Of a DNA stretch of 64,000 nt, positions 1 through 64,000 are shown piece after piece. Each line of letters starts with the position of its first letter. Positions within the stretch are counted from its first letter, which is position 1. Where the stretch lies: assembly GCA_017434855.1 (NCBI GenBank), contig JAFRUA010000002.1:1-64000 (forward strand), in the 5' to 3' direction. The stretch is from Clostridia bacterium. GTDB lineage: Bacteria > Bacillota > Clostridia > Oscillospirales > Acutalibacteraceae. Both the position numbers and the translations under genes were made by a program. Under the pieces are notes generated by a model. That model was not told the origin of the DNA, did no database searches, and was given only the letters and a program-made list of their open reading frames with translations.

Positions 1-161
1 AGGAATCCCCTTATTCCATGCGAAATATGAGGATTTCTCACATTATATCTCCTTTGATCTTCTTGATTTACTGACACGATTAAATATTTTACACTTTTGA
101 CGAGTTTATTTGGATTAATCAGTGCTTACCTAACAGCTAACAGCTAACTGCTGACCGCTGA
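1..161. other. Gene-free left edge with a short simple repeat
   Basis: No coding sequence is visible. The last 40 bases before the phosphoesterase stop are built from repeated CAGCTAAC/CTGCTGA words, the same kind of low-complexity spacer seen at 1785-1883 and 39905-40000. No clear terminator hairpin with a T tract is present for the minus-strand gene ending at 162. Confidence 0.5.
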
Positions 162-1754
162 TTACGCAAACACTTTTTTCAGCACCCCGCCGGTGTTCCG
201 GAAGAACGCATTCAGCTTGTATCGGAAGCTGTCGGTCTTCACGCCGTAGCCGACCAGTGTCACGTTGTTGTCTGCCGGGCCCTTGTCGATCATCAGACCG
301 GTCAGGACCATGTCAAAGAATTTGCGGGAAAAGGCGTTGTTGACGCCCTTCAGCCCAAACAACGCAATGAGCTTTGCGCTCAGCAACGCGCGCACCGCGG
401 GGCTTTCTTTGGCAGCCTTGGTTGCAAACAGCGCATAGGCGGCGTCCAGAAAGAGCCTGCCCTCCGGGCTGCTGCCGCCGAGGTTTTCGTCGCCGCGCAC
501 CATGGCGGCCCAGAATTCGCTGATCAGGTCGGCGACCGTTTCATAGTCGCTTTCCGGCAGGTCATAACCCAGCGCCTTTGCCATGCTTTCCACCGTTTCG
601 CCCTCGCCGTACAGCGGGATCAGAATGTTTTCCGGCAGGATGCGTTTGATCGCTTTCGCGCCGACGGAATCCGGCGCCAGGCCGAGCAGATCGGCCAGAT
701 AATCCGCATCGATGAAATTGGAAACGTACTGCTTGATCAGGGAATCCTCCTGACAGCCGTAGACATAGCCGACGGGGTCGTTGGCGATCATGGCCTTTTG
801 TTCGTCGCTATAACCGGCCGCCGCCTTTCTGACGTCCAGCTTGCTGATCTCGCGGCTTTTGAGAATGATCTCGTCATCGGTAAAGGTCACGTCGCGGTAC
901 CGCAGCGGATAGCTTGACAGCGCATAGGTCGTCACGTCATAGATGGTGTTCTTGCCGGTATACTCGGCCACGTCGCCGATGTGCAGGTGGCCGGTAAAGG
1001 TGACGCGGATGTTCCACTGTGCAAACTTTTTGCGAACCTCTTTGGCGTTGTCGACCATATAAAAGCCGTCAATGCGCTGTTCCAGCGTAAAGTGATCCAT
1101 GATCTGATGGTGCATCATGGCGATGAGGTGTTTGCCGTCCCGGTTCGCCTGCTGCACCTGCGCTTCGATCCATGCCATCAATTCGTCGGTGATCAGTCCG
1201 CCGCCGTCCGCCTTGTTGGAATTGATCGCCAGCAGCCGGTAATCCCCCTTCAGGTCCGCCGTATAGGACGACGTGGCCTCGTCGATCGCCAGGGCCTCGT
1301 CCCAGCCGAAGCGGGAATAGATACTGCGGAACCGCAGATGATCATCCGGGTCGTCGTTCATGTGCAGGTCATGGTTGCCCGGCACCACAAAGATCTTCTT
1401 GCCGGTGGTATCCTCCAGCTTTGCAAGCAGCCGCGAAAAAACAAGCGGAGAATTGCCGTTCCAGCTGTCGGTCAGGTCGCCGGTGATGAAGACAAAGTCC
1501 GCGTCGGACCGCGCAACATCACGCATAAAGCGGGCAAAGATCTGATGTGTCAGCGAGGTCATCTGACCCAGGTCCGCGCGCGGGGTATAGAATCCGTCCG
1601 GCGACACTTCGTCCACCTTTGCCCAGTGGGTGTCTGACGTCACCAGCACACGCAGCGGTGTGTCTACAGGCGTTTCTGATTCCGCAGCCGTGCAGATTGG
1701 GACCGACACCAGCACCAGCAGCAGGGCCAACAGAAGAGAGAGGGTTTTTTTCAT
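162..1754 (-). CDS. Secreted calcineurin-like metallophosphoesterase
   Basis: The 530-residue protein has a signal peptide (about residues 1-24: KK, a Leu/Val-rich core, then an Ala-rich cleavage region), so it should act outside the cytoplasm. The binuclear-metal phosphoesterase motifs appear in order: DTH (41-43), GD (92-93), GNHD (126-129), MMHH (about 213-216) and GHLH (255-258). The C-terminal 250 residues are a family-specific extension ending in a short aromatic/basic amphipathic tail (YKLNAFF...LKKVFA) that could tether it to the membrane. The start is the ATG behind AAAGGAG at spacing 9. It is the last gene of a minus-strand run beginning with the YgiQ gene. The substrate is unknown; exported homologues hydrolyse phosphomonoesters or phosphodiesters. 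Confidence 0.9.
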   Translation of the reverse strand: MKKTLSLLLALLLVLVSVPICTAAESETPVDTPLRVLVTSDTHWAKVDEVSPDGFYTPRADLGQMTSLTHQIFARFMRDVARSDADFVFITGDLTDSWNGNSPLVFSRLLAKLEDTTGKKIFVVPGNHDLHMNDDPDDHLRFRSIYSRFGWDEALAIDEATSSYTADLKGDYRLLAINSNKADGGGLITDELMAWIEAQVQQANRDGKHLIAMMHHQIMDHFTLEQRIDGFYMVDNAKEVRKKFAQWNIRVTFTGHLHIGDVAEYTGKNTIYDVTTYALSSYPLRYRDVTFTDDEIILKSREISKLDVRKAAAGYSDEQKAMIANDPVGYVYGCQEDSLIKQYVSNFIDADYLADLLGLAPDSVGAKAIKRILPENILIPLYGEGETVESMAKALGYDLPESDYETVADLISEFWAAMVRGDENLGGSSPEGRLFLDAAYALFATKAAKESPAVRALLSAKLIALFGLKGVNNAFSRKFFDMVLTGLMIDKGPADNNVTLVGYGVKTDSFRYKLNAFFRNTGGVLKKVFA

Positions 1755-1784
1755 GGGGAACAGCTCCTTTCAATAAATGTAGAG

Positions 1785-1883
1785 TGAAGAGTGGAGTATA
1801 ATTCGGAATTCGCAATTGCGAATTCAACTGTCCACTGCGCACTGTCAACTGTTGACTGATGACTGACTTCCATTCTCCATTCT
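1785..1883. repeat. Low-complexity intergenic spacer repeats
   Basis: The spacer has three simple modules: a 20-bp perfect palindrome at 1806-1825 centred on GCAATTGC, runs of ACTGTCCACTG/CAACTGTTGACTG words (about 1825-1866), and ATTCTCCATTCTTCATTC words (1868-1893) that run into the PAP2 stop. Fragments of the same kinds recur at 121-161, 2510-2540, 13110-13142 and 39905-40000. They look like a genome-wide spacer family and not a coding or regulatory site. Confidence 0.55.
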
Positions 1884-2456
1884 TCATTCTCCATTTTTTC
1901 GCGGAAAACACAAGTCCGTCAGCAGCACGGCGATTGCGGCATACAGCAACCCCGCCAAAGCGCCGAACAACACGTCTGTGCAATAATGCACGCCCACATA
2001 CACGCGCGAGAATGCCATCACGCACGCAAACACCGTGACGCCGGCGCCGATCCGCCGGTCATAGCGCAAGCAGGTAAACGCCGCGGCAAACGCGCACGCC
2101 GCATGGCCGGAAGGAAACGAACTGCTGTGCGGGCGCGGCACCAGGTCCGGGTACCGGTAAACCTCGGTCCACCAGTCCATCGTCAGAGCAAACGGCCGCG
2201 GCCGGTCAAAGGCCGCCTTCAGCACAAAGTTGTTGCCCAGCTCCGTCACCAGGATCGCCACCAGAATGGCCGCGCCCAGCTTGCGGAACCGGCGCGTCAG
2301 CAGCAGGCAAACGCCCAGCGCAACAAACACCGCGCCCCACTTGCCCAGCCGGGTGATCGCCACCAGCAAAGCAGAAAGCGCCGGCGTGCGGATCGACTGC
2401 ACCCAGGCGAACACCGACAGATCAAAATTCAGAAAGTGGGAAAAGAGTTCGTTCAT
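1884..2456 (-). CDS. PAP2-family membrane phosphatase
   Basis: This 190-residue polytopic membrane protein carries the three PAP2 (type 2 phosphatidic acid phosphatase) signatures: KxxxxRPRP (KAAFDRPRP, about 77-85), PSGH (SFPSGHAA, about 113-120) and SRxxxGxHxxxDV (SRVYVGVHYCTDV, about 150-162). Family members dephosphorylate undecaprenyl pyrophosphate or lipid phosphates at the outer membrane face. It has about five to six hydrophobic segments. The start has GGTGGTGAT upstream. It lies between the DUF3006 gene and the secreted phosphoesterase in the same direction. The exact lipid substrate cannot be told from sequence. Confidence 0.88.
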   Translation of the reverse strand: MNELFSHFLNFDLSVFAWVQSIRTPALSALLVAITRLGKWGAVFVALGVCLLLTRRFRKLGAAILVAILVTELGNNFVLKAAFDRPRPFALTMDWWTEVYRYPDLVPRPHSSSFPSGHAACAFAAAFTCLRYDRRIGAGVTVFACVMAFSRVYVGVHYCTDVLFGALAGLLYAAIAVLLTDLCFPRKNGE

Positions 2457-2534
2457 CGGATCACCACCCGGTCAATGATACAATTGCAATGATGACTGTC
2501 AGGAAAAGGACGTCGGCGCGGCCTCAATTGCGAA

Positions 2535-2747
2535 TTAACGAAACGTTTCCTCCTGCAGGCGGAACACTTCTTCCCGCAGGGCGGCCTCCGCTTCACGGTC
2601 CAGCGCAAGGCCGGCCTCGGTCAGGCGCAGCACGCTGCCCTCTTTTGCCCCGGCGGGCAGATACGCCGCGCGCAGGCGCACATGCGCCCCGTCTTCGGTC
2701 TCGCAGACGGCAACGCCCTCTGTGACCCGGTCAATGATCCATTGCAT
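2535..2747 (-). CDS. DUF3006 family small protein
   Basis: A 70-residue protein starting MQWIIDRVTEG and rich in acidic residues, matching the DUF3006 pattern (IDR-EG--AV-E). The ATG at 2747 was chosen because GAGGTGA lies 6 bases upstream; the longer open frame to 2780 overlaps the preceding gene and has no ribosome site. It begins 10 bases after the stop of the ComEC-like hydrolase. DUF3006 genes are commonly paired with such hydrolases in Firmicutes, which supports the call. The molecular function is unknown. Confidence 0.8.
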   Translation of the reverse strand: MQWIIDRVTEGVAVCETEDGAHVRLRAAYLPAGAKEGSVLRLTEAGLALDREAEAALREEVFRLQEETFR

Positions 2748-2757
2748 GTCTGTCACC

Positions 2758-3672
2758 TCACGCCGCCTTTGCAAAGGCATAGCCGTCTTTGCCTACGCGG
2801 ATAACAATGGTGCCTTCTTTGTCGGTCCGGTGAACCTCGATCTTGTTTTGTTTCAGGTAACGCAGAATCTCTTCGTGCGGATGACCGTACTCGTTGTTTT
2901 TGCCGCAGGAGATCACAGCCACCCTTGGCGCGGCGGCGTCCAGATACGGCCCGTATTCAGACGTATTGCTGCCATGGTGCGCCATCAGCATAACGTCGCA
3001 GGCAACGTCGGCGCCGGTATTCATGATCGTTTTCAGCTCTTCGCTGCCGGCGTCGCCCGGGAAAATGAAGCGCGTGCCGAAGATCTTCATCCTGCAGACG
3101 ATCGACATGTTGTTCATGTCGTCGCTCCGCTTCACCGGGCCGAGCACGGTGAAGCGCACATGCCTGCCGAAGGCGTATTCCGCGCCGGGGACCGCAAAGA
3201 CACGCGCGGCGCCCTTGCTTTGGGCTGCCTTCAAAAAATTCGTGTAGCATGCCGAGGTGGGAACCTGGCTCTTTTGCAGCTTTGGGATCAGGACCGTTTC
3301 GGCCCCGAAGGTATTGATCACCTCTGCCATGGCGCCGATGTGATCCGAGTGCGGGTGCGTCGCAATGACGTATTTCAGCGTGGTGACGCCGCAGTTCCTG
3401 ATGTATGAGATCACCGCGTCGGCACACTCGGCCTCCCCGGCGTCGATCAGGATGCCGTTTTTTCCGTCCTGGATGAGGGTGGATGCCCCCTGACCCACGT
3501 CGATGAAATGCACCGTTACGCAGGCCGGCGAGGTCCGGGCGGGCGCGGACAGGTTGTCTTTGAACTGCTGCATCCACTCTTTCCCGTGCAGCGCAAACAA
3601 CACGATCAAACAGAGGACGATGACTGCCGCGGGCGCAAACTTTTTGACAAAGTCTTTGTTACTTTTTCCCAT
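2758..3672 (-). CDS. ComEC/Rec2-like extracellular metallo-beta-lactamase-fold hydrolase
   Basis: A 304-residue protein with one N-terminal membrane segment (about 12-28) followed by a metallo-beta-lactamase fold outside the membrane. Visible motifs are FIDVGQG (56-62), ILIDAG (74-79), the metal-binding HPHSDH (106-111), GDAG (about 198) and AHHGSN (about 224-229). This is the isolated C-terminal catalytic module of ComEC without the DNA channel, so it is more likely an exported nuclease or phosphodiesterase than the competence channel itself. It overlaps the end of the YgiQ gene by 14 bases and is followed by DUF3006, indicating one operon. Confidence 0.87.
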   Translation of the reverse strand: MGKSNKDFVKKFAPAAVIVLCLIVLFALHGKEWMQQFKDNLSAPARTSPACVTVHFIDVGQGASTLIQDGKNGILIDAGEAECADAVISYIRNCGVTTLKYVIATHPHSDHIGAMAEVINTFGAETVLIPKLQKSQVPTSACYTNFLKAAQSKGAARVFAVPGAEYAFGRHVRFTVLGPVKRSDDMNNMSIVCRMKIFGTRFIFPGDAGSEELKTIMNTGADVACDVMLMAHHGSNTSEYGPYLDAAAPRVAVISCGKNNEYGHPHEEILRYLKQNKIEVHRTDKEGTIVIRVGKDGYAFAKAA

Positions 3673-5524
3673 AGCGCTTTGTCCCTTTCACCGGGCGTTT
3701 GCCGCGACTGTTTGCACGTCCGGTCCCCTGCCCCGGATTCGGGCGGATCAGGCACTGCGGGCCGGTACCGATCAGATCATAGCGGCCGCAGCGGCGCAGC
3801 GCTTTTTCCACAAGGTCGCGGTTTTCTTTGCGGCCGAATTGCAGCAGCGCGCGCTGCATCGCCTTTTCTTCGGGCGATTTTGCAACATACACTGGTTCAA
3901 GCGTATACGGGTCCAGCCCGGTATAGAACATGCAGGTCGAGATCGTGCCCGGCGTGGGATAAAAATCCTGCACCTGCTCCGGCCGGATGTTTCGCTTTTT
4001 CAAAAACAGCGCCAGCTCCACGGCGTCGTCCAGCGTGGCGCCGGGATGCGACGACATCAGGTACGGCACAAGGTACTGCTCCTTGTTGGCGTCGCCGCTC
4101 AGAGCAAAGTATTTCTTTGAAAATTCAAGATACGCCTCGATGTGCGGCTTGCCCATCTTGTCCAGCACGGCGGCCGAGCAGTGCTCCGGCGCGACCTTGA
4201 GCTGGCCGCTGACATGGTACTTCACCAGCTCGCGGAAAAAGCTGTCGTCCCGATCTGCCAGCAGATAGTCATAGCGGATACCGCTGCGGATAAAGACCTT
4301 TTTCACCTTTGGCAGACTGCGCACGGCGCGCAGCAGATCAAGATAGTCGCTGTGGTCGGCCACCAGCGCGGGGCAGGGCTTTGGCGCAAGGCACTTTTTC
4401 CCCTTGCACAGACCGGCGGCGAGCTGCTTGTCGCACGACGTGCGGCGAAAGTTTGCCGTGGGGCCGCCGATGTCGTTGATGTACCCCTTGAAATCGGGCA
4501 GGGTCGTCAGCAGCTTTGCCTCGTCCAGAATGGACTGCTTGCTGCGCGTGGTGACGAACCGCCCCTGATGCAGCGCGATGGAACAGAAATTGCACGCCCC
4601 GAAGCAGCCGCGGTTGTGGGTGATGGAAAAACGGACCTCTTTGATGCCGGGCACCCCGCCCTGCGCCTCATAGCACGGGTGATAGGTGCGCATATACGGC
4701 AAAGCATAGACGCGGTCGAGTTCTTCCGTCGTCAGCGGCGGCATCGGCGCGTTCTGCACCAGCATGCGGCTGCCGTGGCGCTGCTTGAGCAGCTTGCCGC
4801 GGATGTGGTCCTGCTCGTCCTGCTGGATGCGGCAGGACACTGCATATTCGCGTTTGCTTTCGCACACCTGCTCAAACGACGGGCACTGCGCCCCGGTCAG
4901 CGGGGTTTCACGCACGTCGCAGACGTAGCACGTCCCGCGCACGTCGCGGATGTCTTTGACGGGCACCCCGTCGCGCAGGCGGTCGGCGATGGCGACCACG
5001 GCGGCCTCCCCCATCCCATAGATGAGCAGGTCCGCCTGGGAATCAAACAGAATGGAACGGCGGATTTTGTCGTCCCAGTAATCATAATGCGCAAAGCGGC
5101 GCAGCGACGCTTCCAGCCCGCCGATGACCACGGGGATATCGCCATACGCCTCGCGGATGCGGTTGCAATAGACAATCACGGCGCGGTCGGGCCGCTTGCC
5201 CGGTTTGCCGCCCGGGGAATAGGCGTCGTCATTGCGGCGCTTTTTGGCGGCGGTGTAATGCGCCACCATGGAATCGATGTTGCCGGAGGAGACCATGAAG
5301 CCGAGCCGCGGCCGGCCGAAGCGCCTGAAATCGTCGGCACTTTTCCAGTCCGGCTGGCACAGCATCGCCACGCGGTAGCCGGCAGCTTCCAGCACGCGGG
5401 AAATGATCGCCGCGCCGAAGGACGGGTGATCCACATAGGCGTCGCCGCTGACATAGACAAAGTCCACGGCGTCCCAGCCGCGCCGGCGCACATCTTCAGT
5501 TGTCATCGGCAAAAACCGCTGCAT
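3659..5524 (-). CDS. ygiQ: YgiQ family radical SAM protein
   Basis: About 621 residues, the usual size for the UPF0313/YgiQ family. The N-terminal domain is followed by a radical SAM core with the [4Fe-4S] motif CFGACNFC near residue 310 and FITTR-type downstream sequence (RFVTTRS). The C-terminus is basic and low in complexity (GQGTGRANSRGKRPVKG), as is common in this family. The exact reaction is not known. The ATG at 5524 fits the family start (MQRFLPM); an in-frame GTG at 5533 sits closer to the GGGGAG ribosome site and is an alternative. A strong minus-strand promoter lies at 5571-5599. Confidence 0.92.
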   Translation of the reverse strand: MQRFLPMTTEDVRRRGWDAVDFVYVSGDAYVDHPSFGAAIISRVLEAAGYRVAMLCQPDWKSADDFRRFGRPRLGFMVSSGNIDSMVAHYTAAKKRRNDDAYSPGGKPGKRPDRAVIVYCNRIREAYGDIPVVIGGLEASLRRFAHYDYWDDKIRRSILFDSQADLLIYGMGEAAVVAIADRLRDGVPVKDIRDVRGTCYVCDVRETPLTGAQCPSFEQVCESKREYAVSCRIQQDEQDHIRGKLLKQRHGSRMLVQNAPMPPLTTEELDRVYALPYMRTYHPCYEAQGGVPGIKEVRFSITHNRGCFGACNFCSIALHQGRFVTTRSKQSILDEAKLLTTLPDFKGYINDIGGPTANFRRTSCDKQLAAGLCKGKKCLAPKPCPALVADHSDYLDLLRAVRSLPKVKKVFIRSGIRYDYLLADRDDSFFRELVKYHVSGQLKVAPEHCSAAVLDKMGKPHIEAYLEFSKKYFALSGDANKEQYLVPYLMSSHPGATLDDAVELALFLKKRNIRPEQVQDFYPTPGTISTCMFYTGLDPYTLEPVYVAKSPEEKAMQRALLQFGRKENRDLVEKALRRCGRYDLIGTGPQCLIRPNPGQGTGRANSRGKRPVKGTKRYGKK

Positions 5525-5570
5525 GGCCGTCACCCGCTCCCCTGTGATCCGAACACCGTTCGTTCTTTAT

Positions 5571-5599
5571 AGTATAATACATCTCAGAAAAAAAGTCAA
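5571..5599 (-). promoter_or_regulatory. Sigma-A promoter for the ygiQ operon
   Basis: Read on the minus strand: -35 TTGACT at 5599-5594, 17-bp spacer, -10 TATACT at 5576-5571. It is correctly placed about 50 bases upstream of ygiQ. Confidence 0.8.
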
Positions 5600-5637
5600 C
5601 CGCGGTTTTGCCTGTGAACACATCTGTCGCCCGCCGC

Positions 5638-5666
5638 TTGACCTGCCGGCGCCAAGGTGATATAAT
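5638..5666 (+). promoter_or_regulatory. Sigma-A promoter for cca
   Basis: -35 TTGACC at 5638-5643, 17-bp spacer, -10 TATAAT at 5661-5666. It is arranged back to back with the ygiQ promoter. The AAGGAGG of cca follows about 15 bases downstream. Confidence 0.82.
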
Positions 5667-5694
5667 GGAAAAAAATCAAAAAGGAGGAAACGCG

Positions 5695-7014
5695 ATGACG
5701 CTGACGGAAAAAGGCACGGCGGTGCTGGAACGGCTGGAACGCGCGGGCTATGAAGCGTATTTTGTGGGCGGCTGCGTGCGCGACCGGCTGCTGGGCAAAG
5801 ATATTCACGACGTGGACCTGACCACCAGCGCCGCACCCGAAGAGATGCGCGCGGTCTTTGACGGTCTGCCGGTGCTGGACACGGGGCTGCGCCACGGCAC
5901 GCTGACCGTGCTGGTGGACCACACACCCGTTGAGGTCACGACCTATCGCACCGAAAGCGGCTATTCCGACGGGCGGCACCCGGACACGGTCCGCTTCACA
6001 CGGTCGCTGCGCGAAGACTTGCAGCGGCGGGATTTCACGGTCAACGCCATGGCGTTTCACCCGCGCACGGGACTGATCGATCCCTTTGGCGGGCAGCGGG
6101 ACCTGGAACAGAAATGTCTGCGCGCCGTGGGCGACCCGGACGCCCGCTTTACCGAGGATGCGCTGCGCATCCTGCGCGCACTGCGGTTTGCGTCAACGCT
6201 GGGATTTTTGATCGAAGATGAAACCGCAAACGCCATGCGGCGGCAAAAGGACCGCATGACCCTGCTGTCGGCAGAGCGGATCGCCAACGAGCTGCGGCGC
6301 CTGGTCTGCGGCGTCAACGCGGGTGCCGTGCTTTGCAACGGCTGGGACGTTCTGGCGGTCGTACTCCCCTTTCTTGCGCCCATGCACGGGTTTGACCAGC
6401 ACAACGAACACCACATCTTTGACGTACTGACTCACACGGCCGCGGCAATGGATGCCATCGCGCCGGCGGTCCGGCTGCGTCTGGCGGCGCTGTTCCACGA
6501 CAGCGGCAAACCTGAAACCTTCTTTCTGGACGCGGACGGCGTGGGGCATTTTTACGGCCACGCAGCGGTCAGCGCACGCATTGCGCAAGAGGCACTGACC
6601 GCGCTGCGCTTTGACAAAGCGACCGCAGCGCAGGTGACCCGGCTGGTCAAGCTTCATGACGCCCCGATCGAAGAATCGCGCCCCGCCGTGCGCCGCAAGC
6701 TGAACCAACTGGGCGCAGACGGGCTGTTTGACCTGATCGCCCTGCAGCGGGCAGACACACTGGCGCTGGCGCCGCAGTACCGCAAACGCACGGCGCATTT
6801 TGACACGCTGACCCGGATCGCAAAAGAGCTGCTGGCAGAAAACGCCTGCTTTTCCGTGCGGGACCTGGCCGTGAACGGCAACGACCTGACGGCGCTCGGC
6901 TTTCGGGGCGCCGCTGTCGGCAGCATGCTGCGCGAGCTGGTGCGCGCCGTGATGGATGAGCGTGTGCCGAATGAACAAGCGGCGTTGCTGGCGCTGGCGG
7001 CGGCACTGAAGTAA
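5695..7014 (+). CDS. cca: CCA tRNA nucleotidyltransferase (class II, with HD domain)
   Basis: A 439-residue enzyme that adds or repairs the 3' CCA end of tRNA. The nucleotidyltransferase head has FVGGCVRDRLLG (about 22-33) and the metal-binding DVD (about 39-41); RRDFTVNAMA and EDALRILRALRFA are the class II template motifs. The C-terminal half carries an HD domain (LAALFHDSGKP), found in a subset of bacterial CCA enzymes and giving phosphatase/phosphodiesterase activity in some. The start is the ATG at 5695, 8 bases after AAGGAGG; the open frame extends upstream to 5608, but that part contains the promoter. Confidence 0.95.
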   Translation: MTLTEKGTAVLERLERAGYEAYFVGGCVRDRLLGKDIHDVDLTTSAAPEEMRAVFDGLPVLDTGLRHGTLTVLVDHTPVEVTTYRTESGYSDGRHPDTVRFTRSLREDLQRRDFTVNAMAFHPRTGLIDPFGGQRDLEQKCLRAVGDPDARFTEDALRILRALRFASTLGFLIEDETANAMRRQKDRMTLLSAERIANELRRLVCGVNAGAVLCNGWDVLAVVLPFLAPMHGFDQHNEHHIFDVLTHTAAAMDAIAPAVRLRLAALFHDSGKPETFFLDADGVGHFYGHAAVSARIAQEALTALRFDKATAAQVTRLVKLHDAPIEESRPAVRRKLNQLGADGLFDLIALQRADTLALAPQYRKRTAHFDTLTRIAKELLAENACFSVRDLAVNGNDLTALGFRGAAVGSMLRELVRAVMDERVPNEQAALLALAAALK

Positions 7015-7021
7015 AAAAAAC

Positions 7022-7050
7022 TTGCATAAAACACAGGATTGTGTTATACT
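7022..7050 (+). promoter_or_regulatory. Sigma-A promoter for the DivIVA-like gene
   Basis: -35 TTGCAT at 7022-7027, 17-bp spacer, -10 TATACT at 7045-7050, starting 7 bases after the cca stop. It probably also serves the glucosaminidase gene downstream. Confidence 0.72.
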
Positions 7051-7086
7051 AGAAAAGTATTACTTTGAAAGAATGAGGAATGTGCA

Positions 7087-7548
7087 ATGGAAGAGAAGAC
7101 CCGCCTGTTCCGCAAAACAGCCTTCGGCGGCTTTCACCGCGACGACGTCATGCGGTATATCGAAGAGAAAAAACGTGAATTTGCCGATTATAAAGCCGAG
7201 GTGGAAGCCACTGTCCGCGCGCTGGAAGAGAAGCTGGCGCAGCTGGAGGCAAACCGCCCCGCAGCGGCCGACGAGGCAAAAGCACCCGGCAACAGCGCCG
7301 CAGACCTGAACGAAACCGCCGAGCGGCTGAAGGCCGTGGCCGACGCCCTGACCGGCAGCCTGAACCGGCTGATCGATCGCTTTGCCGCCGACAGCCCCGC
7401 CGCAGAAGAACCAAAAGAAAAAGAACCCGAAGACTTTGTAACCGTAGTGCTGGAAAACCTGTGCACTGCGCCCGCCCCCGCCCCGCAGCCCAAGACCGCG
7501 CCGCCCCTGACGCTGGACGACGTGCTGCCGGGCTATCTGTCAAAATAA
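7087..7548 (+). CDS. DivIVA-like N-terminal domain protein, coiled coil
   Basis: 153 residues. The N-terminus, FRKTAFGGFHRDDVMRYIEE (about 7-26), has the shape of the DivIVA/GpsB membrane-curvature motif (FxGFxxxDVxxYI), and is followed by a Lys/Glu/Ala-rich coiled coil to about residue 55. The remainder is Ala/Pro/Glu rich with a proline-rich segment near 125-140. DivIVA-type proteins organise division and wall synthesis sites, so a role with the glucosaminidase encoded 34 bases downstream is plausible but inferred. No strong AGGAGG is visible before the ATG (GAATGAGGAATGTGCA). A true DivIVA would be longer and more helical. Confidence 0.6.
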   Translation: MEEKTRLFRKTAFGGFHRDDVMRYIEEKKREFADYKAEVEATVRALEEKLAQLEANRPAAADEAKAPGNSAADLNETAERLKAVADALTGSLNRLIDRFAADSPAAEEPKEKEPEDFVTVVLENLCTAPAPAPQPKTAPPLTLDDVLPGYLSK

Positions 7549-7582
7549 ACGCCCTCTGTTTCACGCAAAAGGAAGTGAAAGC

Positions 7583-10381
7583 ATGAAAACCCAACCGAAT
7601 CATTTGCAAAAATGTCTTGCCCTGCTGCTGATCTCGGTGCTGTGCCTGGGCCTGTTTGCGTTCGGGCCGGCCAACCGCGCCGCCGCAGCCAGAGACAGCT
7701 TTGAAGCATCGATCGCCGCCTTTCCGGAAAGCTATCGCGTGCTGCTGCGGCAACTGCACAAGGCGCACCCGAAGTGGGAATTCACCGCGCTGGACACCGG
7801 CCTGAAATGGGACGACGTGATTAACGCGGAATCCTCTTACAACCGGTCGCTGGTGATCGCGTCCAACAGCTATGCCAACATTTTCAAAAGCAAAGAGGTC
7901 GGCGACTACAACTACAACATTGGGTCCTATATCCAGAAGGACGGCGGCTGCGTCACCGGCAACAAATATGCCGTGTCGTTTTTCATGGACCCGCGCAACT
8001 TTCTCAATGACGAAAACATTTTTATGTTTGAGGACCTGAGCTTTGACGCATCGTTTGATATCAACGCCATCGAGGTCATTTTGTCGGGCACGTTCATGTA
8101 CCGCACCAAGATCAGCTATCTGACCAGCAGCGGCGAAAGGGTCAACACCGACGAGACCTATGCCGAGGCGATGTATCTGGCCGGCAAGACCTATAATATC
8201 AACCCGTGCTATCTGGCGTCAAAGATCCGCGGCGAGATCGGCGCCAAACCCAGCGGCAGCGTCACCGGCACCAACAGCACCTATCCCGGCATCTATAACT
8301 TTTACAACATCGGCGCGTCTGACGGCGCCGGCGCCATCACGCGCGGGCTGGCCTGGGCCGCCAACACCACGACGGGCACCTATGGGCGCCCGTGGACCTC
8401 GCCGCACAAGTCCATCCTGGGCGGCGCCCAGTTCATCGCCGGCACCTATATCGGCAAAGGGCAGCAGACCAGCTATCTGCAGCGCTTCAACGTCAACCCC
8501 AAATCCAGCTATCAGCTTTACGAGCACCAATACATGACCTTTGTGGCCGGCGCAGCCACCATGGCATACAGCACCTATCTGTCTTATCTTTCCAGCGGGC
8601 TGATCAACAACCGCTTTTGCTTCACGATCCCCGTCTTTCGCGGCATGACCGGGTCAGACGACAACACCGGCACCCTGACCATGCTGGACGCGACCGACCA
8701 GACCGGCGTGCTGTCGATCACGGTCAACGCAACCGTGCGCAGCGGCCCGTCGCCGAACTATGATTCCGTGGGCATTCAGCTGGTTCCGGGCGACAGTGTC
8801 AGCATTCTGGCAGAGCGCAAGACCGAATCGAAATATTACGACAGCATCTTGCGCTACCCTAACTGGTACAAGGTCAAATTCAAAAAGAATGGGTCCGTCT
8901 GGACCGGCTGGGTCTCCGCCGGCTTTTTCAGCCTGACGTCCTCCACCACCGTGGGCAAGGGCGCCTATGTGCCGCCGACGACCACGACCAACAATCAGCT
9001 CAAGTTCAAATATGTGTCGATGGACCCGCGCTATGCCACGGTGGAAAACAACACCAAGCTCAAGTTCCTGTCTCCCGGCACAGTCAATGTTCTGGGCTAT
9101 GATTCCACCGGCCGCTATGCCGTTGTGAAGTATGTGATCTCCGGCACCGCCGCACCGCAGCCGACCACGCAGCCCACCACGCAACCGACGACGCAGCCCA
9201 CCACACAGCCGACCACGCAGCCCACCGAACCGCCGGAGGACAAAAGTATCGCCGCGCCGACCGGCCTGGTTGCCACGGGCAACAGTATGGACGGCTTCAT
9301 CGTGAAATGGAACGCCGTCAAGGGCGCCTCGGGCTATCGCGTCTATCTATACAGCGAAAAAGCCGGCTCGTTCCAGCCGCGCGCCACAGTCAGCAGCCCG
9401 TCTTATACATTCACCTCCCTGGCGGCCGGAACGGTGTGTCAGGTCAAGGTCAAGGCCTATAAACAATTGCGCAGCGGAGCGTCCGTCTGGAGCGACGCGT
9501 CTGCCCTTTTGCGCACGGCCACCACGCCAAAGGCGCCCAAAACCGTGCGTCAGACCGAAAGCACCTCCACCACCGTATCGCTGAAATGGTCCTCTGTACG
9601 CGGCGCAACGCTTTATCAGGTTTTGCACGTGGACGATAACGGTGCCATGACGCGCCTGTGCTCCACCGACAAACGCAGCGTCACCCTTTCAAAGCTGGCG
9701 ACCGACCGGACCTATCGCATCGCAGTGCGGCCCATTCTGTCACTGGACGGCAAAACCTATGTGGGCGCGGCATCGGTGGCGGTCACGGCCCGCACAGGCC
9801 CCGCCGCGGTCGGCGCATTGAAACAGGACCAGACCACCTCGACCGGCTATCGCCTGTCCTGGAGCGCGGTGAACGGTGCCGACGGCTACAAGGTCTTTCT
9901 GGTGGATCCCGCCACGTTGGAGCCCGCCAAAGCCGTCGCCGCGACCAAAAAGACCGCCTACACCTTTAAGGACCTGACGCCGGGGCAGTTCACCGCCTAT
10001 GAGGTCAGAGCCTATCGCAAGATCGACGGCGTCGTCTATTACGGCGACCCCTGCCCGGTCTTCAACGCGATCACAGCCCCCGCCAAAGTCAAAGGCCTTC
10101 AGGCAGAGGCCGTGAGCGCAACGGCGCTGAAGCTGAACTGGACTGCCGCAAGCAACGCTTCGGGTTATGTTGTCTATCTGAAGCAGGCGGACGGCAGCTA
10201 TAAAGTGATCAAAAGGTCCAAAACCAACGCCTGCACCATTGACGGCCTAACCACCGGCAAAAAGGTCACGCTGCGTGTGCGCGCCTTCATCCGCGTCGAC
10301 GGCGGCGCCGTCTATTGGGGTGCATACAGCAACCCGGTGACCGCCATCCCGGAAAGCAACGACTTTGTCATGGAACCGTAA
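7583..10381 (+). CDS. Secreted beta-N-acetylglucosaminidase-like autolysin with SH3 and FN3 domains
   Basis: 932 residues. The signal peptide (about 1-35) ends in AAAA. Residues about 45-360 match the clostridial N-acetylglucosaminidase module (FPESYRVLLRQLHKAHPKW, MDPRNFLND, YLASKIRGEIG, then an NPKSSYQLYEHQYM-type end), which cleaves peptidoglycan glycan strands. A bacterial SH3 domain (about 375-455; VNATVRSGPSPNYDSVG) likely binds wall. After a (PTTQ)n linker (about 527-545) come about four fibronectin type III repeats. No LPXTG or membrane tail is visible. The start has GGAAG upstream. It follows the DivIVA-like gene and may share its transcript. The substrate is assigned by family and not by an identified catalytic residue. 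Confidence 0.85.
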   Translation: MKTQPNHLQKCLALLLISVLCLGLFAFGPANRAAAARDSFEASIAAFPESYRVLLRQLHKAHPKWEFTALDTGLKWDDVINAESSYNRSLVIASNSYANIFKSKEVGDYNYNIGSYIQKDGGCVTGNKYAVSFFMDPRNFLNDENIFMFEDLSFDASFDINAIEVILSGTFMYRTKISYLTSSGERVNTDETYAEAMYLAGKTYNINPCYLASKIRGEIGAKPSGSVTGTNSTYPGIYNFYNIGASDGAGAITRGLAWAANTTTGTYGRPWTSPHKSILGGAQFIAGTYIGKGQQTSYLQRFNVNPKSSYQLYEHQYMTFVAGAATMAYSTYLSYLSSGLINNRFCFTIPVFRGMTGSDDNTGTLTMLDATDQTGVLSITVNATVRSGPSPNYDSVGIQLVPGDSVSILAERKTESKYYDSILRYPNWYKVKFKKNGSVWTGWVSAGFFSLTSSTTVGKGAYVPPTTTTNNQLKFKYVSMDPRYATVENNTKLKFLSPGTVNVLGYDSTGRYAVVKYVISGTAAPQPTTQPTTQPTTQPTTQPTTQPTEPPEDKSIAAPTGLVATGNSMDGFIVKWNAVKGASGYRVYLYSEKAGSFQPRATVSSPSYTFTSLAAGTVCQVKVKAYKQLRSGASVWSDASALLRTATTPKAPKTVRQTESTSTTVSLKWSSVRGATLYQVLHVDDNGAMTRLCSTDKRSVTLSKLATDRTYRIAVRPILSLDGKTYVGAASVAVTARTGPAAVGALKQDQTTSTGYRLSWSAVNGADGYKVFLVDPATLEPAKAVAATKKTAYTFKDLTPGQFTAYEVRAYRKIDGVVYYGDPCPVFNAITAPAKVKGLQAEAVSATALKLNWTAASNASGYVVYLKQADGSYKVIKRSKTNACTIDGLTTGKKVTLRVRAFIRVDGGAVYWGAYSNPVTAIPESNDFVMEP
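9158..9230 (+). repeat. In-frame 12-bp tandem repeat coding a Pro-Thr-Thr-Gln linker
   Basis: Six to seven imperfect copies of a CCGACCACGCAG-type unit encode PTTQ repeats between the SH3 part and the FN3 repeats of the glucosaminidase. The copy number may vary between strains. Confidence 0.9.
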
Positions 10382-10413
10382 CGACCAACTTCGCACAGAA
10401 AGAGAGAGACACT

Positions 10414-12354
10414 ATGAACAAGGGAAAGTTTTATATCACCACCGCCATTGCCTACACGTCGCGCAAGCCGCACATCGGCAACAGCTATGAGATCGTGCTG
10501 ACCGACGCCATCGCCCGCTGGAAACGGCTGCAGGGCTACGACGTGTTTTTCCTCACCGGTACCGACGAGCACGGGCAAAAGATCGACGAATACGCCAAAT
10601 CCGCCGGTGTGACGCCGCAGACCTATGTGGACAAGGTTGCAGGCGAGATCCGCGCCATCTGCGACAAGCTGAACACGACCTATGACAAGTTTATCCGCAC
10701 CACGGACCCGGCGCATGAAAAGATCGTGCAGAAGATTTTTAACAAGCTCTACGAAAAGGGCGACATTTACAAAAGTGAATACGAGGGTCTGTATTGCACG
10801 CCGTGCGAATCCTTCTGGACCGAATCGCAGTTGAAGGACGGCAAATGCCCCGACTGCGGCGGCGAGGTGCACCCGGCAAAGGAAGAGGCCTATTTCCTGC
10901 GCCTGTCCAAGTACCAGAAGCAACTGGAGGACTATATCGAAGAGAACGCGACGTTCATCTATCCCGAAAGCCGTAAAAAAGAGATGCTCAACAACTTCAT
11001 CAAGCCGGGACTGCAGGACCTGTGCGTGTCGCGCACCTCCTTCAAATGGGGCATCCCCGTCACGTTTGACGACAAGCATGTGATCTATGTGTGGATCGAC
11101 GCGCTGTCCAACTATATCACCGCGCTGGGGTACGACCCGGACGGCAGCGGCGACCTGTACAAAAAATACTGGCCGGCGGACGTACACATCATTGGCAAAG
11201 ACATTGTCCGCTTCCACACGATCTATTGGCCCATCATCCTGATGGCGCTGGGCGAGCCGCTGCCAAAGCAGGTCTACGGCCACCCGTGGCTGCTGTTCGG
11301 CGAAGACAAGATGTCAAAATCCAAGGGCAACGTCATCTATGCCGACGACCTGTGCGACCTGATCGGCGTGGACGCGGTGCGGTATTATCTGCTGTCTGAG
11401 ATGCCGCACGCCAACGACGGTTCCATTTCCTACGGCACCATCATCGAGCGCTACAACAGCGACCTTGCCAACACGCTGGGCAACCTGGTCAACCGCACCA
11501 TCGCCATGACGCAAAAGTACTTCGGCGGCGTGTTGCCGGTCAACGACGTCGCAGACGACGAATTTGACCCTGCGCTGAAAGCAGCCGCACTGCAGACGGT
11601 ACAAAAGGCAGACGACGCCATCAACACCTATCACATGGCCGACGCCGTGGACGCCGTGATGAGCTTTGCCAAGCTGTGCAACAAATACATCGACCAGACC
11701 ATGCCGTGGTCGCTGGCAAAATGCGAAGCGCAGAAAGGCCGCCTGTCTACGGTACTTTACAACCTGACGGAAAGCATCCGCTTCCTTGCGGTGCTGCTGA
11801 GCGCGTTCATGCCGGATACGTCCAAAGCGATCGGTGCGCAGATCAACTGCGACATCCTCAGCTATGATTCGCTGTCGGCGTTCGGCGCCTATCCGCTGAA
11901 CCACCCGGTCGGCACGCCCGTTCCCCTCTTTGCCCGCATTGACGCGGAAAAAATGATGGCCGAAATCGCCGAAAAGCAGAAGGCTGCCGCCGCGAAGGAA
12001 AAGAAATTCTCCGAGATCGAAGGCGTGGCGCAGATCACGATCGACGACTTTGCCAAGGTCGATCTGCGTGTGGCGACCGTGACCGACTGCGTCCCGGTCA
12101 AGCGCGCCAAAAAATTATTGCAGCTCACGCTGGACGATGGCAGCGGCAAACCCAGAACCGTCGCGTCCGGCATTGCCAAGTGGTACAAGCCGGAAGACCT
12201 CATCAGCAAGCAGATCATCGTGGTCGCGAACCTGAAGCCCGCCACGCTTTGCGGCGTGGAAAGTTCGGGCATGATTCTGGCCGCCGACGCCGGTGAGGAC
12301 GACGTCAAGGTCGTCTTTGTGGACGGTCTGCCGAACGGCGCAAAGGTGCGCTGA
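10414..12354 (+). CDS. metG: Methionyl-tRNA synthetase
   Basis: 646 residues. The class I signature HIGN (20-23) replaces HIGH, as is usual for MetRS, and KMSKSKGN sits near 298-305. A zinc knuckle with two CxxC pairs (CTPC near 128, CPDC near 145) marks the MetG2-type insertion. The C-terminal 105 residues (from about 542) form the OB-fold tRNA-binding module (DDFAKVDLRVATV). The ATG at 10414 follows an AGAGAGAG purine stretch; the open frame upstream overlaps the preceding gene and is not used. It overlaps tatD by the A of ATGA-type junctions at 12354, the usual metG-tatD pairing of Firmicutes. Confidence 0.97.
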   Translation: MNKGKFYITTAIAYTSRKPHIGNSYEIVLTDAIARWKRLQGYDVFFLTGTDEHGQKIDEYAKSAGVTPQTYVDKVAGEIRAICDKLNTTYDKFIRTTDPAHEKIVQKIFNKLYEKGDIYKSEYEGLYCTPCESFWTESQLKDGKCPDCGGEVHPAKEEAYFLRLSKYQKQLEDYIEENATFIYPESRKKEMLNNFIKPGLQDLCVSRTSFKWGIPVTFDDKHVIYVWIDALSNYITALGYDPDGSGDLYKKYWPADVHIIGKDIVRFHTIYWPIILMALGEPLPKQVYGHPWLLFGEDKMSKSKGNVIYADDLCDLIGVDAVRYYLLSEMPHANDGSISYGTIIERYNSDLANTLGNLVNRTIAMTQKYFGGVLPVNDVADDEFDPALKAAALQTVQKADDAINTYHMADAVDAVMSFAKLCNKYIDQTMPWSLAKCEAQKGRLSTVLYNLTESIRFLAVLLSAFMPDTSKAIGAQINCDILSYDSLSAFGAYPLNHPVGTPVPLFARIDAEKMMAEIAEKQKAAAAKEKKFSEIEGVAQITIDDFAKVDLRVATVTDCVPVKRAKKLLQLTLDDGSGKPRTVASGIAKWYKPEDLISKQIIVVANLKPATLCGVESSGMILAADAGEDDVKVVFVDGLPNGAKVR

Positions 12355-13130
12355 TGCTGACCGGCATCTTTGACACCCACGCGCACTATGACGACGCGAA
12401 GTTTGACGACGACCGCGACGCCGTGCTTGCCGCCCTGCCCGGCCGTGGGGTGGTCCGCGTGATCAACTGCGGCGTGAGCCTTGCAACCAGCAAAACCAGC
12501 CTTGCGCTGGCGCACCGCTATGACTATATCTACGCAGCGATCGGCATCCACCCGGAGGACTGCGGCGACGCGAAAGACAGCGATTACGACGCGCTGCTGC
12601 CGCTGTATAACGATCCGAAGGTCGTCGCCGTGGGCGAGATCGGTCTGGATTATTACTGGGACAGCGTGCCGAAGGACGTGCAGCTGGCCGCCTTTAAACG
12701 GCAGCTCATTCTGGCGAACGACCTGCATCTGCCCGTCATCATCCACGACCGGGAGGCGCACGCCGACACGTTCGCGCTGCTGCACAAACACCGGCCACAA
12801 GGCGTGCTGCACTGCTTTTCCGGCTCGGCGGAGCTGGCAAAGGAGGCGCTGTCGCTCGGGCTGTATATCGGTCTGGGAGGCGCCGCCACGTTCAAGAACG
12901 CGCGCAAGGCCGTAGAGGTCGCGGCGATGCTGCCCGCCGACCGCCTGCTGCTCGAAACCGACGCGCCGTACATGGCGCCCGTCCCCCATCGCGGCAAACG
13001 CAACGATTCGTCGCTGATCGTGCATGTGGCCGAACGGCTGGGCGAGATCCGCGGAGAGGACCCGCAGCAGATCGTTGACCGGTGCAGGGAGAACGCGGAA
13101 AGGCTGTTTCAATTGAAAAGTGAAAGTTGA
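12354..13130 (+). CDS. tatD: TatD family metal-dependent DNase
   Basis: 258 residues with the TIM-barrel hydrolase motifs of the TatD/YcfH/YabD family: DTHAHYDD near the N-terminus, GEIGLDYYW, PVIIHDREAH, GVLHCFSG and LLETDAPYMAPVPHRGKRN. It is a 3'-exonuclease or DNase by family. The ATG overlaps the metG stop, implying translational coupling. A Rho-independent terminator follows at 13152-13174. Confidence 0.95.
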   Translation: MLTGIFDTHAHYDDAKFDDDRDAVLAALPGRGVVRVINCGVSLATSKTSLALAHRYDYIYAAIGIHPEDCGDAKDSDYDALLPLYNDPKVVAVGEIGLDYYWDSVPKDVQLAAFKRQLILANDLHLPVIIHDREAHADTFALLHKHRPQGVLHCFSGSAELAKEALSLGLYIGLGGAATFKNARKAVEVAAMLPADRLLLETDAPYMAPVPHRGKRNDSSLIVHVAERLGEIRGEDPQQIVDRCRENAERLFQLKSES

Positions 13131-13151
13131 AAAGTGAAAATGATTCGTAGT

Positions 13152-13174
13152 GCCGGCCAATGGCCGGCTTTTTT
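13152..13174 (+). terminator. Terminator of the metG-tatD unit
   Basis: A perfect 7-bp stem GCCGGCC/GGCCGGC with an AAT loop is followed by six T residues. Confidence 0.88.
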
Positions 13175-13189
13175 GTGTAAAATAATACC

Positions 13190-13290
13190 CACGCAGGAAG
13201 CGTGTTGCCTCCTGCGTGAGGTTTTGCTGTACGCGCGGCGTGTGCTGCATAATGGAAAGAGAACCCCGCCGTTCGGGGTGAGTGGCGGGG
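13190..13290 (-). terminator. Two hairpins after the subtilase gene
   Basis: Read on the minus strand, a stem CCCCGCC/GGCGGGG (13264-13290) is followed by TTCTCTTTCC. A second, 9-bp stem CACGCAGGA/TCCTGCGTG (13190-13218) is followed by a T-rich stretch, GGTATTATTTT. Either could end the protease transcript; neither has an ideal T tract. Confidence 0.5.
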
Positions 13291-13315
13291 TGAGAAAAGG
13301 AGTTTGTAAATCAGC

Positions 13316-15153
13316 TTATCGCCATGCGACCGCATACGCGACAAGATTCGTGCCGCTGTCCATACGATATATTCTTGCTCTGTATGTTCCGTAAACGCCG
13401 TTGACACTGACATGTGCAAGTTCAACAGAGCTGTTTTCGACATCAGACGTAGTCAATACCGAAATGTTTGAATCGAAAATCCTTAACCGTAAGTTAACAG
13501 GATCTGCTACGGTTAAATTGTTTGTATTAAGGTGATCTCCGGTCGTAAACCGATTGCGCTTTGTCCATGTGAGCGCATAGCGGATGTATTGATCGCTGCT
13601 CGTGACCGGAAAGGTCAGCGTCACATGACCGTCTCCGATGGTCCCGCTGGCGTATTTCCCGTTCTCCAAAATCATGATGGCTTTTCTTGCATTGACGACG
13701 CCGGCGCCCTGCTGTGCTGTAATGTTGCCTTCAAATACTTCGTTTTCTCCGGGGGACGGTCCCGGAGCAACCTTCCTCGTTGTGCTTGCGGTCAAAATGG
13801 CTTTCGTGATTGCGGGGCTGACTTTGCAAACGGAATTGCATCGAATCATTTGCGCGACCATTCCGGTAACGATGGGCGCCGCGAAACTGGTTCCAATGTG
13901 CGCTACATTGCCATCATAAAAATATGCCGGCGCTAAAAAGTCCGGCTTTGCGCAGCCGAGCGTACCACCGTTCCCGGTGCTCGTCCCGTGCGTACTGTCA
14001 ATGTTATACATGGTATCGTCGGTTTTATTCAGCGTATTTTGCGTGTTGATTCCACCGACTGTAAGGATATTGAACGCCAGTCCCGGACTTGTGACAGCTG
14101 ACCAGATACCATTGTTTCCGGCGGACTTCACAACCGTCACATGATGTTGTTGCGCAATGTGATCGACCCACTGCTCAAGCGGGTCAAATATGAATTGCGA
14201 TTGTTAGTGTCCCCGAAACTCATATTGATCACAGAAACATTATGATCCAACACTTCTTCTATACATTCTTGAGGTGAGCTGTATGCATTATAAGACGTTG
14301 CGATGAGTTGTGCATTCGGCGCAACACCGTTTGAACCAACCAGTATTCTTGCAACTTGTGTTGAATGGGGTTGGATTGATATCGTATGATTGTTGTTTAA
14401 AAATGTAATGTTTGCATTGCTCAATTCATCATGATCGGTGTCAATGTTTCCGCCGTCGATCATCCCAATCACAACCCCCTGACCGTCATAACCTTCTGTG
14501 TCTCTCACATAATCCGCGTCAACCGTCGGTATAGCAACATCCAACTCAGGTTCCCAATGTTGAGGTTCGCTGTAATCAAGCCAAAGGACCTCTTCGATCT
14601 TCTGCAGCCGGTTGATCCCGTCGATTGTCAGATGCGCGAGAATCATCGGCGAGAAGATGCTGGCATACCATAGTTCTTCCGGTGCGAGGTCAATGATCTC
14701 AAGGTTGCTTTGGTTGTACGCTTCATACGCTTCACGCATAATGTCGTTTTGCGCGGCATACAGGTCGTTTTGCATTTTCAATGTGCGCTCTCTCGCGTCT
14801 TGTGTACTTTCCCGCCAGGCCCAATAAAGCTCTTCATAATTCGGGTCGGTTTCTCTGATTTCGCTTGGGAAAAACGGCATCGAGTCTCCCAAGGCGTCGA
14901 TGTCCTTTTGCGTGAAGCCGACGCGGCGTTCGGCTTCGGCCTCAACGTCTCCGAGGTCGATGTCCGCAAACCAGATATAGACGTTGACGGTTTCATCTTC
15001 CGTCATGGTTTCCATACGAAGCTTCAACGCCTCTGAACGCTTGTCCACCGGTTCTTTGCCTGCATCGGCCTGTGTCGGCTTGGGGAGGAACCCCAGTGCG
15101 GCAACCAGTAAAACGACGCAAAGCAATGCGATCCATTTTTTCATGATGTTCAC
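13316..15153 (-). pseudogene. Subtilisin-like (S8) serine protease split by a one-base frameshift
   Basis: Two adjacent frames (15153-14137 and 14140-13316) together make one secreted subtilase of about 612 residues. The first has a signal peptide (MKKWIALLCVVLLVAALG), a prodomain-like region, the catalytic Asp in VVIGMIDGG, and a His in HSTQVARI (the family usually has HGTHVA). The second has the oxyanion Asn (SAGNNG) and the catalytic Ser in GTSFAAP. Downstream of TATTTGACC the correct sequence continues in the other frame as FDPLEQWVDHIAQQHHVTVVK, so one base is missing near the AAA run at 14186-14188. The region looks poorer in GC than its neighbours, suggesting transfer. It could be a real mutation, an assembly indel, or slippage at a T run. 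Confidence 0.82.
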
Positions 15154-15401
15154 TCCTTATTTTAAGATCAAGGTTCCTCGTTCGCAGACACTTTACAACT
15201 CCCGTTTGTATTTTGAGGTCCCGTCATAGGAATAGATGTTATTTCAGTGCAATTTGTTACAACACTTTTAACTTTTTTCGGAATGAACTGACCCGGTTTA
15301 CCACGCTTCCCTTTTTCAAAAAGAGAAAACGTGACCCGCAACCGCCGTACCGAAACGGCGGCGCAGTGCGTACGGGACCGCTCACGTTCGGCGCGTCCGT
15401 C
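15154..15401. other. Intergenic region with a structured element
   Basis: There is no convincing gene. On the minus strand the subtilase ribosome site (AAGGAGTG) is next to 15153. At 15328-15388 there is a nested fold: a 7-bp closing stem AACGTGA/TCACGTT, an inner CCCG/CGGG helix, and a hairpin CCGCCGT/ACGGCGG with loop ACCGAA (15342-15361). The 85-codon minus-strand open frame across this region has no ribosome site and includes the fold, so it is probably not coding. Confidence 0.5.
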
Positions 15402-15437
15402 AAAAAAATACCCGCGAGGCATCACACCTTCGCGGGT
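15402..15437 (-). terminator. Terminator of the YfcC-type carrier gene
   Basis: On the minus strand, an 8-bp perfect stem ACCCGCGA/TCGCGGGT (15437-15410) with a 12-base loop is followed by A and seven T residues. Confidence 0.88.
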
Positions 15438-15472
15438 AACATTCTATTAAAATGAAACAGGATTGAGCAGAT

Positions 15473-16966
15473 TCACCGATAGTTGATCGCCACCATCAGC
15501 AGCATGACACCCGCCGACAGGGCAAACTCGGCGGCAAAGAGCTTCCACGACCAGCGCAGCCACTTGCCGTAGGACACGCCGACGAGGCCGATGGCGATGA
15601 TCATGATACCGCTGGTGGGATACAGCAGGTTGGTGAAGCCGTCTGCCAGGCAGAAGGTGGTGACGACGCTTTGGCGCGTGATGCCGACCAGGTCAGACAG
15701 CGGGGCAACCAGCGGCATGATGAGGAAGGCCTTGGCCGTGCCGCTGCCGATGAAAAATTCCAGCGCGGCAATGACCAGAAACAGCAGGAAGATCGCGGCA
15801 AAGGGCGACATGCCCTGCATCACGTTATAGACGTTGAACAGAATGGTGTGCATGATCTTGCCCTCGTTGAGGACATAGGAGATCGCAAGCACGAAGACGA
15901 TCAGCGGGATCGCCGGGGCAATGGCTTTTGCGCCCTGCAAAAAGGTCAGGATCAGCTTTTTGCCGCGCAGGTCGGTGACATAGCCGGCAATCAGGCCGCC
16001 GGTGGTGAACAGCACCGCCATGGCCGGAAGCGAGAGCATGCCGCCCATCTCCAGCACAAAGTCGAGCAGGATGAACAGCAGGTCGGCGCCCATGCAGATC
16101 AAGAAAGCGTACATTCCCTTGCGGACCTTTTGATCCGCCAGAACGGCGTCGAGGTCGCGGATGGTGTATTTTTCACGCAGGGCACGGTCGCTCTCATAGG
16201 TCAGCGAGCGTTCGGGATGCGCCTCCACCCGCCGGGCATACAGAAACAGGAACAGATACAGCACGGCATACACGGCAATGAAGATCAGCACGCGCAGCCA
16301 CAGACCGGAAAAGACCTGAAGGCCGGCCAGCTTTTGCACCGTGACGACGTTGAACGGGTTGAAGGTCGCCGCCGTGAAGCCCCACGCCACCGACACCAGA
16401 CTGATGCCGAGGCCGACCAAAGAGTCCCAGCCGAGCGCAAGCGAGATGGCAACAGCGATGGGCACCAGCGTCAGCGACTCTTCCAGAATGCCGGCCGTGG
16501 AGGACAGCAGCATGCACACAAAGATGATGACGCCCATCAACAGGTACTTGCGGTTCTGGAAGCGGCGGATCAGCGTCGCCATGATATATTTCAGCACGCC
16601 GACCTTGTCCAGGATCAGGAACGACCCGCCGATGAAAAAGATGATGAGGATGATGCCGATGCCGGTGGTCGCCTGACTGCTGGTGAAGCACAGGATCGGC
16701 GACAGGGCGATCTTCCAGATCGGCAGCTTATAATCCGGATTTTCCTCATAGGAGCCGCTGACAATGGATTCGTGCCCGTCGATGGTTTCGGTCGCATATT
16801 CGCCGCGCGGCAGCACCTGGGTCAGCACGCCGACGAAAATCAATATTGCCACCAGCAAACCGGTGATGGTCAGCATGGTTTTGCCGTCAAGCTTCAGACC
16901 GAGTTCCGCGTCCTTTTCAGCGGTGTTTTCTGACGCTGCGGCTTTGGTTTGCTCTTGCTTTTTCAT
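15473..16966 (-). CDS. YfcC/AbgT-like membrane carrier (C4-dicarboxylate anaerobic carrier superfamily)
   Basis: 497 residues with about 12 hydrophobic segments. The protein matches the YfcC family by its N-terminal TMxTITGLLVAIL helix followed by VLPRGEYA, the repeated GGSFLILDKVG and TAGILEES-type re-entrant regions, and LADGFTNLLYPTSG near the C-terminus. Members are presumed secondary transporters for peptides, amino acids or dicarboxylates; the substrate is unknown. The ATG at 16966 was chosen for its GAAAGGAG ribosome site; the frame to 16999 overlaps nothing useful. It lies 34 bases downstream of DAHP synthase and may be cotranscribed. Confidence 0.85.
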   Translation of the reverse strand: MKKQEQTKAAASENTAEKDAELGLKLDGKTMLTITGLLVAILIFVGVLTQVLPRGEYATETIDGHESIVSGSYEENPDYKLPIWKIALSPILCFTSSQATTGIGIILIIFFIGGSFLILDKVGVLKYIMATLIRRFQNRKYLLMGVIIFVCMLLSSTAGILEESLTLVPIAVAISLALGWDSLVGLGISLVSVAWGFTAATFNPFNVVTVQKLAGLQVFSGLWLRVLIFIAVYAVLYLFLFLYARRVEAHPERSLTYESDRALREKYTIRDLDAVLADQKVRKGMYAFLICMGADLLFILLDFVLEMGGMLSLPAMAVLFTTGGLIAGYVTDLRGKKLILTFLQGAKAIAPAIPLIVFVLAISYVLNEGKIMHTILFNVYNVMQGMSPFAAIFLLFLVIAALEFFIGSGTAKAFLIMPLVAPLSDLVGITRQSVVTTFCLADGFTNLLYPTSGIMIIAIGLVGVSYGKWLRWSWKLFAAEFALSAGVMLLMVAINYR

Positions 16967-17000
16967 AATGATCTCCTTTCCCGGGAAATGTCGCCGCACA

Positions 17001-18041
17001 TCAAAGCTGGTCGGCGATCTGATAAATCAGCGCTCTGCTCTTTTCCCAGCCGAGGCAGGGGTCGGTGATGGATTTGCCGTAGACGCCGTCTTCCACCCGC
17101 TGGCAGCCGTCTTCGATATAGGATTCGATCATGAAGCCCCTGACCATGCGGCGGATGTCGTCGCTGTGGCGCATGGAGTGCAGCACTTCGTTGACGATGC
17201 GCGGCTGTTCATAAAACTTTTTGCCGGAGTTGGAGTGGTTGGTGTCGATGATGACCGCCGGGTTTTTGTACGTTCCGTCGAAATACAGGTCATACAGCAC
17301 CCGCAGGTCCTCATAATGATAATTCTGGTGATTGATACCGAACTTGTCCACGCTGCCGCGCAGGATGGCGTGGGCAAATTCGTTGCCGTCGGACATCAGC
17401 TCCCAGCCGCGATATAAAAAGGTATGGCGCCCCTGGGCCGCGCGGATGGCGTTGAGCATGATGGACAGGTCGCCGCTGGTCGGGTTTTTCATCCCGACGG
17501 GGATGTTGTGGGCGCTGGCAACCAAGCGGTGTTCCTGATTTTCCACCGACCGCGCACCGATGGCGACATATGACAGCAGGTCCGACAGATAGCGCCCGTT
17601 TTCGGGATACAGCATCTCGTCCGCGCAGGTCAGGCCGGTCTGCTCAATGGCGTTTTTGTGCAGCATGCGGATGGAAATGAGACCTTCATACATATCCGGC
17701 GCCTTGTCCGGGTCCGGCTGGTGCATCATGCCCTTGTAGCCCGCGCCGGTGGTGCGCGGCTTGCCGGTATAGATGCGCGGAATGATGATGAGCTTGTCGG
17801 CGACCTCCTTTTGCACGCCCGCCAGCCGGCCGACATAATCCAGCACGGAATCCGCCCGGTCGGCGGAGCACGGCCCGATCACCAGCAGCAGCTTGTCGCT
17901 TTCGCCCCGAAAGACCTTTGCAATTTCGGCGTCGCGCGCTTCTTTAAGTGCGGTCGCTTCTTCGCTCAGCGGGTACTGGGCCTTGAGTTCCAGCGGGATG
18001 GGCAGCTTTCGCCGGAACTGCTCTTTTCTCATATTATCCAA
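17001..18041 (-). CDS. 3-deoxy-7-phosphoheptulonate (DAHP) synthase, class I
   Basis: 346 residues, matching the AroF/G/H-type enzyme that condenses phosphoenolpyruvate and erythrose 4-phosphate at the start of aromatic amino acid synthesis. Signatures are LLLVIGPCSAD, PRIYTGKPRTTGAGYKG, DEMLYP, GARSVENQEHR, GMKNPTSGD, DTNHSNSGK and MIESYIEDG. The metal ligands (Cys of GPCS, His of NHSN, Glu of IESY) are present. The TTG at 18041 lies 6 bases after GAGGTG and is the likely start; GTG at 18050 would overlap that site. A promoter at 18074-18102 precedes it. No attenuator is visible in the short leader. Confidence 0.95.
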   Translation of the reverse strand: MDNMRKEQFRRKLPIPLELKAQYPLSEEATALKEARDAEIAKVFRGESDKLLLVIGPCSADRADSVLDYVGRLAGVQKEVADKLIIIPRIYTGKPRTTGAGYKGMMHQPDPDKAPDMYEGLISIRMLHKNAIEQTGLTCADEMLYPENGRYLSDLLSYVAIGARSVENQEHRLVASAHNIPVGMKNPTSGDLSIMLNAIRAAQGRHTFLYRGWELMSDGNEFAHAILRGSVDKFGINHQNYHYEDLRVLYDLYFDGTYKNPAVIIDTNHSNSGKKFYEQPRIVNEVLHSMRHSDDIRRMVRGFMIESYIEDGCQRVEDGVYGKSITDPCLGWEKSRALIYQIADQL

Positions 18042-18073
18042 AACGAACACCTCGGTGAAAAAATCTAATCATT

Positions 18074-18102
18074 ATCATACCACAAACGCCCGCCGAAGTC
18101 AA
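18074..18102 (-). promoter_or_regulatory. Sigma-A promoter for DAHP synthase
   Basis: Minus strand: -35 TTGACT (18102-18097), 17-bp spacer, -10 TATGAT (18079-18074), about 20 bases from the GAGGTG ribosome site, so the leader is short. Confidence 0.8.
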
Positions 18103-18260
18103 CGCTTTATCGCTTTAAATTTACAAAGTTTCTGTTTTTGGCCGCAGAAAGACAGCGATCTTTTTTCTCATTATCATTTTGTCAATATTTTCATCAAATT
18201 TTTGTTTCTCTTTTCGTGATTTTAAACAGAAATCATTGCGCTTTCTCTATCAAAAGGTAA
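18103..18260. other. AT-rich divergent intergenic region
   Basis: No gene or RNA is recognised. The segment is markedly AT-rich compared with the window and lies between divergent promoters for DAHP synthase and the large secreted phosphatase. A TTTACA near 18119 and TTTTGTCAATATTTTCATCAA near 18176 could be regulator sites, but no spaced repeat like those at 50.7 kb is present. Confidence 0.4.
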
Positions 18261-18289
18261 TTGACTTTTGGTTCAAAATTTATTAAAAT
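18261..18289 (+). promoter_or_regulatory. Sigma-A promoter for the large secreted phosphatase
   Basis: -35 TTGACT at 18261-18266, 17-bp spacer, -10 TAAAAT at 18284-18289. The leader then has a small GCGG...CCGC inverted repeat (18307-18326) before AGAAAGGAG. Confidence 0.78.
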
Positions 18290-18355
18290 ATATTTAATTG
18301 GATATTTGCGGCACCACAAACCGCAATACCAAAAAAAGAAAGGAGCAATCCAAGT

Positions 18356-21300
18356 ATGAAAACTCATCCGTTCAAAAAGGCATTGGCTTTGATGCTGACG
18401 CTGCTGCTGATCGGCACCTGCATTCCGCTGGCGGCAAGCGCGGTTGTTTCGTCCGACGCCTACAACCCGACAGGTGATTTCTATCTGATCTCAGATACGA
18501 AATATAATATCGCGCCGGGCATCACCGAAAACCGCATCATCACCAACAAAACCTCCGGCACCCAGCAGGAAACGGTCTATGCCGTCACGGTCGATCTGTC
18601 GACACCGAATACCGGCATTATGGCTGCTTATTCCGATTCCGCGCCCAACCTGACATGGAAAATGGCATCCGTCCGTCAGCAGGCGCATGACGCGCAAGCC
18701 AGATCAGGCAACAATGTCGTTGCCGCGTTCAATGCCGACATCTATAACATGTCGACCGGCGAACCGACTGGCACGCTGGTCATCGGCGGGCGCGTCCACA
18801 AATCCGGCCTCGGACGTCCATATTTTGGCATAACGAAGGACGGACAGGCTGTGATGGGCGACGAATTGACGCAGGACGTTCTGGACACACTGGAATACGG
18901 CGTCGGCGGTTTTTATATGCTGATCAAAGATGGCCAGCGCACCGCTATCGCTTCTCAGCATGAGGATTATATCGCGCCGCACACCGCTGTCGGTCTGAAA
19001 GCGGATGGCTCGCTTGTTCTCATGTGCATCGACGGCCGCAACTACCCCATTTCCAACAGCTGCGACAACTATGACCTGACCACCATTCTGCTTGACCTGG
19101 GCTGTGTGGAAGCGCTGAACTTTGACGGCGGCGGCTCCACGACCTATCTTGCCAAGTATGAAGGCACCGACGCACTGGTGCTTGCGAACCATCCGTCCGA
19201 CTCTCTTGAACGTAAGGTTGCTTCTTCCGTTCTGGTTTATTCAAATGCGAATCCCACAGGCGTGTTTGACCATGCGTCCCTCACGCCGAACAATGAGGTT
19301 TATACGCCAAATTCCACCGTGCAGTTCACCGCCGCAGGCGTTGACTCTGCAGGCGGTACAGCCGATCTGCCGGCGGATGGTGCATACGCACTGGCCGACG
19401 AGTCCTTCGGCGTCATTGACCCGGCCACCGGCCTGTTCACCTCAAATGGCAAAACCGGCACAGTTGAAGTCAATTACACCTCCGGCGGCACCGTCGTCGG
19501 TTCCATCACCATCGAGATCGCAGAACCCGATTTCATCGGCTTTTCCAGCGAAGAAGTCAGCCTCGGCTTTGCGAAAGAAAGCACCCTCGGTCTGACTGTG
19601 AAATATCAGGACCGTGACGTCAACTACACTGCTGATGACATTGTGTTTGAAATGTCTGACCCGGCGCTCGGCAGCTTTGAAGGCCTGACCTTCATCTCTT
19701 CGCCCAGCGCGACCGTCAACGGCACGATCACGGCCAGCTATGTCGGCAACCCCGACGTCAGCGGCAGCGTCAGCATGATCATCGGCCGCCTGCCGACCGT
19801 TATGCTCGACTTTGAAGATGTTGAGAACGAAGACGGCACCGTCACGCTTGCAGAAGACTATTATATCTTCTCTAAAGCGACCAGCAATCCCGACGGCGGA
19901 TTCAATCTGCTGGATGACGTGGAGAATGCCAAGCTTGTTGGTACAACATTTGGCCGCGGCGCATCCGGTTCAACCCGCATCGTTGACATCAGTTCCGGTG
20001 AACCGGTCCGTTTCGGCAACAAAGCACTGCGCGTCGATTTCGATTTCACTCAGTGCGGCAACGTTACAGACGGATTCTGCATCGGCCCATATGAGGCAAG
20101 TTCAAAGGTGGAAGGCGCCCCGACCGGAATCGGCATGTGGGTCTATGCCCCCGAGGGTACGCCAAACCTTTGGGTCCGTTCCCGTGTTTATGACGGTTCA
20201 AACACCGTGGCTAACGTTTCATACACAGAAGAATCCGGCAAGAACGGTGTTGTCCACGGCGGCATCGACTGGCAAGGAGAATGGAAATACATAGAAGCGC
20301 CATTGACAGACTGGACAGGCCCGTTCAGCCTGATGGGCGGCGAAATGATCCGCCTAATGTATGTCAGCGGAACAAAGATGGGCTATTTCACCAAGAACGA
20401 GGCCGGTGAATGGAACGAGCTTCCCAAGGCCAATCACAAGGGCACCATTTATATTGACAACGTCCAGTTCGTTTACGGCGCCAATGTGGACGATATCGAC
20501 AATCCGATCATCAGCTCCGTTCAGGCCAACCTGAACGAGATCACCAACAACATGGAAGTGAACAGCAACACCGTCAGCTTCCGTGCGTCCTATACCGACG
20601 TTCAGAACACCTATACCACCGGCGTCGATCCCAGCACCGTTGCGATCTTTATTGACGGCGTTGAGATGACCCATAATGACAACTGCTTCGTGATGGAAGG
20701 CGATGAGATGATTCGCCTGGAGGACGTTGAGCTTGCCAACGGCCCGCACACCGTCAAGGTTCGTGTCCGCGACGGCTTCGGCAATGAAACCGTAGAAAGC
20801 CGCACCTTCATCGTAAACGGCGACCAGAACTATCCGACCGTTTCGATTGATCCGGTTGAGGAAGCACCCATCCTCGGCGGTACTTTTACCCTTGCGGTGA
20901 ACACGACGGCTCCGACCGACCTGCAGACGCTCAGCGCCGACGTCAAGATCGACCCTGACTTCACCGACTACATTGTCAGCTTTGCGGACGGTTTCACCGG
21001 CACATCGAGCTTTGACAGCAAAACCAATACTATTCAGCTTGAAGCGACGGGCGACAGTTCCGCGGCCGACGGACAGATCGCAACGATCGCCTTTGCCGTT
21101 CCGGGTAATCTCGACAACGGAAAAACGTTTACCTATGCGGTCCCGGCCGGAAACGCAACCTTCAGCGGCGATTACGGCGACAATTTTGTCGGCGGCTTCA
21201 CTGCCAACCAGAAATCCTATGAAGTCGTTGCAGCGTATGCTGTCAGCTTTGATCCGATGATCGTCGGCTGGGACGGCGTCATCTACGTCAAGGACGCGGA

Positions 21301-23506
21301 CGGCAACCCGGTCTCCGGCGCAACCGTCAACCGGCTGACACGCAAATCCACAGGCGGTTATGACAGCACTGTACTCGGCACCACCGATGATAGCGGCAAG
21401 CTGGTCACCACCGCGCTGACATCTTCGGTTCAGTCCTTCATCCTGCAGGCCAACGTCGGCGACGAGCTGACCTTCAAGGCCAGTGGCCAAAGCACAGCTG
21501 CCGCGCTGAATGCAAACGGCAAGCCGCAATACATCATAGCAAATGCATCGGAGGATTCCGCAACCCAGCAGAACATCTCCTGGCTTTCAAATCCGGCCGC
21601 AACCGACGCCTCTGCAGAGATCATGTATGCAGAGAAAGCCGCATATGAGGCCAACGGCAAGAAGGCGTTCTCCTATGATGAAGGCAAGTCAACGCTGTAT
21701 CAGTTCCTCGGCTCGTCCAACATTGAGCACAACTATGCTGTGCGCATCAACAGCGTTGTTCTGACCGGTCTGAAGCCGGATACGGAATATGTCTACAAAG
21801 TCGGCGACGGCAACACCTTCTCTGCGCTTCGCACCTTCTCAACCACACGCAAGGGCGCCGGCACCAGCTTCTTTGTAATCGGTGACGCACAGGCGGTCGA
21901 AAGTGAAAACTTTAACACGATTCTGAATGACCTCATGGCTGAGAATAAAGATTTCAGCTTCGGAATTCAGACCGGCGACTCCATCGAGGTTGCAAACATC
22001 TATGGCGACTGGGTCGACCTGCTGAATATGTTCAGCGACGACTATCTGTCCACCATTGACATTCTGCATGTTTTCGGCAACCATGAATACATGAGTGATC
22101 CCGAAGGCATCAGTGCGCAACTGATTTATAACGTTCCGGACGAGTCGCATTATTCCATGGAATGCGGCAACGTCTATGTTGCGACAATCTCTTATACGGT
22201 CGACATGGACAAACTGGATGCAGCGCTTGAATGGCTGAAGGAAGACGCTGCAAAGAGCAATGCGACCTGGAAATTCCTCACCATCCACCAGCCGCCGTAT
22301 TATACCCACACCGCAGGCGGCAATGCACCGATCAACGAACGTGTTCCCGCTGCAGCAGAAGCTGCCGGCATCGACGTTGTCTTCAGCGGTCACGATCACT
22401 CCTATGCACGGACCAAGCCGCTGGCAGACGGCGCCGTTGACGAAGCGAACGGCATTACCTATTACATCTGCGGTTCCACCGGCGCGAAGTCCTACCCGGT
22501 ACAGAATACCGGATTTGATTTCGAGATTGCAACACAGGAATTTGACGGAATCTATCTGACGGTCGATACCACCGACACAACACTGGATATTGTGACGCAT
22601 GACCTCGACGGCTCGATCATTGACGCCTTTAGCAAAACCAAGGCAATTACCTGCACCGAAAGCGGCGACCACGACTTTGCCTATGCTGACGGCGAACTGG
22701 TCTGCACCGTCTGCGGCTACAGCAAACCGATCGACAATTACACCGGCTTTGCAAAGGACGCCGAGACCGGCCGCACCCGTTACTTCATCAACGGCGAAGT
22801 TCAGACCGGCTGGCTCTTCCACGGTGAAGACGTCTATTACTTCGACGAGAACGGCATTGCCATCTCCGGCGGCAAGCACACCATCAACGGCATCGAATAT
22901 GAATTCACCGAAGACGGACGCCAGGCAAAGGTTGCGTTCCATGTGGTACCGGAAGGCTACACCAGAGGCTACTGGGGCGACGGCTATATCACCGGCTGGA
23001 AAGACATCGACGGCAAGACCTATCACTTCATCGCCAACGAAGAACATCCGGGCAAAATGCTGACCGGCCGTGTCAAGATCCAGAACTACAACGGCCAGGG
23101 CATCGTCTATCACTTCGCGGATGACGGCCATCTGCTGGATTATGTCTGGGTGGAAGAAGAAGGCGGCAAGCGCTACTACTGGGCGCAGACCCCGCAGACC
23201 GGCTGGGTCGAGATCGAAGGCAAGCAGTACTACTTCGATCCGTCGACGGCCTTTATGCAGACCGGCGTTGTCACCATCGACGGCGAGACCTATTCGTTTG
23301 ACGACAGCGGCGCGCTCATCCACAAGGGCCTGCACGCTGACGAAAACGGCGACCATCTTTGCGACACTTGCGGCAAGTATGTCAGCACGAACAACAGTAA
23401 GGTTTCCTCCATCCTGGAGCCGATCCTGACTCTGTTCTTCCGCATCCTTGCAAAGATCCGCACGTTCTTCCAGTCCACGTTTGCAAAGATTGCAAACATC
23501 TTCTGA
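18356..23506 (+). CDS. Giant secreted phosphodiester glycosidase-purple acid phosphatase fusion with wall-binding repeats
   Basis: 1716 residues. A signal peptide (1-29) leads into a phosphodiester glycosidase (NAGPA) domain at about 40-300, marked by FNADIYNMSTGEPTG, AVGLKADGSLVLMCIDGR and NFDGGGSTTYL. Ig/Big-like domains (about 300-480), a carbohydrate-binding-like beta sandwich (about 485-710), and further Ig/cohesin-like domains (to about 1050) follow. A purple-acid-phosphatase-type N-domain and metallophosphatase core occupy about 1060-1420, with VIGDAQ (about 1175), TGDSIE, GNHE (about 1241), HQPP and GHDHSYAR (about 1344). Choline-binding-type repeats (about 1461-1655; GWxxxxGxxYYFD) anchor it to wall, and an aromatic/basic tail ends it. 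The ribosome site is GAAAGGAG. The two catalytic domains could act in sequence on sugar-phosphate-sugar linkages (inference). Confidence 0.9.
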   Translation: MKTHPFKKALALMLTLLLIGTCIPLAASAVVSSDAYNPTGDFYLISDTKYNIAPGITENRIITNKTSGTQQETVYAVTVDLSTPNTGIMAAYSDSAPNLTWKMASVRQQAHDAQARSGNNVVAAFNADIYNMSTGEPTGTLVIGGRVHKSGLGRPYFGITKDGQAVMGDELTQDVLDTLEYGVGGFYMLIKDGQRTAIASQHEDYIAPHTAVGLKADGSLVLMCIDGRNYPISNSCDNYDLTTILLDLGCVEALNFDGGGSTTYLAKYEGTDALVLANHPSDSLERKVASSVLVYSNANPTGVFDHASLTPNNEVYTPNSTVQFTAAGVDSAGGTADLPADGAYALADESFGVIDPATGLFTSNGKTGTVEVNYTSGGTVVGSITIEIAEPDFIGFSSEEVSLGFAKESTLGLTVKYQDRDVNYTADDIVFEMSDPALGSFEGLTFISSPSATVNGTITASYVGNPDVSGSVSMIIGRLPTVMLDFEDVENEDGTVTLAEDYYIFSKATSNPDGGFNLLDDVENAKLVGTTFGRGASGSTRIVDISSGEPVRFGNKALRVDFDFTQCGNVTDGFCIGPYEASSKVEGAPTGIGMWVYAPEGTPNLWVRSRVYDGSNTVANVSYTEESGKNGVVHGGIDWQGEWKYIEAPLTDWTGPFSLMGGEMIRLMYVSGTKMGYFTKNEAGEWNELPKANHKGTIYIDNVQFVYGANVDDIDNPIISSVQANLNEITNNMEVNSNTVSFRASYTDVQNTYTTGVDPSTVAIFIDGVEMTHNDNCFVMEGDEMIRLEDVELANGPHTVKVRVRDGFGNETVESRTFIVNGDQNYPTVSIDPVEEAPILGGTFTLAVNTTAPTDLQTLSADVKIDPDFTDYIVSFADGFTGTSSFDSKTNTIQLEATGDSSAADGQIATIAFAVPGNLDNGKTFTYAVPAGNATFSGDYGDNFVGGFTANQKSYEVVAAYAVSFDPMIVGWDGVIYVKDADGNPVSGATVNRLTRKSTGGYDSTVLGTTDDSGKLVTTALTSSVQSFILQANVGDELTFKASGQSTAAALNANGKPQYIIANASEDSATQQNISWLSNPAATDASAEIMYAEKAAYEANGKKAFSYDEGKSTLYQFLGSSNIEHNYAVRINSVVLTGLKPDTEYVYKVGDGNTFSALRTFSTTRKGAGTSFFVIGDAQAVESENFNTILNDLMAENKDFSFGIQTGDSIEVANIYGDWVDLLNMFSDDYLSTIDILHVFGNHEYMSDPEGISAQLIYNVPDESHYSMECGNVYVATISYTVDMDKLDAALEWLKEDAAKSNATWKFLTIHQPPYYTHTAGGNAPINERVPAAAEAAGIDVVFSGHDHSYARTKPLADGAVDEANGITYYICGSTGAKSYPVQNTGFDFEIATQEFDGIYLTVDTTDTTLDIVTHDLDGSIIDAFSKTKAITCTESGDHDFAYADGELVCTVCGYSKPIDNYTGFAKDAETGRTRYFINGEVQTGWLFHGEDVYYFDENGIAISGGKHTINGIEYEFTEDGRQAKVAFHVVPEGYTRGYWGDGYITGWKDIDGKTYHFIANEEHPGKMLTGRVKIQNYNGQGIVYHFADDGHLLDYVWVEEEGGKRYYWAQTPQTGWVEIEGKQYYFDPSTAFMQTGVVTIDGETYSFDDSGALIHKGLHADENGDHLCDTCGKYVSTNNSKVSSILEPILTLFFRILAKIRTFFQSTFAKIANIF

Positions 23507-23545
23507 TGTCACAGCGTGACCGGATCACGCAAATCAAACATTTCC

Positions 23546-23578
23546 ACCGGGGCCTGCATCCGAAGGTCCCGGTTTTTT
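23546..23578 (+). terminator. Terminator of the large secreted phosphatase gene
   Basis: A 9-bp stem ACCGGGGCC/GGTCCCGGT with a 10-base loop is followed by six T residues, 40 bases after the stop. Confidence 0.9.
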
Positions 23579-23603
23579 GCTGCGAAACGGTTTGCACCGC
23601 CGC

Positions 23604-23709
23604 GCTTTGCGCGGCAAAGCCGCCGGGCCGACAGTGCGGCATGCCGCACCGTATCACGCCAAAGCCCGCTTTGGCGTGACGTGCCGCAGTCTGCGGCGCG
23701 CCTGTCGGC
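23604..23709 (+). repeat. Four-armed structured repeat, copy 1
   Basis: The element has arm A GCTTTGC/GCAAAGC (23604-23620) and an outer stem GCCGACAG/CTGTCGGC (23627-23634 with 23702-23709). The outer stem encloses three hairpins: palindrome TGCGGCATGCCGCA (23635-23648), an 11-bp arm with CAAAG-CCCG-CTTTG at its tip (23654-23679), and GCCGCA-GTC-TGCGGC (23683-23697). A second copy, inverted, lies at 28955-29068 with compensatory changes in the stems. This copy lies between the convergent terminators of the flanking genes. Confidence 0.75.
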
Positions 23710-23732
23710 GGCCCCGCCAGCAAAATGCTCGT

Positions 23733-23771
23733 AAAAAAACCGCCTGCAACCCCAACGGAAAGCAAGCGGTT
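23733..23771 (-). terminator. Terminator of the PASTA pseudokinase gene
   Basis: Minus strand: a 10-bp stem AACCGCTTGC/GCAGGCGGTT with one mismatch, followed by a run of T (23739-23733). Confidence 0.85.
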
Positions 23772-23781
23772 AATTTACATG

Positions 23782-25572
23782 TCAATCTGTTTCGCCGGAG
23801 GCCGGCGGCGTCTCTCGCGATTCAGTCGGCCGGGTCGGTTCCTCCGCCGGGGAGGCCTGCGACGCATCCGGCAAAGATTCTGTCGGCACTTCGGTCGGCG
23901 GTTCGGTCGTTGTCGGCGGCGGCACATAGACGCCCCAAACGGTCAGCGTGACCTCAGTCCCCTTTTCATATTTGATCTGCGCAACCCGGCTCATGGCGCA
24001 AACCTCTTCCGGCGTGTGGGTGCCGTTGTTTTCACGCACAGCACGTTTCACCGTGAAGCCGTCACGCTCCAGAATCGTGAGCGCCTCGTCATACGGCATG
24101 CCGAACACATCCTGCAGCAGGACCATTGTCGGTCCGGAACTGACCGTGATCGTGATGACCGTCCCCTTCGGAACACGCTCGTTCGCGTCGACGCTTTGCC
24201 GGATGATGGCGTCTTTCGGCACGGTTGAGCTTTCTTCATACTCGTATTTCAAGGCAAAATTCCGATTGTAGGCCGCGTTGTTTTTGATGCCGCTCAACGT
24301 CATCTTTTTGAAATCAGGAACCGCCACGTCCTCGACGGAAGTTTCGATGATCGCCGGCGTCGTCGGTACCTCGCCCTGTTTCTTTTTTTCACGGTAGCGC
24401 AGCACGCCATACAGACTGCCGATCAGCAAACCGCCGCTGACGGCAACAATCAGAAAGACTTTTACGGCCAACCACAACGGCGTGCTCTCTTTCTTTTCCG
24501 GTTCCGGCGGGACCAGAACGGTCACGTCCCCCTCTGTGGACACGGGAATCGGTTTTGGCGGCGTGGGAAGCGACGCCCGGCGGACCGTCGTCTCGTCCTG
24601 CTGCACCGTGTGTTCCTCCGGCGAAAGCGCGTCGAGCAACTGCTCGATCGAATGCAGCCGGCGCTGGGGATAAAGCTGCAGCGCAGACAGCATGGCCTTT
24701 GCCGCTTCGGGCGGCATGGCTGTGGTCACAGCCGGCGGAAGCGTGAGCTGATCCTGGATGGCGCGGTCCGGCGCGCTTTGCGGCGCCCGCCCGGTCATGC
24801 CGAACAGCATGGACGCCGCCAGGGCATAAATGTCGGTATATGGCCCGATGTGCATGCGGGGGTCATAACACTCCAGCGGTGCAAATCCGTCTGCCGGGGG
24901 CAGTTTCAGCGGTCCGGCGCCCTCTTTGACCTGCGGGATCGCAAACCCGTCCAGATGCAGCTTTCCGTCCGCGCCGACATAAAGATCAGACGGCGAGATC
25001 GCCGCATGGACCACACCCAGGCTGTGAAGGCGGGATAACGCCAGCATCACGTTCCGGAACGATTTGAACGCACCGGGCCAGTTGAGCCGTTTGCCCGGCA
25101 TTTCAATATAGGCGCGCAATGTGATCGCGTCCAGATATTTTGTCACGGCATAGACCGTTTCATTGCAAAAGAAAATGTCTTTGACCTGCGGCAGCGCAGA
25201 GGCATCCTCCAGCCCCATGATCGCGCGCCAAAGCGATTCAAACGACCCCATCATCTGCTGAAACAGCGGCTCGCTGCCCATGCGGACCTCAAGCGCGGTC
25301 TGACCCTCGCTGCGGCGCACCAGCGGTTCCGGCAAAAATTCCCGCACGGTCACGGTTTCACCGGAGCTGACGTCCTGACCGATATACAGCGCGCTGTCTG
25401 CTGTGATACCGGTCAGCTTGCCCACCAGATAACGCCCGATCAAAACGGTTCGTTTGGGAAGGTACGGCGCATGCTGCTGCGCGCCGGCGTCATGGCCGCA
25501 ATGCGGGCAAACACGCAGATTTGCGTTGATCTCTCGCATGCAGCCCATGCAAAGCTGACGTAGCTCTGACAA
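23782..25572 (-). CDS. Membrane PASTA protein with zinc ribbon and degenerate kinase domain
   Basis: About 596 residues. The N-terminal zinc ribbon has two CxxC pairs (Cys 8, 11, 22, 25). A protein-kinase-like domain (about 45-320) lacks the key residues: the Gly loop is degraded (LTGITADSALYIG), the ATP lysine is Arg (TVREFLP), HRD is HAA (VVHAAISPSDLYV), and DFG is DGF (LDGFA). The helical-lobe motif DIYALAASML remains. A membrane segment (about 367-390) leads to two PASTA domains (about 415-545) and a Pro/Thr/Glu tail. It is therefore a likely pseudokinase sensing muropeptides or lipid II (inference from PASTA). The TTG at 25572 was chosen for its AAAGGGGG ribosome site 8 bases upstream; a longer frame to 25635 exists. 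Confidence 0.85.
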   Translation of the reverse strand: MSELRQLCMGCMREINANLRVCPHCGHDAGAQQHAPYLPKRTVLIGRYLVGKLTGITADSALYIGQDVSSGETVTVREFLPEPLVRRSEGQTALEVRMGSEPLFQQMMGSFESLWRAIMGLEDASALPQVKDIFFCNETVYAVTKYLDAITLRAYIEMPGKRLNWPGAFKSFRNVMLALSRLHSLGVVHAAISPSDLYVGADGKLHLDGFAIPQVKEGAGPLKLPPADGFAPLECYDPRMHIGPYTDIYALAASMLFGMTGRAPQSAPDRAIQDQLTLPPAVTTAMPPEAAKAMLSALQLYPQRRLHSIEQLLDALSPEEHTVQQDETTVRRASLPTPPKPIPVSTEGDVTVLVPPEPEKKESTPLWLAVKVFLIVAVSGGLLIGSLYGVLRYREKKKQGEVPTTPAIIETSVEDVAVPDFKKMTLSGIKNNAAYNRNFALKYEYEESSTVPKDAIIRQSVDANERVPKGTVITITVSSGPTMVLLQDVFGMPYDEALTILERDGFTVKRAVRENNGTHTPEEVCAMSRVAQIKYEKGTEVTLTVWGVYVPPPTTTEPPTEVPTESLPDASQASPAEEPTRPTESRETPPASGETD

Positions 25573-25671
25573 GCGAACGCCCCCTTTCGTGATCGGTTCA
25601 TCCGCTCCGCGCAAAAAGGCGGAACGGACATTCATTCATGGGAATCGGGGCAAAGCCCCCTTGCTCCGGCG

Positions 25672-26889
25672 TCAGGCAGCGGCCCTGACCGTTGTGATAT
25701 CAGACACCGGCGAAAACATCCGCACCCCGTCGATGACGGCATACGTCCGGATGATCACAAAGGTGTCGCCCTTGCCCGGCGCCGCCACAACGGCTTCACA
25801 GGCGGCGGTCACCGGCACCTCTGCCGCAAGGGAAAACACACCGTCTGCCGCGTCGCTGACATAGATCATGTAGCCGTCACAGGAATCCTGCGGCGCCCAT
25901 GTCAGCTTGATTTTGTTCTTATTCTGACGCACCGCAGAGGTAATGGTCGTGCCCGCGGGCTTGGTGACCAGGGTCACAGCCGCGCTTTGTTCACCGTAGC
26001 GCAGGGCGCCCGCCAGCTTTGCACAGGCCTGCACCTTGCATGAAATCTTTTTTCCGGCCGGCAGGTTGCGCAGAATACACGATGCGCTGCGCACCGTCAC
26101 AACATCCAAAGAGGCGCCGGTCGCGGCGTCAATGCAAAAGATCCGATAGGCCGACGCACGCTCCACCGGCGTCCATTCCAGCAAGCAGCCGTTGGACGTC
26201 ACATCTTGCGCAGTGACCGCTTTCACCGTATCCGGCATGGTATAGGCCAAAAAGACGCCTGCAACCGTGCCGTGCACCGTTTTTCCGTTGGACGCGGTGC
26301 GAATGGCGCAGATCTTATAGCGATAGGTCGTGGTCGGTTTCAGGTTGGACACATTGCAGTCCGTTTTGGACGTTGTGCCGAGCTTGGCAAATTTTTTGGT
26401 ACTATCTTTGTAATAGTAGATCTCGTACTGTTCGGCGCCGGCCACCGCTTTCCATGAAAGTCTGTGACTGGTGAGCGTTGTTTTGCTTTGCTTGATGCCC
26501 TCCACCGCGGCCAGGGTCGTATAAGTGCGGACCTTTTCGCGATTGCCCATGGTCGTTTTTCCGTTCTTTGTCAGATACGGCGTCACGCCAAAAACATAAT
26601 ATTCGCCGGGCTGAAGACCGGTGATGCGATACTTGGAGCGCGTGGTTTTGGTGATCTCAACAAATGTTTTTTTTGCGCTGTCATACCGAGACAGCACCAC
26701 ACCGGTTATGCTGTCGTTCTTTGTCCAGTTGAGCACGATGTTGTCCGGGTTCCGCTCCGCCACGGTGGGCGACACGGCCCCGACCGCCTTTTCATTTGCC
26801 GCAAAGCCGAAGGCCACGGTCAGCGACAGCATCAGCGTCAGCAGCAAAAAAAACAGCCCGTGTTTCAAAAAAATCCGTTGTTTCGTCAT
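25672..26889 (-). CDS. Secreted fibronectin type III repeat protein
   Basis: 405 residues with a signal peptide (about 1-31; FFLLLTLMLSLTVAFGFA) and about four FN3 domains. Each has a xxLxWxxxxxAxxYxIY core (LSWKAVAGAEQYEIYYY, LEWTPVERASAYRIF, LTWAPQDSCDGYMIYV). No catalytic domain, sorting signal or membrane tail is visible, so it is probably a binding or spacer protein at the cell surface. The ATG has AAAGGAG upstream. It starts 23 bases after tsaD and ends 99 bases before the PASTA gene, in the same direction. Its FN3 repeats resemble those of the glucosaminidase at 7.6-10.4 kb. Confidence 0.82.
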   Translation of the reverse strand: MTKQRIFLKHGLFFLLLTLMLSLTVAFGFAANEKAVGAVSPTVAERNPDNIVLNWTKNDSITGVVLSRYDSAKKTFVEITKTTRSKYRITGLQPGEYYVFGVTPYLTKNGKTTMGNREKVRTYTTLAAVEGIKQSKTTLTSHRLSWKAVAGAEQYEIYYYKDSTKKFAKLGTTSKTDCNVSNLKPTTTYRYKICAIRTASNGKTVHGTVAGVFLAYTMPDTVKAVTAQDVTSNGCLLEWTPVERASAYRIFCIDAATGASLDVVTVRSASCILRNLPAGKKISCKVQACAKLAGALRYGEQSAAVTLVTKPAGTTITSAVRQNKNKIKLTWAPQDSCDGYMIYVSDAADGVFSLAAEVPVTAACEAVVAAPGKGDTFVIIRTYAVIDGVRMFSPVSDITTVRAAA

Positions 26890-26912
26890 AATAAAAACTC
26901 CTTTCGGATTAT

Positions 26913-27929
26913 TTAAAAGGTTACTGCGTCAATCGGCATGGTTGCATAGGCATTGAGCCCCGGACCGGAAACATGCCCGGCAAGGAACTCATGGTACCCC
27001 TGGGCACCCACCATCGCGGCATTGTCGCCGCACAGCGGCAGATCCGGCGCATACAAATGCCACCCGTTTTTCTTGCAAAGCGCCCGCATCTGCGCACGCA
27101 GAACGGAATTGGCAGACACGCCGCCGGCAAGGACGATCGTCTGATCGCCGCCGGCTTTTGCGGCACGCTCGGTATGCTCGCACAAAATCGACGCGACCGC
27201 GTATTGAAAGGAAGCGCCGAGGTCCTTCAGATTCAGCGTTTCTCCCCTTTGCCCGGCGTTGTGCAGCAGATTGAGGACCGCCGTTTTCATGCCGGAAAAG
27301 CTGAAATCCAGCGGTGCGCCGTCCACCCGCGGTTTTGGGAACCGAAACGCCGTCGGGTCGCCGCCTTTGCTTTCACGGTCAAGGTTCAGCCCGCCCGGGT
27401 ATGGCAGCCCCATGGCGCGCGCCGCCTTATCCAGCGCCTCGCCCGCCGCATCGTCGCGCGTTTTGCCCAGAACCGTGAAGGTGGTATAATCGGAAACGCG
27501 GACCAGATGGGTGTGACCGCCGCTGACCACCAGGGCCAGGAACGGCGGCCTGGGCGCCGGGCTGCACAGATAATTGGCCGCAACGTGCGAACGCAGATGA
27601 TGGACCGGCACCAGCGGAAGCCCCGCGGCATAGGCCAGCGATTTGGCATAATTGACGCCGACCAGCAGTGCGCCGATCAGTCCCGGCGCATAAGTCACAG
27701 CCACGCAATCAATCCCCGACAGCGTTGCGTCGGCGTCATGCAGCGCCGCATTCACCACAGCGGAAATGGATTCGGCATGGCGGCGCGAAGCGATTTCCGG
27801 CACAACGCCGCCATAGATTTTATGCTCCTCCACCTGGGAGGCGATCACGTTGGAACGGACCAGACGCCCGTCCTCCACCACGGCTGCCGCCGTTTCGTCA
27901 CAGGATGATTCAATCGCCAGGACCAGCAC
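26913..27929 (-). CDS. tsaD: tRNA N6-adenosine threonylcarbamoyltransferase TsaD
   Basis: 338 residues, the normal length, with all hallmarks of the TsaD/Kae1 ASKHA enzyme that makes t6A37 in ANN-decoding tRNAs: VLAIESSCDET at the N-terminus, the metal-binding HHLRSH (about 100-105), VSGGHT, GEALDKAARAMGLPYPGG, FSFSGMKTAV and VLAGGVSAN. The GTG at 27929 is preferred because AAGGGGGG lies 8 bases upstream. The open frame to 27959 would extend into the upstream gene without a ribosome site. It overlaps the phosphatase/RimI fusion gene by 20 bases. Confidence 0.97.
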   Translation of the reverse strand: MLVLAIESSCDETAAAVVEDGRLVRSNVIASQVEEHKIYGGVVPEIASRRHAESISAVVNAALHDADATLSGIDCVAVTYAPGLIGALLVGVNYAKSLAYAAGLPLVPVHHLRSHVAANYLCSPAPRPPFLALVVSGGHTHLVRVSDYTTFTVLGKTRDDAAGEALDKAARAMGLPYPGGLNLDRESKGGDPTAFRFPKPRVDGAPLDFSFSGMKTAVLNLLHNAGQRGETLNLKDLGASFQYAVASILCEHTERAAKAGGDQTIVLAGGVSANSVLRAQMRALCKKNGWHLYAPDLPLCGDNAAMVGAQGYHEFLAGHVSGPGLNAYATMPIDAVTF

Positions 27930-28803
27930 CGGCGTCGCCCCCCTTCGGCTCAAAGTCAAGCGTCATGATCACCGCATCCTCCTGCGGCTGACTGTAAAAG
28001 TGTTTGCGCACCCCGCGCGGGGTAAACCCAAGCGATCGATACAGAGCCTGCGCGGCGGCGTTGCTTTTGCGGACCTCCAGCGACAGGAACTGCGCGTGCT
28101 CTTTTTCACAGCATTCGATGGCCGCCTGCATCAGGCGCCGCCCATATCCTTTGCGCCGTTTTGCGGGAAGCACCGCCAGATTTGCAAGGTACCCTTCGCT
28201 GCAGACAAGGTGCAGCCCGACATAGCCGACCGCTTCGCCGAATACCGTCAGCACAAAGAAGCGGGCCGTGTCGTTGGAAAGCTCGGCACGCAGCGCGTCG
28301 GCGCTCCACGGCGTGGAAAAGCACTGCCGTTCGATTTCGGCAACCGATGCAAGATTTGCTTGTGTCATCGGTGTGATGCGCGGCGTTTCCAGCTTTTTTA
28401 AAAAGGCATCCGTCGCCGCATCCAGCGCATCACGGCAAGCGCGGTACACAGATATGTCGCCGCCGTAAGGGTCCGGTATTTCCGGCTGCGGGCAAAAGAT
28501 CGTTTCGGCTGGAAGATAGCGTGACAAGACCGCCTTTTGCATGGCATTCATACAAAACACAGCGTCTGCGTCAAACAGAAGATCAGTCGTCAGCGCCGCC
28601 GAGCGATGGGCCGACAGGTCCGCGTCAAGCTCTGCCATCACACGCACGGCGTTCTCACTTGCCGCGTCGCCGGGGAACGCCGCAAGGCCGGCGCTGGAAA
28701 CGGACAGCGGAAGCGACCGCCGCGCCGCCTTTTGCTCCAAAAGCGCGGCAACCATCGGGCTGCGGCAGGTATTCCCGGAACAGACACAAAGGATTTTAAA
28801 CAA
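27910..28803 (-). CDS. Fusion of low-molecular-weight protein phosphatase and RimI-like acetyltransferase
   Basis: 297 residues in two modules. Residues 1 to about 140 are an LMW phosphatase: P-loop CSGNTCRSP (9-17) and the general-acid loop IPDPYGGD. The Thr after Asn matches the position that gives YwlE of Bacillus its arginine-phosphatase preference (many tyrosine phosphatases have Ile or Ser). Residues about 141-290 are a GNAT domain of RimI type (YLANLAVLPAKRRKGYGRRLM, then LEVRKSNAAAQALYRSLGF), which N-acetylates ribosomal protein S18. The TTG start has AAGGA 7 bases upstream and a promoter at 28841-28868. It overlaps tsaD, fitting the usual rimI-tsaD neighbourhood. No frame break separates the modules. 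Confidence 0.88.
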   Translation of the reverse strand: MFKILCVCSGNTCRSPMVAALLEQKAARRSLPLSVSSAGLAAFPGDAASENAVRVMAELDADLSAHRSAALTTDLLFDADAVFCMNAMQKAVLSRYLPAETIFCPQPEIPDPYGGDISVYRACRDALDAATDAFLKKLETPRITPMTQANLASVAEIERQCFSTPWSADALRAELSNDTARFFVLTVFGEAVGYVGLHLVCSEGYLANLAVLPAKRRKGYGRRLMQAAIECCEKEHAQFLSLEVRKSNAAAQALYRSLGFTPRGVRKHFYSQPQEDAVIMTLDFEPKGGDAGAGPGD

Positions 28804-28840
28804 AGCATCGTCCTTCTTTATATAGGAATCTTCAGTTTAC

Positions 28841-28868
28841 ATTATAACACATTTTTTTGAAAAAGCAA
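28841..28868 (-). promoter_or_regulatory. Promoter for the phosphatase/RimI-tsaD operon
   Basis: Minus strand: -35 TTGCTT (28868-28863), 16-bp spacer, -10 TATAAT (28846-28841). It lies just downstream of the terminator at 28924-28947. Confidence 0.68.
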
Positions 28869-28923
28869 GAATATTTTTGAATCCGCTCACGCAGTACGGC
28901 AGAAAAAGCCGGAAAGAAAGCCG

Positions 28924-28947
28924 AAAAAACAGGGGCCGCTCGGCCCC
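28924..28947 (-). terminator. Terminator downstream of the methyltransferase gene
   Basis: Minus strand: a 7-bp stem GGGGCCG/CGGCCCC with an AG loop, then TG and a run of six T (28929-28924). The structured repeat lies between the methyltransferase stop and this hairpin, so it is probably transcribed as the 3' end of that mRNA. Confidence 0.85.
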
Positions 28948-28954
28948 CTCGTTT

Positions 28955-29068
28955 GCCGCCGCCGGGCTGTGCCGCCGCACGCGGCGGCACCCATTGCAAA
29001 GCGGGCTTTGCAATGCGCGGTTCGGCACGCCGGACCGCGGCCCGGCGGCGGCGTTGCCCGCGCAACGC
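28955..29068 (-). repeat. Four-armed structured repeat, copy 2
   Basis: Homologous to the element at 23604-23709 but inverted. In plus coordinates it has a 13-bp outer stem (28955-28967 with 29040-29052) and hairpins at 28969-28990 (GTGCCGCCGC arm), 28992-29015 (CATTG-CAAAG-CGGG-CTTTG-CAATG) and 29017-29038 (GCGGTTCGGC arm). Arm A is GCGTTGC/GCAACGC at 29051-29068. The stems are kept although the sequence differs from copy 1. It lies in the 300-base gap between the methyltransferase and the phosphatase/RimI gene. Confidence 0.75.
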
Positions 29069-29104
29069 GCAGGCAGTTGTACCCGGCGTCCTGCAAAGAC
29101 GCAC

Positions 29105-30250
29105 TTATTTTTGTGCCGCCAGCAGCTGTTCCACCAGCGTTTGGCGAAAGCCGTACTTTTCACAAAGCGCCGTCACCGCCGAAAGATCGGGCGTCTTTGC
29201 CTGCTTCAGCGTGCAGCGCAGCATCAGGTTTTTCGGCGAGTGCGCAAAGTCCACAAACTCGAGCACGTCCACAGCGTAGCCGCACGCCCGCAGCGCCTCG
29301 GCACGGATGGCGTCTGTCAGCAGCGCGGAAAAGCGCTCCTGCAGCAGCCCGTGCGCCAGAAGCAGGTCAAAGTCGCCGCCCGGCCTGATCTGCGCGTTGA
29401 TCTCATGCTGGCAGCAGGGCACCGAAAAAATGTGGGGCACCCGGTGTCGGATGGCGTGCAGCAACGCAAAATCGGTTGCCGTGTCGCAGGCGTGCAGTGT
29501 GATGATCATGTCCACCTTGCCGTCAAACAGCGCGTCGGTCGTCACGTCATTGACATAGAAATGCAGCCCGTCATAGCCGTATTTTTCCGCGATGCGATTG
29601 CAGTGGTCGACCACGTCCGCTTTCAGGTCAAAGCCGAGCACCGTTGCCTTGACGCCTTTCATGCAAACGAAGTAGTGATAGAGAATAAAGGTCAGGTACG
29701 ATTTGCCGCAGCCGAAATCCAGAATTGTGATCTCTTGTTTCGGCATTTGCGCAAAGCGGTCGTCGATCAGCGCAAGGAACCGGTTGATCTGCTTGAACTT
29801 GTCATACTTGCTTTTGACGACCCGGAAGTCCGGTGTGAATACGCCCAGGTCCACCAGCGCGGGCACATTCTCCCCTTCGTTCAAAAGATACTCTTTTTTC
29901 CGGTCGTGCGTCTGCGGTGCCGCCCGGCGCAGCGCGTTTGCGGTCTGTTTGCACTTGATCCGGTCGGGAAAGATCGTATAATGATAATCCGTGCCCGCCG
30001 TCACCAGCAGTGCCTGGCGAAACACCGCCGCGCCGGTCGTTTCGACCCACGAAAGCAAATCGGGAAACGAAAGGTTTTTATGAAACACCTGCGCCCCTTT
30101 GAACTGTTCCAGTTGCCAGCGTGTTTCGCCCCTGGCGGCAAAGGGGCGCACAACCACTTTGCTGAATTCAAACGCCGCGTTTTTTCGATCGCTGAACGTC
30201 AGCTTTTGAACAGACGTCAGGTTGGATTGAAGGTCATCCGTAATACGCAT
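29105..30250 (-). CDS. Class I SAM-dependent methyltransferase (Methyltransf_32-like)
   Basis: 381 residues. The SAM-binding motif I is ILDFGCGKSYLTFIL (about 168-182), followed by VLGFDLKADVVDHC, then DMIITLHACDTATD and HIFSVPCCQHEIN, the pattern of the Methyltransf_32 group. The substrate is unknown; relatives are often annotated only as methyltransferases, possibly acting on RNA or protein. The N-terminal 150 residues are family-specific. The ATG at 30250 has AAGGAGGG 7 bases upstream and replaces the longer frame to 30280. It is divergent from the polysaccharide deacetylase. Confidence 0.85.
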   Translation of the reverse strand: MRITDDLQSNLTSVQKLTFSDRKNAAFEFSKVVVRPFAARGETRWQLEQFKGAQVFHKNLSFPDLLSWVETTGAAVFRQALLVTAGTDYHYTIFPDRIKCKQTANALRRAAPQTHDRKKEYLLNEGENVPALVDLGVFTPDFRVVKSKYDKFKQINRFLALIDDRFAQMPKQEITILDFGCGKSYLTFILYHYFVCMKGVKATVLGFDLKADVVDHCNRIAEKYGYDGLHFYVNDVTTDALFDGKVDMIITLHACDTATDFALLHAIRHRVPHIFSVPCCQHEINAQIRPGGDFDLLLAHGLLQERFSALLTDAIRAEALRACGYAVDVLEFVDFAHSPKNLMLRCTLKQAKTPDLSAVTALCEKYGFRQTLVEQLLAAQK

Positions 30251-30351
30251 CGGCAAGCCCTCCTTGATGGTTTTTTCCATCGTATCACATCCCGGGAAAA
30301 ATGTACAGTCTTTCGTTTGAAGATTTTTTCAAAAATATTCAAAAAAAGGAA

Positions 30352-30380
30352 TTGATTTTGTTATAAAATCAGGCTATAAT
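30352..30380 (+). promoter_or_regulatory. Sigma-A promoter for the polysaccharide deacetylase
   Basis: -35 TTGATT at 30352-30357, 17-bp spacer, -10 TATAAT at 30375-30380, 42 bases before the ATG. Confidence 0.8.
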
Positions 30381-30422
30381 GTGTAAAATCATATATATAC
30401 AGAGCGTGAAAGGAACAATCCT

Positions 30423-31403
30423 ATGGAACATCAACCGCAAAAGCCGGAAACCGAAAACCGCTCGCTGCTTTTCAACCGCATCATGACGGGCGTACTTGTA
30501 TTCTCTCTTTTGTTCAGCGTTGCGTTTCTTGCCGCCGCCCTGCACCGCAGGCACCAGATCAAGGCGGACGACATGGTCAAAGCGGCAAACGCATCAGCCG
30601 AAGGCGACCGGGCCACAATGAACGACGCGCAGTCCACCGAAGAGCAAGGGGGCAGCCAAAGCACCGCACCCACCGAAACCGGCGAAGCCCCAAGCGACAC
30701 GACCGGCGAAGACCCGGACACAACAAGTGAAGACGTCACCACGACCGCAGCCACCGAACCCGAGCCGGTCGGCGGAAACGGAAAGGTCATCTATCTGACC
30801 TTTGACGACGGCCCGGGGCAGTACACCGAAAAGCTGCTTGACATCCTTGACAAGCACGGCGTCAAGGTCACGTTCTTTGTGACGAACTTTTTCACATCCT
30901 ATCAGTACCTCATGAAACGCGAGGCAGAGTCCGGGCACTCTATCGCCGTTCACAGCTATAAGCATGATTACGACACGATCTATGCCAGCGAAGCGGCGTA
31001 CTGGGAAGATTTTCAAAAGATGCAGGACATCATCAAAGAAGAGACCGGCATCGAAACGCACCTGTTCCGTTTCCCGGGCGGCAGCTCCAACACGATCAGC
31101 AAGAACAAAAACCCGGGGATCATGACCCGCCTGACCCAGCAGGCAACCGAAAAGGGCCTGGTCTATTTTGACTGGAACGAAGAAAGCGGCGACGCCGGCA
31201 GAACGACAAGCTCTTCGGTTGTGCTTGAGAACTGCAAGCGCGGCGTCAGCCGTCACGACGCCACCGTGCTGCTGTGCCACGACACCAAGGACTATACCGT
31301 CAACGCCATGGATGCGTTCATCACCTGGGCGCTGGCAGAGGGATACACCTTCCGGGCACTGACCGAAAGCAGCCCCACGGCGCACCACCCGGTCAACAAC
31401 TGA
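30423..31403 (+). CDS. Membrane-anchored polysaccharide (peptidoglycan-type) deacetylase
   Basis: 326 residues. One membrane segment (about 17-40) is followed by a Thr/Glu/Ser-rich extracellular linker (about 60-118) and a NodB domain (about 120-315). Catalytic motifs are TFDDGPG (Asp pair, about 126-132), HSYKHD (metal-binding HxxxH form, about 178-183), FRFPGGSSN, FDWNEESGD and LLCHDTKDYT (about 284-293). Members remove N-acetyl groups from peptidoglycan or other glycans. It is followed 70 bases later by the AIM24 gene. Confidence 0.92.
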   Translation: MEHQPQKPETENRSLLFNRIMTGVLVFSLLFSVAFLAAALHRRHQIKADDMVKAANASAEGDRATMNDAQSTEEQGGSQSTAPTETGEAPSDTTGEDPDTTSEDVTTTAATEPEPVGGNGKVIYLTFDDGPGQYTEKLLDILDKHGVKVTFFVTNFFTSYQYLMKREAESGHSIAVHSYKHDYDTIYASEAAYWEDFQKMQDIIKEETGIETHLFRFPGGSSNTISKNKNPGIMTRLTQQATEKGLVYFDWNEESGDAGRTTSSSVVLENCKRGVSRHDATVLLCHDTKDYTVNAMDAFITWALAEGYTFRALTESSPTAHHPVNN

Positions 31404-31473
31404 GAAAAGCGTGGCCTGAACATTTGACGTTCGGGCAGCTTTCATACCATTTTCACATGAAAGGATGACAAAA

Positions 31474-32151
31474 ATGCAATACGAAATCAAGGGCGGCAAC
31501 CTGCCTGTTCTGCTTTGTCGGCTGGAGGCCGGCGAAAGCATGCTGTGCGAAGGCGGTTCCATGGCATGGATGGACGATGAGATCGAAATGGAAACCAAAG
31601 GCGGCGGCCTGGGCAAGGTCGTGGGGCGCATGTTCACCGGCGAGCATATGTTTATGAACCGCTACATTGCCAGGCAACCGGGCGAAATCGCGTTTGCGTC
31701 CTCGTTCCCCGGCTCAATCAAGGCGATCACCGTCACGCCGGACCGACCCATCATCGCGCAGAAATCCTCGTTCCTGGCCTGCATCGGCAACATTGACATC
31801 TCGGTCTTTTTTCAAAAGAAGCTGCGTGCCGGATTTTTTGGCGGCGAAGGTTTTCTGATGCAGAAATTCAGCGGAAACGGCCTGGTCTTTGTTGAAATCG
31901 ACGGCAGCGCCGTGGAATATGACATTCCGGCCGGCGACTGCAAAATCATTGATACCGGGTACCTGGCCATGATGGACGCCAGTTGCTCGATGGATACCCG
32001 CACGGTCAAGGGCGTCAAAAACGTCCTGTTCGGCGGCGAAGGGCTGTTCAACACCGTGGTGCACGGCCCCGGTCACATTGTGCTGCAAAGCATGCCGATC
32101 TCAAAAACCGCCGCGTCGCTGTACGCCTCGATGCCGCACCCCGGCAACTGA
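31474..32151 (+). CDS. AIM24 / TIGR00266 family protein
   Basis: 225 residues starting MQYEIKGGNLPVL, with the family-typical beta-rich sequence: GESMLCEGGSMAWMDDEIEMET, FMNRYIA, KSSFLAC, FFGGEGFLMQKFSG and VVHGPGHIVLQSMP. The function in bacteria is unknown; the fold is a tryptophan-RNA-binding attenuator-like trimeric beta barrel. The ATG at 31474 was chosen over 31465 because AAAGGATG needs that spacing. The 60-bp repeat and a terminator follow immediately. Confidence 0.9.
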   Translation: MQYEIKGGNLPVLLCRLEAGESMLCEGGSMAWMDDEIEMETKGGGLGKVVGRMFTGEHMFMNRYIARQPGEIAFASSFPGSIKAITVTPDRPIIAQKSSFLACIGNIDISVFFQKKLRAGFFGGEGFLMQKFSGNGLVFVEIDGSAVEYDIPAGDCKIIDTGYLAMMDASCSMDTRTVKGVKNVLFGGEGLFNTVVHGPGHIVLQSMPISKTAASLYASMPHPGN

Positions 32152-32210
32152 TCGGGCACCTCTCAAACTGCATCGCGCTCAAACGACTTGTGTTTTCAGA
32201 GGTACCGGAT
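32151..32210 (+). repeat. 60-bp interspersed repeat, copy 1
   Basis: It starts ATCGGGCACCTCT, continues through ATCGCGCTCAA and ends TTTTCAGAGGTACCGGAT. The ends form an imperfect inverted repeat (CCTCT/AGAGG). It begins on the last base of the AIM24 stop codon. A copy with about 80 percent identity by eye lies at 34223-34281. Confidence 0.7.
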
Positions 32211-32222
32211 GTAAATAGCGCA

Positions 32223-32265
32223 CAGCCATGCAGGCGTCCGACTCTGCATGGCTGCGTTGTTTTTT
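32223..32265 (+). terminator. Terminator of the AIM24 gene
   Basis: An 11-bp stem CAGCCATGCAG/CTGCATGGCTG with a 10-base loop is followed by CGTTGTTTTTTC. Confidence 0.85.
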
Positions 32266-32273
32266 CAATTGTG

Positions 32274-32861
32274 TCAGGGCTGCTGAAAAGTCCATTCCGG
32301 GCTGGTATATGTGACTGACCCGTCGCCGAACCAGTCGGCAAAGGTCTTTTCCGGCCCGGCCTTCGGGTCGGTAATGAGGCCGTAACCGCTTTTTTGCGGG
32401 CTGTGCATCACAAGCCGGATGCTGTAGGTCCCGCCGCTTTTGATTGAAAGATTTGCGCCGTAGCACGGACCGTCGAAAGCATTCAACGGCTGAAAACGCC
32501 CGGCTTGTGCAACGCGGCCCTTGGCGTCAAGGATCTCAAATTCGATCAGCAGACCGGGCACAAACGCACCCGCCGGGTAGCCGAGGCCGTTGTCGGCGTT
32601 TGCGTTGACGAGGCATTGCAGAAACACGGTCTTGCCGGACACATCCGGTTCGTCGGTCGTGGCCACAGGCTGCATCTGATACAGCCGCACGCCGGTAAAC
32701 GCCATCGGCAGCACGTCGGTAAACACCGGCGTTTTTTCATACGCTGCCGCGGGCGCAGCCGTCTGCGCGGTTTCATCATCTGTGTTTGTTGATTGTTTGC
32801 CGCAGGCAGCAAATGTCAAAAGCAAGGCAAACGCAAGCAGCAAAGCAAACAGTTTTTTCAT
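32274..32861 (-). CDS. Lipoprotein of unknown function
   Basis: 195 residues. A signal peptide with lipobox LTFAAC places the lipidated Cys near residue 20, followed by a Thr/Asp/Ala linker. The body is a beta-rich domain with SGKTVFLQCLVNANAD, GLLIEFEILDAKGRV and GTYSIRLVMHSP, reminiscent of an immunoglobulin-like ligand-binding fold. I do not recognise a family. The ATG at 32861 has GGAGGG upstream. It stands alone between convergent AIM24 and divergent rpe. Confidence 0.75.
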   Translation of the reverse strand: MKKLFALLLAFALLLTFAACGKQSTNTDDETAQTAAPAAAYEKTPVFTDVLPMAFTGVRLYQMQPVATTDEPDVSGKTVFLQCLVNANADNGLGYPAGAFVPGLLIEFEILDAKGRVAQAGRFQPLNAFDGPCYGANLSIKSGGTYSIRLVMHSPQKSGYGLITDPKAGPEKTFADWFGDGSVTYTSPEWTFQQP

Positions 32862-32956
32862 AAGGCATCCCTCCGGTTTCTTTATCGCTATTATAGCGTT
32901 CCCGCGCCGCAAAGTCAAGCGTCACGCCTGTTTTTCCTTCGGTGAAATATTCGCAC

Positions 32957-32985
32957 TTGATTTTCGGGGAAAAAGATGATAAAAT
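32957..32985 (+). promoter_or_regulatory. Sigma-A promoter for rpe
   Basis: -35 TTGATT at 32957-32962, 17-bp spacer, -10 TAAAAT at 32980-32985, about 28 bases before the GAGGTG of rpe. Confidence 0.75.
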
Positions 32986-33023
32986 ATGTATATTGAATTT
33001 CTGTGACACATCGAGGTGTTCGT

Positions 33024-33686
33024 ATGATCAAGATCTCTCCTTCGATCCTGTCCTGCGACTATGCGAGGATGGGTGAAGAATTTGAAAACATGAAGCGCTG
33101 CGGCGCAGACTGGCTGCACATTGACGTCATGGACGGCCATTTTGTACCGAACATCACGCTGGGCGCGCCGATCGTCAAGTGCATGCGGCCGCATTCCGAC
33201 CTGGTGTTTGACGTGCATCTGATGATCTCTGACCCGAAAAAGTATATTCCGGACTTTGTCAAGGCCGGCGCAGACGTCATCACCTTTCATGCAGAAGCCG
33301 ATTCCCCGGTGGAAGAAACGATCGACCTGATCCGCTCGCTCGGCTGCACCGCCGCGCTGGCTGTCAAGCCCGCAACGCCGGCCGAGGTCGCCTTTCCCTA
33401 TCTTGAAAAGCTGGGCATGGTCCTGGTCATGACAGTGGAACCGGGTTTTGGCGGGCAAAGCTTTATGGCAGACATGATGCCGAAGGTGCAGGCGCTGCGT
33501 GCCGAGATCACACGGCGCGGCCTTGCCACAGACATCCAGGTGGATGGCGGCATCAGCCTCAACACCGTCGAGACCGCCGCAAAGGCCGGCGCCAACGTGC
33601 TGGTTGCCGGGTCCGCGATCTTTGGCGCCGACGACCCCAAGGCGATGATCGCCGCACTACGCGAAAGTGCCGCCAAGTACTTTTAA
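33024..33686 (+). CDS. rpe: Ribulose-phosphate 3-epimerase
   Basis: 220 residues, the usual length. It interconverts ribulose 5-phosphate and xylulose 5-phosphate in the pentose phosphate pathway. TIM-barrel motifs are ISPSILSCDYA, WLHIDVMDGHFVPNIT (metal-binding His and Asp), VHLMI, HAEA, MTVEPGFGGQSF and DGGIS. The ATG at 33024 follows GAGGTG by 5 bases; the upstream frame to 33003 lacks a ribosome site. Its last 30 bases overlap the convergent MecA-like gene. Confidence 0.97.
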   Translation: MIKISPSILSCDYARMGEEFENMKRCGADWLHIDVMDGHFVPNITLGAPIVKCMRPHSDLVFDVHLMISDPKKYIPDFVKAGADVITFHAEADSPVEETIDLIRSLGCTAALAVKPATPAEVAFPYLEKLGMVLVMTVEPGFGGQSFMADMMPKVQALRAEITRRGLATDIQVDGGISLNTVETAAKAGANVLVAGSAIFGADDPKAMIAALRESAAKYF

Positions 33687-34190
33687 CGCATCGTCCGCAA
33701 TCAGGCAGCGCGCCGATTCTTCCAGCCTGGCGACCAGGAGCGCGTCTGCCGGCAGCGGCTGAAGAAACTCACTCAGAATGCGCCGCTGCGCCGCGGTTCC
33801 GTCCAAAAGGACCAGAACCAGCGTGTTCCCCTTCTGAAACAACGTGCCGCCTGTGGCGCAGTGCTGCACCCGGCACGCCCGCGCCGCATCGATCAGCGCA
33901 AAAATATCCTCGCCGGCAAAGGCGCAGCTCCCCCCGCCCGGCAGCACCGGCTGCGACAGTAAAAGCAGGCAGCCGCCGTTCCCGTCCGGCAGCACATCGA
34001 TCGACAGCGGTTCCCGATGCAAAAAACACCGGCCGGTTGTTTCCGCCGCCCGATGCAGCAGCCGCGCCACCAGCGCGCGCGTTGCCGCGTTCTCATAATC
34101 CAGCGTTTCAAAGGTCAGCCCCTGTGCGGACAATTCTGCTTTTGTCAGGCTGACCAGAACGCTCCCTGTCCCCACAATGTCAAACTCCAT
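33657..34190 (-). CDS. MecA-like adaptor protein (divergent)
   Basis: 177 residues. The N-terminal third fits the MecA substrate-binding half (VLVSLTKAELSAQGLTFETLDYENAATRALVARLL, read in parts), and the C-terminal half fits its ClpC-binding half (FAGEDIFALIDAARA, GTLFQKGNTLVLVL). MecA delivers substrates to ClpCP and restrains competence. It is shorter than Bacillus MecA (about 218) and lacks the long acidic linker. It could instead be another clostridial adaptor of the same fold. The ATG has GGAGGCGCGGC upstream. Its 3' end overlaps rpe by 30 bases in opposite orientation. Confidence 0.6.
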   Translation of the reverse strand: MEFDIVGTGSVLVSLTKAELSAQGLTFETLDYENAATRALVARLLHRAAETTGRCFLHREPLSIDVLPDGNGGCLLLLSQPVLPGGGSCAFAGEDIFALIDAARACRVQHCATGGTLFQKGNTLVLVLLDGTAAQRRILSEFLQPLPADALLVARLEESARCLIADDALKVLGGTFA

Positions 34191-34222
34191 GCCGCGCCTC
34201 CGTTCCGCCGATTGAGCCGGTC

Positions 34223-34281
34223 ATCGGGCTCCTCTAAAATCTGAATCGCGCTCAACAGCTTGCGTTTTAGAGGTCCCCGAT
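34223..34281 (+). repeat. 60-bp interspersed repeat, copy 2
   Basis: It starts ATCGGGCTCCTCTAAAA, continues through ATCGCGCTCAA and ends TTTTAGAGGTCCCCGAT. The termini form a near-perfect inverted repeat, CCTCTAAAA/TTTTAGAGG. It lies between the divergent MecA-like and DUF4015 genes and would fold into a long hairpin in either transcript. Confidence 0.7.
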
Positions 34282-34354
34282 TGCTTTTATCCTACACCGA
34301 ACGGACCGAAAGCGCAATGCAAAAATGTTGGAAGCCGCACCGAAAGGAGCCGCT

Positions 34355-35548
34355 ATGAATCTCAGGATCAAGCCCACGCGCGGCCGCCGCGAAGCGGTCA
34401 CCGTGCGCAACGGGTATTATACATTCTCACGCGCTTACCCCGCCGGAAAGCTGGGCACAGTGGGCCGCGCCGCGCGCCGGCGGGGCAGAAAAAGAACCGC
34501 GCTGCACACGGCGCTGTGTTTTCTGCTGTTTTGCAGTGTGTTCTGCTGCGCGTTTTTTGCTGCGGCGTTCGGGCTGCGGCTGTCTGAAAAAGAACCGACC
34601 GAGGCCGTCTTTGCCGCGCAAAACGGCAGCGACGTGCTGCACGACGGTATCCAGGCGCTGTATATGCCGACAAATGTGCTGCAAAATAAAAAGAGCCTGA
34701 AAAAATTCATCCGCAAGCTGCGGAAAAAAGACTGCAACGCCGTGGTCATCGATTTCAAAGCCAGCGACGGGCGGCTGCTGTATGCATCGGAAGAGCAACT
34801 GGCGCTGCTGGGAAAATGCAGCATCTATAACAACGGAACCGTGCGCAACGCGATCCGCCAGTTCACAAACGCAGACATCCACGTCATTGCGCGCGTCTGC
34901 TGCTTTGAAGACCCGCGTATCGCCGCGCTGGATGAGTCGCTGGCCGTCAAGTATCTGGACACCGAGGTGCCCTGGCTGGACCGCCACACCGAAGACGGCG
35001 GCAAGCCGTGGCTCAACCCTTACAGCGACGGCGCCCGGGCATATCTGCAGGCCATTGTTGCCGAGGTTCAGAAATTCGGCGTCAACGGAATCATCCTGAC
35101 GTCGGTCTGCTTCCCCACCGGTGAAAACGTGGAGACCGCCGGGTTTCCCGGTGAAAACGGCAATCTGCTGGGCCGCAATGAATTGCTGCGGGAATTCATC
35201 ACGTCGATCAAAGAAGCCATGACCGACCGCTGTTTCCTGCTGGTTGCGCAAGAAGCAGACGCTGTGCTGGCCGGCGACCTGACACGGTATGACGGCGATC
35301 TGCTGAACAGCAGTGCCGACGGCATTTTTGTTGACACCCGCGTGCGCAGCGGCGGCATAGAGATCGACAAGCGATCCAAATACGCCGAGTTTCGCGCCTA
35401 TCTTTCAGACCTGGAGCGGCGCATCGGCGACGGCCAGGCCATGCTGTTGCTGCTTGACGCAGACGACGCACCCGACAAAATGCTGCGTGCGCTCAAGAAG
35501 GACGGCTTTACCGACCATGTGCGCTATGACAGCGGCGGCGATTACTGA
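34355..35548 (+). CDS. Putative glycoside hydrolase, DUF4015 type, membrane anchored
   Basis: 397 residues. A basic N-terminus and one membrane segment (about 55-78) precede a DUF4015-like TIM-barrel domain from about 95. Motifs are IQALYMPTNVLQNKKSLKKF, CNAVVIDFKASDGRLLYAS, VIARVCCFEDPRIA, WLNPYSDGARAYL and GVNGIILTSVCFPTGE (listed in parts of 20 or fewer). The family is called a glycoside hydrolase by fold, without known substrate. The usual Asp-Tyr-Val-rFP motif is altered here to LTSVCFPT, so activity is uncertain. The ATG at 34355 has AAAGGAG upstream. Confidence 0.78.
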   Translation: MNLRIKPTRGRREAVTVRNGYYTFSRAYPAGKLGTVGRAARRRGRKRTALHTALCFLLFCSVFCCAFFAAAFGLRLSEKEPTEAVFAAQNGSDVLHDGIQALYMPTNVLQNKKSLKKFIRKLRKKDCNAVVIDFKASDGRLLYASEEQLALLGKCSIYNNGTVRNAIRQFTNADIHVIARVCCFEDPRIAALDESLAVKYLDTEVPWLDRHTEDGGKPWLNPYSDGARAYLQAIVAEVQKFGVNGIILTSVCFPTGENVETAGFPGENGNLLGRNELLREFITSIKEAMTDRCFLLVAQEADAVLAGDLTRYDGDLLNSSADGIFVDTRVRSGGIEIDKRSKYAEFRAYLSDLERRIGDGQAMLLLLDADDAPDKMLRALKKDGFTDHVRYDSGGDY

Positions 35549-35561
35549 ATAACCCATTATG

Positions 35562-35597
35562 AAGGGACGGCTGTATGAAACCGTTCCTTCTTATTTT
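35562..35597 (+). terminator. Terminator of the DUF4015 gene
   Basis: Stem AAGGGACGG/CCGTTCCTT (one G-T pair) with a 10-base loop, followed by CTTATTTT. Confidence 0.72.
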
Positions 35598-35653
35598 CGG
35601 ACGAATCTGAAATCACATTTCGTATGATTACGCACAGGTTTTGTCGCGCCTAT

Positions 35654-35691
35654 AAAAATCGCTCCGTACCGTCCGTGCAGTACGAAGCGAT
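35654..35691 (-). terminator. Terminator of the small secreted protein gene
   Basis: Minus strand: a 12-base arm ATCGCTTCGTAC pairs with GTACGGAGCGAT (one mismatch), followed by TTTTATA. Confidence 0.85.
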
Positions 35692-35714
35692 GATTGTTAA
35701 AGGTTTTGGATCCG

Positions 35715-36368
35715 TCAGCCGACAAACATGATCAGCGACGCGCCCTTGACGCGGCTGAGCGTTGCACCTGTTCCCGTGCCGTGCTGGCGATAGACGCGGC
35801 TTTTCGGCGGATAAAACATATTCGGCGCGCCGCCGGAACCGATGCGGCCCTTCACTGTCAGCGGAAGGAAGGCATAGCTGACCGGGCGGTCGGCAACACT
35901 GTTCCACACGCGGGTGGCAAACCGGCAGCAATTGTTGCTTGACAGCGACCACTCGTTGCGTTCCAGAATCGCGGCGTTCACGGTATCAAGCTGGTCCTGC
36001 GTCAGCAGCATGCTGCGGCCAACGGTGCCGGACCCGCCCATTTTGTGGATCATATAGGCTTCGACGTTGTAATAGATGCCCTTGCCGTCTGAGCGGGAAT
36101 TGCCCATGGCGCCGACCGAAACGCCCTCGCCCGCCGGCACGGTATAGACGCCGACGGTGATATCGCCGTCTGTCAGGTTTTCAAAGTACAGCCAGACGTG
36201 CCCGAAGAACACGACGCGCGCACAGATATACATCCGCGCAACATAGACCGGCTCTGACGGCGTTTCCTGCGCAGGCGTTTCTTCATCGCCCGCAAACGCC
36301 ACGACGCAGCACGACAGCGCCAGCACCAGCGCAAGCAGAAGAGCAAATAATTTCTTGGTGTGTTTCAT
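35715..36368 (-). CDS. Small secreted protein, possible papain-like fold
   Basis: 217 residues with a clear signal peptide (1-26; KKLFALLLALVLALSCCVVAFA). I do not recognise a family with certainty. A His in GHVWLYFENLTDG (about 62) and a Cys in SNNCCRFATRVWN (about 155-167) have the order and context of permuted papain-like enzymes (LRAT, PPPDE, DUF4105 groups, which use His then Asn-Cys). This suggests an amidase, peptidase or acyltransferase, but it is inference. The ATG at 36368 has GGAAAGGGAG upstream. It has its own consensus promoter and its own terminator, so it is a single-gene unit. Confidence 0.7.
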   Translation of the reverse strand: MKHTKKLFALLLALVLALSCCVVAFAGDEETPAQETPSEPVYVARMYICARVVFFGHVWLYFENLTDGDITVGVYTVPAGEGVSVGAMGNSRSDGKGIYYNVEAYMIHKMGGSGTVGRSMLLTQDQLDTVNAAILERNEWSLSSNNCCRFATRVWNSVADRPVSYAFLPLTVKGRIGSGGAPNMFYPPKSRVYRQHGTGTGATLSRVKGASLIMFVG

Positions 36369-36413
36369 GGTTCCGACTCCCTTTCCGAAAATGAAAATTA
36401 TTCCAACGGTTTT

Positions 36414-36442
36414 ATTATAACGCACAAAGAAATGTATGTCAA
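36414..36442 (-). promoter_or_regulatory. Consensus sigma-A promoter for the small secreted protein
   Basis: Minus strand: -35 TTGACA (36442-36437), 17-bp spacer, -10 TATAAT (36419-36414). It is the only promoter in the window matching both hexamers exactly. Confidence 0.88.
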
Positions 36443-36524
36443 CCGCCTTGGAATGAACAGCACGTTTCCGGGAATGAATGAGATGATTCGCACCGTCCCG
36501 TGCGCTCCCGCGCTCTGTCCTGCG

Positions 36525-37952
36525 CTATTTTTGCACGCGATACCGCACGTTGATCGATCTGCGGTGAAAGACGTTTTTCAGCGCCGCCTTGTCAAACGGT
36601 ACCAGCGGTGACAGATAGGTGTACCCTTCCAGCGTCTTTGTGAAACAAAGCACCAGCAGCACAACAAGCATTCCGGCCGCGTAGCCCCAGACGTCAAGCA
36701 GCGCGGTCAGCGACAGCACCACCATGCGGGCGTATTTGACGGAAAAGCCGAGCTCAAAGCTGGGCTGGGCAAAGTTTGCCACGGCGGTGAACGCCATGAA
36801 CAGCACCACCTCCGGCACAAAGATGCCGGACTGCACACCGAATTCACCGAGCACCAGCGCGCCGATCACAGAAAAAGAAGTGCTCAGTGCGTTCGGCGTG
36901 TTCAGTGACGCCAGACGCAGGCAGTCGATCATGAATTCCGACACGATGAGCTGAAAATAGACTGACACGCCGTTTGGCTCATTGACAAAGATGAACTGCA
37001 TCCAGTCCGGCATCGCGCCCCGGTGCAGCAGCAGAAGGTACCACAGCGGCGTAAATAAAAACGACACGACAAACACCAGAATGCGGATGTTGCGCAAAAA
37101 CGACCCGACCAACGGCGGAAAGTAATAATCGTTGATATCCTGCGCAAAGTCAAAGATGCTGCTGGGCACGATCAGCGCCGCCGGCGACCCGTCCACCAGA
37201 ATGAGGACGTTGCCCTCATAGATGCAGGCTGCCGCCGTGTCGGGACGTTCGGTATAGCGAAAGCGCGGGAACGGGTTCCACGGCTGTGCGGGCACCAGGC
37301 ATTCCCGCAGCGATTCCTGGCTCATGGGCAGCGCGGCAACGTCGATCTCACGCAGACGCTTTTGCACGGCGACCAGGCTTTTTTGCCGCACGGTATCGGC
37401 CAGATAACAGACGACGACGTCGGTTTTAGAGCGGCTGCCGATCTGAAACAACTGCATTGTAAGGAACGGATTGCGGATGCGCCGGCGAATCAGCGCGGTG
37501 TTGAAGATCACGGTTTCCAAAAAGCCGTCGTGCGCGCCGCGCAGCAGACGGTCGGATTCCGGTTCCTCAACGCTGCGCGACGGATAGGTGCGCGGGTCGA
37601 TGACGACGGCGCGGTCAAAGCCTTCCATCAGCATGCCGATGGCGCCGGACAGCACCGCCGTCACCAGCGTGTCTGCCGACAGTTCGGTGTTCGCTTCCAC
37701 ATAGGTGACATAACGTGCAACAAAGGCGTCCGCCGTCTTTGCGTCCTCCAAATGCTGCGGCGTCAGATTACTCAGGTATTCCAGCATCTTTTCAAACATC
37801 GTATCCTTGATGAAGCCGTCGATGCAAAAGAAAACGGCGCGCCGGCCGCCGATCACCTGATGCTTTACCAAAAGGTCAAAGCTCTCGTCCACCCGCAGCA
37901 GCGTTTTGACTGCATGCACGTTTTCGTCGTACCGCAAAGAAAAGTTCGTCAT
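36525..37952 (-). CDS. Spore germination protein, GerA/SpoVAF A-subunit family
   Basis: 475 residues of the GerA-type receptor A subunit family. The soluble N-terminal part has AVLSGAIGMLMEGFDRAVVID and PRTYPSRSVEEPESDRLLRG (read in parts). About five membrane helices follow (about 285-450), with NDYYFPPLVGSFLR, FVNEPNGVSVYFQLIVSEF and GALVLGEFGVQSGIFVPEV. Such proteins sit in the spore inner membrane and, with B and C subunits or with SpoVA proteins, trigger germination. No B or C subunit is nearby, so a SpoVAF-like role is likely. The leader is unusual: the ribosome site lies in the loop of a terminator-like hairpin. A forespore sigma factor would be expected to transcribe it. Confidence 0.88.
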   Translation of the reverse strand: MTNFSLRYDENVHAVKTLLRVDESFDLLVKHQVIGGRRAVFFCIDGFIKDTMFEKMLEYLSNLTPQHLEDAKTADAFVARYVTYVEANTELSADTLVTAVLSGAIGMLMEGFDRAVVIDPRTYPSRSVEEPESDRLLRGAHDGFLETVIFNTALIRRRIRNPFLTMQLFQIGSRSKTDVVVCYLADTVRQKSLVAVQKRLREIDVAALPMSQESLRECLVPAQPWNPFPRFRYTERPDTAAACIYEGNVLILVDGSPAALIVPSSIFDFAQDINDYYFPPLVGSFLRNIRILVFVVSFLFTPLWYLLLLHRGAMPDWMQFIFVNEPNGVSVYFQLIVSEFMIDCLRLASLNTPNALSTSFSVIGALVLGEFGVQSGIFVPEVVLFMAFTAVANFAQPSFELGFSVKYARMVVLSLTALLDVWGYAAGMLVVLLVLCFTKTLEGYTYLSPLVPFDKAALKNVFHRRSINVRYRVQK

Positions 37953-37985
37953 AAAAAAACACAGCCCTTTTTAAAGTCTGTGTTT
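37953..37985 (-). terminator. Terminator-like hairpin overlapping the germination gene leader
   Basis: Minus strand: an 8-bp stem AAACACAG/CTGTGTTT (37985-37957) with AAAAAGGG in its loop, then a T tract ending directly at the germination-gene ATG (37952). It probably terminates the ylmH-like transcript. Confidence 0.75.
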
Positions 37986-38012
37986 AGTCTTTGCACGATG
38001 CGCGGAATTATT

Positions 38013-38792
38013 CTATTTGTATCGGCGCAGCACGATGTGCGTGCGTCCTTTTTTGCTTTCACCTTTGATTTCAAAAAGCAGCGCCTTTCCCCTGCCGCGC
38101 AGCACCAGCTTGTCGCCGGGGTCCAGCTTTTGGTCGGCTTTCATCGTCTGCACGCTGTTGACAAAGACAACGCCGCTTTCGATCGCCGCAGCCGCCCTGG
38201 TCCGCGACAGTGAAAATGCCGCCGCCAGCACCGCGTCCAGCCGCACCGACGCCACCGAGGCAAACCGCTCTTCAAAAGCATCCGCGTGCTGCTGCAGCGC
38301 AGACAGCGGCACCTCGCGCACCGTCACGGACGCGCGGCCCACCGACGTCAGGTTGTCTTTCAAAAAGGTCGCCGCCTTTTTCAGGCAGAGCACATAAGCG
38401 CCGGCATCGTCGGTCACGATGTCGCCCAGCAGCTCGCGCTTGACGCCGAGCCCCATCAGCGCGCCGAGATAATCCCTGTGCGACAGGGTATGAAAGCGGT
38501 CTTTCTCGAGCCGCAGCAGCGCCAGCGGGTTATCCTCCGGCTGGGAAGCAAACAGCGTTTCCGCATTGTCCGCATCGAAAAACGACGGCACAAACACCGC
38601 GACCGTGCGTTCAGCATCCGGGGCGCCGCCGTAATAAAACGTCGAGACAAAGGCGCGCTGTTCCGTTTCCAGCGGCTTGAGGACCGTGCGCTGATGCAGG
38701 TCCAGAAACGCGGTGTGCGTCAGCATGGAACGGTCGGCACACTGGGTTTTCAGGTCGCGGGCATGGGCCAGCAAAATCTCGTCGTCGGTCAC
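38013..38792 (-). CDS. ylmH: YlmH-like S4-domain RNA-binding protein
   Basis: 259 residues, the YlmH family length. The N-terminal region (FLDLHQRTVLKP, YYGGAPDAERTVAVFVPSF, FHTLSHRDYLGALMGLGVKRE in parts) matches YlmH, and an S4 domain (about 182-245; VRLDAVLAAAFSLSRTRAAAAIESGVVFVN) binds RNA. YlmH acts in rescue of stalled ribosomes and is linked to cell division clusters in Firmicutes. The start is GTG with GGAGG 8 bases upstream. Confidence 0.93.
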   Translation of the reverse strand: MTDDEILLAHARDLKTQCADRSMLTHTAFLDLHQRTVLKPLETEQRAFVSTFYYGGAPDAERTVAVFVPSFFDADNAETLFASQPEDNPLALLRLEKDRFHTLSHRDYLGALMGLGVKRELLGDIVTDDAGAYVLCLKKAATFLKDNLTSVGRASVTVREVPLSALQQHADAFEERFASVASVRLDAVLAAAFSLSRTRAAAAIESGVVFVNSVQTMKADQKLDPGDKLVLRGRGKALLFEIKGESKKGRTHIVLRRYK

Positions 38793-38857
38793 CTTTGCCG
38801 CCTCCTTTCACAGTGGAATGAGTTCCGCATGCACAGCGTTAAAAACAGCCGCGCCGC

Positions 38858-39319
38858 TTATTCGTCCGCAGCGTCCGTTTTGGTACGCCGCAGCGTTTCA
38901 TGCACAATCAGCGTATGGCTCACGCCAAACAGCACCGCCGCGCCAAGCAGCGCCCAGTGCCGCAAATAAACGCCGCTTTCCAGAAACAGCAGCGCCGGCA
39001 CGATTGCAAGGGCGTACAGCGAAGCTGCGCTCTTCACCCCGTCTGCCCACAGCAGCACATAGACAATAAGCAGCAGCAACGTCAGCACCGCCCACACGAG
39101 AAACGCGCCGATCGTTGCAAAGCCGAATTTCAGCCCCGGGCAAAGCGGCAGCACCATCAGTGCCATGCAGGCGTACCGGCCGATTTGTTCAAGGATATTC
39201 AGCGCCGGATATCGGCTTTTCATCGGCGGCAGACCGCTTCTTCTTTGCCCGATCGCGCTGGCTGCAAACAGCACAGCGACGATGGCTGCGTTCACCGCAT
39301 TGATCCATCCGAAGGTCAT
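38858..39319 (-). CDS. Small integral membrane protein
   Basis: 153 residues with four to five hydrophobic segments (starting INAVNAAIVAVLFAASAIG). The middle part has YPALNILEQIGRYACMALMVLPL, read as two pieces, which resembles uncharacterised Firmicutes membrane proteins of unknown role. The ATG at 39319 overlaps the stop of the upstream lipoprotein gene (ATGA) and has GGAGGAACGCC before it, so the two are coupled. Confidence 0.75.
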   Translation of the reverse strand: MTFGWINAVNAAIVAVLFAASAIGQRRSGLPPMKSRYPALNILEQIGRYACMALMVLPLCPGLKFGFATIGAFLVWAVLTLLLLIVYVLLWADGVKSAASLYALAIVPALLFLESGVYLRHWALLGAAVLFGVSHTLIVHETLRRTKTDAADE

Positions 39320-39861
39320 AGGCGTTCCTCCAAAATCTTTTGATTGAACAGCGGCAGCAGCGCCTTTGCGTTGTCCCACTGCCGCACGCCGTCGGCGATT
39401 GTAAAATCATAACCCGACAGCTCGTATAGCGCGTTGGCGCAAACAAATTCATACAAACCGTTGCGGTCGCTTTTATAAACGATCCAATAAAGCGCGGGCA
39501 TCGCTTCTTTTCCGAGCGCCAAAACGTCGCGGTACTGCGGGCTGTCAAAAATGCGAATCCACCCTTCTGTCAAAAAGAGTTCGGGGTTTGCTTCTTCGGC
39601 GGCAGCCTCTTCGTCCACTGCGGTCTGCAGTTTTTGAGCGACCTCGGTCAGGACCGTTTGATCCAGCGCCGCAAAAAACGCTTCTTCATCCACGCCGTCT
39701 TCGGTGATTGCCGCCCACGGGTCGGCATCCGTCACGTCGGCGGCATTTGTCATGTCGGCGTCGGCATTCGTCGCCTCCTGCGGCGTTGCCGCCGTACCGC
39801 ATGCACTGAGAAGAAGCAGCGCCGCAAGCAGCGCGATACAGATTATGACGTACGGTTTCAA
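39316..39861 (-). CDS. Small lipoprotein of unknown function
   Basis: 181 residues. The TTG start at 39861 has AAGGAGGG 7 bases upstream; the frame to 39921 is not supported. A lipoprotein signal (IALLAALLLLSAC) puts the lipidated Cys near residue 21, followed by an Asp/Ala/Thr-rich linker. The C-terminal part (DVLALGKEAMPALYWIVYK, FVCANALYELSGYDF) looks like one HEAT-type helical repeat. It is coupled to the membrane protein gene downstream; together they may form a small surface complex (inference). Confidence 0.75.
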   Translation of the reverse strand: MKPYVIICIALLAALLLLSACGTAATPQEATNADADMTNAADVTDADPWAAITEDGVDEEAFFAALDQTVLTEVAQKLQTAVDEEAAAEEANPELFLTEGWIRIFDSPQYRDVLALGKEAMPALYWIVYKSDRNGLYEFVCANALYELSGYDFTIADGVRQWDNAKALLPLFNQKILEERL

Positions 39862-39902
39862 AGCGCAGCCCTCCTTGAATGAACAAGCCCGCCAACCGAC
39901 GG

Positions 39903-40002
39903 GCTTCTGTTCAATGTCCAATATGATCTGTCAGCTGTTAACCGTCCACTATCCGCCTTTGCGCTACGGACTACGGACCAAGGACTACAGACTACAGACT
40001 GT
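39903..40002. repeat. Low-complexity spacer repeats
   Basis: Words such as CAGCTGTTAACCGTCCACTATC and TACGGACTACGGACCAAGGACTACAGACTACAGACTG (in parts) fill the gap between the V-ATPase D gene and the lipoprotein gene. They are the same style as 1785-1883. No hairpin with a T tract ends the V-ATPase operon here. Confidence 0.55.
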
Positions 40003-40653
40003 TCACTGATAATGATGCGTCTGCTTGAGCATCATGTCTTTGACCTTCATCAACCGCGTGGTGGCGCTGCGCTCGTTTTCATCCAGCTTCATCGTGATAT
40101 ACTTGATCGTATCCTCATACTGCGGAATCATGACATGCTCCAGCGCGTTGACGCGGCGGCGGGTCTTTTCGATCTCGCTCGCGAGGAGCTGGCAGGTCTT
40201 TTCCACCTCTGCCAGACGCAGCATGTCGGGCATGATGTCGCTGAGCGCCTGCACCGCGTCGTCCAGGTCGCAGGACGTGAAGGCATAGCCGTAGGAGTAG
40301 ATCTCGCCGTCGTTTGCGGCCTTGACCCGGGTCTTGAACACCGGCACCATCACGCTCATGATGTTCTTTTCGGTCACGTCCACGCTCATGCGCTGCGCCG
40401 GCATCATCAGCGCAACCTCCAGCGCTTCGTCGCTCATCACGCTGCGGGCCACCGCCATGTGGACGTTGGCCGCTTTGATCCCGGCCTCCACCTTTTGGCG
40501 CAGGGCCTTGTTTTCCCGGACCAGTTCCAGAAAGCGGCGCATCAGTTCGTCGCGCTTGTCTTTCAGCAGCTTGTGACCGCGGCGCGCAGTCACGAGCTTC
40601 TTTTTCAGGTTCGTCAGCTCCATGCGGGTCGGGTTGACGTTCATGACTGCCAT
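40003..40653 (-). CDS. ntpD: V-type ATPase subunit D
   Basis: 216 residues, mostly long helices, forming the central rotor stalk with subunit F. The N-terminal pattern NPTRMELTNLKKKLVTARRGHKLLKDKRD, read in parts, and the C-terminal RRRVNALEHVMIPQYEDTIKYI are diagnostic. It is the last gene of the V-ATPase operon, 8 bases after subunit B. Confidence 0.96.
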   Translation of the reverse strand: MAVMNVNPTRMELTNLKKKLVTARRGHKLLKDKRDELMRRFLELVRENKALRQKVEAGIKAANVHMAVARSVMSDEALEVALMMPAQRMSVDVTEKNIMSVMVPVFKTRVKAANDGEIYSYGYAFTSCDLDDAVQALSDIMPDMLRLAEVEKTCQLLASEIEKTRRRVNALEHVMIPQYEDTIKYITMKLDENERSATTRLMKVKDMMLKQTHHYQ

Positions 40654-40661
40654 GCTGTCAC

Positions 40662-42035
40662 CTACTTTTCGATATAATACTGGTCAAGGAATTTGTCGCT
40701 GATACGCTTGAGCTCGCTGCGCGGCAGAATCGACAGCAACTCCCAACCGATCTGCAGCGTTTCTTCAATGGAGCGGTTGGTCTCGTTCCCCTGCGACACA
40801 TAGCGCTGCTCAAATTCATCGGCAAACTTCGCATAGAGCTTATCCATGTCGGTCAGCGCCGCTTCACCCAGAATGACCATCAGCTCCTTGGCGTCTTTGC
40901 CGCGGGCATAGGCTGAAAAGAGCTGGTTCATCGTGTTGGAATGGTCCGCGCGGGTCTTGCCCTCGCCGATGCCCTTATCCTTCAGACGCGACAGCGACGG
41001 CAGCACGTCGATCGGCGGCGAAATGCTTTTGCGGTGCAGCTCACGCGAAAGGATGATCTGCCCTTCGGTGATATAACCGGTGAGGTCCGGGATCGGGTGG
41101 GTCTTGTCATCCTCCGGCATGGTCAGGATCGGGATCATCGTGATGGAGCCCGTCTTGCCGCGCTGGCGGCCCGCACGCTCATAGATGGACGCGAGATCGG
41201 TGTACATATAACCGGGATAGCCGCGGCGGCCGGGAACCTCCTTGCGCGCGGCAGACACCTCGCGCAGCGCGTCGGCATAGTTGGTGATGTCGGTCAGAAT
41301 GACCAGAACATGCATGTTCTTTTCAAACGCAAGGTACTCGGCGGCGGTCAGCGCCATCTTCGGCGTGGCAATGCGCTCGATCGCCGGGTCGTTTGCAAGG
41401 TTGGAAAACATGACCGTGCGGTCCAGCGCGCCGGTGGCACGGAAGGATTCCACAAAATAGTTGCTCTCTTCAAACGTGATGCCCATTGCGGCAAAGACCA
41501 CGGCAAAGGATTCGTCGGTGCCGCGCACCCGCGCCTGCCGGGCAATCTGCGCCGCCAGCGCCGCGTGCGGCAGACCGGAGGCGGAAAAGATGGGCAGCTT
41601 TTGGCCGCGGACCAGGGTATTCAGCCCGTCGATGGCGGAAATGCCGGTCTGGATGAACTCCTGCGGATAGCTGCGCGCAGCGGGGTTCATCGGGGTGCCG
41701 TTGACGTCCAGGCGCTTGTCGGGGATGATCTCCGGCCCACCGTCGATCGGGCGGCCCAGGCCGTCAAACACGCGGCCCAGCATATCCTCTGACACGCCGA
41801 GCTCCATCTGGCGGCCGAGGAAGCGGACCTTGGAATCGGCCAGATTGATGCCGGTGGACGCCTCAAACAACTGCACCAGCGCATTGGTGCCGTCGATTTC
41901 CAGCACGCGGCAGCGGCGCTTTTCACCGTTGGCAAGCTCGATCTCGCCCAGCTCGTTATAGGCCACAGACTGCACGTCGCGCACCAGCATCAGGGGACCA
42001 GCGACCTCTTGAATCGTTCTGTATTCTCTTGGCAT
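40662..42035 (-). CDS. ntpB: V-type ATPase subunit B
   Basis: 457 residues. This is the regulatory, non-catalytic hexamer subunit: the P-loop is absent ([17 protein letters not shown] replaces GKT), while [32 protein letters not shown] and [19 protein letters not shown] (each read in part) are conserved. The ATG overlaps the subunit A stop by one base (TGATG), after AGGAGG. Confidence 0.97.
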
Positions 42036-43804
42036 CAGTCATCCTCCTCATCTTTCGCGTGCTCCAGCTCTTCCTTGAGCTGCGCCAGGATCTCGTCATA
42101 CGCTTCGTCAACCTTTGCCTCTTCCACATACTTGAAGCGGCCGATGTCTTCGCGTACCGGCATGGCGGCGATCTTTTCGATATTGCCGCCCGCCTCCAGG
42201 CGGGCCGTACTCTGATCGTAAAAACCAAGAACCAGCCGCATCATCAAAAGCTGCTTTTTCAGCGAGGTATAGGTGTCGATCTCATGGAACGCGAGCTGAT
42301 GCAAAAAGTCTTCGCGGATGGAGCGGGCGGCTTCCATGGTCAGCCGGTCGGCCGGAGACAGCGCGTCCATACCGACCAGTTTGACGATCTCTTCCAGCTC
42401 CGCTTCACGCGAAAGCAGCTGCATGATCCGCGCGCGCAGCGTCGTCCAGTCGTCCGCCACGTTTGCGTTGAACCATTCGCCGAGCGAGGAGGCGTACAGA
42501 GAATAACTCGTCAGCCAGTTGATCGCCGGGAAGTGACGCTTATATGCCAGCGCGGAATCCAGGCCCCAGAAGACCTTGACGATGCGCAGCGTCGCCTGCG
42601 ACACCGGTTCGGAAATATCACCGCCGGCGGGCGACACGGCCCCGATGACCGACAGCGCACCCTCGCGCGGTTCGGTGCCGAGCGATTCCACACGGCCGGC
42701 GCGCTCATAGAACTGCGCCAGACGGGAACCGAGGTACGCCGGATAACCCTCTTCACCGGGCATTTCTTCCAGACGGCCGGACATTTCGCGCAGCGCCTCT
42801 GCCCAGCGGGACGTGGAGTCCGCCATCAGTGCGACGCTGTAGCCCATGTCGCGGAAATATTCGGCAATCGTAATGCCGGTATAGATGGACGCCTCTCGCG
42901 CAGCCACGGGCATGTCGGAGGTATTTGCAATCAGAACGGTGCGCTCCATCAGGGACTTGCCGGTGTGCGGGTCGATCAGCTCCGGAAACTCGCCGAGCAC
43001 GTCGGTCATTTCGTTGCCGCGTTCGCCGCAGCCGATATAGACCACGATGTCGGCCTCCGCCCACTTTGCAAGCTGATGCTGCGTCACGGTTTTGCCGCTG
43101 CCGAACGGACCGGGGATCGCCGCAACGCCGCCCTTTGCAATCGGGAACAAGGCGTCGATGACGCGCTGGCCGGTGACCAGCGGCATTTTCGGCGCCAGCT
43201 TGCGGGTATAGGGACGGCCCTTGCGAACCGGCCATTTCTGCATCAGGCCGATGGGCTGCGGGTTGCCGTCGCGGTCCTCGATGATGGCGACGGTGTCCTC
43301 CACCGTGCACATGCCCTCGCTGATCTCGCGCACAACGCCCTTCATCATGGGCGGCAGCATGATCTTGTGCAGCACCACGTCTGTTTCCTGCACGGTCCCC
43401 AGCACATCGCCGCCGGTCACCGTGTCGCCGGCCTTGACGCAGGGTGTGAACTTCCACTGCTTTTCACGCGACAGGGCAGGCACCTCGATGCCGCGGGTCA
43501 AGTTGTTGCCCGCGATCTTCATGATCTCTTCCAGCGGGCGCTGGATGCCGTCAAAGATGCCGCCGATCAGGCCGGGGCCAAGCTCCACAGACAGCGGTTC
43601 GCCGGTGGAAACCACCGCTTCGCCGGTCCGCAGGCCGGACGTTTCTTCATACACCTGAATGGACGCGCGGTCGCCGCGCATCTCGATGATTTCGCCGATC
43701 AGGCGCTGCTCGCTGACGCGAACAACGTCAAACATATTTGCTTCACGCATGCCGGACGCCACGACGAGCGGGCCCGACACCTTTGTGATGGAACCGATAT
43801 TCAA
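42035..43804 (-). CDS. ntpA: V-type ATPase catalytic subunit A
   Basis: 589 residues. The P-loop GPFGSGKT (about 230-237) binds ATP, and the bulge region (about 110-190) specific to V/A-type A subunits is present. [34 protein letters not shown] (in part) and [27 protein letters not shown] (in part) are signature sequences. The start is TTG with AAAGGTGAT upstream. There is no intein. Confidence 0.98.
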
Positions 43805-43851
43805 ATGCTATCACCTTTTCTCCGCGTACCAAAACGCTTTGGCGTGCGGCT

Positions 43852-44163
43852 TTATTTCAGAATATCCGAGCCGACGGCCTGCTCGACCGAGCGGCTGATG
43901 CTGCGCATCCCCTCGCCGGTGTTGCCCACAACGCCGGGGATCAGGATCACGGCGGGAACCGCCGCGTCGCGGTAACGGTCCAGCTCTTCGCCGAGCATGG
44001 ACGCAAGCTGTTCTGTCAGAAACACAACGGCATATTTTTCTTCGCTCATTCTGCGAAGCTGCTGCTGCGCCGTCTTCGCATCCAAAACGGGATGCACCTC
44101 CAGGCCGATGGAGGCGAAGCCGGACACGCTGTCCCGGTCGCCGATCGCCGCTATCTTATACAT
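43852..44163 (-). CDS. ntpG: V-type ATPase subunit F
   Basis: 103 residues from ATG at 44163 (MYKIAAIGDRDSVSGF, the family-typical start). A GTG at 44172 is an alternative that lies nearer the GAAAGG site. It is a central-stalk subunit with a Rossmann-like fold (YAVVFLTEQLA, PAVILIPG). It overlaps the end of the subunit C gene. The symbol follows Enterococcus naming. Confidence 0.93.
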   Translation of the reverse strand: MYKIAAIGDRDSVSGFASIGLEVHPVLDAKTAQQQLRRMSEEKYAVVFLTEQLASMLGEELDRYRDAAVPAVILIPGVVGNTGEGMRSISRSVEQAVGSDILK

Positions 44164-45127
44164 ACAACGCACGCAGCCTTTCTTCTATGGTTTCGCTCGG
44201 CACGCCGCCCTGCTTTCCGGACAGGATCATGCGCACCGATTTGATTTCGGCAACCTTGGCGTAGTAATAAGCCACCACCGGGTCAAAGCCGAAAAAGACA
44301 TATTTTGCGCGCTTGACCATCTGCGTCACCGAATCGTCGCACCACTTTTCAAACGCGGACGTGCTCGCTTTCAGCAAGGCCGCGCCGTCGGCATACGGCG
44401 TTTTTGCAAGGTAAGCAAGCAGCGCATCCTCCCCACGCACGGCGGCGGCGCACAGCAGCCGGTGGTCCAGCTTTGCGCAGGCAGACACCGCATCCTCCGT
44501 GAAGGAGATGTCTTTGCCTGTGCGTGCGCAGCGGTATGCGATCTTCATGTTGGTACTGTCGCAGATGAAATCAAACACGTCGGTCAGCAGCCGGCTTCCG
44601 GTTGCCCCGGCCGCGTCAGACAGCGCCTGCAGCGCGGCGGCGTCCACGATCACATCGGCGCTCTGGCCGCTTTCGGTGCGGCAGGCCGCCTCATAGGCAC
44701 TTTTTGCCGGGGCGGCAAACGGCGGGTCCAACAGATCGAACGCATGGGTCTGCACCCGCGTTGTCAGCGCCGCAAGGTCCAGCGACGTGGGCGTGATATA
44801 CAACCGCGCGGGGTCGGCGCCCGTCAGCATACATTTCAGCGCCGTCTTGAGGTTCTGAAAGTCGTTGAGCAGCGTCAGCACGCGGCACTGCGCCAGGTCC
44901 GGCAGACTCTCTTTCAGGAGCTGCCACAGCCGGTCATACTGCGACGCGATGATCGCAGACACGTCGGTCAGCGCCTTGTCTTCCAGCCAGCCGAGGCTTT
45001 GCAGCATCTGCACCGCGGCGTCAAAAGACGGCGTTTCGGCCAGCGTGCGCACCTGCGCTTCGGTCAGCAGCCGGCCCTCGTTGGCACGGATGCGCGCGAC
45101 CGCATATGCATAATCATGGTCTTTCAT
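44156..45127 (-). CDS. ntpC: V-type ATPase subunit C (AC39/d type)
   Basis: 323 residues, helical, the socket joining the rotor stalk to the c ring. DYAYAVARIRANEGRLLTEAQ (in part), FDFICDSTNMKIAYRCARTGK (in part) and FGFDPVVAYYYAKVAEIKSVRMI (in part) match the family. The ATG at 45127 follows GGGGGTG; the frame to 45148 is not needed. It is 13 bases after subunit E. Confidence 0.94.
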   Translation of the reverse strand: MKDHDYAYAVARIRANEGRLLTEAQVRTLAETPSFDAAVQMLQSLGWLEDKALTDVSAIIASQYDRLWQLLKESLPDLAQCRVLTLLNDFQNLKTALKCMLTGADPARLYITPTSLDLAALTTRVQTHAFDLLDPPFAAPAKSAYEAACRTESGQSADVIVDAAALQALSDAAGATGSRLLTDVFDFICDSTNMKIAYRCARTGKDISFTEDAVSACAKLDHRLLCAAAVRGEDALLAYLAKTPYADGAALLKASTSAFEKWCDDSVTQMVKRAKYVFFGFDPVVAYYYAKVAEIKSVRMILSGKQGGVPSETIEERLRALYV

Positions 45128-45140
45128 CCCGGCACCCCCA

Positions 45141-45731
45141 TCATTCAAACAGCAAGGGGTTGAGCCGGTCCTTCAGCGTGTCCATCTTTTCATCAAATAC
45201 GGCGCGCAGCGTGCAGTTGACCTCCATGTCGCCATACACCAGCACAAAGCCGTTTTCGATGTCTTTCGGCTCTTTTGCAACCTGAACCGCACCGGTCTCA
45301 TAAACCGTCTGATTGATCCGGTCCTCAAAATCCGCCGGGCACCGCGCAAGGTCGCGTTTGTTCAGATAGAGCTTGCATTCACTTTTTTCGACGTTTTTGA
45401 CACAGAGCGAAAACAGCAGATCAAAGTACGCCTGATCGTCCATGTTTTCGATCGCTTCATACGCGGCGGCGATCACGTCGTTGACCACCGCGTTGCGGAC
45501 CGAAAGATAATTCGTCCGCGTAATGGTTTCGGCAGAAGCGCGGGCAGCGCCCACTTTGCGCTTTGCCTCCTGCTGCGCCTTTTCAACCAAAGCGGCCGCT
45601 TTTTCATCCGCAGCCGTCTGCGCCTCGGCCAAAAGCCGCTGGGCCTTTTGATTGGCGGCAGCCAGCGTCGCTTCGGCCTGCTGCGCGCTTTCCTGCTCAA
45701 TTTTAGAAAGGATTTTATCCAGTCCCGTCAA
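45141..45731 (-). CDS. ntpE: V-type ATPase subunit E
   Basis: 196 residues. A long N-terminal Ala/Glu/Lys coiled coil (about 5-75) forms the peripheral stalk, followed by a mixed C-terminal head (LFSLCVKNVEKSECKLYLNK, GFVLVYGDMEVNCTLRAVFDE in part). The TTG at 45731 is preferred because AAAGGAG lies 8 bases upstream; the longer frame to 45767 runs into that ribosome site. Confidence 0.92.
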   Translation of the reverse strand: MTGLDKILSKIEQESAQQAEATLAAANQKAQRLLAEAQTAADEKAAALVEKAQQEAKRKVGAARASAETITRTNYLSVRNAVVNDVIAAAYEAIENMDDQAYFDLLFSLCVKNVEKSECKLYLNKRDLARCPADFEDRINQTVYETGAVQVAKEPKDIENGFVLVYGDMEVNCTLRAVFDEKMDTLKDRLNPLLFE

Positions 45732-45767
45732 AGTCTCATCTCCTTTGGTTTGATAAAAGAGCGGCAC

Positions 45768-48231
<2,464 letters not shown>

Positions 48232-48270
48232 ATTTCAGCACCACCCTTTCATCCAAAGCTGACATCGGCA

Positions 48271-48582
48271 TCATTCGGCAATCGTGTCAAGGATCAGCCG
48301 GATCGCTTCGTCGTATTTCTTTTCAGTCGTCGAAATGACCTTTCCCCTTCTCATGTCAGACAGCTTTTCTGCCTGCTTGAGAATGCCGTCGGCGGTGTAA
48401 TCCGCCTCGGAAAGGATCATCTGCGCCTCGTTCTGTGCCTGCTGCAGCGTCGCCTGCTCCATGATCTGCGCTGTGCGCCGCGCCTCTTCCAGAATGGCGT
48501 CTGCCTGCTGCGCGGCGGCTTTTTGCCGGTCATCGGCGGCCGCCTCTGCCTGCAGGACCGATTTGATCAAATCAAGGGCCAA
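48271..48582 (-). CDS. ntpF: V-type ATPase peripheral stalk subunit G/H
   Basis: 103 residues, almost entirely an Ala/Gln/Glu coiled coil, partner of subunit E in the peripheral stalk. The TTG start has GGAGGTG 7 bases upstream. The first 16 bases overlap the end of the kinase-like gene upstream. With I, K, E, C, F, A, B and D it reproduces the order of the Enterococcus ntp operon. Confidence 0.85.
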   Translation of the reverse strand: MALDLIKSVLQAEAAADDRQKAAAQQADAILEEARRTAQIMEQATLQQAQNEAQMILSEADYTADGILKQAEKLSDMRRGKVISTTEKKYDEAIRLILDTIAE

Positions 48583-49958
48583 AAGAATGCACCTCCGTCA
48601 AAAAATGAAGTGATGACCGCTGCGGTCTGAACCGCCCCCGGCTCTTTGCCGCCGGCCTTTAACGCCAGCGAAACGATGAGCAGCAGCAACAGCAAAACCG
48701 CGACCGCCGCAAGCACCCAGAATTTTTTGTCGCGCGGAATCGTCAGCTTGCGCGGCGCCCCGGTCTGCGGCTGCTGCACATGCGGCGCCGCCGTTTTTTG
48801 GGTCTGCGGCAACGCGTCCGGCGCGGCAGAATTCTGCGGCTGCACGTCAGGGATCTGAGTGTCATCCTTCCGCGATACGGTCTGCGCCTCTTCGCCCGGA
48901 TAGGCGGGCGGCGCGGGCGGAATCAGCTCCACGTCCGAGGGTGCGGGCACCGGTTCGGCCCCGGCGGGCGGCACGTCGGCCGCACTGGTGTCGGAACGGG
49001 AAAAGATATCCTCAAACTCCGTCTTTTCCAGCGGTTCGTGCTGCAGCACATGCTCCAGGTCCGCCAGCATCTGCTTTGGCGAAAGATAGCGCTCCTCCGG
49101 CCGGAAGGCACAGGCTTTCCGGATCACCTGCCACAGCCCGTCGCCGGCAAGCGCGGGGCGCGGCAGCGGCCGGTTTGCCAGCCGTTCGGCCTTGGACCGG
49201 TCAAGCGACGCCACCGTCAGCTCCTGCGGATACGGCTCCGTAAACGGCAGCCGGCCGCGGTTCACCAGCGTATAGAGCACCAGGCCCAGCGCATAGGTGT
49301 CAGACGTGCAGTTGATCTTGCCGCTTTCGATGAATTCCGGCGCCATATAGTACTGCGTGCGTTTGTACGCCACAGACGTCTTGCTCGGCTCCAGGCAGCT
49401 GAACGACCCAAGGTCGCCCAGCTTGCAGACGCCCTTGCGGTCAAACAGAATGTTTTCCGGCTTCAGGTTGGGATAGATATAACCGAAGTCGCGGCAGCGG
49501 TTGAGGCTGCGGCAGATCGAAATGCCCAGCCGGACCGCCTCGTCCTCTGTCAAAGAGAACTGTTCCAGAAGCTGCGGCAAAGATTTCATTTCTTCCAACC
49601 GAATCAGGATCAGGGTGCCCTTGCCGTCGCTGGTGGCGCGCTGCTCCCATTCCTCATAACGGACAAAGTGCCTGCCGCAGTCCGCCTGCTGAATAATCGC
49701 GATATTTTCGGTGATATTATGAATGATTTTGTCGCGCTGTGTATCTCCGGTCGGCAGAGCGGAAACTTCACCCGCCAGCTTGTTGAATGACTTTTTTTCG
49801 TTGCGATAGTCCCCGACACGGATCGTTTTGAGCACGGCGCGCTGCACGGTGCCGTCCGCATTTTTCCGCGTGATGACAAACGCTTTCCCGTCTGTGCCGG
49901 AACCCAAAGATTTTTCGGTATACCAGTCGCCGAAAACGGGATCAAAATCCTGTGCCAT
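48567..49958 (-). CDS. Membrane-anchored kinase-like protein heading the V-ATPase operon
   Basis: 463 residues. A protein kinase fold occupies about 10-290: Gly loop SLGSGTDGKAFV, ATP lysine VLKTI, metal motif LGDLGSF (DLG for DFG), PEFIES for APE, and DTYALGLVLYTLV. The catalytic loop reads YIYPNLKPENILF, so His, Arg and Asp of HRDLKPEN are Tyr, Pro and Asn. Loss of the catalytic Asp predicts weak or no phosphotransfer. A Pro/Ala-rich linker, one membrane helix (about 432-455) and a short extracellular tail follow. The ATG at 49958 has AAAGGGGA upstream. The stop lies inside the first V-ATPase gene, so the two should be coupled. Confidence 0.87.
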   Translation of the reverse strand: MAQDFDPVFGDWYTEKSLGSGTDGKAFVITRKNADGTVQRAVLKTIRVGDYRNEKKSFNKLAGEVSALPTGDTQRDKIIHNITENIAIIQQADCGRHFVRYEEWEQRATSDGKGTLILIRLEEMKSLPQLLEQFSLTEDEAVRLGISICRSLNRCRDFGYIYPNLKPENILFDRKGVCKLGDLGSFSCLEPSKTSVAYKRTQYYMAPEFIESGKINCTSDTYALGLVLYTLVNRGRLPFTEPYPQELTVASLDRSKAERLANRPLPRPALAGDGLWQVIRKACAFRPEERYLSPKQMLADLEHVLQHEPLEKTEFEDIFSRSDTSAADVPPAGAEPVPAPSDVELIPPAPPAYPGEEAQTVSRKDDTQIPDVQPQNSAAPDALPQTQKTAAPHVQQPQTGAPRKLTIPRDKKFWVLAAVAVLLLLLLIVSLALKAGGKEPGAVQTAAVITSFFDGGAFFWPLI

Positions 49959-50125
49959 ATCATTTCCCCTTTCACAAAAGATTGAATCACCCGGCATGGC
50001 GCCGGAAAGAGTGTCGTATTCTGAGTTATTATATCACAGTTTGAAAAAAAATTCCATCATTCTAAGAGAAAAATTTAAAAAATCGAAGAAATATTTATTG
50101 TTTGGTTCTTCTTCCGATTTTACTA

Positions 50126-50154
50126 TTGACAAGCGGCGCAAAAAAATATAAAAT
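50126..50154 (+). promoter_or_regulatory. Sigma-A promoter for the DUF1292 gene
   Basis: -35 TTGACA at 50126-50131, 17-bp spacer, -10 TAAAAT at 50149-50154, about 20 bases before GGAGG. A minus-strand TATAAT at about 50029-50034 may belong to the kinase/V-ATPase operon, but its -35 is weak. Confidence 0.82.
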
Positions 50155-50184
50155 AAGGATGTAAAAAAGCTTTGGAGGCGTTTT

Positions 50185-50502
50185 ATGCAAGAAGGACCCG
50201 AACTGGACATGGACATCGTTTCGGTAGTGGACGATGACGGAAAAGAACATATTTTTGAAGAACTGGACCGGATCGAGACTGACGACGGCAGCCGCTATGT
50301 CGCGCTGATTCCCGTCTATGACGACGACGTTGAGATTCTTGACGATGACGGCGACGTTTTGATTTTGAAGGTTCTGGAAGAAAAGGGCGAAACCTATCTG
50401 GTCCAGATCGAAGACGAGGCGGAGTTCAACGAGATCGGTACCATCTTTGAAGACCGGCTGATTGAAAAGTACGAAGCCGAAGACAGCCCCGACACACTTT
50501 GA
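50185..50502 (+). CDS. DUF1292 family protein
   Basis: 105 residues, very acidic (runs of Asp/Glu), with the DUF1292 pattern: VDDDGKEHIFEELDRIE, SRYVALIPVYDDD, DVLILKVLEEKGE, YLVQIEDEAEFNEI. Such small proteins are widespread in Firmicutes, often near yrzL/ruvX-type genes; the function is unknown. GGAGG lies 7 bases before the ATG. The 6S RNA follows directly. Confidence 0.9.
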   Translation: MQEGPELDMDIVSVVDDDGKEHIFEELDRIETDDGSRYVALIPVYDDDVEILDDDGDVLILKVLEEKGETYLVQIEDEAEFNEIGTIFEDRLIEKYEAEDSPDTL

Positions 50503-50517
50503 GCGTGCAAACAAGTC

Positions 50518-50701
50518 AATATCCTGCCGTGTGCGACAACCCAATGATTATAACCCAACACACTTTTTAAAGGAGAGCGTCTCGTGCAGCGGATTGCAGA
50601 CCTCCCGCTTTTGCGGACGAAGGGAGCGTGAACCTGCGCGGCAATTTCCACCCTGCTTGATGCAGGTTATACACGTTGGGCCGGCACGGCGGGATTTTTT
50701 T
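50518..50701 (+). ncRNA. ssrS: 6S RNA (RNA polymerase-binding regulator)
   Basis: A noncoding stretch of about 180 bases folds like 6S RNA. The closing stem TCCTGCCGTG (50522-50531) pairs fully with CACGGCGGGA (50685-50694) and is followed by seven T. An inner helix CCCAATG/CGTTGGG follows, then a large central bubble with the small 3'-side hairpin CCTGC-TTGAT-GCAGG (about 50652-50666). The apical stem is CGTGCAG/CTGCGCG with CTCCC/GGGAG above it. The central bubble mimics an open promoter and binds the housekeeping holoenzyme in known 6S RNAs. The call rests on structure and was not checked against a model. Confidence 0.8.
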
Positions 50702-50764
50702 ACAAATTATTCACATAAATTACCGCGCTTTGTTGGACATTTGTTGGACAGGCGACGCTATAAT
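50698..50764 (+). promoter_or_regulatory. Pho-box-like promoter module 1 (HAD phosphatase unit)
   Basis: TTTACA (50699-50704) and TTCACA (50710-50715) are 11 bp apart. TTTGTTGGACA then occurs twice in direct succession (50729-50739, 50740-50750). Eight bases later comes -10 TATAAT (50759-50764). No good -35 is present at 17 bp; the repeats take its place, as expected for an activator-dependent promoter. Module 2 at 53713-53779 has exactly the same spacing. Confidence 0.75.
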
Positions 50765-50798
50765 GGAAAAACAAAAAGCAAAAAGGAGCTGTCTCACA

Positions 50799-51881
50799 AT
50801 GAAAACCTACATCAAACGAACACTTGCCATTTTTCTTTGTCTGGCACTGATTCTGACCGTGCTTTGCCTTGTGGGCGGCGGACAAAAGAAGACGCAAGAC
50901 AAAGCGCTTTCACTGTGGACAGAAGGCGCAAAAGCAAAGGAAGCGCTGGTCGACTATGTTCAGACCGTCACGGATGCGGAAAGTGACGACTTTATTCCGG
51001 TGGAGGACCGCATCGCCGTGTTTGACCTGGACGGCACCCTGTTCTGTGAAACCGACCCGAACTATTTTGATTATACGCTTCTGGCGTATCGCGTGTTGGA
51101 AGACCCGGATTACAAAGACAAGGCGTCTGATTTTGAGCGCGAGGTTGCGAACAAAATCAAAGCGCAAAATGAAACCGGCGCAAAGTTTGACGGGCTGGCG
51201 GTCGACCACGGCAAAGCGGTGGCAAGCGCCTTCAAAGGCATGACGGTTGATGAATTCAACGCTTATATTCAGGAATTCAAAAAGCAGCCGATGCCAAGCT
51301 ATGACGGCATGACCCGCGGCGACGGCTGGTACCGCCCGATGCTGGAGGTTGTGGACTATCTGCAGGCAAACGACTTCACCGTCTATGTGGTCAGCGGCAC
51401 CGACCGCTTCATCGTGCGCGGTATCGTGGACAATTCTCCGCTGAACGTGCCCAACCGCCAGATCATCGGCTCTGACGAGACCGTGGTTGCCAGGAACCAG
51501 GGCGACGAAGACAGTCTGGATTTCACCTACAATAAAGATAATGAATACAACGATGACGATGCGATCGTTCTCGGCGGCGAATTCATCATCAAGAATCTGA
51601 AAATGAACAAGGTTGCCGTCATCACGCAGGAGATCGGCCGGAAGCCGGTGCTTTCCTTCGGCAACAGCTCGGGTGACAGCAGCATGGCGGAATATGTCAC
51701 ATCCGGCAACCCATACAAAAGCCTTGCGTTCATGCTTTGCTGCGACGACACCGCGCGTGAAAACGGCAAAGAAGAAACAGCGCAGAAGATGTATGATCTG
51801 TGTGAAGAATACGATTGGGTCCCCGTTTCCATGAAAAACGACTGGACGACCATCTATGGCGACGGCGTAACCAAAAAATAA
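50799..51881 (+). CDS. Exported or membrane-anchored HAD-family phosphatase
   Basis: 360 residues. A hydrophobic N-terminal segment (about 8-25) acts as signal or anchor. The HAD core has motif I FDLDGTLF (about 71-78, nucleophile and acid/base Asp), motif II VVSGTD (about 193-198), a Lys in the third position, and motif IV SFGNSSGDSSM (about 285-295). The layout with a helical cap (FNAYIQEF) resembles the phosphoserine-phosphatase-like/acid phosphatase branch. The ATG at 50799 follows AAAAGGAG by 10 bases. It sits under the Pho-box-like module 1, consistent with phosphate scavenging (inference). Confidence 0.87.
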   Translation: MKTYIKRTLAIFLCLALILTVLCLVGGGQKKTQDKALSLWTEGAKAKEALVDYVQTVTDAESDDFIPVEDRIAVFDLDGTLFCETDPNYFDYTLLAYRVLEDPDYKDKASDFEREVANKIKAQNETGAKFDGLAVDHGKAVASAFKGMTVDEFNAYIQEFKKQPMPSYDGMTRGDGWYRPMLEVVDYLQANDFTVYVVSGTDRFIVRGIVDNSPLNVPNRQIIGSDETVVARNQGDEDSLDFTYNKDNEYNDDDAIVLGGEFIIKNLKMNKVAVITQEIGRKPVLSFGNSSGDSSMAEYVTSGNPYKSLAFMLCCDDTARENGKEETAQKMYDLCEEYDWVPVSMKNDWTTIYGDGVTKK

Positions 51882-51905
51882 GCATCATTAATTGGAGGTC
51901 ACATC

Positions 51906-53657
51906 ATGAAAAAAACAACCAAGCGTACCTTCTCCATCCTGCTGTGCCTGCTGCTGGCGCTGTCTGTGTGCAGCGTCGCCGCATTCGCAGAGGGCGAAAC
52001 GACCAAAGAAGTCACTTACATCGACGCCAGCGGCACACCGCAGACCGTGGAAGCGACGGTGGCGGTGCCCGGCATCTACTATGGCGCATCGGTTGAAACG
52101 GGCTGGTATGTGATCGAAGGCACCTACAGCGGCGACGGACAACTGTTTTTTGAAGACACCGTCACCAATCTGATCCTTGCCGACAACGCCGACTGGACGA
52201 TCACAAATTCCGGCGAGATCAGCATTGGCAACGTCAACTCCGCCGGCACGCTGAACGTCTATGCGCAGGCAAACAACACGGGAGCGCTCCATCTCGCGGG
52301 CGGAATGATCTCCTATGGCGGCGCGATGCATATTTACGGCGGCAGCATCGTCTCTTCTTACAAGATTGGCGGTTCGCCGAGCAAGGGCGACCTCACGGCC
52401 GACAACTGTACACTGACCGGCAGCCTCTACGGAAAGGATATCACGCTGAGCAATTGCACCGTGACCGGCAACACTGGGAACTGCACCGGCGCATTCACGC
52501 TCGACGGCGGATCGTACACATCCGTTTGCGGAAGCTATGACGTGCCGGTGCGGGCAGCCAGCATCGTCATCACAAATGCCACAGTTGAAGGAAGCGGCGG
52601 CCAGTTTGGCCTGCACGCCACCGGCGGCAGCGTGACGATCCGCAACAGCACCGTGACCCTTTCAGCCAGCAACATGGCCATTTCCGGCAGCGGCGTCAGC
52701 ATCTCCGGCGGCAGCGTCACAGCGATCAGCACAGGCAACTTCGGCATCTACAGCTCCGGCGGTCCGATTGAGATCACCGGCGGAACCGTTACGGCCGAAG
52801 GCGGCGTTTTTGGGTTGTATTCCGGTCAGGGCGTTGCGCTCAACGGCGGTGTTGTGACTGCAGCCGGCAACGTCGCGGGCGTCAATCCGGGCGGCTCACT
52901 TACACTTGGCGCCGACACACCGAACAGCAGCTATACGCTCGGCAAAGTTTTATCCGGCGCGACGGTCACCGTGAAAGACGACCAGACCCTCACCGACGGT
53001 GAAAACGACTACACCGGCACGCTGACCTCCGAACAAGTCGCGGCACTGGCGGGCAAAACGCTGACCTGCAAGCACGCCTGGGCCTGGGTCGTTGACGACG
53101 AACCGACCTGCGGTGAAGCCGGAAAGCAGCACCAGATCTGCACCGTCTGCGGCACGACGCAGAACGAAGGCACCGTGATCGACCCGACGGGCGACCACGA
53201 TTATGCCGACGCCGAATGGACGTATTATAACGAGGAACAACATGTACGTTTTTGCACGGAGTGCGGCGCGCCGGAGTATGAAGGCCATCACGTCATCCTG
53301 AAAGGCACAGGCGACGCGACCTGCGGCGCCGAAGGCTTTACCGGCAGCGAATACTGCTCTGTCTGCGGCACACGCCTGTCTGAAGGCGAGATCATCCCGC
53401 CGACCGGCAACCACACCACGATCATCGTGAACGCGAAAGACGCCACCGCCACCGAGGACGGCTACACCGGCGACGAGGTCTGCACCGTCTGCGGCCAGAC
53501 GGTCAAAACCGGCGAAGTTATCCCCGCCACCGGCGCACCGGACGAACCGACCGAGGGCGCCTGCCCGCTTTGCGGCAAGACGCACAGTGCCAAATGGGTC
53601 CGTATCCTGCACTACATTTTCTATGTGATCCTCTGCGCGCTGAAGGTCATCAAATAA
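51906..53657 (+). CDS. Secreted beta-helix surface protein with repeated CxxCG modules
   Basis: 583 residues with a signal peptide (1-28). Residues about 60-330 are Gly/Ser/Thr/Val-rich with GGxV and SGGxVTA turns, typical of a right-handed parallel beta helix. From about 385 there are four CxxC-containing units (ICTVCGTT, FCTECGAP, YCSVCGTR, VCTVCGQT) separated by PTGDH-like linkers, ending with CPLCGKTH. The C-terminal 20 residues are hydrophobic/aromatic/basic (WVRILHYIFYVILCALKVIK) and could be a membrane tail. It starts 24 bases after the HAD gene behind GGAGG and probably shares its promoter. The ligand is unknown; beta helices often bind or cleave polysaccharides. Confidence 0.8.
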   Translation: MKKTTKRTFSILLCLLLALSVCSVAAFAEGETTKEVTYIDASGTPQTVEATVAVPGIYYGASVETGWYVIEGTYSGDGQLFFEDTVTNLILADNADWTITNSGEISIGNVNSAGTLNVYAQANNTGALHLAGGMISYGGAMHIYGGSIVSSYKIGGSPSKGDLTADNCTLTGSLYGKDITLSNCTVTGNTGNCTGAFTLDGGSYTSVCGSYDVPVRAASIVITNATVEGSGGQFGLHATGGSVTIRNSTVTLSASNMAISGSGVSISGGSVTAISTGNFGIYSSGGPIEITGGTVTAEGGVFGLYSGQGVALNGGVVTAAGNVAGVNPGGSLTLGADTPNSSYTLGKVLSGATVTVKDDQTLTDGENDYTGTLTSEQVAALAGKTLTCKHAWAWVVDDEPTCGEAGKQHQICTVCGTTQNEGTVIDPTGDHDYADAEWTYYNEEQHVRFCTECGAPEYEGHHVILKGTGDATCGAEGFTGSEYCSVCGTRLSEGEIIPPTGNHTTIIVNAKDATATEDGYTGDEVCTVCGQTVKTGEVIPATGAPDEPTEGACPLCGKTHSAKWVRILHYIFYVILCALKVIK

Positions 53658-53675
53658 CCCACCGACAATTTCAAC

Positions 53676-53716
53676 AAGGACGCCGGCTTTTGAGTCGACG
53701 TCCTTTTCCATTTTTT
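53676..53716 (+). terminator. Terminator of the HAD/surface protein unit
   Basis: Stem AAGGACG/CGTCCTT with a 16-base loop, followed by TTTCCATTTTTT. The T stretch runs directly into promoter module 2. Confidence 0.7.
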
Positions 53717-53779
53717 ACAGAATATTCACAGAATGGCGGCGATTTTGTTGGACATTTGTTGGACATTTAATGGTATAAT
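53713..53779 (+). promoter_or_regulatory. Pho-box-like promoter module 2 (mannosidase operon)
   Basis: TTTACA (53714-53719), TTCACA (53725-53730), TTTGTTGGACA twice (53744-53754, 53755-53765), then eight bases and -10 TATAAT (53774-53779). All distances equal those of module 1 at 50698-50764, while the bases between the boxes differ. Confidence 0.75.
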
Positions 53780-53808
53780 GATTTGAGTCCATTGAAAGGA
53801 GCCGTTTT

Positions 53809-56800
53809 ATGTTTAATGAAAATCTCAACAACCGCATCTATGAAAAGCTGGATCACGCGCTTCACATCTATGAAAAGCTGATCTATCAGCCCGTTGGTGC
53901 GCTGCAGAACACCGAGGCACTGTTCACCGAAGAACATCTGCGCGCTGTGCCGGACAGCGGCTTTGCGCCCATCGCACCAGGCACCCCCTGGGGCGGCGAA
54001 TGGAACAACCTGTGGGTCCGCGGCGAATTCACCGTTCCGGCCGCGCTGGACGGAAAAACGCTGTTTGCCGTGTCTGACTGCGGCGGCTGCGAGCAGCTCT
54101 TCTTTTTGAACGGGGTCCCCAAGGGCATCTTCAACACCAAAAACGGCGACTTCATCGGCGGCCGCCACGCGGCGCAGTACATCGGCAAGGCCAAAGCCGG
54201 CGAAACGATCCGCCTGGCGTTTGAATGCTATGCCGGGCACTATGACCCCAACACCGACCCGTATGATTACTACTTTGAACCGGACCCGTCACAGACGTTC
54301 CGCCACACCTTTGACGGCGTGCAGATCTGCACCCGCAACGACGACGTGTTCACCCTGATTTTTGACGTGCGTGAGCTGCTGAATGCGGCGCGCCGCCTGC
54401 CCGAAAGCAACTATGCCTCCGCCCGCGCAAAAAAGGCCCTGCGGCAGATCAACGCCGTGCTGGTGCTGTATCCGAAGGACGCCGCGGACGAGGTTGTGAC
54501 AGACGGCGTGCGCAAGGCGCTGGCAATCTCGCGCCCGTTCTTTAACGGCGGCAACAGCCGCATCTTTGGCCGGGTGGGCATCCTTGGCCACAGTCACATG
54601 GACACGGCCTGGCTTTGGCCCGTGAGTGAAACGGTTCGCAAATGCGCGCGCACCTATGCCAACGCGCTGCACCTGATGGAGCAGTACCCGAGCTATAAAT
54701 TCATCCAGTCCTCCGCGCTGCACTGCGAGTGGATGAAGGAGGATTACCCGACGATCTTTGAAGAGATGAAGCGGCGCGTGGCAGAGGGCCGCTATGAGCC
54801 GAACGGCGGCGTTTATGTGGAATGCGACTGCAACATCACCTCCGGCGAGCTGATGGCGCGGCAGTTCCTCAAGGGCCAGCAGTTCACGCGTGAAAACTTC
54901 GGCTATACGGCCGACAGCTTCTGGCTGCCGGACACCTTCGGCTACAACGCCAACATCCCGCAGATCATGCGCAAAAGCGAAGTGAAATATTTTTACACGA
55001 CCAAGATCGGCTGGAACGAACTGAACCGGTTCCCGTTTGACAGCTTTGTGTGGCGCGGTCTGGACGGCAGCGAGGTCATCACCCATTTCAACCGTACCCA
55101 TTGCTGGCCGGACGTCAACGACTGCAGCGCCTGCGTGCGCGACCTGCAGCAAAAGGACACCACCGACCTGCGTCTTTTGGCCTATGGCTTTGGCGACGGC
55201 GGCGGCGGACCCACGCCCGGCATGATCGAAACGTCGCTGCGGTCCTCGAATATAGAGGGCATGCCGGAGGTCGTATCCATGACCATCAGCGATTTCGGCA
55301 AAGAGCTGGAGGCACAGAAGGATGATCTGCCGGTCTATGACGACGAGCTGTATCTGGAGCTGCACCGCGGCACCCTGACGCAGATGCACGACGTCAAGCG
55401 CATGAACCGCAAGGCGGAATACGCGCTGCGCGATATGGAATATTTCAATGTACTGAGCGGTCAAAAGCGCAACGAAAACAGCGACCGCTGGCTGAAAACA
55501 CTGCTCAAAAATCAGTTCCACGACATTCTGCCCGGCACCTGCATCCAGGCCGTCTATGACCTTTATCGCCCGGAGATGCGCGCGCTGCTGAAAGACTATA
55601 CCGACGCGGCGGCGCAGTACGCAGCGATGCTGACCGACGGCAGTGACCGCATCACGCTGTTCAACACCCTGTCGTTCCCGCGTGCCGACGCTGCCGTTCT
55701 GGACGTGAAGGGCTATGCAAAAGACCATCCCTCTCAGCGCTACGCCGACCTTCTGGGCAATGAAAAGCTGGCCGTCGGCGGCGTCAAGCTGCCCGGCTTC
55801 GGCACCGCGGTGCTGGACCTGACCGACACGCCGGTCGACGCCCCCTCCCCCTTCATCTATGACGGCGAAACGCTTGAAACGCCGTTTGCAACGCTTCGCT
55901 TTGACGAAGACGGCTACATCGCCTCCTTCATCGACAAGGCCACCGGTCGCGAGCTGCGAAAGAGCGGCGGCGCCCCGCTGGGCGTGCTGCTGTTTGGCGA
56001 AGACGTGCCCCTGGCCTGGGACAACTGGGACATCGAGCGTGACATCATCGAAAACCTGCAGCCCATCCACGGCTTCAGGGGCCGGACCGTTGTGACCGAC
56101 GGCGCGGTGGAGATCCGCCTGCGCAGCACATTTGAAATTGAAAACGGCACTGCGGTGACGCAGGACCTGGTCTGCTATGCCGATACGCCGCGCGTGGATT
56201 TCCATACCCTTGTGAACTGGAACAGTCCGCACCGTCTGCTGAAGGTCGGCTTTGACCTGGACATCGCGGCCTCGCGCGCCAGAAGCGAGATCCAGTTCGG
56301 CTCCATCGAACGGCCGACCACCGCCAACAACAGCCTGGAGCTGGCAAAGTTTGAGGTCTGCAACCGCAACTTCACCGACGTCAGCGAACCGCGGTTCGGC
56401 GCGGCAGTTCTGAACGACTGCAAATACGGCATCGCCGTGACGGACTGCAACCTGCGGCTGTCGCTGCACCGCGGCGGCACGCACCCGGACGGCACCGGCG
56501 ACAGGGGCCTGCATGAGATGACCTATGCCCTGCTGCCGCATGCCGGCGATTTCTGCGCCGAAACGGTGGTCCACCCGGCCTATATGCTCAACGTGCCGGT
56601 CGTCGCCGCCGGGGGCGCGGCGGATGCTGCACCGTTTTTGACAATCGACGCGCCAAACGTGATCGCCGAAGCGGTCAAGCCCGCAGAGGATGACAGCGGC
56701 GCCGTGGTGCTGCGCCTGTATGAGTGCGAAGGCAGCAAGACACAGACGACTGTGGCCCTGTCACTGCCGGTGAAGCAGGCGATCCTGACCAATTTGCTGG

Positions 56801-56892
56801 AGGATGCGCAGGCGGACCTGCCGCTGCAGAACGGCAAGCTGGCTTTGACGTTCAGCCCGTTTGAGGTCAAAACGATCAAGTTGATTTCCTGA
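53809..56892 (+). CDS. Alpha-mannosidase, glycoside hydrolase family 38
   Basis: 1027 residues without a signal peptide, so cytoplasmic. An N-terminal beta-rich domain (to about 250) precedes the GH38 catalytic barrel: zinc-binding GHSHMDTAWLWP (about 260-271), nucleophile Asp in WLPDTFGYNANIPQI (about 371-385), GDGGGGPT (about 465), and zinc His in FHDILPGT (about 568-575). Beta-sandwich C-terminal domains follow (about 620-1027). The family cleaves alpha-mannosides retaining configuration, with Zn or Co. GAAAGGAG precedes the ATG. It is the first gene of the operon under Pho-box-like module 2; the next gene starts 14 bases after its stop. Confidence 0.93.
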   Translation: MFNENLNNRIYEKLDHALHIYEKLIYQPVGALQNTEALFTEEHLRAVPDSGFAPIAPGTPWGGEWNNLWVRGEFTVPAALDGKTLFAVSDCGGCEQLFFLNGVPKGIFNTKNGDFIGGRHAAQYIGKAKAGETIRLAFECYAGHYDPNTDPYDYYFEPDPSQTFRHTFDGVQICTRNDDVFTLIFDVRELLNAARRLPESNYASARAKKALRQINAVLVLYPKDAADEVVTDGVRKALAISRPFFNGGNSRIFGRVGILGHSHMDTAWLWPVSETVRKCARTYANALHLMEQYPSYKFIQSSALHCEWMKEDYPTIFEEMKRRVAEGRYEPNGGVYVECDCNITSGELMARQFLKGQQFTRENFGYTADSFWLPDTFGYNANIPQIMRKSEVKYFYTTKIGWNELNRFPFDSFVWRGLDGSEVITHFNRTHCWPDVNDCSACVRDLQQKDTTDLRLLAYGFGDGGGGPTPGMIETSLRSSNIEGMPEVVSMTISDFGKELEAQKDDLPVYDDELYLELHRGTLTQMHDVKRMNRKAEYALRDMEYFNVLSGQKRNENSDRWLKTLLKNQFHDILPGTCIQAVYDLYRPEMRALLKDYTDAAAQYAAMLTDGSDRITLFNTLSFPRADAAVLDVKGYAKDHPSQRYADLLGNEKLAVGGVKLPGFGTAVLDLTDTPVDAPSPFIYDGETLETPFATLRFDEDGYIASFIDKATGRELRKSGGAPLGVLLFGEDVPLAWDNWDIERDIIENLQPIHGFRGRTVVTDGAVEIRLRSTFEIENGTAVTQDLVCYADTPRVDFHTLVNWNSPHRLLKVGFDLDIAASRARSEIQFGSIERPTTANNSLELAKFEVCNRNFTDVSEPRFGAAVLNDCKYGIAVTDCNLRLSLHRGGTHPDGTGDRGLHEMTYALLPHAGDFCAETVVHPAYMLNVPVVAAGGAADAAPFLTIDAPNVIAEAVKPAEDDSGAVVLRLYECEGSKTQTTVALSLPVKQAILTNLLEDAQADLPLQNGKLALTFSPFEVKTIKLIS

Positions 56893-56906
56893 AAGGGGTG
56901 CACGAT

Positions 56907-57689
56907 ATGAAAATCATGAGCTTTAACCTGCTTTGCGGCGGCAAAGGCGGCCGCGACTGGCCGGGGCGTGTGAATATGGTACTGGATACCATCCGCAGCG
57001 CCGACCCCGACACGCTGGGTGTGCAGGAGGCGCATTACGGCTGGATCAACGCGCTGTGCGCCGGTCTGCCCGGCTATGCCTATGTCGGCGTGGGGCGCGA
57101 CGACGGCAAAACCGAAGGCGAGTATTCCGCCGTATTTTATAAAAAAGACAAATACACGCTGCTGGATTCCGGCTCCTTCTGGCTGAGTGAAACGCCGGAC
57201 GTCCCCGGCGTCAAGGGCTGGGACGCCGCCTGTGTGCGGATCTGCTCTTATGCCAAGCTGCAGGAAAAGGACACCGGCAGGCAGTTTGTGCATTTCAACA
57301 CCCATTTGGACCACAGAGGACAGATCGCCATGCAAAAGGGCGCCGAGCTGGTCGCGAAAAAAGCGGCCGAGATCTGCCCGGACCTGCCCGCGTTTTTCAC
57401 CGGCGACTTCAACGTGCCGCCGGAATCCGCCCCCTATCGCGCAGTGATCGACGGCGGCTTTCGGGACGCGAGGCTGGCCGCGCCCGTCAGCGACGACAGC
57501 GTGACTTTCCACTGTGAAGTCTATGTCACGAAAAAGTTTTATGAACCCCCGGTCATCATTGATTATTGCTTTGTCAAAGGCGACGTCGCCGTTCGCAGCT
57601 ATCGCGTGCTGCAAAACGTCTATCCCGGCGATCTGTATCCGTCCGATCATTTTCCCGTTCTGGTCGAGGTCGATCTTCCGTCTGCGTAA
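56907..57689 (+). CDS. Endonuclease/exonuclease/phosphatase (EEP) family hydrolase
   Basis: 260 residues, no signal peptide. Motifs of the DNase I-like fold: MSFNLLCGG (Asn), VQEAHYGW (metal-binding Glu), FNTHLDH, FFTGDFNVPP (Asp/Asn), IIDYCFVK and PSDHFPVLVEV (Asp-His). The cytoplasmic location and glycosidase neighbours suggest a phosphodiester or sugar-phosphate substrate and not DNA, but this is inference. The ATG at 56907 follows GAAAGGGGTG; a GTG at 56898 lies inside that site. Confidence 0.87.
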   Translation: MKIMSFNLLCGGKGGRDWPGRVNMVLDTIRSADPDTLGVQEAHYGWINALCAGLPGYAYVGVGRDDGKTEGEYSAVFYKKDKYTLLDSGSFWLSETPDVPGVKGWDAACVRICSYAKLQEKDTGRQFVHFNTHLDHRGQIAMQKGAELVAKKAAEICPDLPAFFTGDFNVPPESAPYRAVIDGGFRDARLAAPVSDDSVTFHCEVYVTKKFYEPPVIIDYCFVKGDVAVRSYRVLQNVYPGDLYPSDHFPVLVEVDLPSA

Positions 57690-57719
57690 GACCGGACCCA
57701 TTCATCACAGGAGGCGCTC

Positions 57720-59792
57720 ATGGACCTGACAGCAGCACGCCGCACAGCGCGGCAACTGGTTTCTCAAATGACGGCAGAAGAAAAAATGTCACAGCTTCTG
57801 TATGAATCCCCCGCCATCGAGCGGCTGGGCATCCATGAATACAACTGGTGGAACGAGGCGTGCCACGGCGTTGCACGCGCGGGCGTTGCCACCGTGTTTC
57901 CGCAGTCCATCGGCATGGCGGCCAGCTTTGACCCGCCGCTGGTGCACAAGGTCGCCGCGGCGATTGCCGAAGAGGGACGCGCAAAGTACAACAAAAGCGT
58001 GGCGCACGGCGACCGCGGCATCTATAAGGGCCTGACCTTTTGGGCGCCGAACATCAATATCTTTCGCGACCCGCGCTGGGGCCGCGGGCAGGAAACCTGC
58101 GGCGAGGACCCGTTCCTGACGTCCGCAATCGCCCGGGCATACATCGCCGGATTGCAGGGGGACGGTGACTTTTTCAAGGCTGCCGCCTGTGCCAAACACT
58201 TTGCGGCGCACTCCGGGCCGGAGCGCAAGCGCCACGGCTTTGACGCCGTTGTTTCACCGAAGGACCTGCACGAAACCTATCTGCCCGCATTCCAAAAAGC
58301 GGTGGAAAGCGGCGTGGCGGGCATCATGGGCGCTTATAACCGCACCAACGGCGCGCCCTGCTGCGCCAGCCCGGCACTGATGGACATTCTGCGCCGGCAA
58401 TGGGGCTTTTCGGGGTACTTTGTTTCGGACTGCGGGGCGATCGCCGATATCTTTGAAGGGCACCACAGCGCCGCGTCGCTGACCGAGGCCGCCGCCATGG
58501 CGCTGAAGGCCGGGTGCGAGCTCAACTGCGGCGGCGCTTATGAAGCGCTGACCGACGCCTATGAGGCGGACCTGATCACCGACGAAGAGATCACGGCCGC
58601 CGCCGAGCGCCTGTTCACCATCCGCGCAAAGCTGGGCGAGTTTGAACCGCAGCGACCCTTTGCCGACATTCCGTATGCGGCGGTGTGCTGCAGGGAACAC
58701 AAGGCGCTGAGCCTGCGCGCAGCCGAAGAAACGCTGGTCCTTCTGGAAAACAAAAACAACTTTTTGCCCCTTGACGCAAAGTGCGCGCAAACCATCGCCG
58801 TGGTCGGCCCGACCGCAATGAACATCTGGTCGCTGGAGGGCAACTACAACGGCCACGCCGACGAATACATCACCGTGGCAGACGGCGTCCGGCGCGTGTT
58901 TTCCAATGCGCGGGTCACTGTGGCGGACGGCGCGCAGATCTGCGACGGGCTGACATCCCGCTGGGACGGGTTTGACGCGCTGAGCAGCGAAGGCGCGGCC
59001 GCCGCCGAAGACGCGGACGTCACGATCCTGTGCCTGGGCCTTGACCGCACCGTTGAGGGCGAAGAACTTGGCTTTGACAATGATTTCACCGAAGGCGGCG
59101 ACCGCAGAACCATGCGGCTGCCCAAATGCCAGCAAGAACTGGCCGAGCGGGTGTGCGACGTGTGCGACAACGTGATCGTTGCGGTGCTGTGCGGCTCCTG
59201 CGTCGACCTGGGCGACCGGGTCCGCAGCCATGCCAAAGCTGTGCTGCACGCCTGGTACCCCGGCGCTTTGGGCGGGCTGGCCGTTGCAAATGTTTTGGCC
59301 GGCGTCACGGCGCCCAGCGGCAAGCTGCCCATCACGTTTTACCGCGACGACGACCCGCTGCCCGCCATGGAAAACTATGACATGACCGGCCGGACCTATC
59401 GTTTTATGACGAGCGAACCGCTGTACCCCTTCGGTTTTGGCCTGAGCTATACCACGTTTGCCTTTGCCGACGCAGCGATCACCGAACAGACCAAAGACAC
59501 GCTGACTTGCGAAGTCGGCGTGACCAACACCGGCAGCCGCGCCGGGCGCGCGGTGGTGCAGTGCTATGCAAAATTCACCGACAGCCGCACCGTGACGCCG
59601 AACTGCCAGTTGTGTGCCATCGCATCGGTGGATCTGCAGCCGGGCGAGCACAAGCCGGTTCGCCTGACTGTGGACCGGTTCTGGCTGAAGGCGGTGCTGC
59701 CAGACGGCACGCGCACCGACCCGGACGGCGGCGTGACGCTGTTCTTCGGCGACGGTCAACCGGGCAAAGATTCCGCCCGCATTTCATTGTAA
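57720..59792 (+). CDS. Glycoside hydrolase family 3 enzyme (beta-xylosidase/glucosidase type)
   Basis: 690 residues, cytoplasmic. The N-terminal barrel has NWWNEACHGVARAG, FWAPNINIFRDPRWGRGQET, CAKHFAAHSG and the nucleophile Asp in GYFVSDCGAI (about 237). The second alpha/beta domain has AEETLVLLENKNNFLPL and CLGLDRTVEGE, and an FN3-like C-terminal domain (about 585-690) has PFGFGLSYTTF. The NxW/ACHG start resembles clostridial beta-xylosidases more than beta-hexosaminidases. AGGAGG precedes the ATG. It is 30 bases from its neighbours on both sides, within the mannosidase operon. Confidence 0.93.
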   Translation: MDLTAARRTARQLVSQMTAEEKMSQLLYESPAIERLGIHEYNWWNEACHGVARAGVATVFPQSIGMAASFDPPLVHKVAAAIAEEGRAKYNKSVAHGDRGIYKGLTFWAPNINIFRDPRWGRGQETCGEDPFLTSAIARAYIAGLQGDGDFFKAAACAKHFAAHSGPERKRHGFDAVVSPKDLHETYLPAFQKAVESGVAGIMGAYNRTNGAPCCASPALMDILRRQWGFSGYFVSDCGAIADIFEGHHSAASLTEAAAMALKAGCELNCGGAYEALTDAYEADLITDEEITAAAERLFTIRAKLGEFEPQRPFADIPYAAVCCREHKALSLRAAEETLVLLENKNNFLPLDAKCAQTIAVVGPTAMNIWSLEGNYNGHADEYITVADGVRRVFSNARVTVADGAQICDGLTSRWDGFDALSSEGAAAAEDADVTILCLGLDRTVEGEELGFDNDFTEGGDRRTMRLPKCQQELAERVCDVCDNVIVAVLCGSCVDLGDRVRSHAKAVLHAWYPGALGGLAVANVLAGVTAPSGKLPITFYRDDDPLPAMENYDMTGRTYRFMTSEPLYPFGFGLSYTTFAFADAAITEQTKDTLTCEVGVTNTGSRAGRAVVQCYAKFTDSRTVTPNCQLCAIASVDLQPGEHKPVRLTVDRFWLKAVLPDGTRTDPDGGVTLFFGDGQPGKDSARISL

Positions 59793-59822
59793 TTTCTATT
59801 CAGCACAAAGGAGTGGTTCATC

Positions 59823-61223
59823 ATGTTGAAATCGAAACGTAAACCCCTCGCCTTGCTGCTGGCGCTGCTGCTTTGCTGCACATCGCTGTTCATTGTGCCG
59901 GCCACTGCGGTCGCCGCAGACGATGCGGACTTTGTGCCGGTGCTGCGGTTTATCGCGTCCAGCGACACGCATGTGACCGGCGCGGGCGACGTCAAAACGC
60001 AGCGGATTGACAGCATGCTCGGCATGGCCTATGACCTTGCGGCAAGCGATGCAAACTATCAATCGCTTGACGCGGTGCTGGTGGTTGGCGACCTGACGGA
60101 CGACGGCACTCCGGAACAGTTTGACGCCTTTGACAGTACCATGAAAAACGACCTGCGGGACGGCACAAAGCTGCTTGCCGTGGTAGCCAAAAACCACGAC
60201 GGCTACAATCAAAGCCGCGCCGACATTCGCGCAACCTGCGAAGCCATGACCGGGAACGGCGCCGATTTTCATGTGGTGCTGAACGGCTACCATTTCATCG
60301 GGCTTTCCGCGTCAAAAGACAGGCTACAGCACTATGACCTCGGCCAGCTGCGCTGGCTGAAGCAGCAGCTGGACGCCGCAGTCAAAGACGACCCGAACAA
60401 GCCGGTCTTTGTGATGCACCACGAGCCGACGGTGGAAACCGTCTACGGCAGCTCGGTCTATGACGGCTGGGGCGTGCCCTATTTCGGCGCGATTCTGCGG
60501 CAGTACCCGCAGGCGGTGGAAATTGCCGGGCACTCCCATTACCCGGTCAACGACCCGCGCTCGGTCTGGCAGGGTGCCTACACCGCCGTCAACACCGGTG
60601 CGATCGCCTATGCAGAATTCACCGTAGACGCCACCCGCACCTATCACCCTGCGGATTCCAGGGACGTGGCAAACTGCTGGATCGTTGAGGCCAACGCCGC
60701 GGGTGACCTGCGTTTGCGCGGCATCGACGTCAACGCGCAAAGCGTTCTGTGCGATTTTGTGATGAAAAACCCGGCCGACAAAGCCAACCGCGATTTCACG
60801 CCGGCCAAACGCAAGGCGGCGTCCAAAGCGCCCGCATTCGCCGACGGCACGGCAATGACGGTGACGCCGACCGAAAACGGCTGCAAGGTCACGGTACCCG
60901 CAGCGCAGTCCACAGACGGGATGCCTGTAATATTGTATCGCATCAGCGCAAAGAGCGCGCTCGGCATCCCCGTCGCAAAGAGCTGGACGCTGGCGCAGTA
61001 CTATCGATCGGACGGCGCCGATGAGATCGAACTGGAGCTGCAGGGCCTTATCCCGGGCAGTTACACGGTCAGCGTCACCGCGGAAAATGCCTATGGCAAG
61101 CAGTCGCAGCCCCTGCAGACCACCGTGACCGCCACAGGAAAACAGGGCTTTGGCTATCTGGGCGTCCTGATAAATCTGTTCTTTGGCAGGATCAAAGATT
61201 TTTTCGTGCATCTGTTCTGGTAA
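59823..61223 (+). CDS. Secreted metallophosphoesterase with C-terminal beta domain and tail
   Basis: 466 residues with a signal peptide (about 1-33). Phosphoesterase motifs are SSDTH (about 47-51), VVGDLTD (about 88-94), KNHD (the usual GNHD is AKNHD, about 128-131), VMHHEP (about 198-203) and AGHSHYPVNDPRS (about 239-251). A beta-rich domain follows (about 335-440), then a hydrophobic/aromatic tail (YLGVLINLFFGRIKDFFVHL). The Gly-to-Lys change beside Asn-His is unusual. AAAGGAG precedes the ATG. It is paralogous to the next gene. Confidence 0.88.
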   Translation: MLKSKRKPLALLLALLLCCTSLFIVPATAVAADDADFVPVLRFIASSDTHVTGAGDVKTQRIDSMLGMAYDLAASDANYQSLDAVLVVGDLTDDGTPEQFDAFDSTMKNDLRDGTKLLAVVAKNHDGYNQSRADIRATCEAMTGNGADFHVVLNGYHFIGLSASKDRLQHYDLGQLRWLKQQLDAAVKDDPNKPVFVMHHEPTVETVYGSSVYDGWGVPYFGAILRQYPQAVEIAGHSHYPVNDPRSVWQGAYTAVNTGAIAYAEFTVDATRTYHPADSRDVANCWIVEANAAGDLRLRGIDVNAQSVLCDFVMKNPADKANRDFTPAKRKAASKAPAFADGTAMTVTPTENGCKVTVPAAQSTDGMPVILYRISAKSALGIPVAKSWTLAQYYRSDGADEIELELQGLIPGSYTVSVTAENAYGKQSQPLQTTVTATGKQGFGYLGVLINLFFGRIKDFFVHLFW

Positions 61224-61267
61224 GCATCTGTTCCGATATCATCAGTTTTTGAAAGGAAGGAATTTCA

Positions 61268-62596
61268 ATGAGCTTTTCTGAAATCAAGCAATGGATCATC
61301 GGCATCATTTTCGGCGTGTTTTCCGTGTTGCTGGTCGTGCTGCCCGGCCAGAGCGTGCAGCATCTGTTCGGCGCGGTCAGCAAAGATTTGCCGGAAACGC
61401 CCGACACGTTTGTGCCCACCGTCCGCCTGGTCATTTTTACCGACACCCACAACCACAACGACCGCGTGGCGGACGCCATCGACACGGCCTATGCCCTGTT
61501 TGACGACGCCGACGTCTATGCCGGCGTGGACGGCTTTTTCTGCCTGGGCGATTTTTCCAGCATCGGCGAAGAGGGCGCGTATCCCAACTTTGTGAACACG
61601 CTGAAGGAGCATGTGCGGCCCGAAACGCCCGTCGTGACCATCCACGGCAACCATGAATTCAAGAACGACAACTACCGCGAATATTTCATCAAGTATTTCG
61701 GCTATGACCCGGACACCGTGACCGAGATCAACGGCTTTTCCTGCATCGCCTTTTCCGGCGAGCGCAGCGCCACGGAATGGACCTTCACGGCCAAAAGTCT
61801 GAAGTGGCTGTCGGATTCCATTGCTGACGCGGAAAAGAGCCGCACCGACAACCGGGCAATCTTTGTCTTTCAGCACCCGCACCCGTGGGGCACGGTCTAT
61901 GGCAGCTCGGTCTGGGGCGACCCGCAGCTCAACCCCGTGCTCACCGGCCACCCGGCCGTTGTGGACTTTTCCGGCCACTCGCATTTCCCGATGAACGACC
62001 CGCGCAGCATCAACCAAACGACCTATACGGCAGTGGGCTGCGGCGCGATGGAATACTTTGAACTGGACAACAACTGCATCCCCGGCCAGCACCCGGACGG
62101 CTATGACCCCGCCGACCAGATGACGATTGTGGAAGCGGACAACGACGGCAGCGTGCGCATCCGCGGCTATGACCTGCTGTCACGCACCTATTTCTGCGAG
62201 TATTACATCGACGACGTCAACAACACGCGCGATTATAAATACACTTATAACAACATGCGCCTGCACGACGCAGCGCCCGTCTTTCCGGACGGCGCCACGG
62301 CGACCGCGTATCAAAACGAGGGCGGCGAATGGGTCCTGTCGTTTGACGAGGCCACGGCGGCTCCCGGCTATATCGTACATGATTATCTGGTCACGATCAC
62401 AGATGAAAAGGGCAAGATCGTCCTGCTCAAAAACTTCATCGACGACTATTATGTGATCGACGACGACAGCACGGCGGACTTCCGCATCGGCGCCGACACA
62501 CTGGAAAGCGGCAAGACGTATAATCTGATCGTGGTTGCCGAAAGCGCCTATAACAAATACTCCAGGCCGCTGCGGCTGCAATTCACGGCGCAGTGA
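61268..62596 (+). CDS. Membrane-anchored metallophosphoesterase
   Basis: 442 residues. A single uncleaved-looking N-terminal membrane segment (about 9-28) precedes the phosphoesterase core: FTDTHNH (about 57-63), LGDFSSI (about 96-102), HGNHEF (about 126-131), FQHPHPWG (about 201-208) and SGHSHFPMNDPRS (about 236-248). The last motif is shared almost exactly with the preceding gene (GHSHYPVNDPRS), and both have YGSSV, so they arose by tandem duplication and then diverged. A C-terminal beta domain follows without the amphipathic tail. GAAAGGAAGG precedes the ATG. Confidence 0.88.
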   Translation: MSFSEIKQWIIGIIFGVFSVLLVVLPGQSVQHLFGAVSKDLPETPDTFVPTVRLVIFTDTHNHNDRVADAIDTAYALFDDADVYAGVDGFFCLGDFSSIGEEGAYPNFVNTLKEHVRPETPVVTIHGNHEFKNDNYREYFIKYFGYDPDTVTEINGFSCIAFSGERSATEWTFTAKSLKWLSDSIADAEKSRTDNRAIFVFQHPHPWGTVYGSSVWGDPQLNPVLTGHPAVVDFSGHSHFPMNDPRSINQTTYTAVGCGAMEYFELDNNCIPGQHPDGYDPADQMTIVEADNDGSVRIRGYDLLSRTYFCEYYIDDVNNTRDYKYTYNNMRLHDAAPVFPDGATATAYQNEGGEWVLSFDEATAAPGYIVHDYLVTITDEKGKIVLLKNFIDDYYVIDDDSTADFRIGADTLESGKTYNLIVVAESAYNKYSRPLRLQFTAQ

Positions 62597-62628
62597 CCCC
62601 GGCCTTGAACGAAAGGAGCGTTTGCCCT

Positions 62629-63426
62629 ATGAAACGTCTTTGGAAGCCCTTGCTTTCCGGCATGACGGCGCTGGCCGTTTTGATGGCCGCGCTGTGCATG
62701 AACGGCTGCAAAAAGTCTGACAGCACAGACACCGCGCACGCAGACTCTGCCCAGCCGGAACCGACGACAGAAATCGCCGAGGACGGCATTGTGCTGTCCA
62801 ATGATGCGTCAGACTTTGTGCTTTTGACCGACGCCGTGCCGGACGCGATTCTGGAGATCCGGTACTTCTCCACCTATAACTTTGTGGGGGACCGCATCGA
62901 CGGCTATGAGGAACCGGTCGCGCTGCTGACCAAAGAGGCGGCCGCCGCACTGAAAGACGCCAGCGACGCGTTCCTTTCCATGGGCTATCGGCTGAAAATC
63001 TATGACGCCTATCGTCCGCAGATGGCCGTCAGCCACTTTGTACGCTGGGCCGCGGACACGGGCGACGTCCGCATGAAGGAATACTTCTATCCCGATCTGG
63101 AAAAGGACGTCCTGTTCCCGCAGGGCTATATTGCCGAGCACTCCGGCCACAGCCGCGGCAGCACGGTGGACCTGACGCTGTTTGACATGGCGGCGGAAAA
63201 AGAGCTGGACATGGGCGGCACCTTTGACTTCTTCGGCGAAATCAGCCACCCGGATTATAAAGACATCACCGACGAGCAATATGCCAACCGCATGCTGCTG
63301 CGCGAGGTCATGCTCAAGCACGGCTTCAAACCGCTGGCCGAGGAGTGGTGGCATTTCACACTGGCAGACGAGCCGTATCCCGACACTTATTTCACGTTCC
63401 CCGTGAACAGTGATTCCATACGCTAA
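62629..63426 (+). CDS. VanX-like D-Ala-D-Ala dipeptidase, lipoprotein
   Basis: 265 residues. A signal sequence with Cys in MNGCKK (about residue 26) suggests lipid anchoring. The M15D peptidase domain has DAVPDAILEIRYFSTYNF (in part), YDAYRPQMAVSHFVRWA (in part), zinc-binding EHSGHSRGSTVDLTL (His and Asp) and EEWWHF (catalytic Glu and zinc His). Exported enzymes of this type hydrolyse D-Ala-D-Ala or peptidoglycan dipeptides; as no van genes are near, a nutritional or wall-recycling role is likelier than vancomycin resistance. The ATG at 62629 follows GAAAGGAG by 10 bases. Confidence 0.9.
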   Translation: MKRLWKPLLSGMTALAVLMAALCMNGCKKSDSTDTAHADSAQPEPTTEIAEDGIVLSNDASDFVLLTDAVPDAILEIRYFSTYNFVGDRIDGYEEPVALLTKEAAAALKDASDAFLSMGYRLKIYDAYRPQMAVSHFVRWAADTGDVRMKEYFYPDLEKDVLFPQGYIAEHSGHSRGSTVDLTLFDMAAEKELDMGGTFDFFGEISHPDYKDITDEQYANRMLLREVMLKHGFKPLAEEWWHFTLADEPYPDTYFTFPVNSDSIR

Positions 63427-63442
63427 ACAAGAAGGTACGATG

Positions 63443-64000
63443 ATGAAACCGACACCCGAAGAACGCGCGGCAACTCTGTTGCGGGAGCTGTCGCTGGATG
63501 AAAAGATTCGTCAGGTGACTTCTGACATGTACTTTGACGTGGGCAGCGATTATGCCGCGCGGCGCGACCCGCTGTGCGGCAGCTATCGCAACCCCGGGCA
63601 TTTTATGCATTACAAGCGCAAAACGCCCGCCTCCCCCGCCGAGGTGACCGAACAGATCAACCGCGACGTGCGCGAAAGCATTGAGGCGCAGCCGCACCGC
63701 ATTCCGCCGATCGAAAACGGCGAGGCGCTGCATGGCGCACAGTGGGGCATGGGCACCAACTTTCCCCAGCCCATCGGCCTGGCTTCCTCGTTTGACCCCG
63801 CGCTGGTGGGGCGCGTGGCCGACGCCATCGGCAAAGAATGCGCCGCGGTCGGTGTGCGGCAGGTGTTTGCGCCGGTGATCAACCTGGTGCGCGATTGCCG
63901 CTGGGGCCGCACGGTCGAAACCTTTGGCGAGGACGTCAAGCTGACAGGCGACCTTGGCGCCGCGATGTGCCGCGGATTTGAACAAAACGGCGTGATCGCC
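63443..64000 (+). CDS. Second GH3 family glycoside hydrolase (5' part, cut by window end)
   Basis: The open frame continues past the last base; 186 codons are visible. The sequence LSLDEKIRQVTSDMYFDVG, then PPIENGEALHGAQWG, TNFPQPIGLASSFDPALVG and FAPVINLVRDCRWGRTVE (each read in part) is the start of a GH3 barrel, close in plan to the GH3 gene at 57720. The ATG at 63443 is 7 bases from GAAGG; the adjacent ATG at 63440 is too close. It begins 16 bases after the dipeptidase stop, so it belongs to the same operon. Confidence 0.9.
   Translation, partial: MKPTPEERAATLLRELSLDEKIRQVTSDMYFDVGSDYAARRDPLCGSYRNPGHFMHYKRKTPASPAEVTEQINRDVRESIEAQPHRIPPIENGEALHGAQWGMGTNFPQPIGLASSFDPALVGRVADAIGKECAAVGVRQVFAPVINLVRDCRWGRTVETFGEDVKLTGDLGAAMCRGFEQNGVIA

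Follow-up and report, generated by a model that had tools for sequence, protein, structure and literature searches.

Two promoters in the window (the whole 64,000-nucleotide stretch of clostridial DNA that was analysed) carry the same series of short boxes at the same distances, which raises the question of which regulator reads them and to what signal it responds. The sequence-only reading had treated four boxes and a TATAAT as one module and compared it with a Pho box. Our analysis indicates that a switch common to the two neighbouring gene groups is probably real, and that it probably differs from the switch known to respond to phosphate starvation.

A shared 22-bp operator and its genes

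The module occupies positions 50699-50764 and 53714-53779 (window coordinates), and its layout is as claimed: with TTTACA at 0, TTCACA lies at +11, the TTGGACA heptamers at +34 and +45 and TATAAT at +60 in both copies. The box bases agree between the two modules at 32/32 positions, whereas the in-between bases agree at 15/34. The TTTG before each heptamer accounts for 8 of these 15, so that what is conserved is in essence an operator of 22 bp, TTTGTTGGACATTTGTTGGACA, built of two TTTGTTGGACA units (Table 1). The proposal that the boxes occupy the place of a -35 held. Promoters of the TTGACA type were scanned for, and neither module contains one. The first TTTACA had also been placed over the T tract of a preceding terminator; terminator-like stems are present at 50674-50691 and 53684-53697, but with 6 such stems in the region against 5.2 in shuffled sequences, the overlap of module and terminator is weak.

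Table 1. Features of the two promoters and of the genes that follow them, in window coordinates.
Feature	Position	Strand	Remarks
Upstream direct repeat TTTACA-N5-TTCACA, copy 1	50699..50715	+	genus-enriched second element
Operator copy 1, two 11-bp units TTTGTTGGACA	50729..50750	+	heptamers 50733-50739, 50744-50750
-10 element TATAAT	50759..50764	+	8 bp 3' of operator copy 1
HAD-family hydrolase, first gene of copy 1	50799..51881	+	Pfam HAD 4.4e-7; N-terminal hydrophobic segment by eye
Second gene after copy 1, 583 aa	51906..53657	+	signal-peptide-like start by eye; sub-threshold zinc-ribbon match only
Upstream direct repeat TTTACA-N5-TTCACA, copy 2	53714..53730	+	
Operator copy 2, two 11-bp units TTTGTTGGACA	53744..53765	+	heptamers 53748-53754, 53759-53765
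-10 element TATAAT	53774..53779	+	8 bp 3' of operator copy 2
GH38 alpha-mannosidase, first gene of copy 2	53809..56892	+	Pfam 9.1e-78
EEP (Exo_endo_phos) hydrolase	56898..57689	+	Pfam
GH3 glycosidase	57720..59792	+	Pfam
Metallophosphoesterase	59823..61223	+	Pfam; exported-looking by eye
Metallophosphoesterase	61268..62596	+	Pfam; exported-looking by eye
M15 D-Ala-D-Ala dipeptidase family protein	62593..63426	+	same-strand gene run goes on beyond window

The genome scan that had been suggested for the heptamer pair with its -10 element found five exact copies of TTGGACA-N4-TTGGACA, against 0.012 expected in 2.74 Mb at the base composition of the window. The view that the boxes are under selection is supported. 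The spacer is TTTG in all five copies, and each has a -10-like hexamer 8 bp 3' (backward control, 0). With up to two mismatches the pair was seen twice in the window (0.44 expected; 5 of 100 shuffles reached two), and at two mismatches the whole genome gave 12 matches versus 18 in the backward control, so the exact family alone stands out. The upstream pair TTTACA-N5-TTCACA, allowing one mismatch, was likewise found twice in the window (0.16 expected, 0/100 shuffles reaching two).

The first genes behind the five genomic operators encode a HAD protein, the GH38 enzyme, a MocA-type protein and two metallophosphoesterases. The families earlier assigned to the genes in the window, namely a HAD phosphatase, GH38, EEP and two exported phosphoesterases, were recovered with Pfam, the exported appearance of the last two being judged by eye. 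The second gene after copy 1 is probably on the same transcript as the first.

The operator in other Clostridia

A contig scan showed, among the matches listed, that the operator recurs in many Clostridia, mostly from gut or rumen, with near-identical 22-mers at many loci. Searching with the operator DNA alone gave 117 loci among the matches listed, several genomes contributing many of them. Of 156 unique sites, 149 entered the pooled comparison (sites with short flanks and inner registers of tandem arrays were left out); 138 remained after removal of redundancy and 137 were used for the -10 count. TAnnnT lies at exactly +8 in 122/137 nonredundant sites, a distance that emerged though the -10 was not part of the search pattern; over offsets 0 to 39, no other position has it in more than 22 sites. 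Some loci carry three or four tandem units, and A/T tracts phased at about 11 bp are visible in the pooled sites. Two off-clade matches, L070 (Parcubacteria) and L086 (Bacillus), have no -10 at +8 and are probably due to chance.

A downstream ORF was obtained for 149 of the 156 sites, and 103 nonredundant ones were kept, all of 80 aa or more and no further than 200 bp away, with longer ones truncated to 620 aa. Metallophos (9), HAD (4) and Phosphodiest (3) domains occur among these first genes, as raw counts; a receiver domain was found in 11 of the 103 and a winged helix in 8.

The upstream pair behaves differently. In a count of 155 of the 156 sites, TTHACA lies at exactly -34 in 13/29 sites of the genus and in 0/126 others, the split having been made by hand from locus names, so that the outside group may hold congeners beyond the 34 genus genomes. 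The TTGGACA pair thus stands without TTHACA at -34 outside the genus, and the four boxes do not form one module as had been proposed: the TTHACA pair is a separate, genus-enriched element. It may be that in the genus two regulators act jointly, the TTGGACA pair being bound by a SARP-type protein and the TTHACA pair by another protein of the OmpR/PhoB family, possibly PhoP-like; to this we give somewhat less than an even chance. The distribution at -34 and the presence of TTHAYA at -23 in 13/29 genus sites agree with this, and the conserved C speaks against a pure A/T contact of the polymerase. On the other hand, 16/29 genus sites lack TTHACA at -34, the 29 include orthologous promoters, and near misses are scattered over the remaining sites (TTHACA at -33 in 2/126). 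Moreover, given the phasing of the A/T tracts, part of the TTHACA signal may reflect alpha-domain contacts. A second regulator would extend the SARP-type explanation given below without excluding it.

A candidate regulator that tracks the operator

Of the 34 genus genomes, 7 have the exact operator, and it is precisely these 7 that have an ortholog of one response regulator (E<=1e-99, best E per genome taken for all 34); none of the other 27 has one (Fisher 1.9e-7). Among 300 family genomes from 135 genera, the heptamer pair occurs in 9/11 with a close regulator and in 5/289 without (2.2e-12), at a line of E<=1e-49 set after the list was seen; at E<=1e-20 the counts are 9/43 and 5/257. As the genomes are related, both Fisher values overstate independence. 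Exceptions are G068, with five heptamer pairs and no regulator match, and G215 and G123, with close regulators and no exact pair. A close regulator, counted from 150 bits up, was also found at 34 of the 117 loci fetched by their operator.

The MocA gene allows a comparison at one locus. It is shared by this genome and seven others at 86-91% identity, and the operator precedes it in the six of these eight genomes that have the regulator; G028 and G017 lack the operator, and G022, a ninth genome whose MocA gene is 63% identical, has neither operator nor regulator. The loss of boxes beside a retained gene, named earlier as an argument against the module, is therefore real in these three genomes, but the regulator was likewise not found in them, so that the loss fits the link between operator and regulator. 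It is worth adding that many genomes are incomplete (G017 74%, G028 85%), and that among genus genomes at least 90% complete the operator occurs in only 2/15.

The candidate consists of a receiver and an OmpR-type winged helix (Trans_reg_C 4.4e-6, 27.1 bits, cut-off 26.2), and is one of seven Trans_reg_C proteins in the genome. The predicted secondary structure of its effector is a winged helix followed by a three-helix tail. Pfam BTAD (PF03704) gave nothing in the candidate up to E=1 and, tried as a marker for the regulator, was absent from all 34 genus genomes. With single-sequence templates, hhalign aligned the effector to two BTAD proteins with probabilities of 95.1 and 76.8, versus 19.0 and 14.2 for two of the six other Trans_reg_C proteins; the tail pairs with the first part of one BTAD in the alignment and may be a remnant of this domain. 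In tblastn, the two BTAD proteins gave weak matches (E 0.2 and 0.8), no better than those of two plain response regulators. Against the PDB, the effector profile retrieved OmpR-type regulators only (best 4.6e-4; ArlR 4.9e-4; PhoB 0.17); SARPs were absent from the matches down to E=1. No NCBIfam family exceeded its cut-off among the best 25 of 98 matches, the PhoB model scoring 43 bits against a cut-off of 296.

The residues of the phospho-acceptor site, D53, T81 and K101, are invariant in 35 sequences. A histidine kinase gene (PF06580 9.8e-19, six hydrophobic segments) lies just upstream of the regulator gene and overlaps it, as befits a two-component system. A kinase-like gene is directly upstream in 21/31 testable regulators of the fetched loci and non-adjacent in 10/31. 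On this sequence evidence, the likely regulator of the operator is this receiver-plus-winged-helix protein, other than PhoP. The earlier suggestion of a response regulator thus survives by inference, as an OmpR-type protein, while its identification as PhoP is left unsupported, the operator tracking another protein.

Interpretation and comparison with known systems

We consider it quite likely that the module serves as operator for a two-component system with a SARP-type response regulator. The adjoining membrane histidine kinase would phosphorylate the regulator at its receiver domain, which is joined to a winged helix of the OmpR type that ends in a short BTAD-like tail. The two TTTGTTGGACA units, spaced by one helical turn, would each take up one regulator molecule, next to each other and replacing the -35; the pair would keep the polymerase with its housekeeping sigma factor at the -10 lying 8 bp downstream, in activation rather than repression. 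The regulon would here comprise at least five promoters serving phosphoesterases, glycosidases and a MocA-type oxidoreductase operon, and in relatives would often include the regulator itself.

That the four boxes together are the site of a PhoB/PhoP regulator which activates the genes when phosphate runs short is very improbable in our judgement, although two 11-nt direct repeats with seven conserved bases each are also the layout of the PHO box in the accessible text of PMC4415409. The upstream pair fits the consensus TT(A/T/C)ACA given in the sequence-only reading, and phosphoesterases are common among the targets. Against this, the operator follows a different regulator in genus and family genomes, and all 126 non-genus sites have the TTGGACA pair without TTHACA at -34. 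TTTACANNNWWTTHACA occurs at three places in the genome (backward control, one), the third before a small unassigned ORF. No PstB was found above the cut-off in this 97.9% complete genome, the two best matches to the profile scoring higher to amino-acid transport ATPases, and none of the five first genes belongs to pst or phosphate transport, which leaves the proposed phosphate signal unsupported. As phosphoesterases are frequent among the first genes in raw counts, the signal may still be a phospho-compound.

MerR-type promoters have a long spacer between -35 and -10; here, 19-20 bp separate the -10 from the first heptamer, which is similar to TTGACA. It is nevertheless very unlikely that TTGGACA is a -35 variant in such a promoter: the heptamer is doubled at 11 bp, some loci carry three or four units, and no inverted repeat was seen by eye. 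A dispersed repeat or mobile element could give near-identical 22-mers at many loci, but the flanks are unlike, the pooled sites show no conserved ends or flanks around the 22-mer, the -10 distance is fixed and the downstream genes vary, all of which makes this origin extremely unlikely.

The SARP-type reading can be carried further, to a two-component class, widespread in gut and rumen Clostridia, whose receiver-controlled, BTAD-truncated activators act through sigma adaptation, with one near-invariant 22-bp operator whose four-base spacer insulates paralogs; we propose this tentatively, and think it rather doubtful. Residue 148, at the start of helix 1, is Arg in close regulators at loci with TTTG operators and Leu, Met, Ile or Ala at TTTA, ATTA or TCCT loci, the exceptions being L078 (Met, TTTG) and a distant paralog in L207 (Tyr, TTTG); the correlation involves few changes on the tree, and most loci were selected by TTTG. 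A kinase-controlled SARP with a strict, searchable operator would allow regulons to be predicted for many uncultured gut bacteria at once, would connect a class of response regulators that has seen little study with the DNA it reads, and would offer a minimal case for asking why BTAD is needed.

SARPs have mostly been described as activators of antibiotic clusters in actinobacteria. In the accessible text of PMC10936776, their repeats are spaced by 11 or 22 bp, and 8 bp separate the 3' repeat from the -10, the geometry found here at the 122/137 sites. The same text describes, for AfsR and small SARPs of Streptomyces, 11-bp direct repeats, 8 bp to the -10 and a poor -35, as in our promoters, and the candidate also has a winged helix followed by BTAD-like helices. 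Unlike these SARPs, it carries a receiver domain in front, gives no Pfam BTAD match and has three tail helices versus seven in the BTA of AfsR (PMC10936776, same part); the host belongs to the class Clostridia, and the targets are hydrolases and signalling genes rather than antibiotic clusters. PhoB/PhoP with the PHO box share the paired 11-nt repeats (PMC4415409, as above) and, by inference for the candidate, tandem binding by an OmpR-type effector; they differ in the heptamer, in an effector here nearer to two BTAD proteins by hhalign and in the PstB not found. According to the available part of PMC10663231, 0.6% of the response regulators in biosynthetic clusters contain BTAD, so receiver-BTAD proteins are known; that part gives no operator for them, and the neighbourhoods here hold hydrolases and surface proteins instead.

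Among the matches listed, this operator is not described in the open-access literature on SAPR, COG3947, BTAD or SARP in Clostridia, and that on the SAPR/COG3947 class gave no operator or regulon; searches with the strings TTGGACA, TTGTTGGACA and two longer ones gave nothing on the topic, and nothing at all for the longer strings, again among the matches listed. SAPR proteins (COG3947) combine a receiver with a SARP. The candidate resembles them as a response-regulator class, by description rather than by COG assignment. In the available part of PMC7046781, SAPR is listed among the families of response regulators, and of the families in that comparison it is the least conserved, at 8.4% of 628 species.

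Operator copies and their promoters

Comparison of the two promoters in the window showed that the module (TTTACA, TTCACA at +11, TTGGACA at +34 and +45, TATAAT at +60) has identical offsets in both, the boxes agreeing at 32 of 32 positions and the remaining positions at only 15 of 34. The layout described by the sequence-only reading, with diverged bases between fixed boxes, was thus borne out. The whole-genome scan for the heptamer pair which it had proposed, performed on the 2.74-Mb genome (97.9% complete), revealed five exact copies of TTGGACA-N4-TTGGACA against 0.012 expected, three of them beyond the window, and all five read TTTGTTGGACATTTGTTGGACA. Pairs with two mismatches were rarer genome-wide than in the backward control, the reversed motif searched likewise (7 vs 18), so the limits of the operator family are sharp. 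Within the window by itself, 5 of 100 shuffles attained the observed count of two-mismatch pairs; the case for the operator rests on exact recurrence across the genome, not on window-only statistics. In a sixth promoter just one TTGGACA is present; TATAAT follows it after 8 bp, and TTTACA and TTCATA are spaced from it as in the other promoters.

Positions of operators, regulator genes and associated features (C, contigs of this genome; L, fetched loci)
Feature	Position	Strand	Context
Operator copies, two	C18, 50698..53779 region of window		
Operator copy	C18:74704	minus	precedes MocA-type oxidoreductase gene
Operator copy	C3:9585	minus	precedes metallophosphoesterase gene
Operator copy	C49:5674	plus	precedes metallophosphoesterase gene, then alpha-galactosidase
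Single-heptamer promoter (L022)	C49:3561-3601		precedes VanY-family carboxypeptidase gene
M15/VanX-like dipeptidase	window 62593-63426		in GH38 gene run; 208 bits vs VanX cut-off 320
Regulator P0001	C3:20569-21375		sole close copy in this genome; 11 kb from one operator
Tandem array	L107:6968-7007		
Tandem array	L063:5027-5055		
Tandem array	L116:5054-5093		Absicoccus; no -10 at +8
Paralog kinase-regulator pair	L213:9446, L214:2835		divergent to TCCT-spacer site; regulator 50-51% identical
Operators preceding STAS-domain proteins	L091:3882-4178, L135:2013-2309		

Exact pairs were present in 7 of 34 genus genomes (3-5 per genome), and an exact 21-mer scan of public genomes retrieved at least 117 stretches, to judge by record titles mostly from gut or rumen Clostridia, with exceptions including Absicoccus, Solobacterium, Bacillus and Parcubacteria. 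The fetched loci hold 156 unique operator sites, 149 of them with the spacer TTTG, which the scan itself fixed. Of 137 nonredundant sites, 122 have TAnnnT exactly 8 bp past the operator, and no other single offset from 0 to 39 has it in more than 22; the query that gathered the sites contained no -10. The pooled sites showed T and G at the extended -10 positions at frequencies of 0.67 and 0.63, no visible -35, and A/T tracts upstream of the operator repeating at about 11 bp, as would be expected with contact by the polymerase alpha domain. At some loci, three or four 11-bp units stand in tandem. Divergent operator pairs, 48-350 bp apart, occur in L058, L071, L084, L096, L100, L135, L161 and L242; one of the two sites in L071 precedes a regulator gene.

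Of the 29 genus sites, which include orthologous promoters, 13 have the upstream element TTHACA precisely at -34; none of the 126 other sites does, and two of these have it at -33. At -23, TTHACA occurs in 8 genus sites and TTHAYA in 13. The element is found on different promoters of this genome, and TTTACANNNWWTTHACA occurs there at 3 places, two inside the window (backward control 1).

Co-occurrence of operator, regulator and kinase

Many operators in the fetched loci precede a gene for a receiver-plus-winged-helix protein; among 103 first genes, Response_reg was present in 11 and Trans_reg_C in 8. At E<=1e-99 (58-100% identity), orthologs of P0001, such a regulator, coincide with the operator among the 34 genus genomes: all seven that bear it have one, and no other genome does. 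Among the remaining 27, 37-41% relatives occur in three, and 24 show weaker response-regulator matches only, at 1e-14 or worse. Of 300 family genomes (135 genera), 11 have a close regulator (E<=1e-49); the heptamer pair with any spacer was found in 9 of these and in 5 of the 289 others. Four of these five look like chance matches, since their spacers differ from those elsewhere and 8 genomes matched in the backward control. The fifth, G068, contains five pairs like those elsewhere, and a search of it found no regulator. In G215 and G123 a close regulator was found but not an exact pair.

The MocA gene is shared by this genome and seven other genus genomes at 86-91% identity, and the operator precedes it in all six of the eight that have the regulator. 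In G028 and G017, TTGGACA is absent from the fetched flanks of the gene and no regulator was found, which is not proof of its absence because both assemblies are incomplete (G017 74%, G028 85%); the G028 promoter retains one degenerate heptamer and a -10, neither of which was seen in G017. Likewise, regulator and heptamer were both not found in a ninth genome, G022 (63% identical MocA gene). Loss of the boxes where the gene is kept, which the sequence-only reading held would count against it, does therefore occur in these three genomes, but the regulator was not found there either.

The kinase gene of this genome overlaps the regulator gene and encodes PF06580 plus HATPase_c, with six hydrophobic segments in the N-terminal half. 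Of the 31 regulators in fetched public loci whose upstream DNA reached far enough to tell, 21 have a similar kinase next to them. All 35 sequences compared share the receiver residues D53, T81 and K101. The TCCT site of L213 precedes an apiosidase-like gene. The same winged-helix effector is present at the C-terminus of long PAS-domain proteins in L232 and L234, the former also with GGDEF.

Candidate target genes and signal

The proposed phosphate-starvation signal found no support from PstB, the sole phosphate gene searched: its profile gave nothing over cut-off in this genome (97.9% complete), whereas 13 of 14 control genomes pass, and the two best matches score higher to amino-acid transport ATPases. 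By raw count, the 103 first genes include numerous phosphoesterases (Metallophos 9, HAD 4, Phosphodiest 3), together with GH38 (4), apiosidase-like (4), STAS (2) and SpoIIE (2) members. Next to the regulator of this genome lies a gene resembling sugar-phosphate transporters, which scores 100 bits to the PgtP model (cut-off 408). As a guess, the signal might be a phosphorylated glycan. First genes in L061, L087, L115 and L172 resemble anti-sigma ATPases by eye; a Pfam scan of one, that of L115, gave no match.

Likeness to SARP regulators and PHO boxes

The model of the effector domain (136 aa; pLDDT 95.2, pTM 0.90) shows a compact winged helix with three helices after it; domain placement in the full-length model (pLDDT 90.7) is uncertain because its pTM is 0.57. 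A tblastn search against plasmids returned 10 records, the best being a Butyrivibrio response regulator (59%, 2e-49). The other matches were weak: Deinococcus proteins named for GAF or BTAD, one Streptomyces BTAD protein, and four further records, two of them plain response regulators. Likeness to BTAD rests on these weak matches and on four hhalign comparisons, scoring 95.1 to the Deinococcus and 76.8 to the Streptomyces BTAD protein vs 19.0 and 14.2 to two of this genome's OmpR-type regulators. The Deinococcus alignment extends to residue 479, within its BTAD (436-547), and the Streptomyces alignment stops 10 residues into its BTAD. Pfam did not recognise BTAD in the regulator, and a PDB profile search with the effector returned OmpR-type regulators and nothing else. 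The BTA of AfsR has seven helices, the first three of which pack on the winged helix (PMC10936776); the modelled three-helix tail would fit a BTAD reduced to its packing part. The regulator probably works like a SARP, an activator with an OmpR-type winged helix followed by BTAD, as a SARP-type variant; it is not called a standard SARP because one defining feature, a recognisable BTAD, is missing.

At loci with TTTG sites, close regulators have Arg at residue 148, directly before helix 1 of the model; at loci with TTTA, ATTA or TCCT sites the residue is Ala, Met, Ile or Leu. L078 departs from this pattern, and Tyr takes the position in a distant paralog in L207. Residue 148 appears to match the start of the AfsR helix, the part of it that touches the DNA backbone (PMC10936776). 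The link between residue 148 and spacer is a lead, not proof, because the tree shows few changes and most loci compared were picked by TTTG. It is possible, if somewhat doubtful, that these systems form a SARP-type two-component class of BTAD-truncated activators, widespread in gut and rumen Clostridia, with a near-invariant operator, whose four-base spacer would insulate paralogs.

PHO boxes have the same 11-nt layout as the operator (PMC4415409), which makes the Pho-box reading understandable. In SARP promoters, the direct repeats are spaced at 11 or 22 bp and the 3' one lies 8 bp from the -10; sigma region 4 sits atop two SARP protomers, not in the -35 groove (PMC10936776). The operator described here shows exactly these distances, 11 bp between repeats and 8 bp to the -10.
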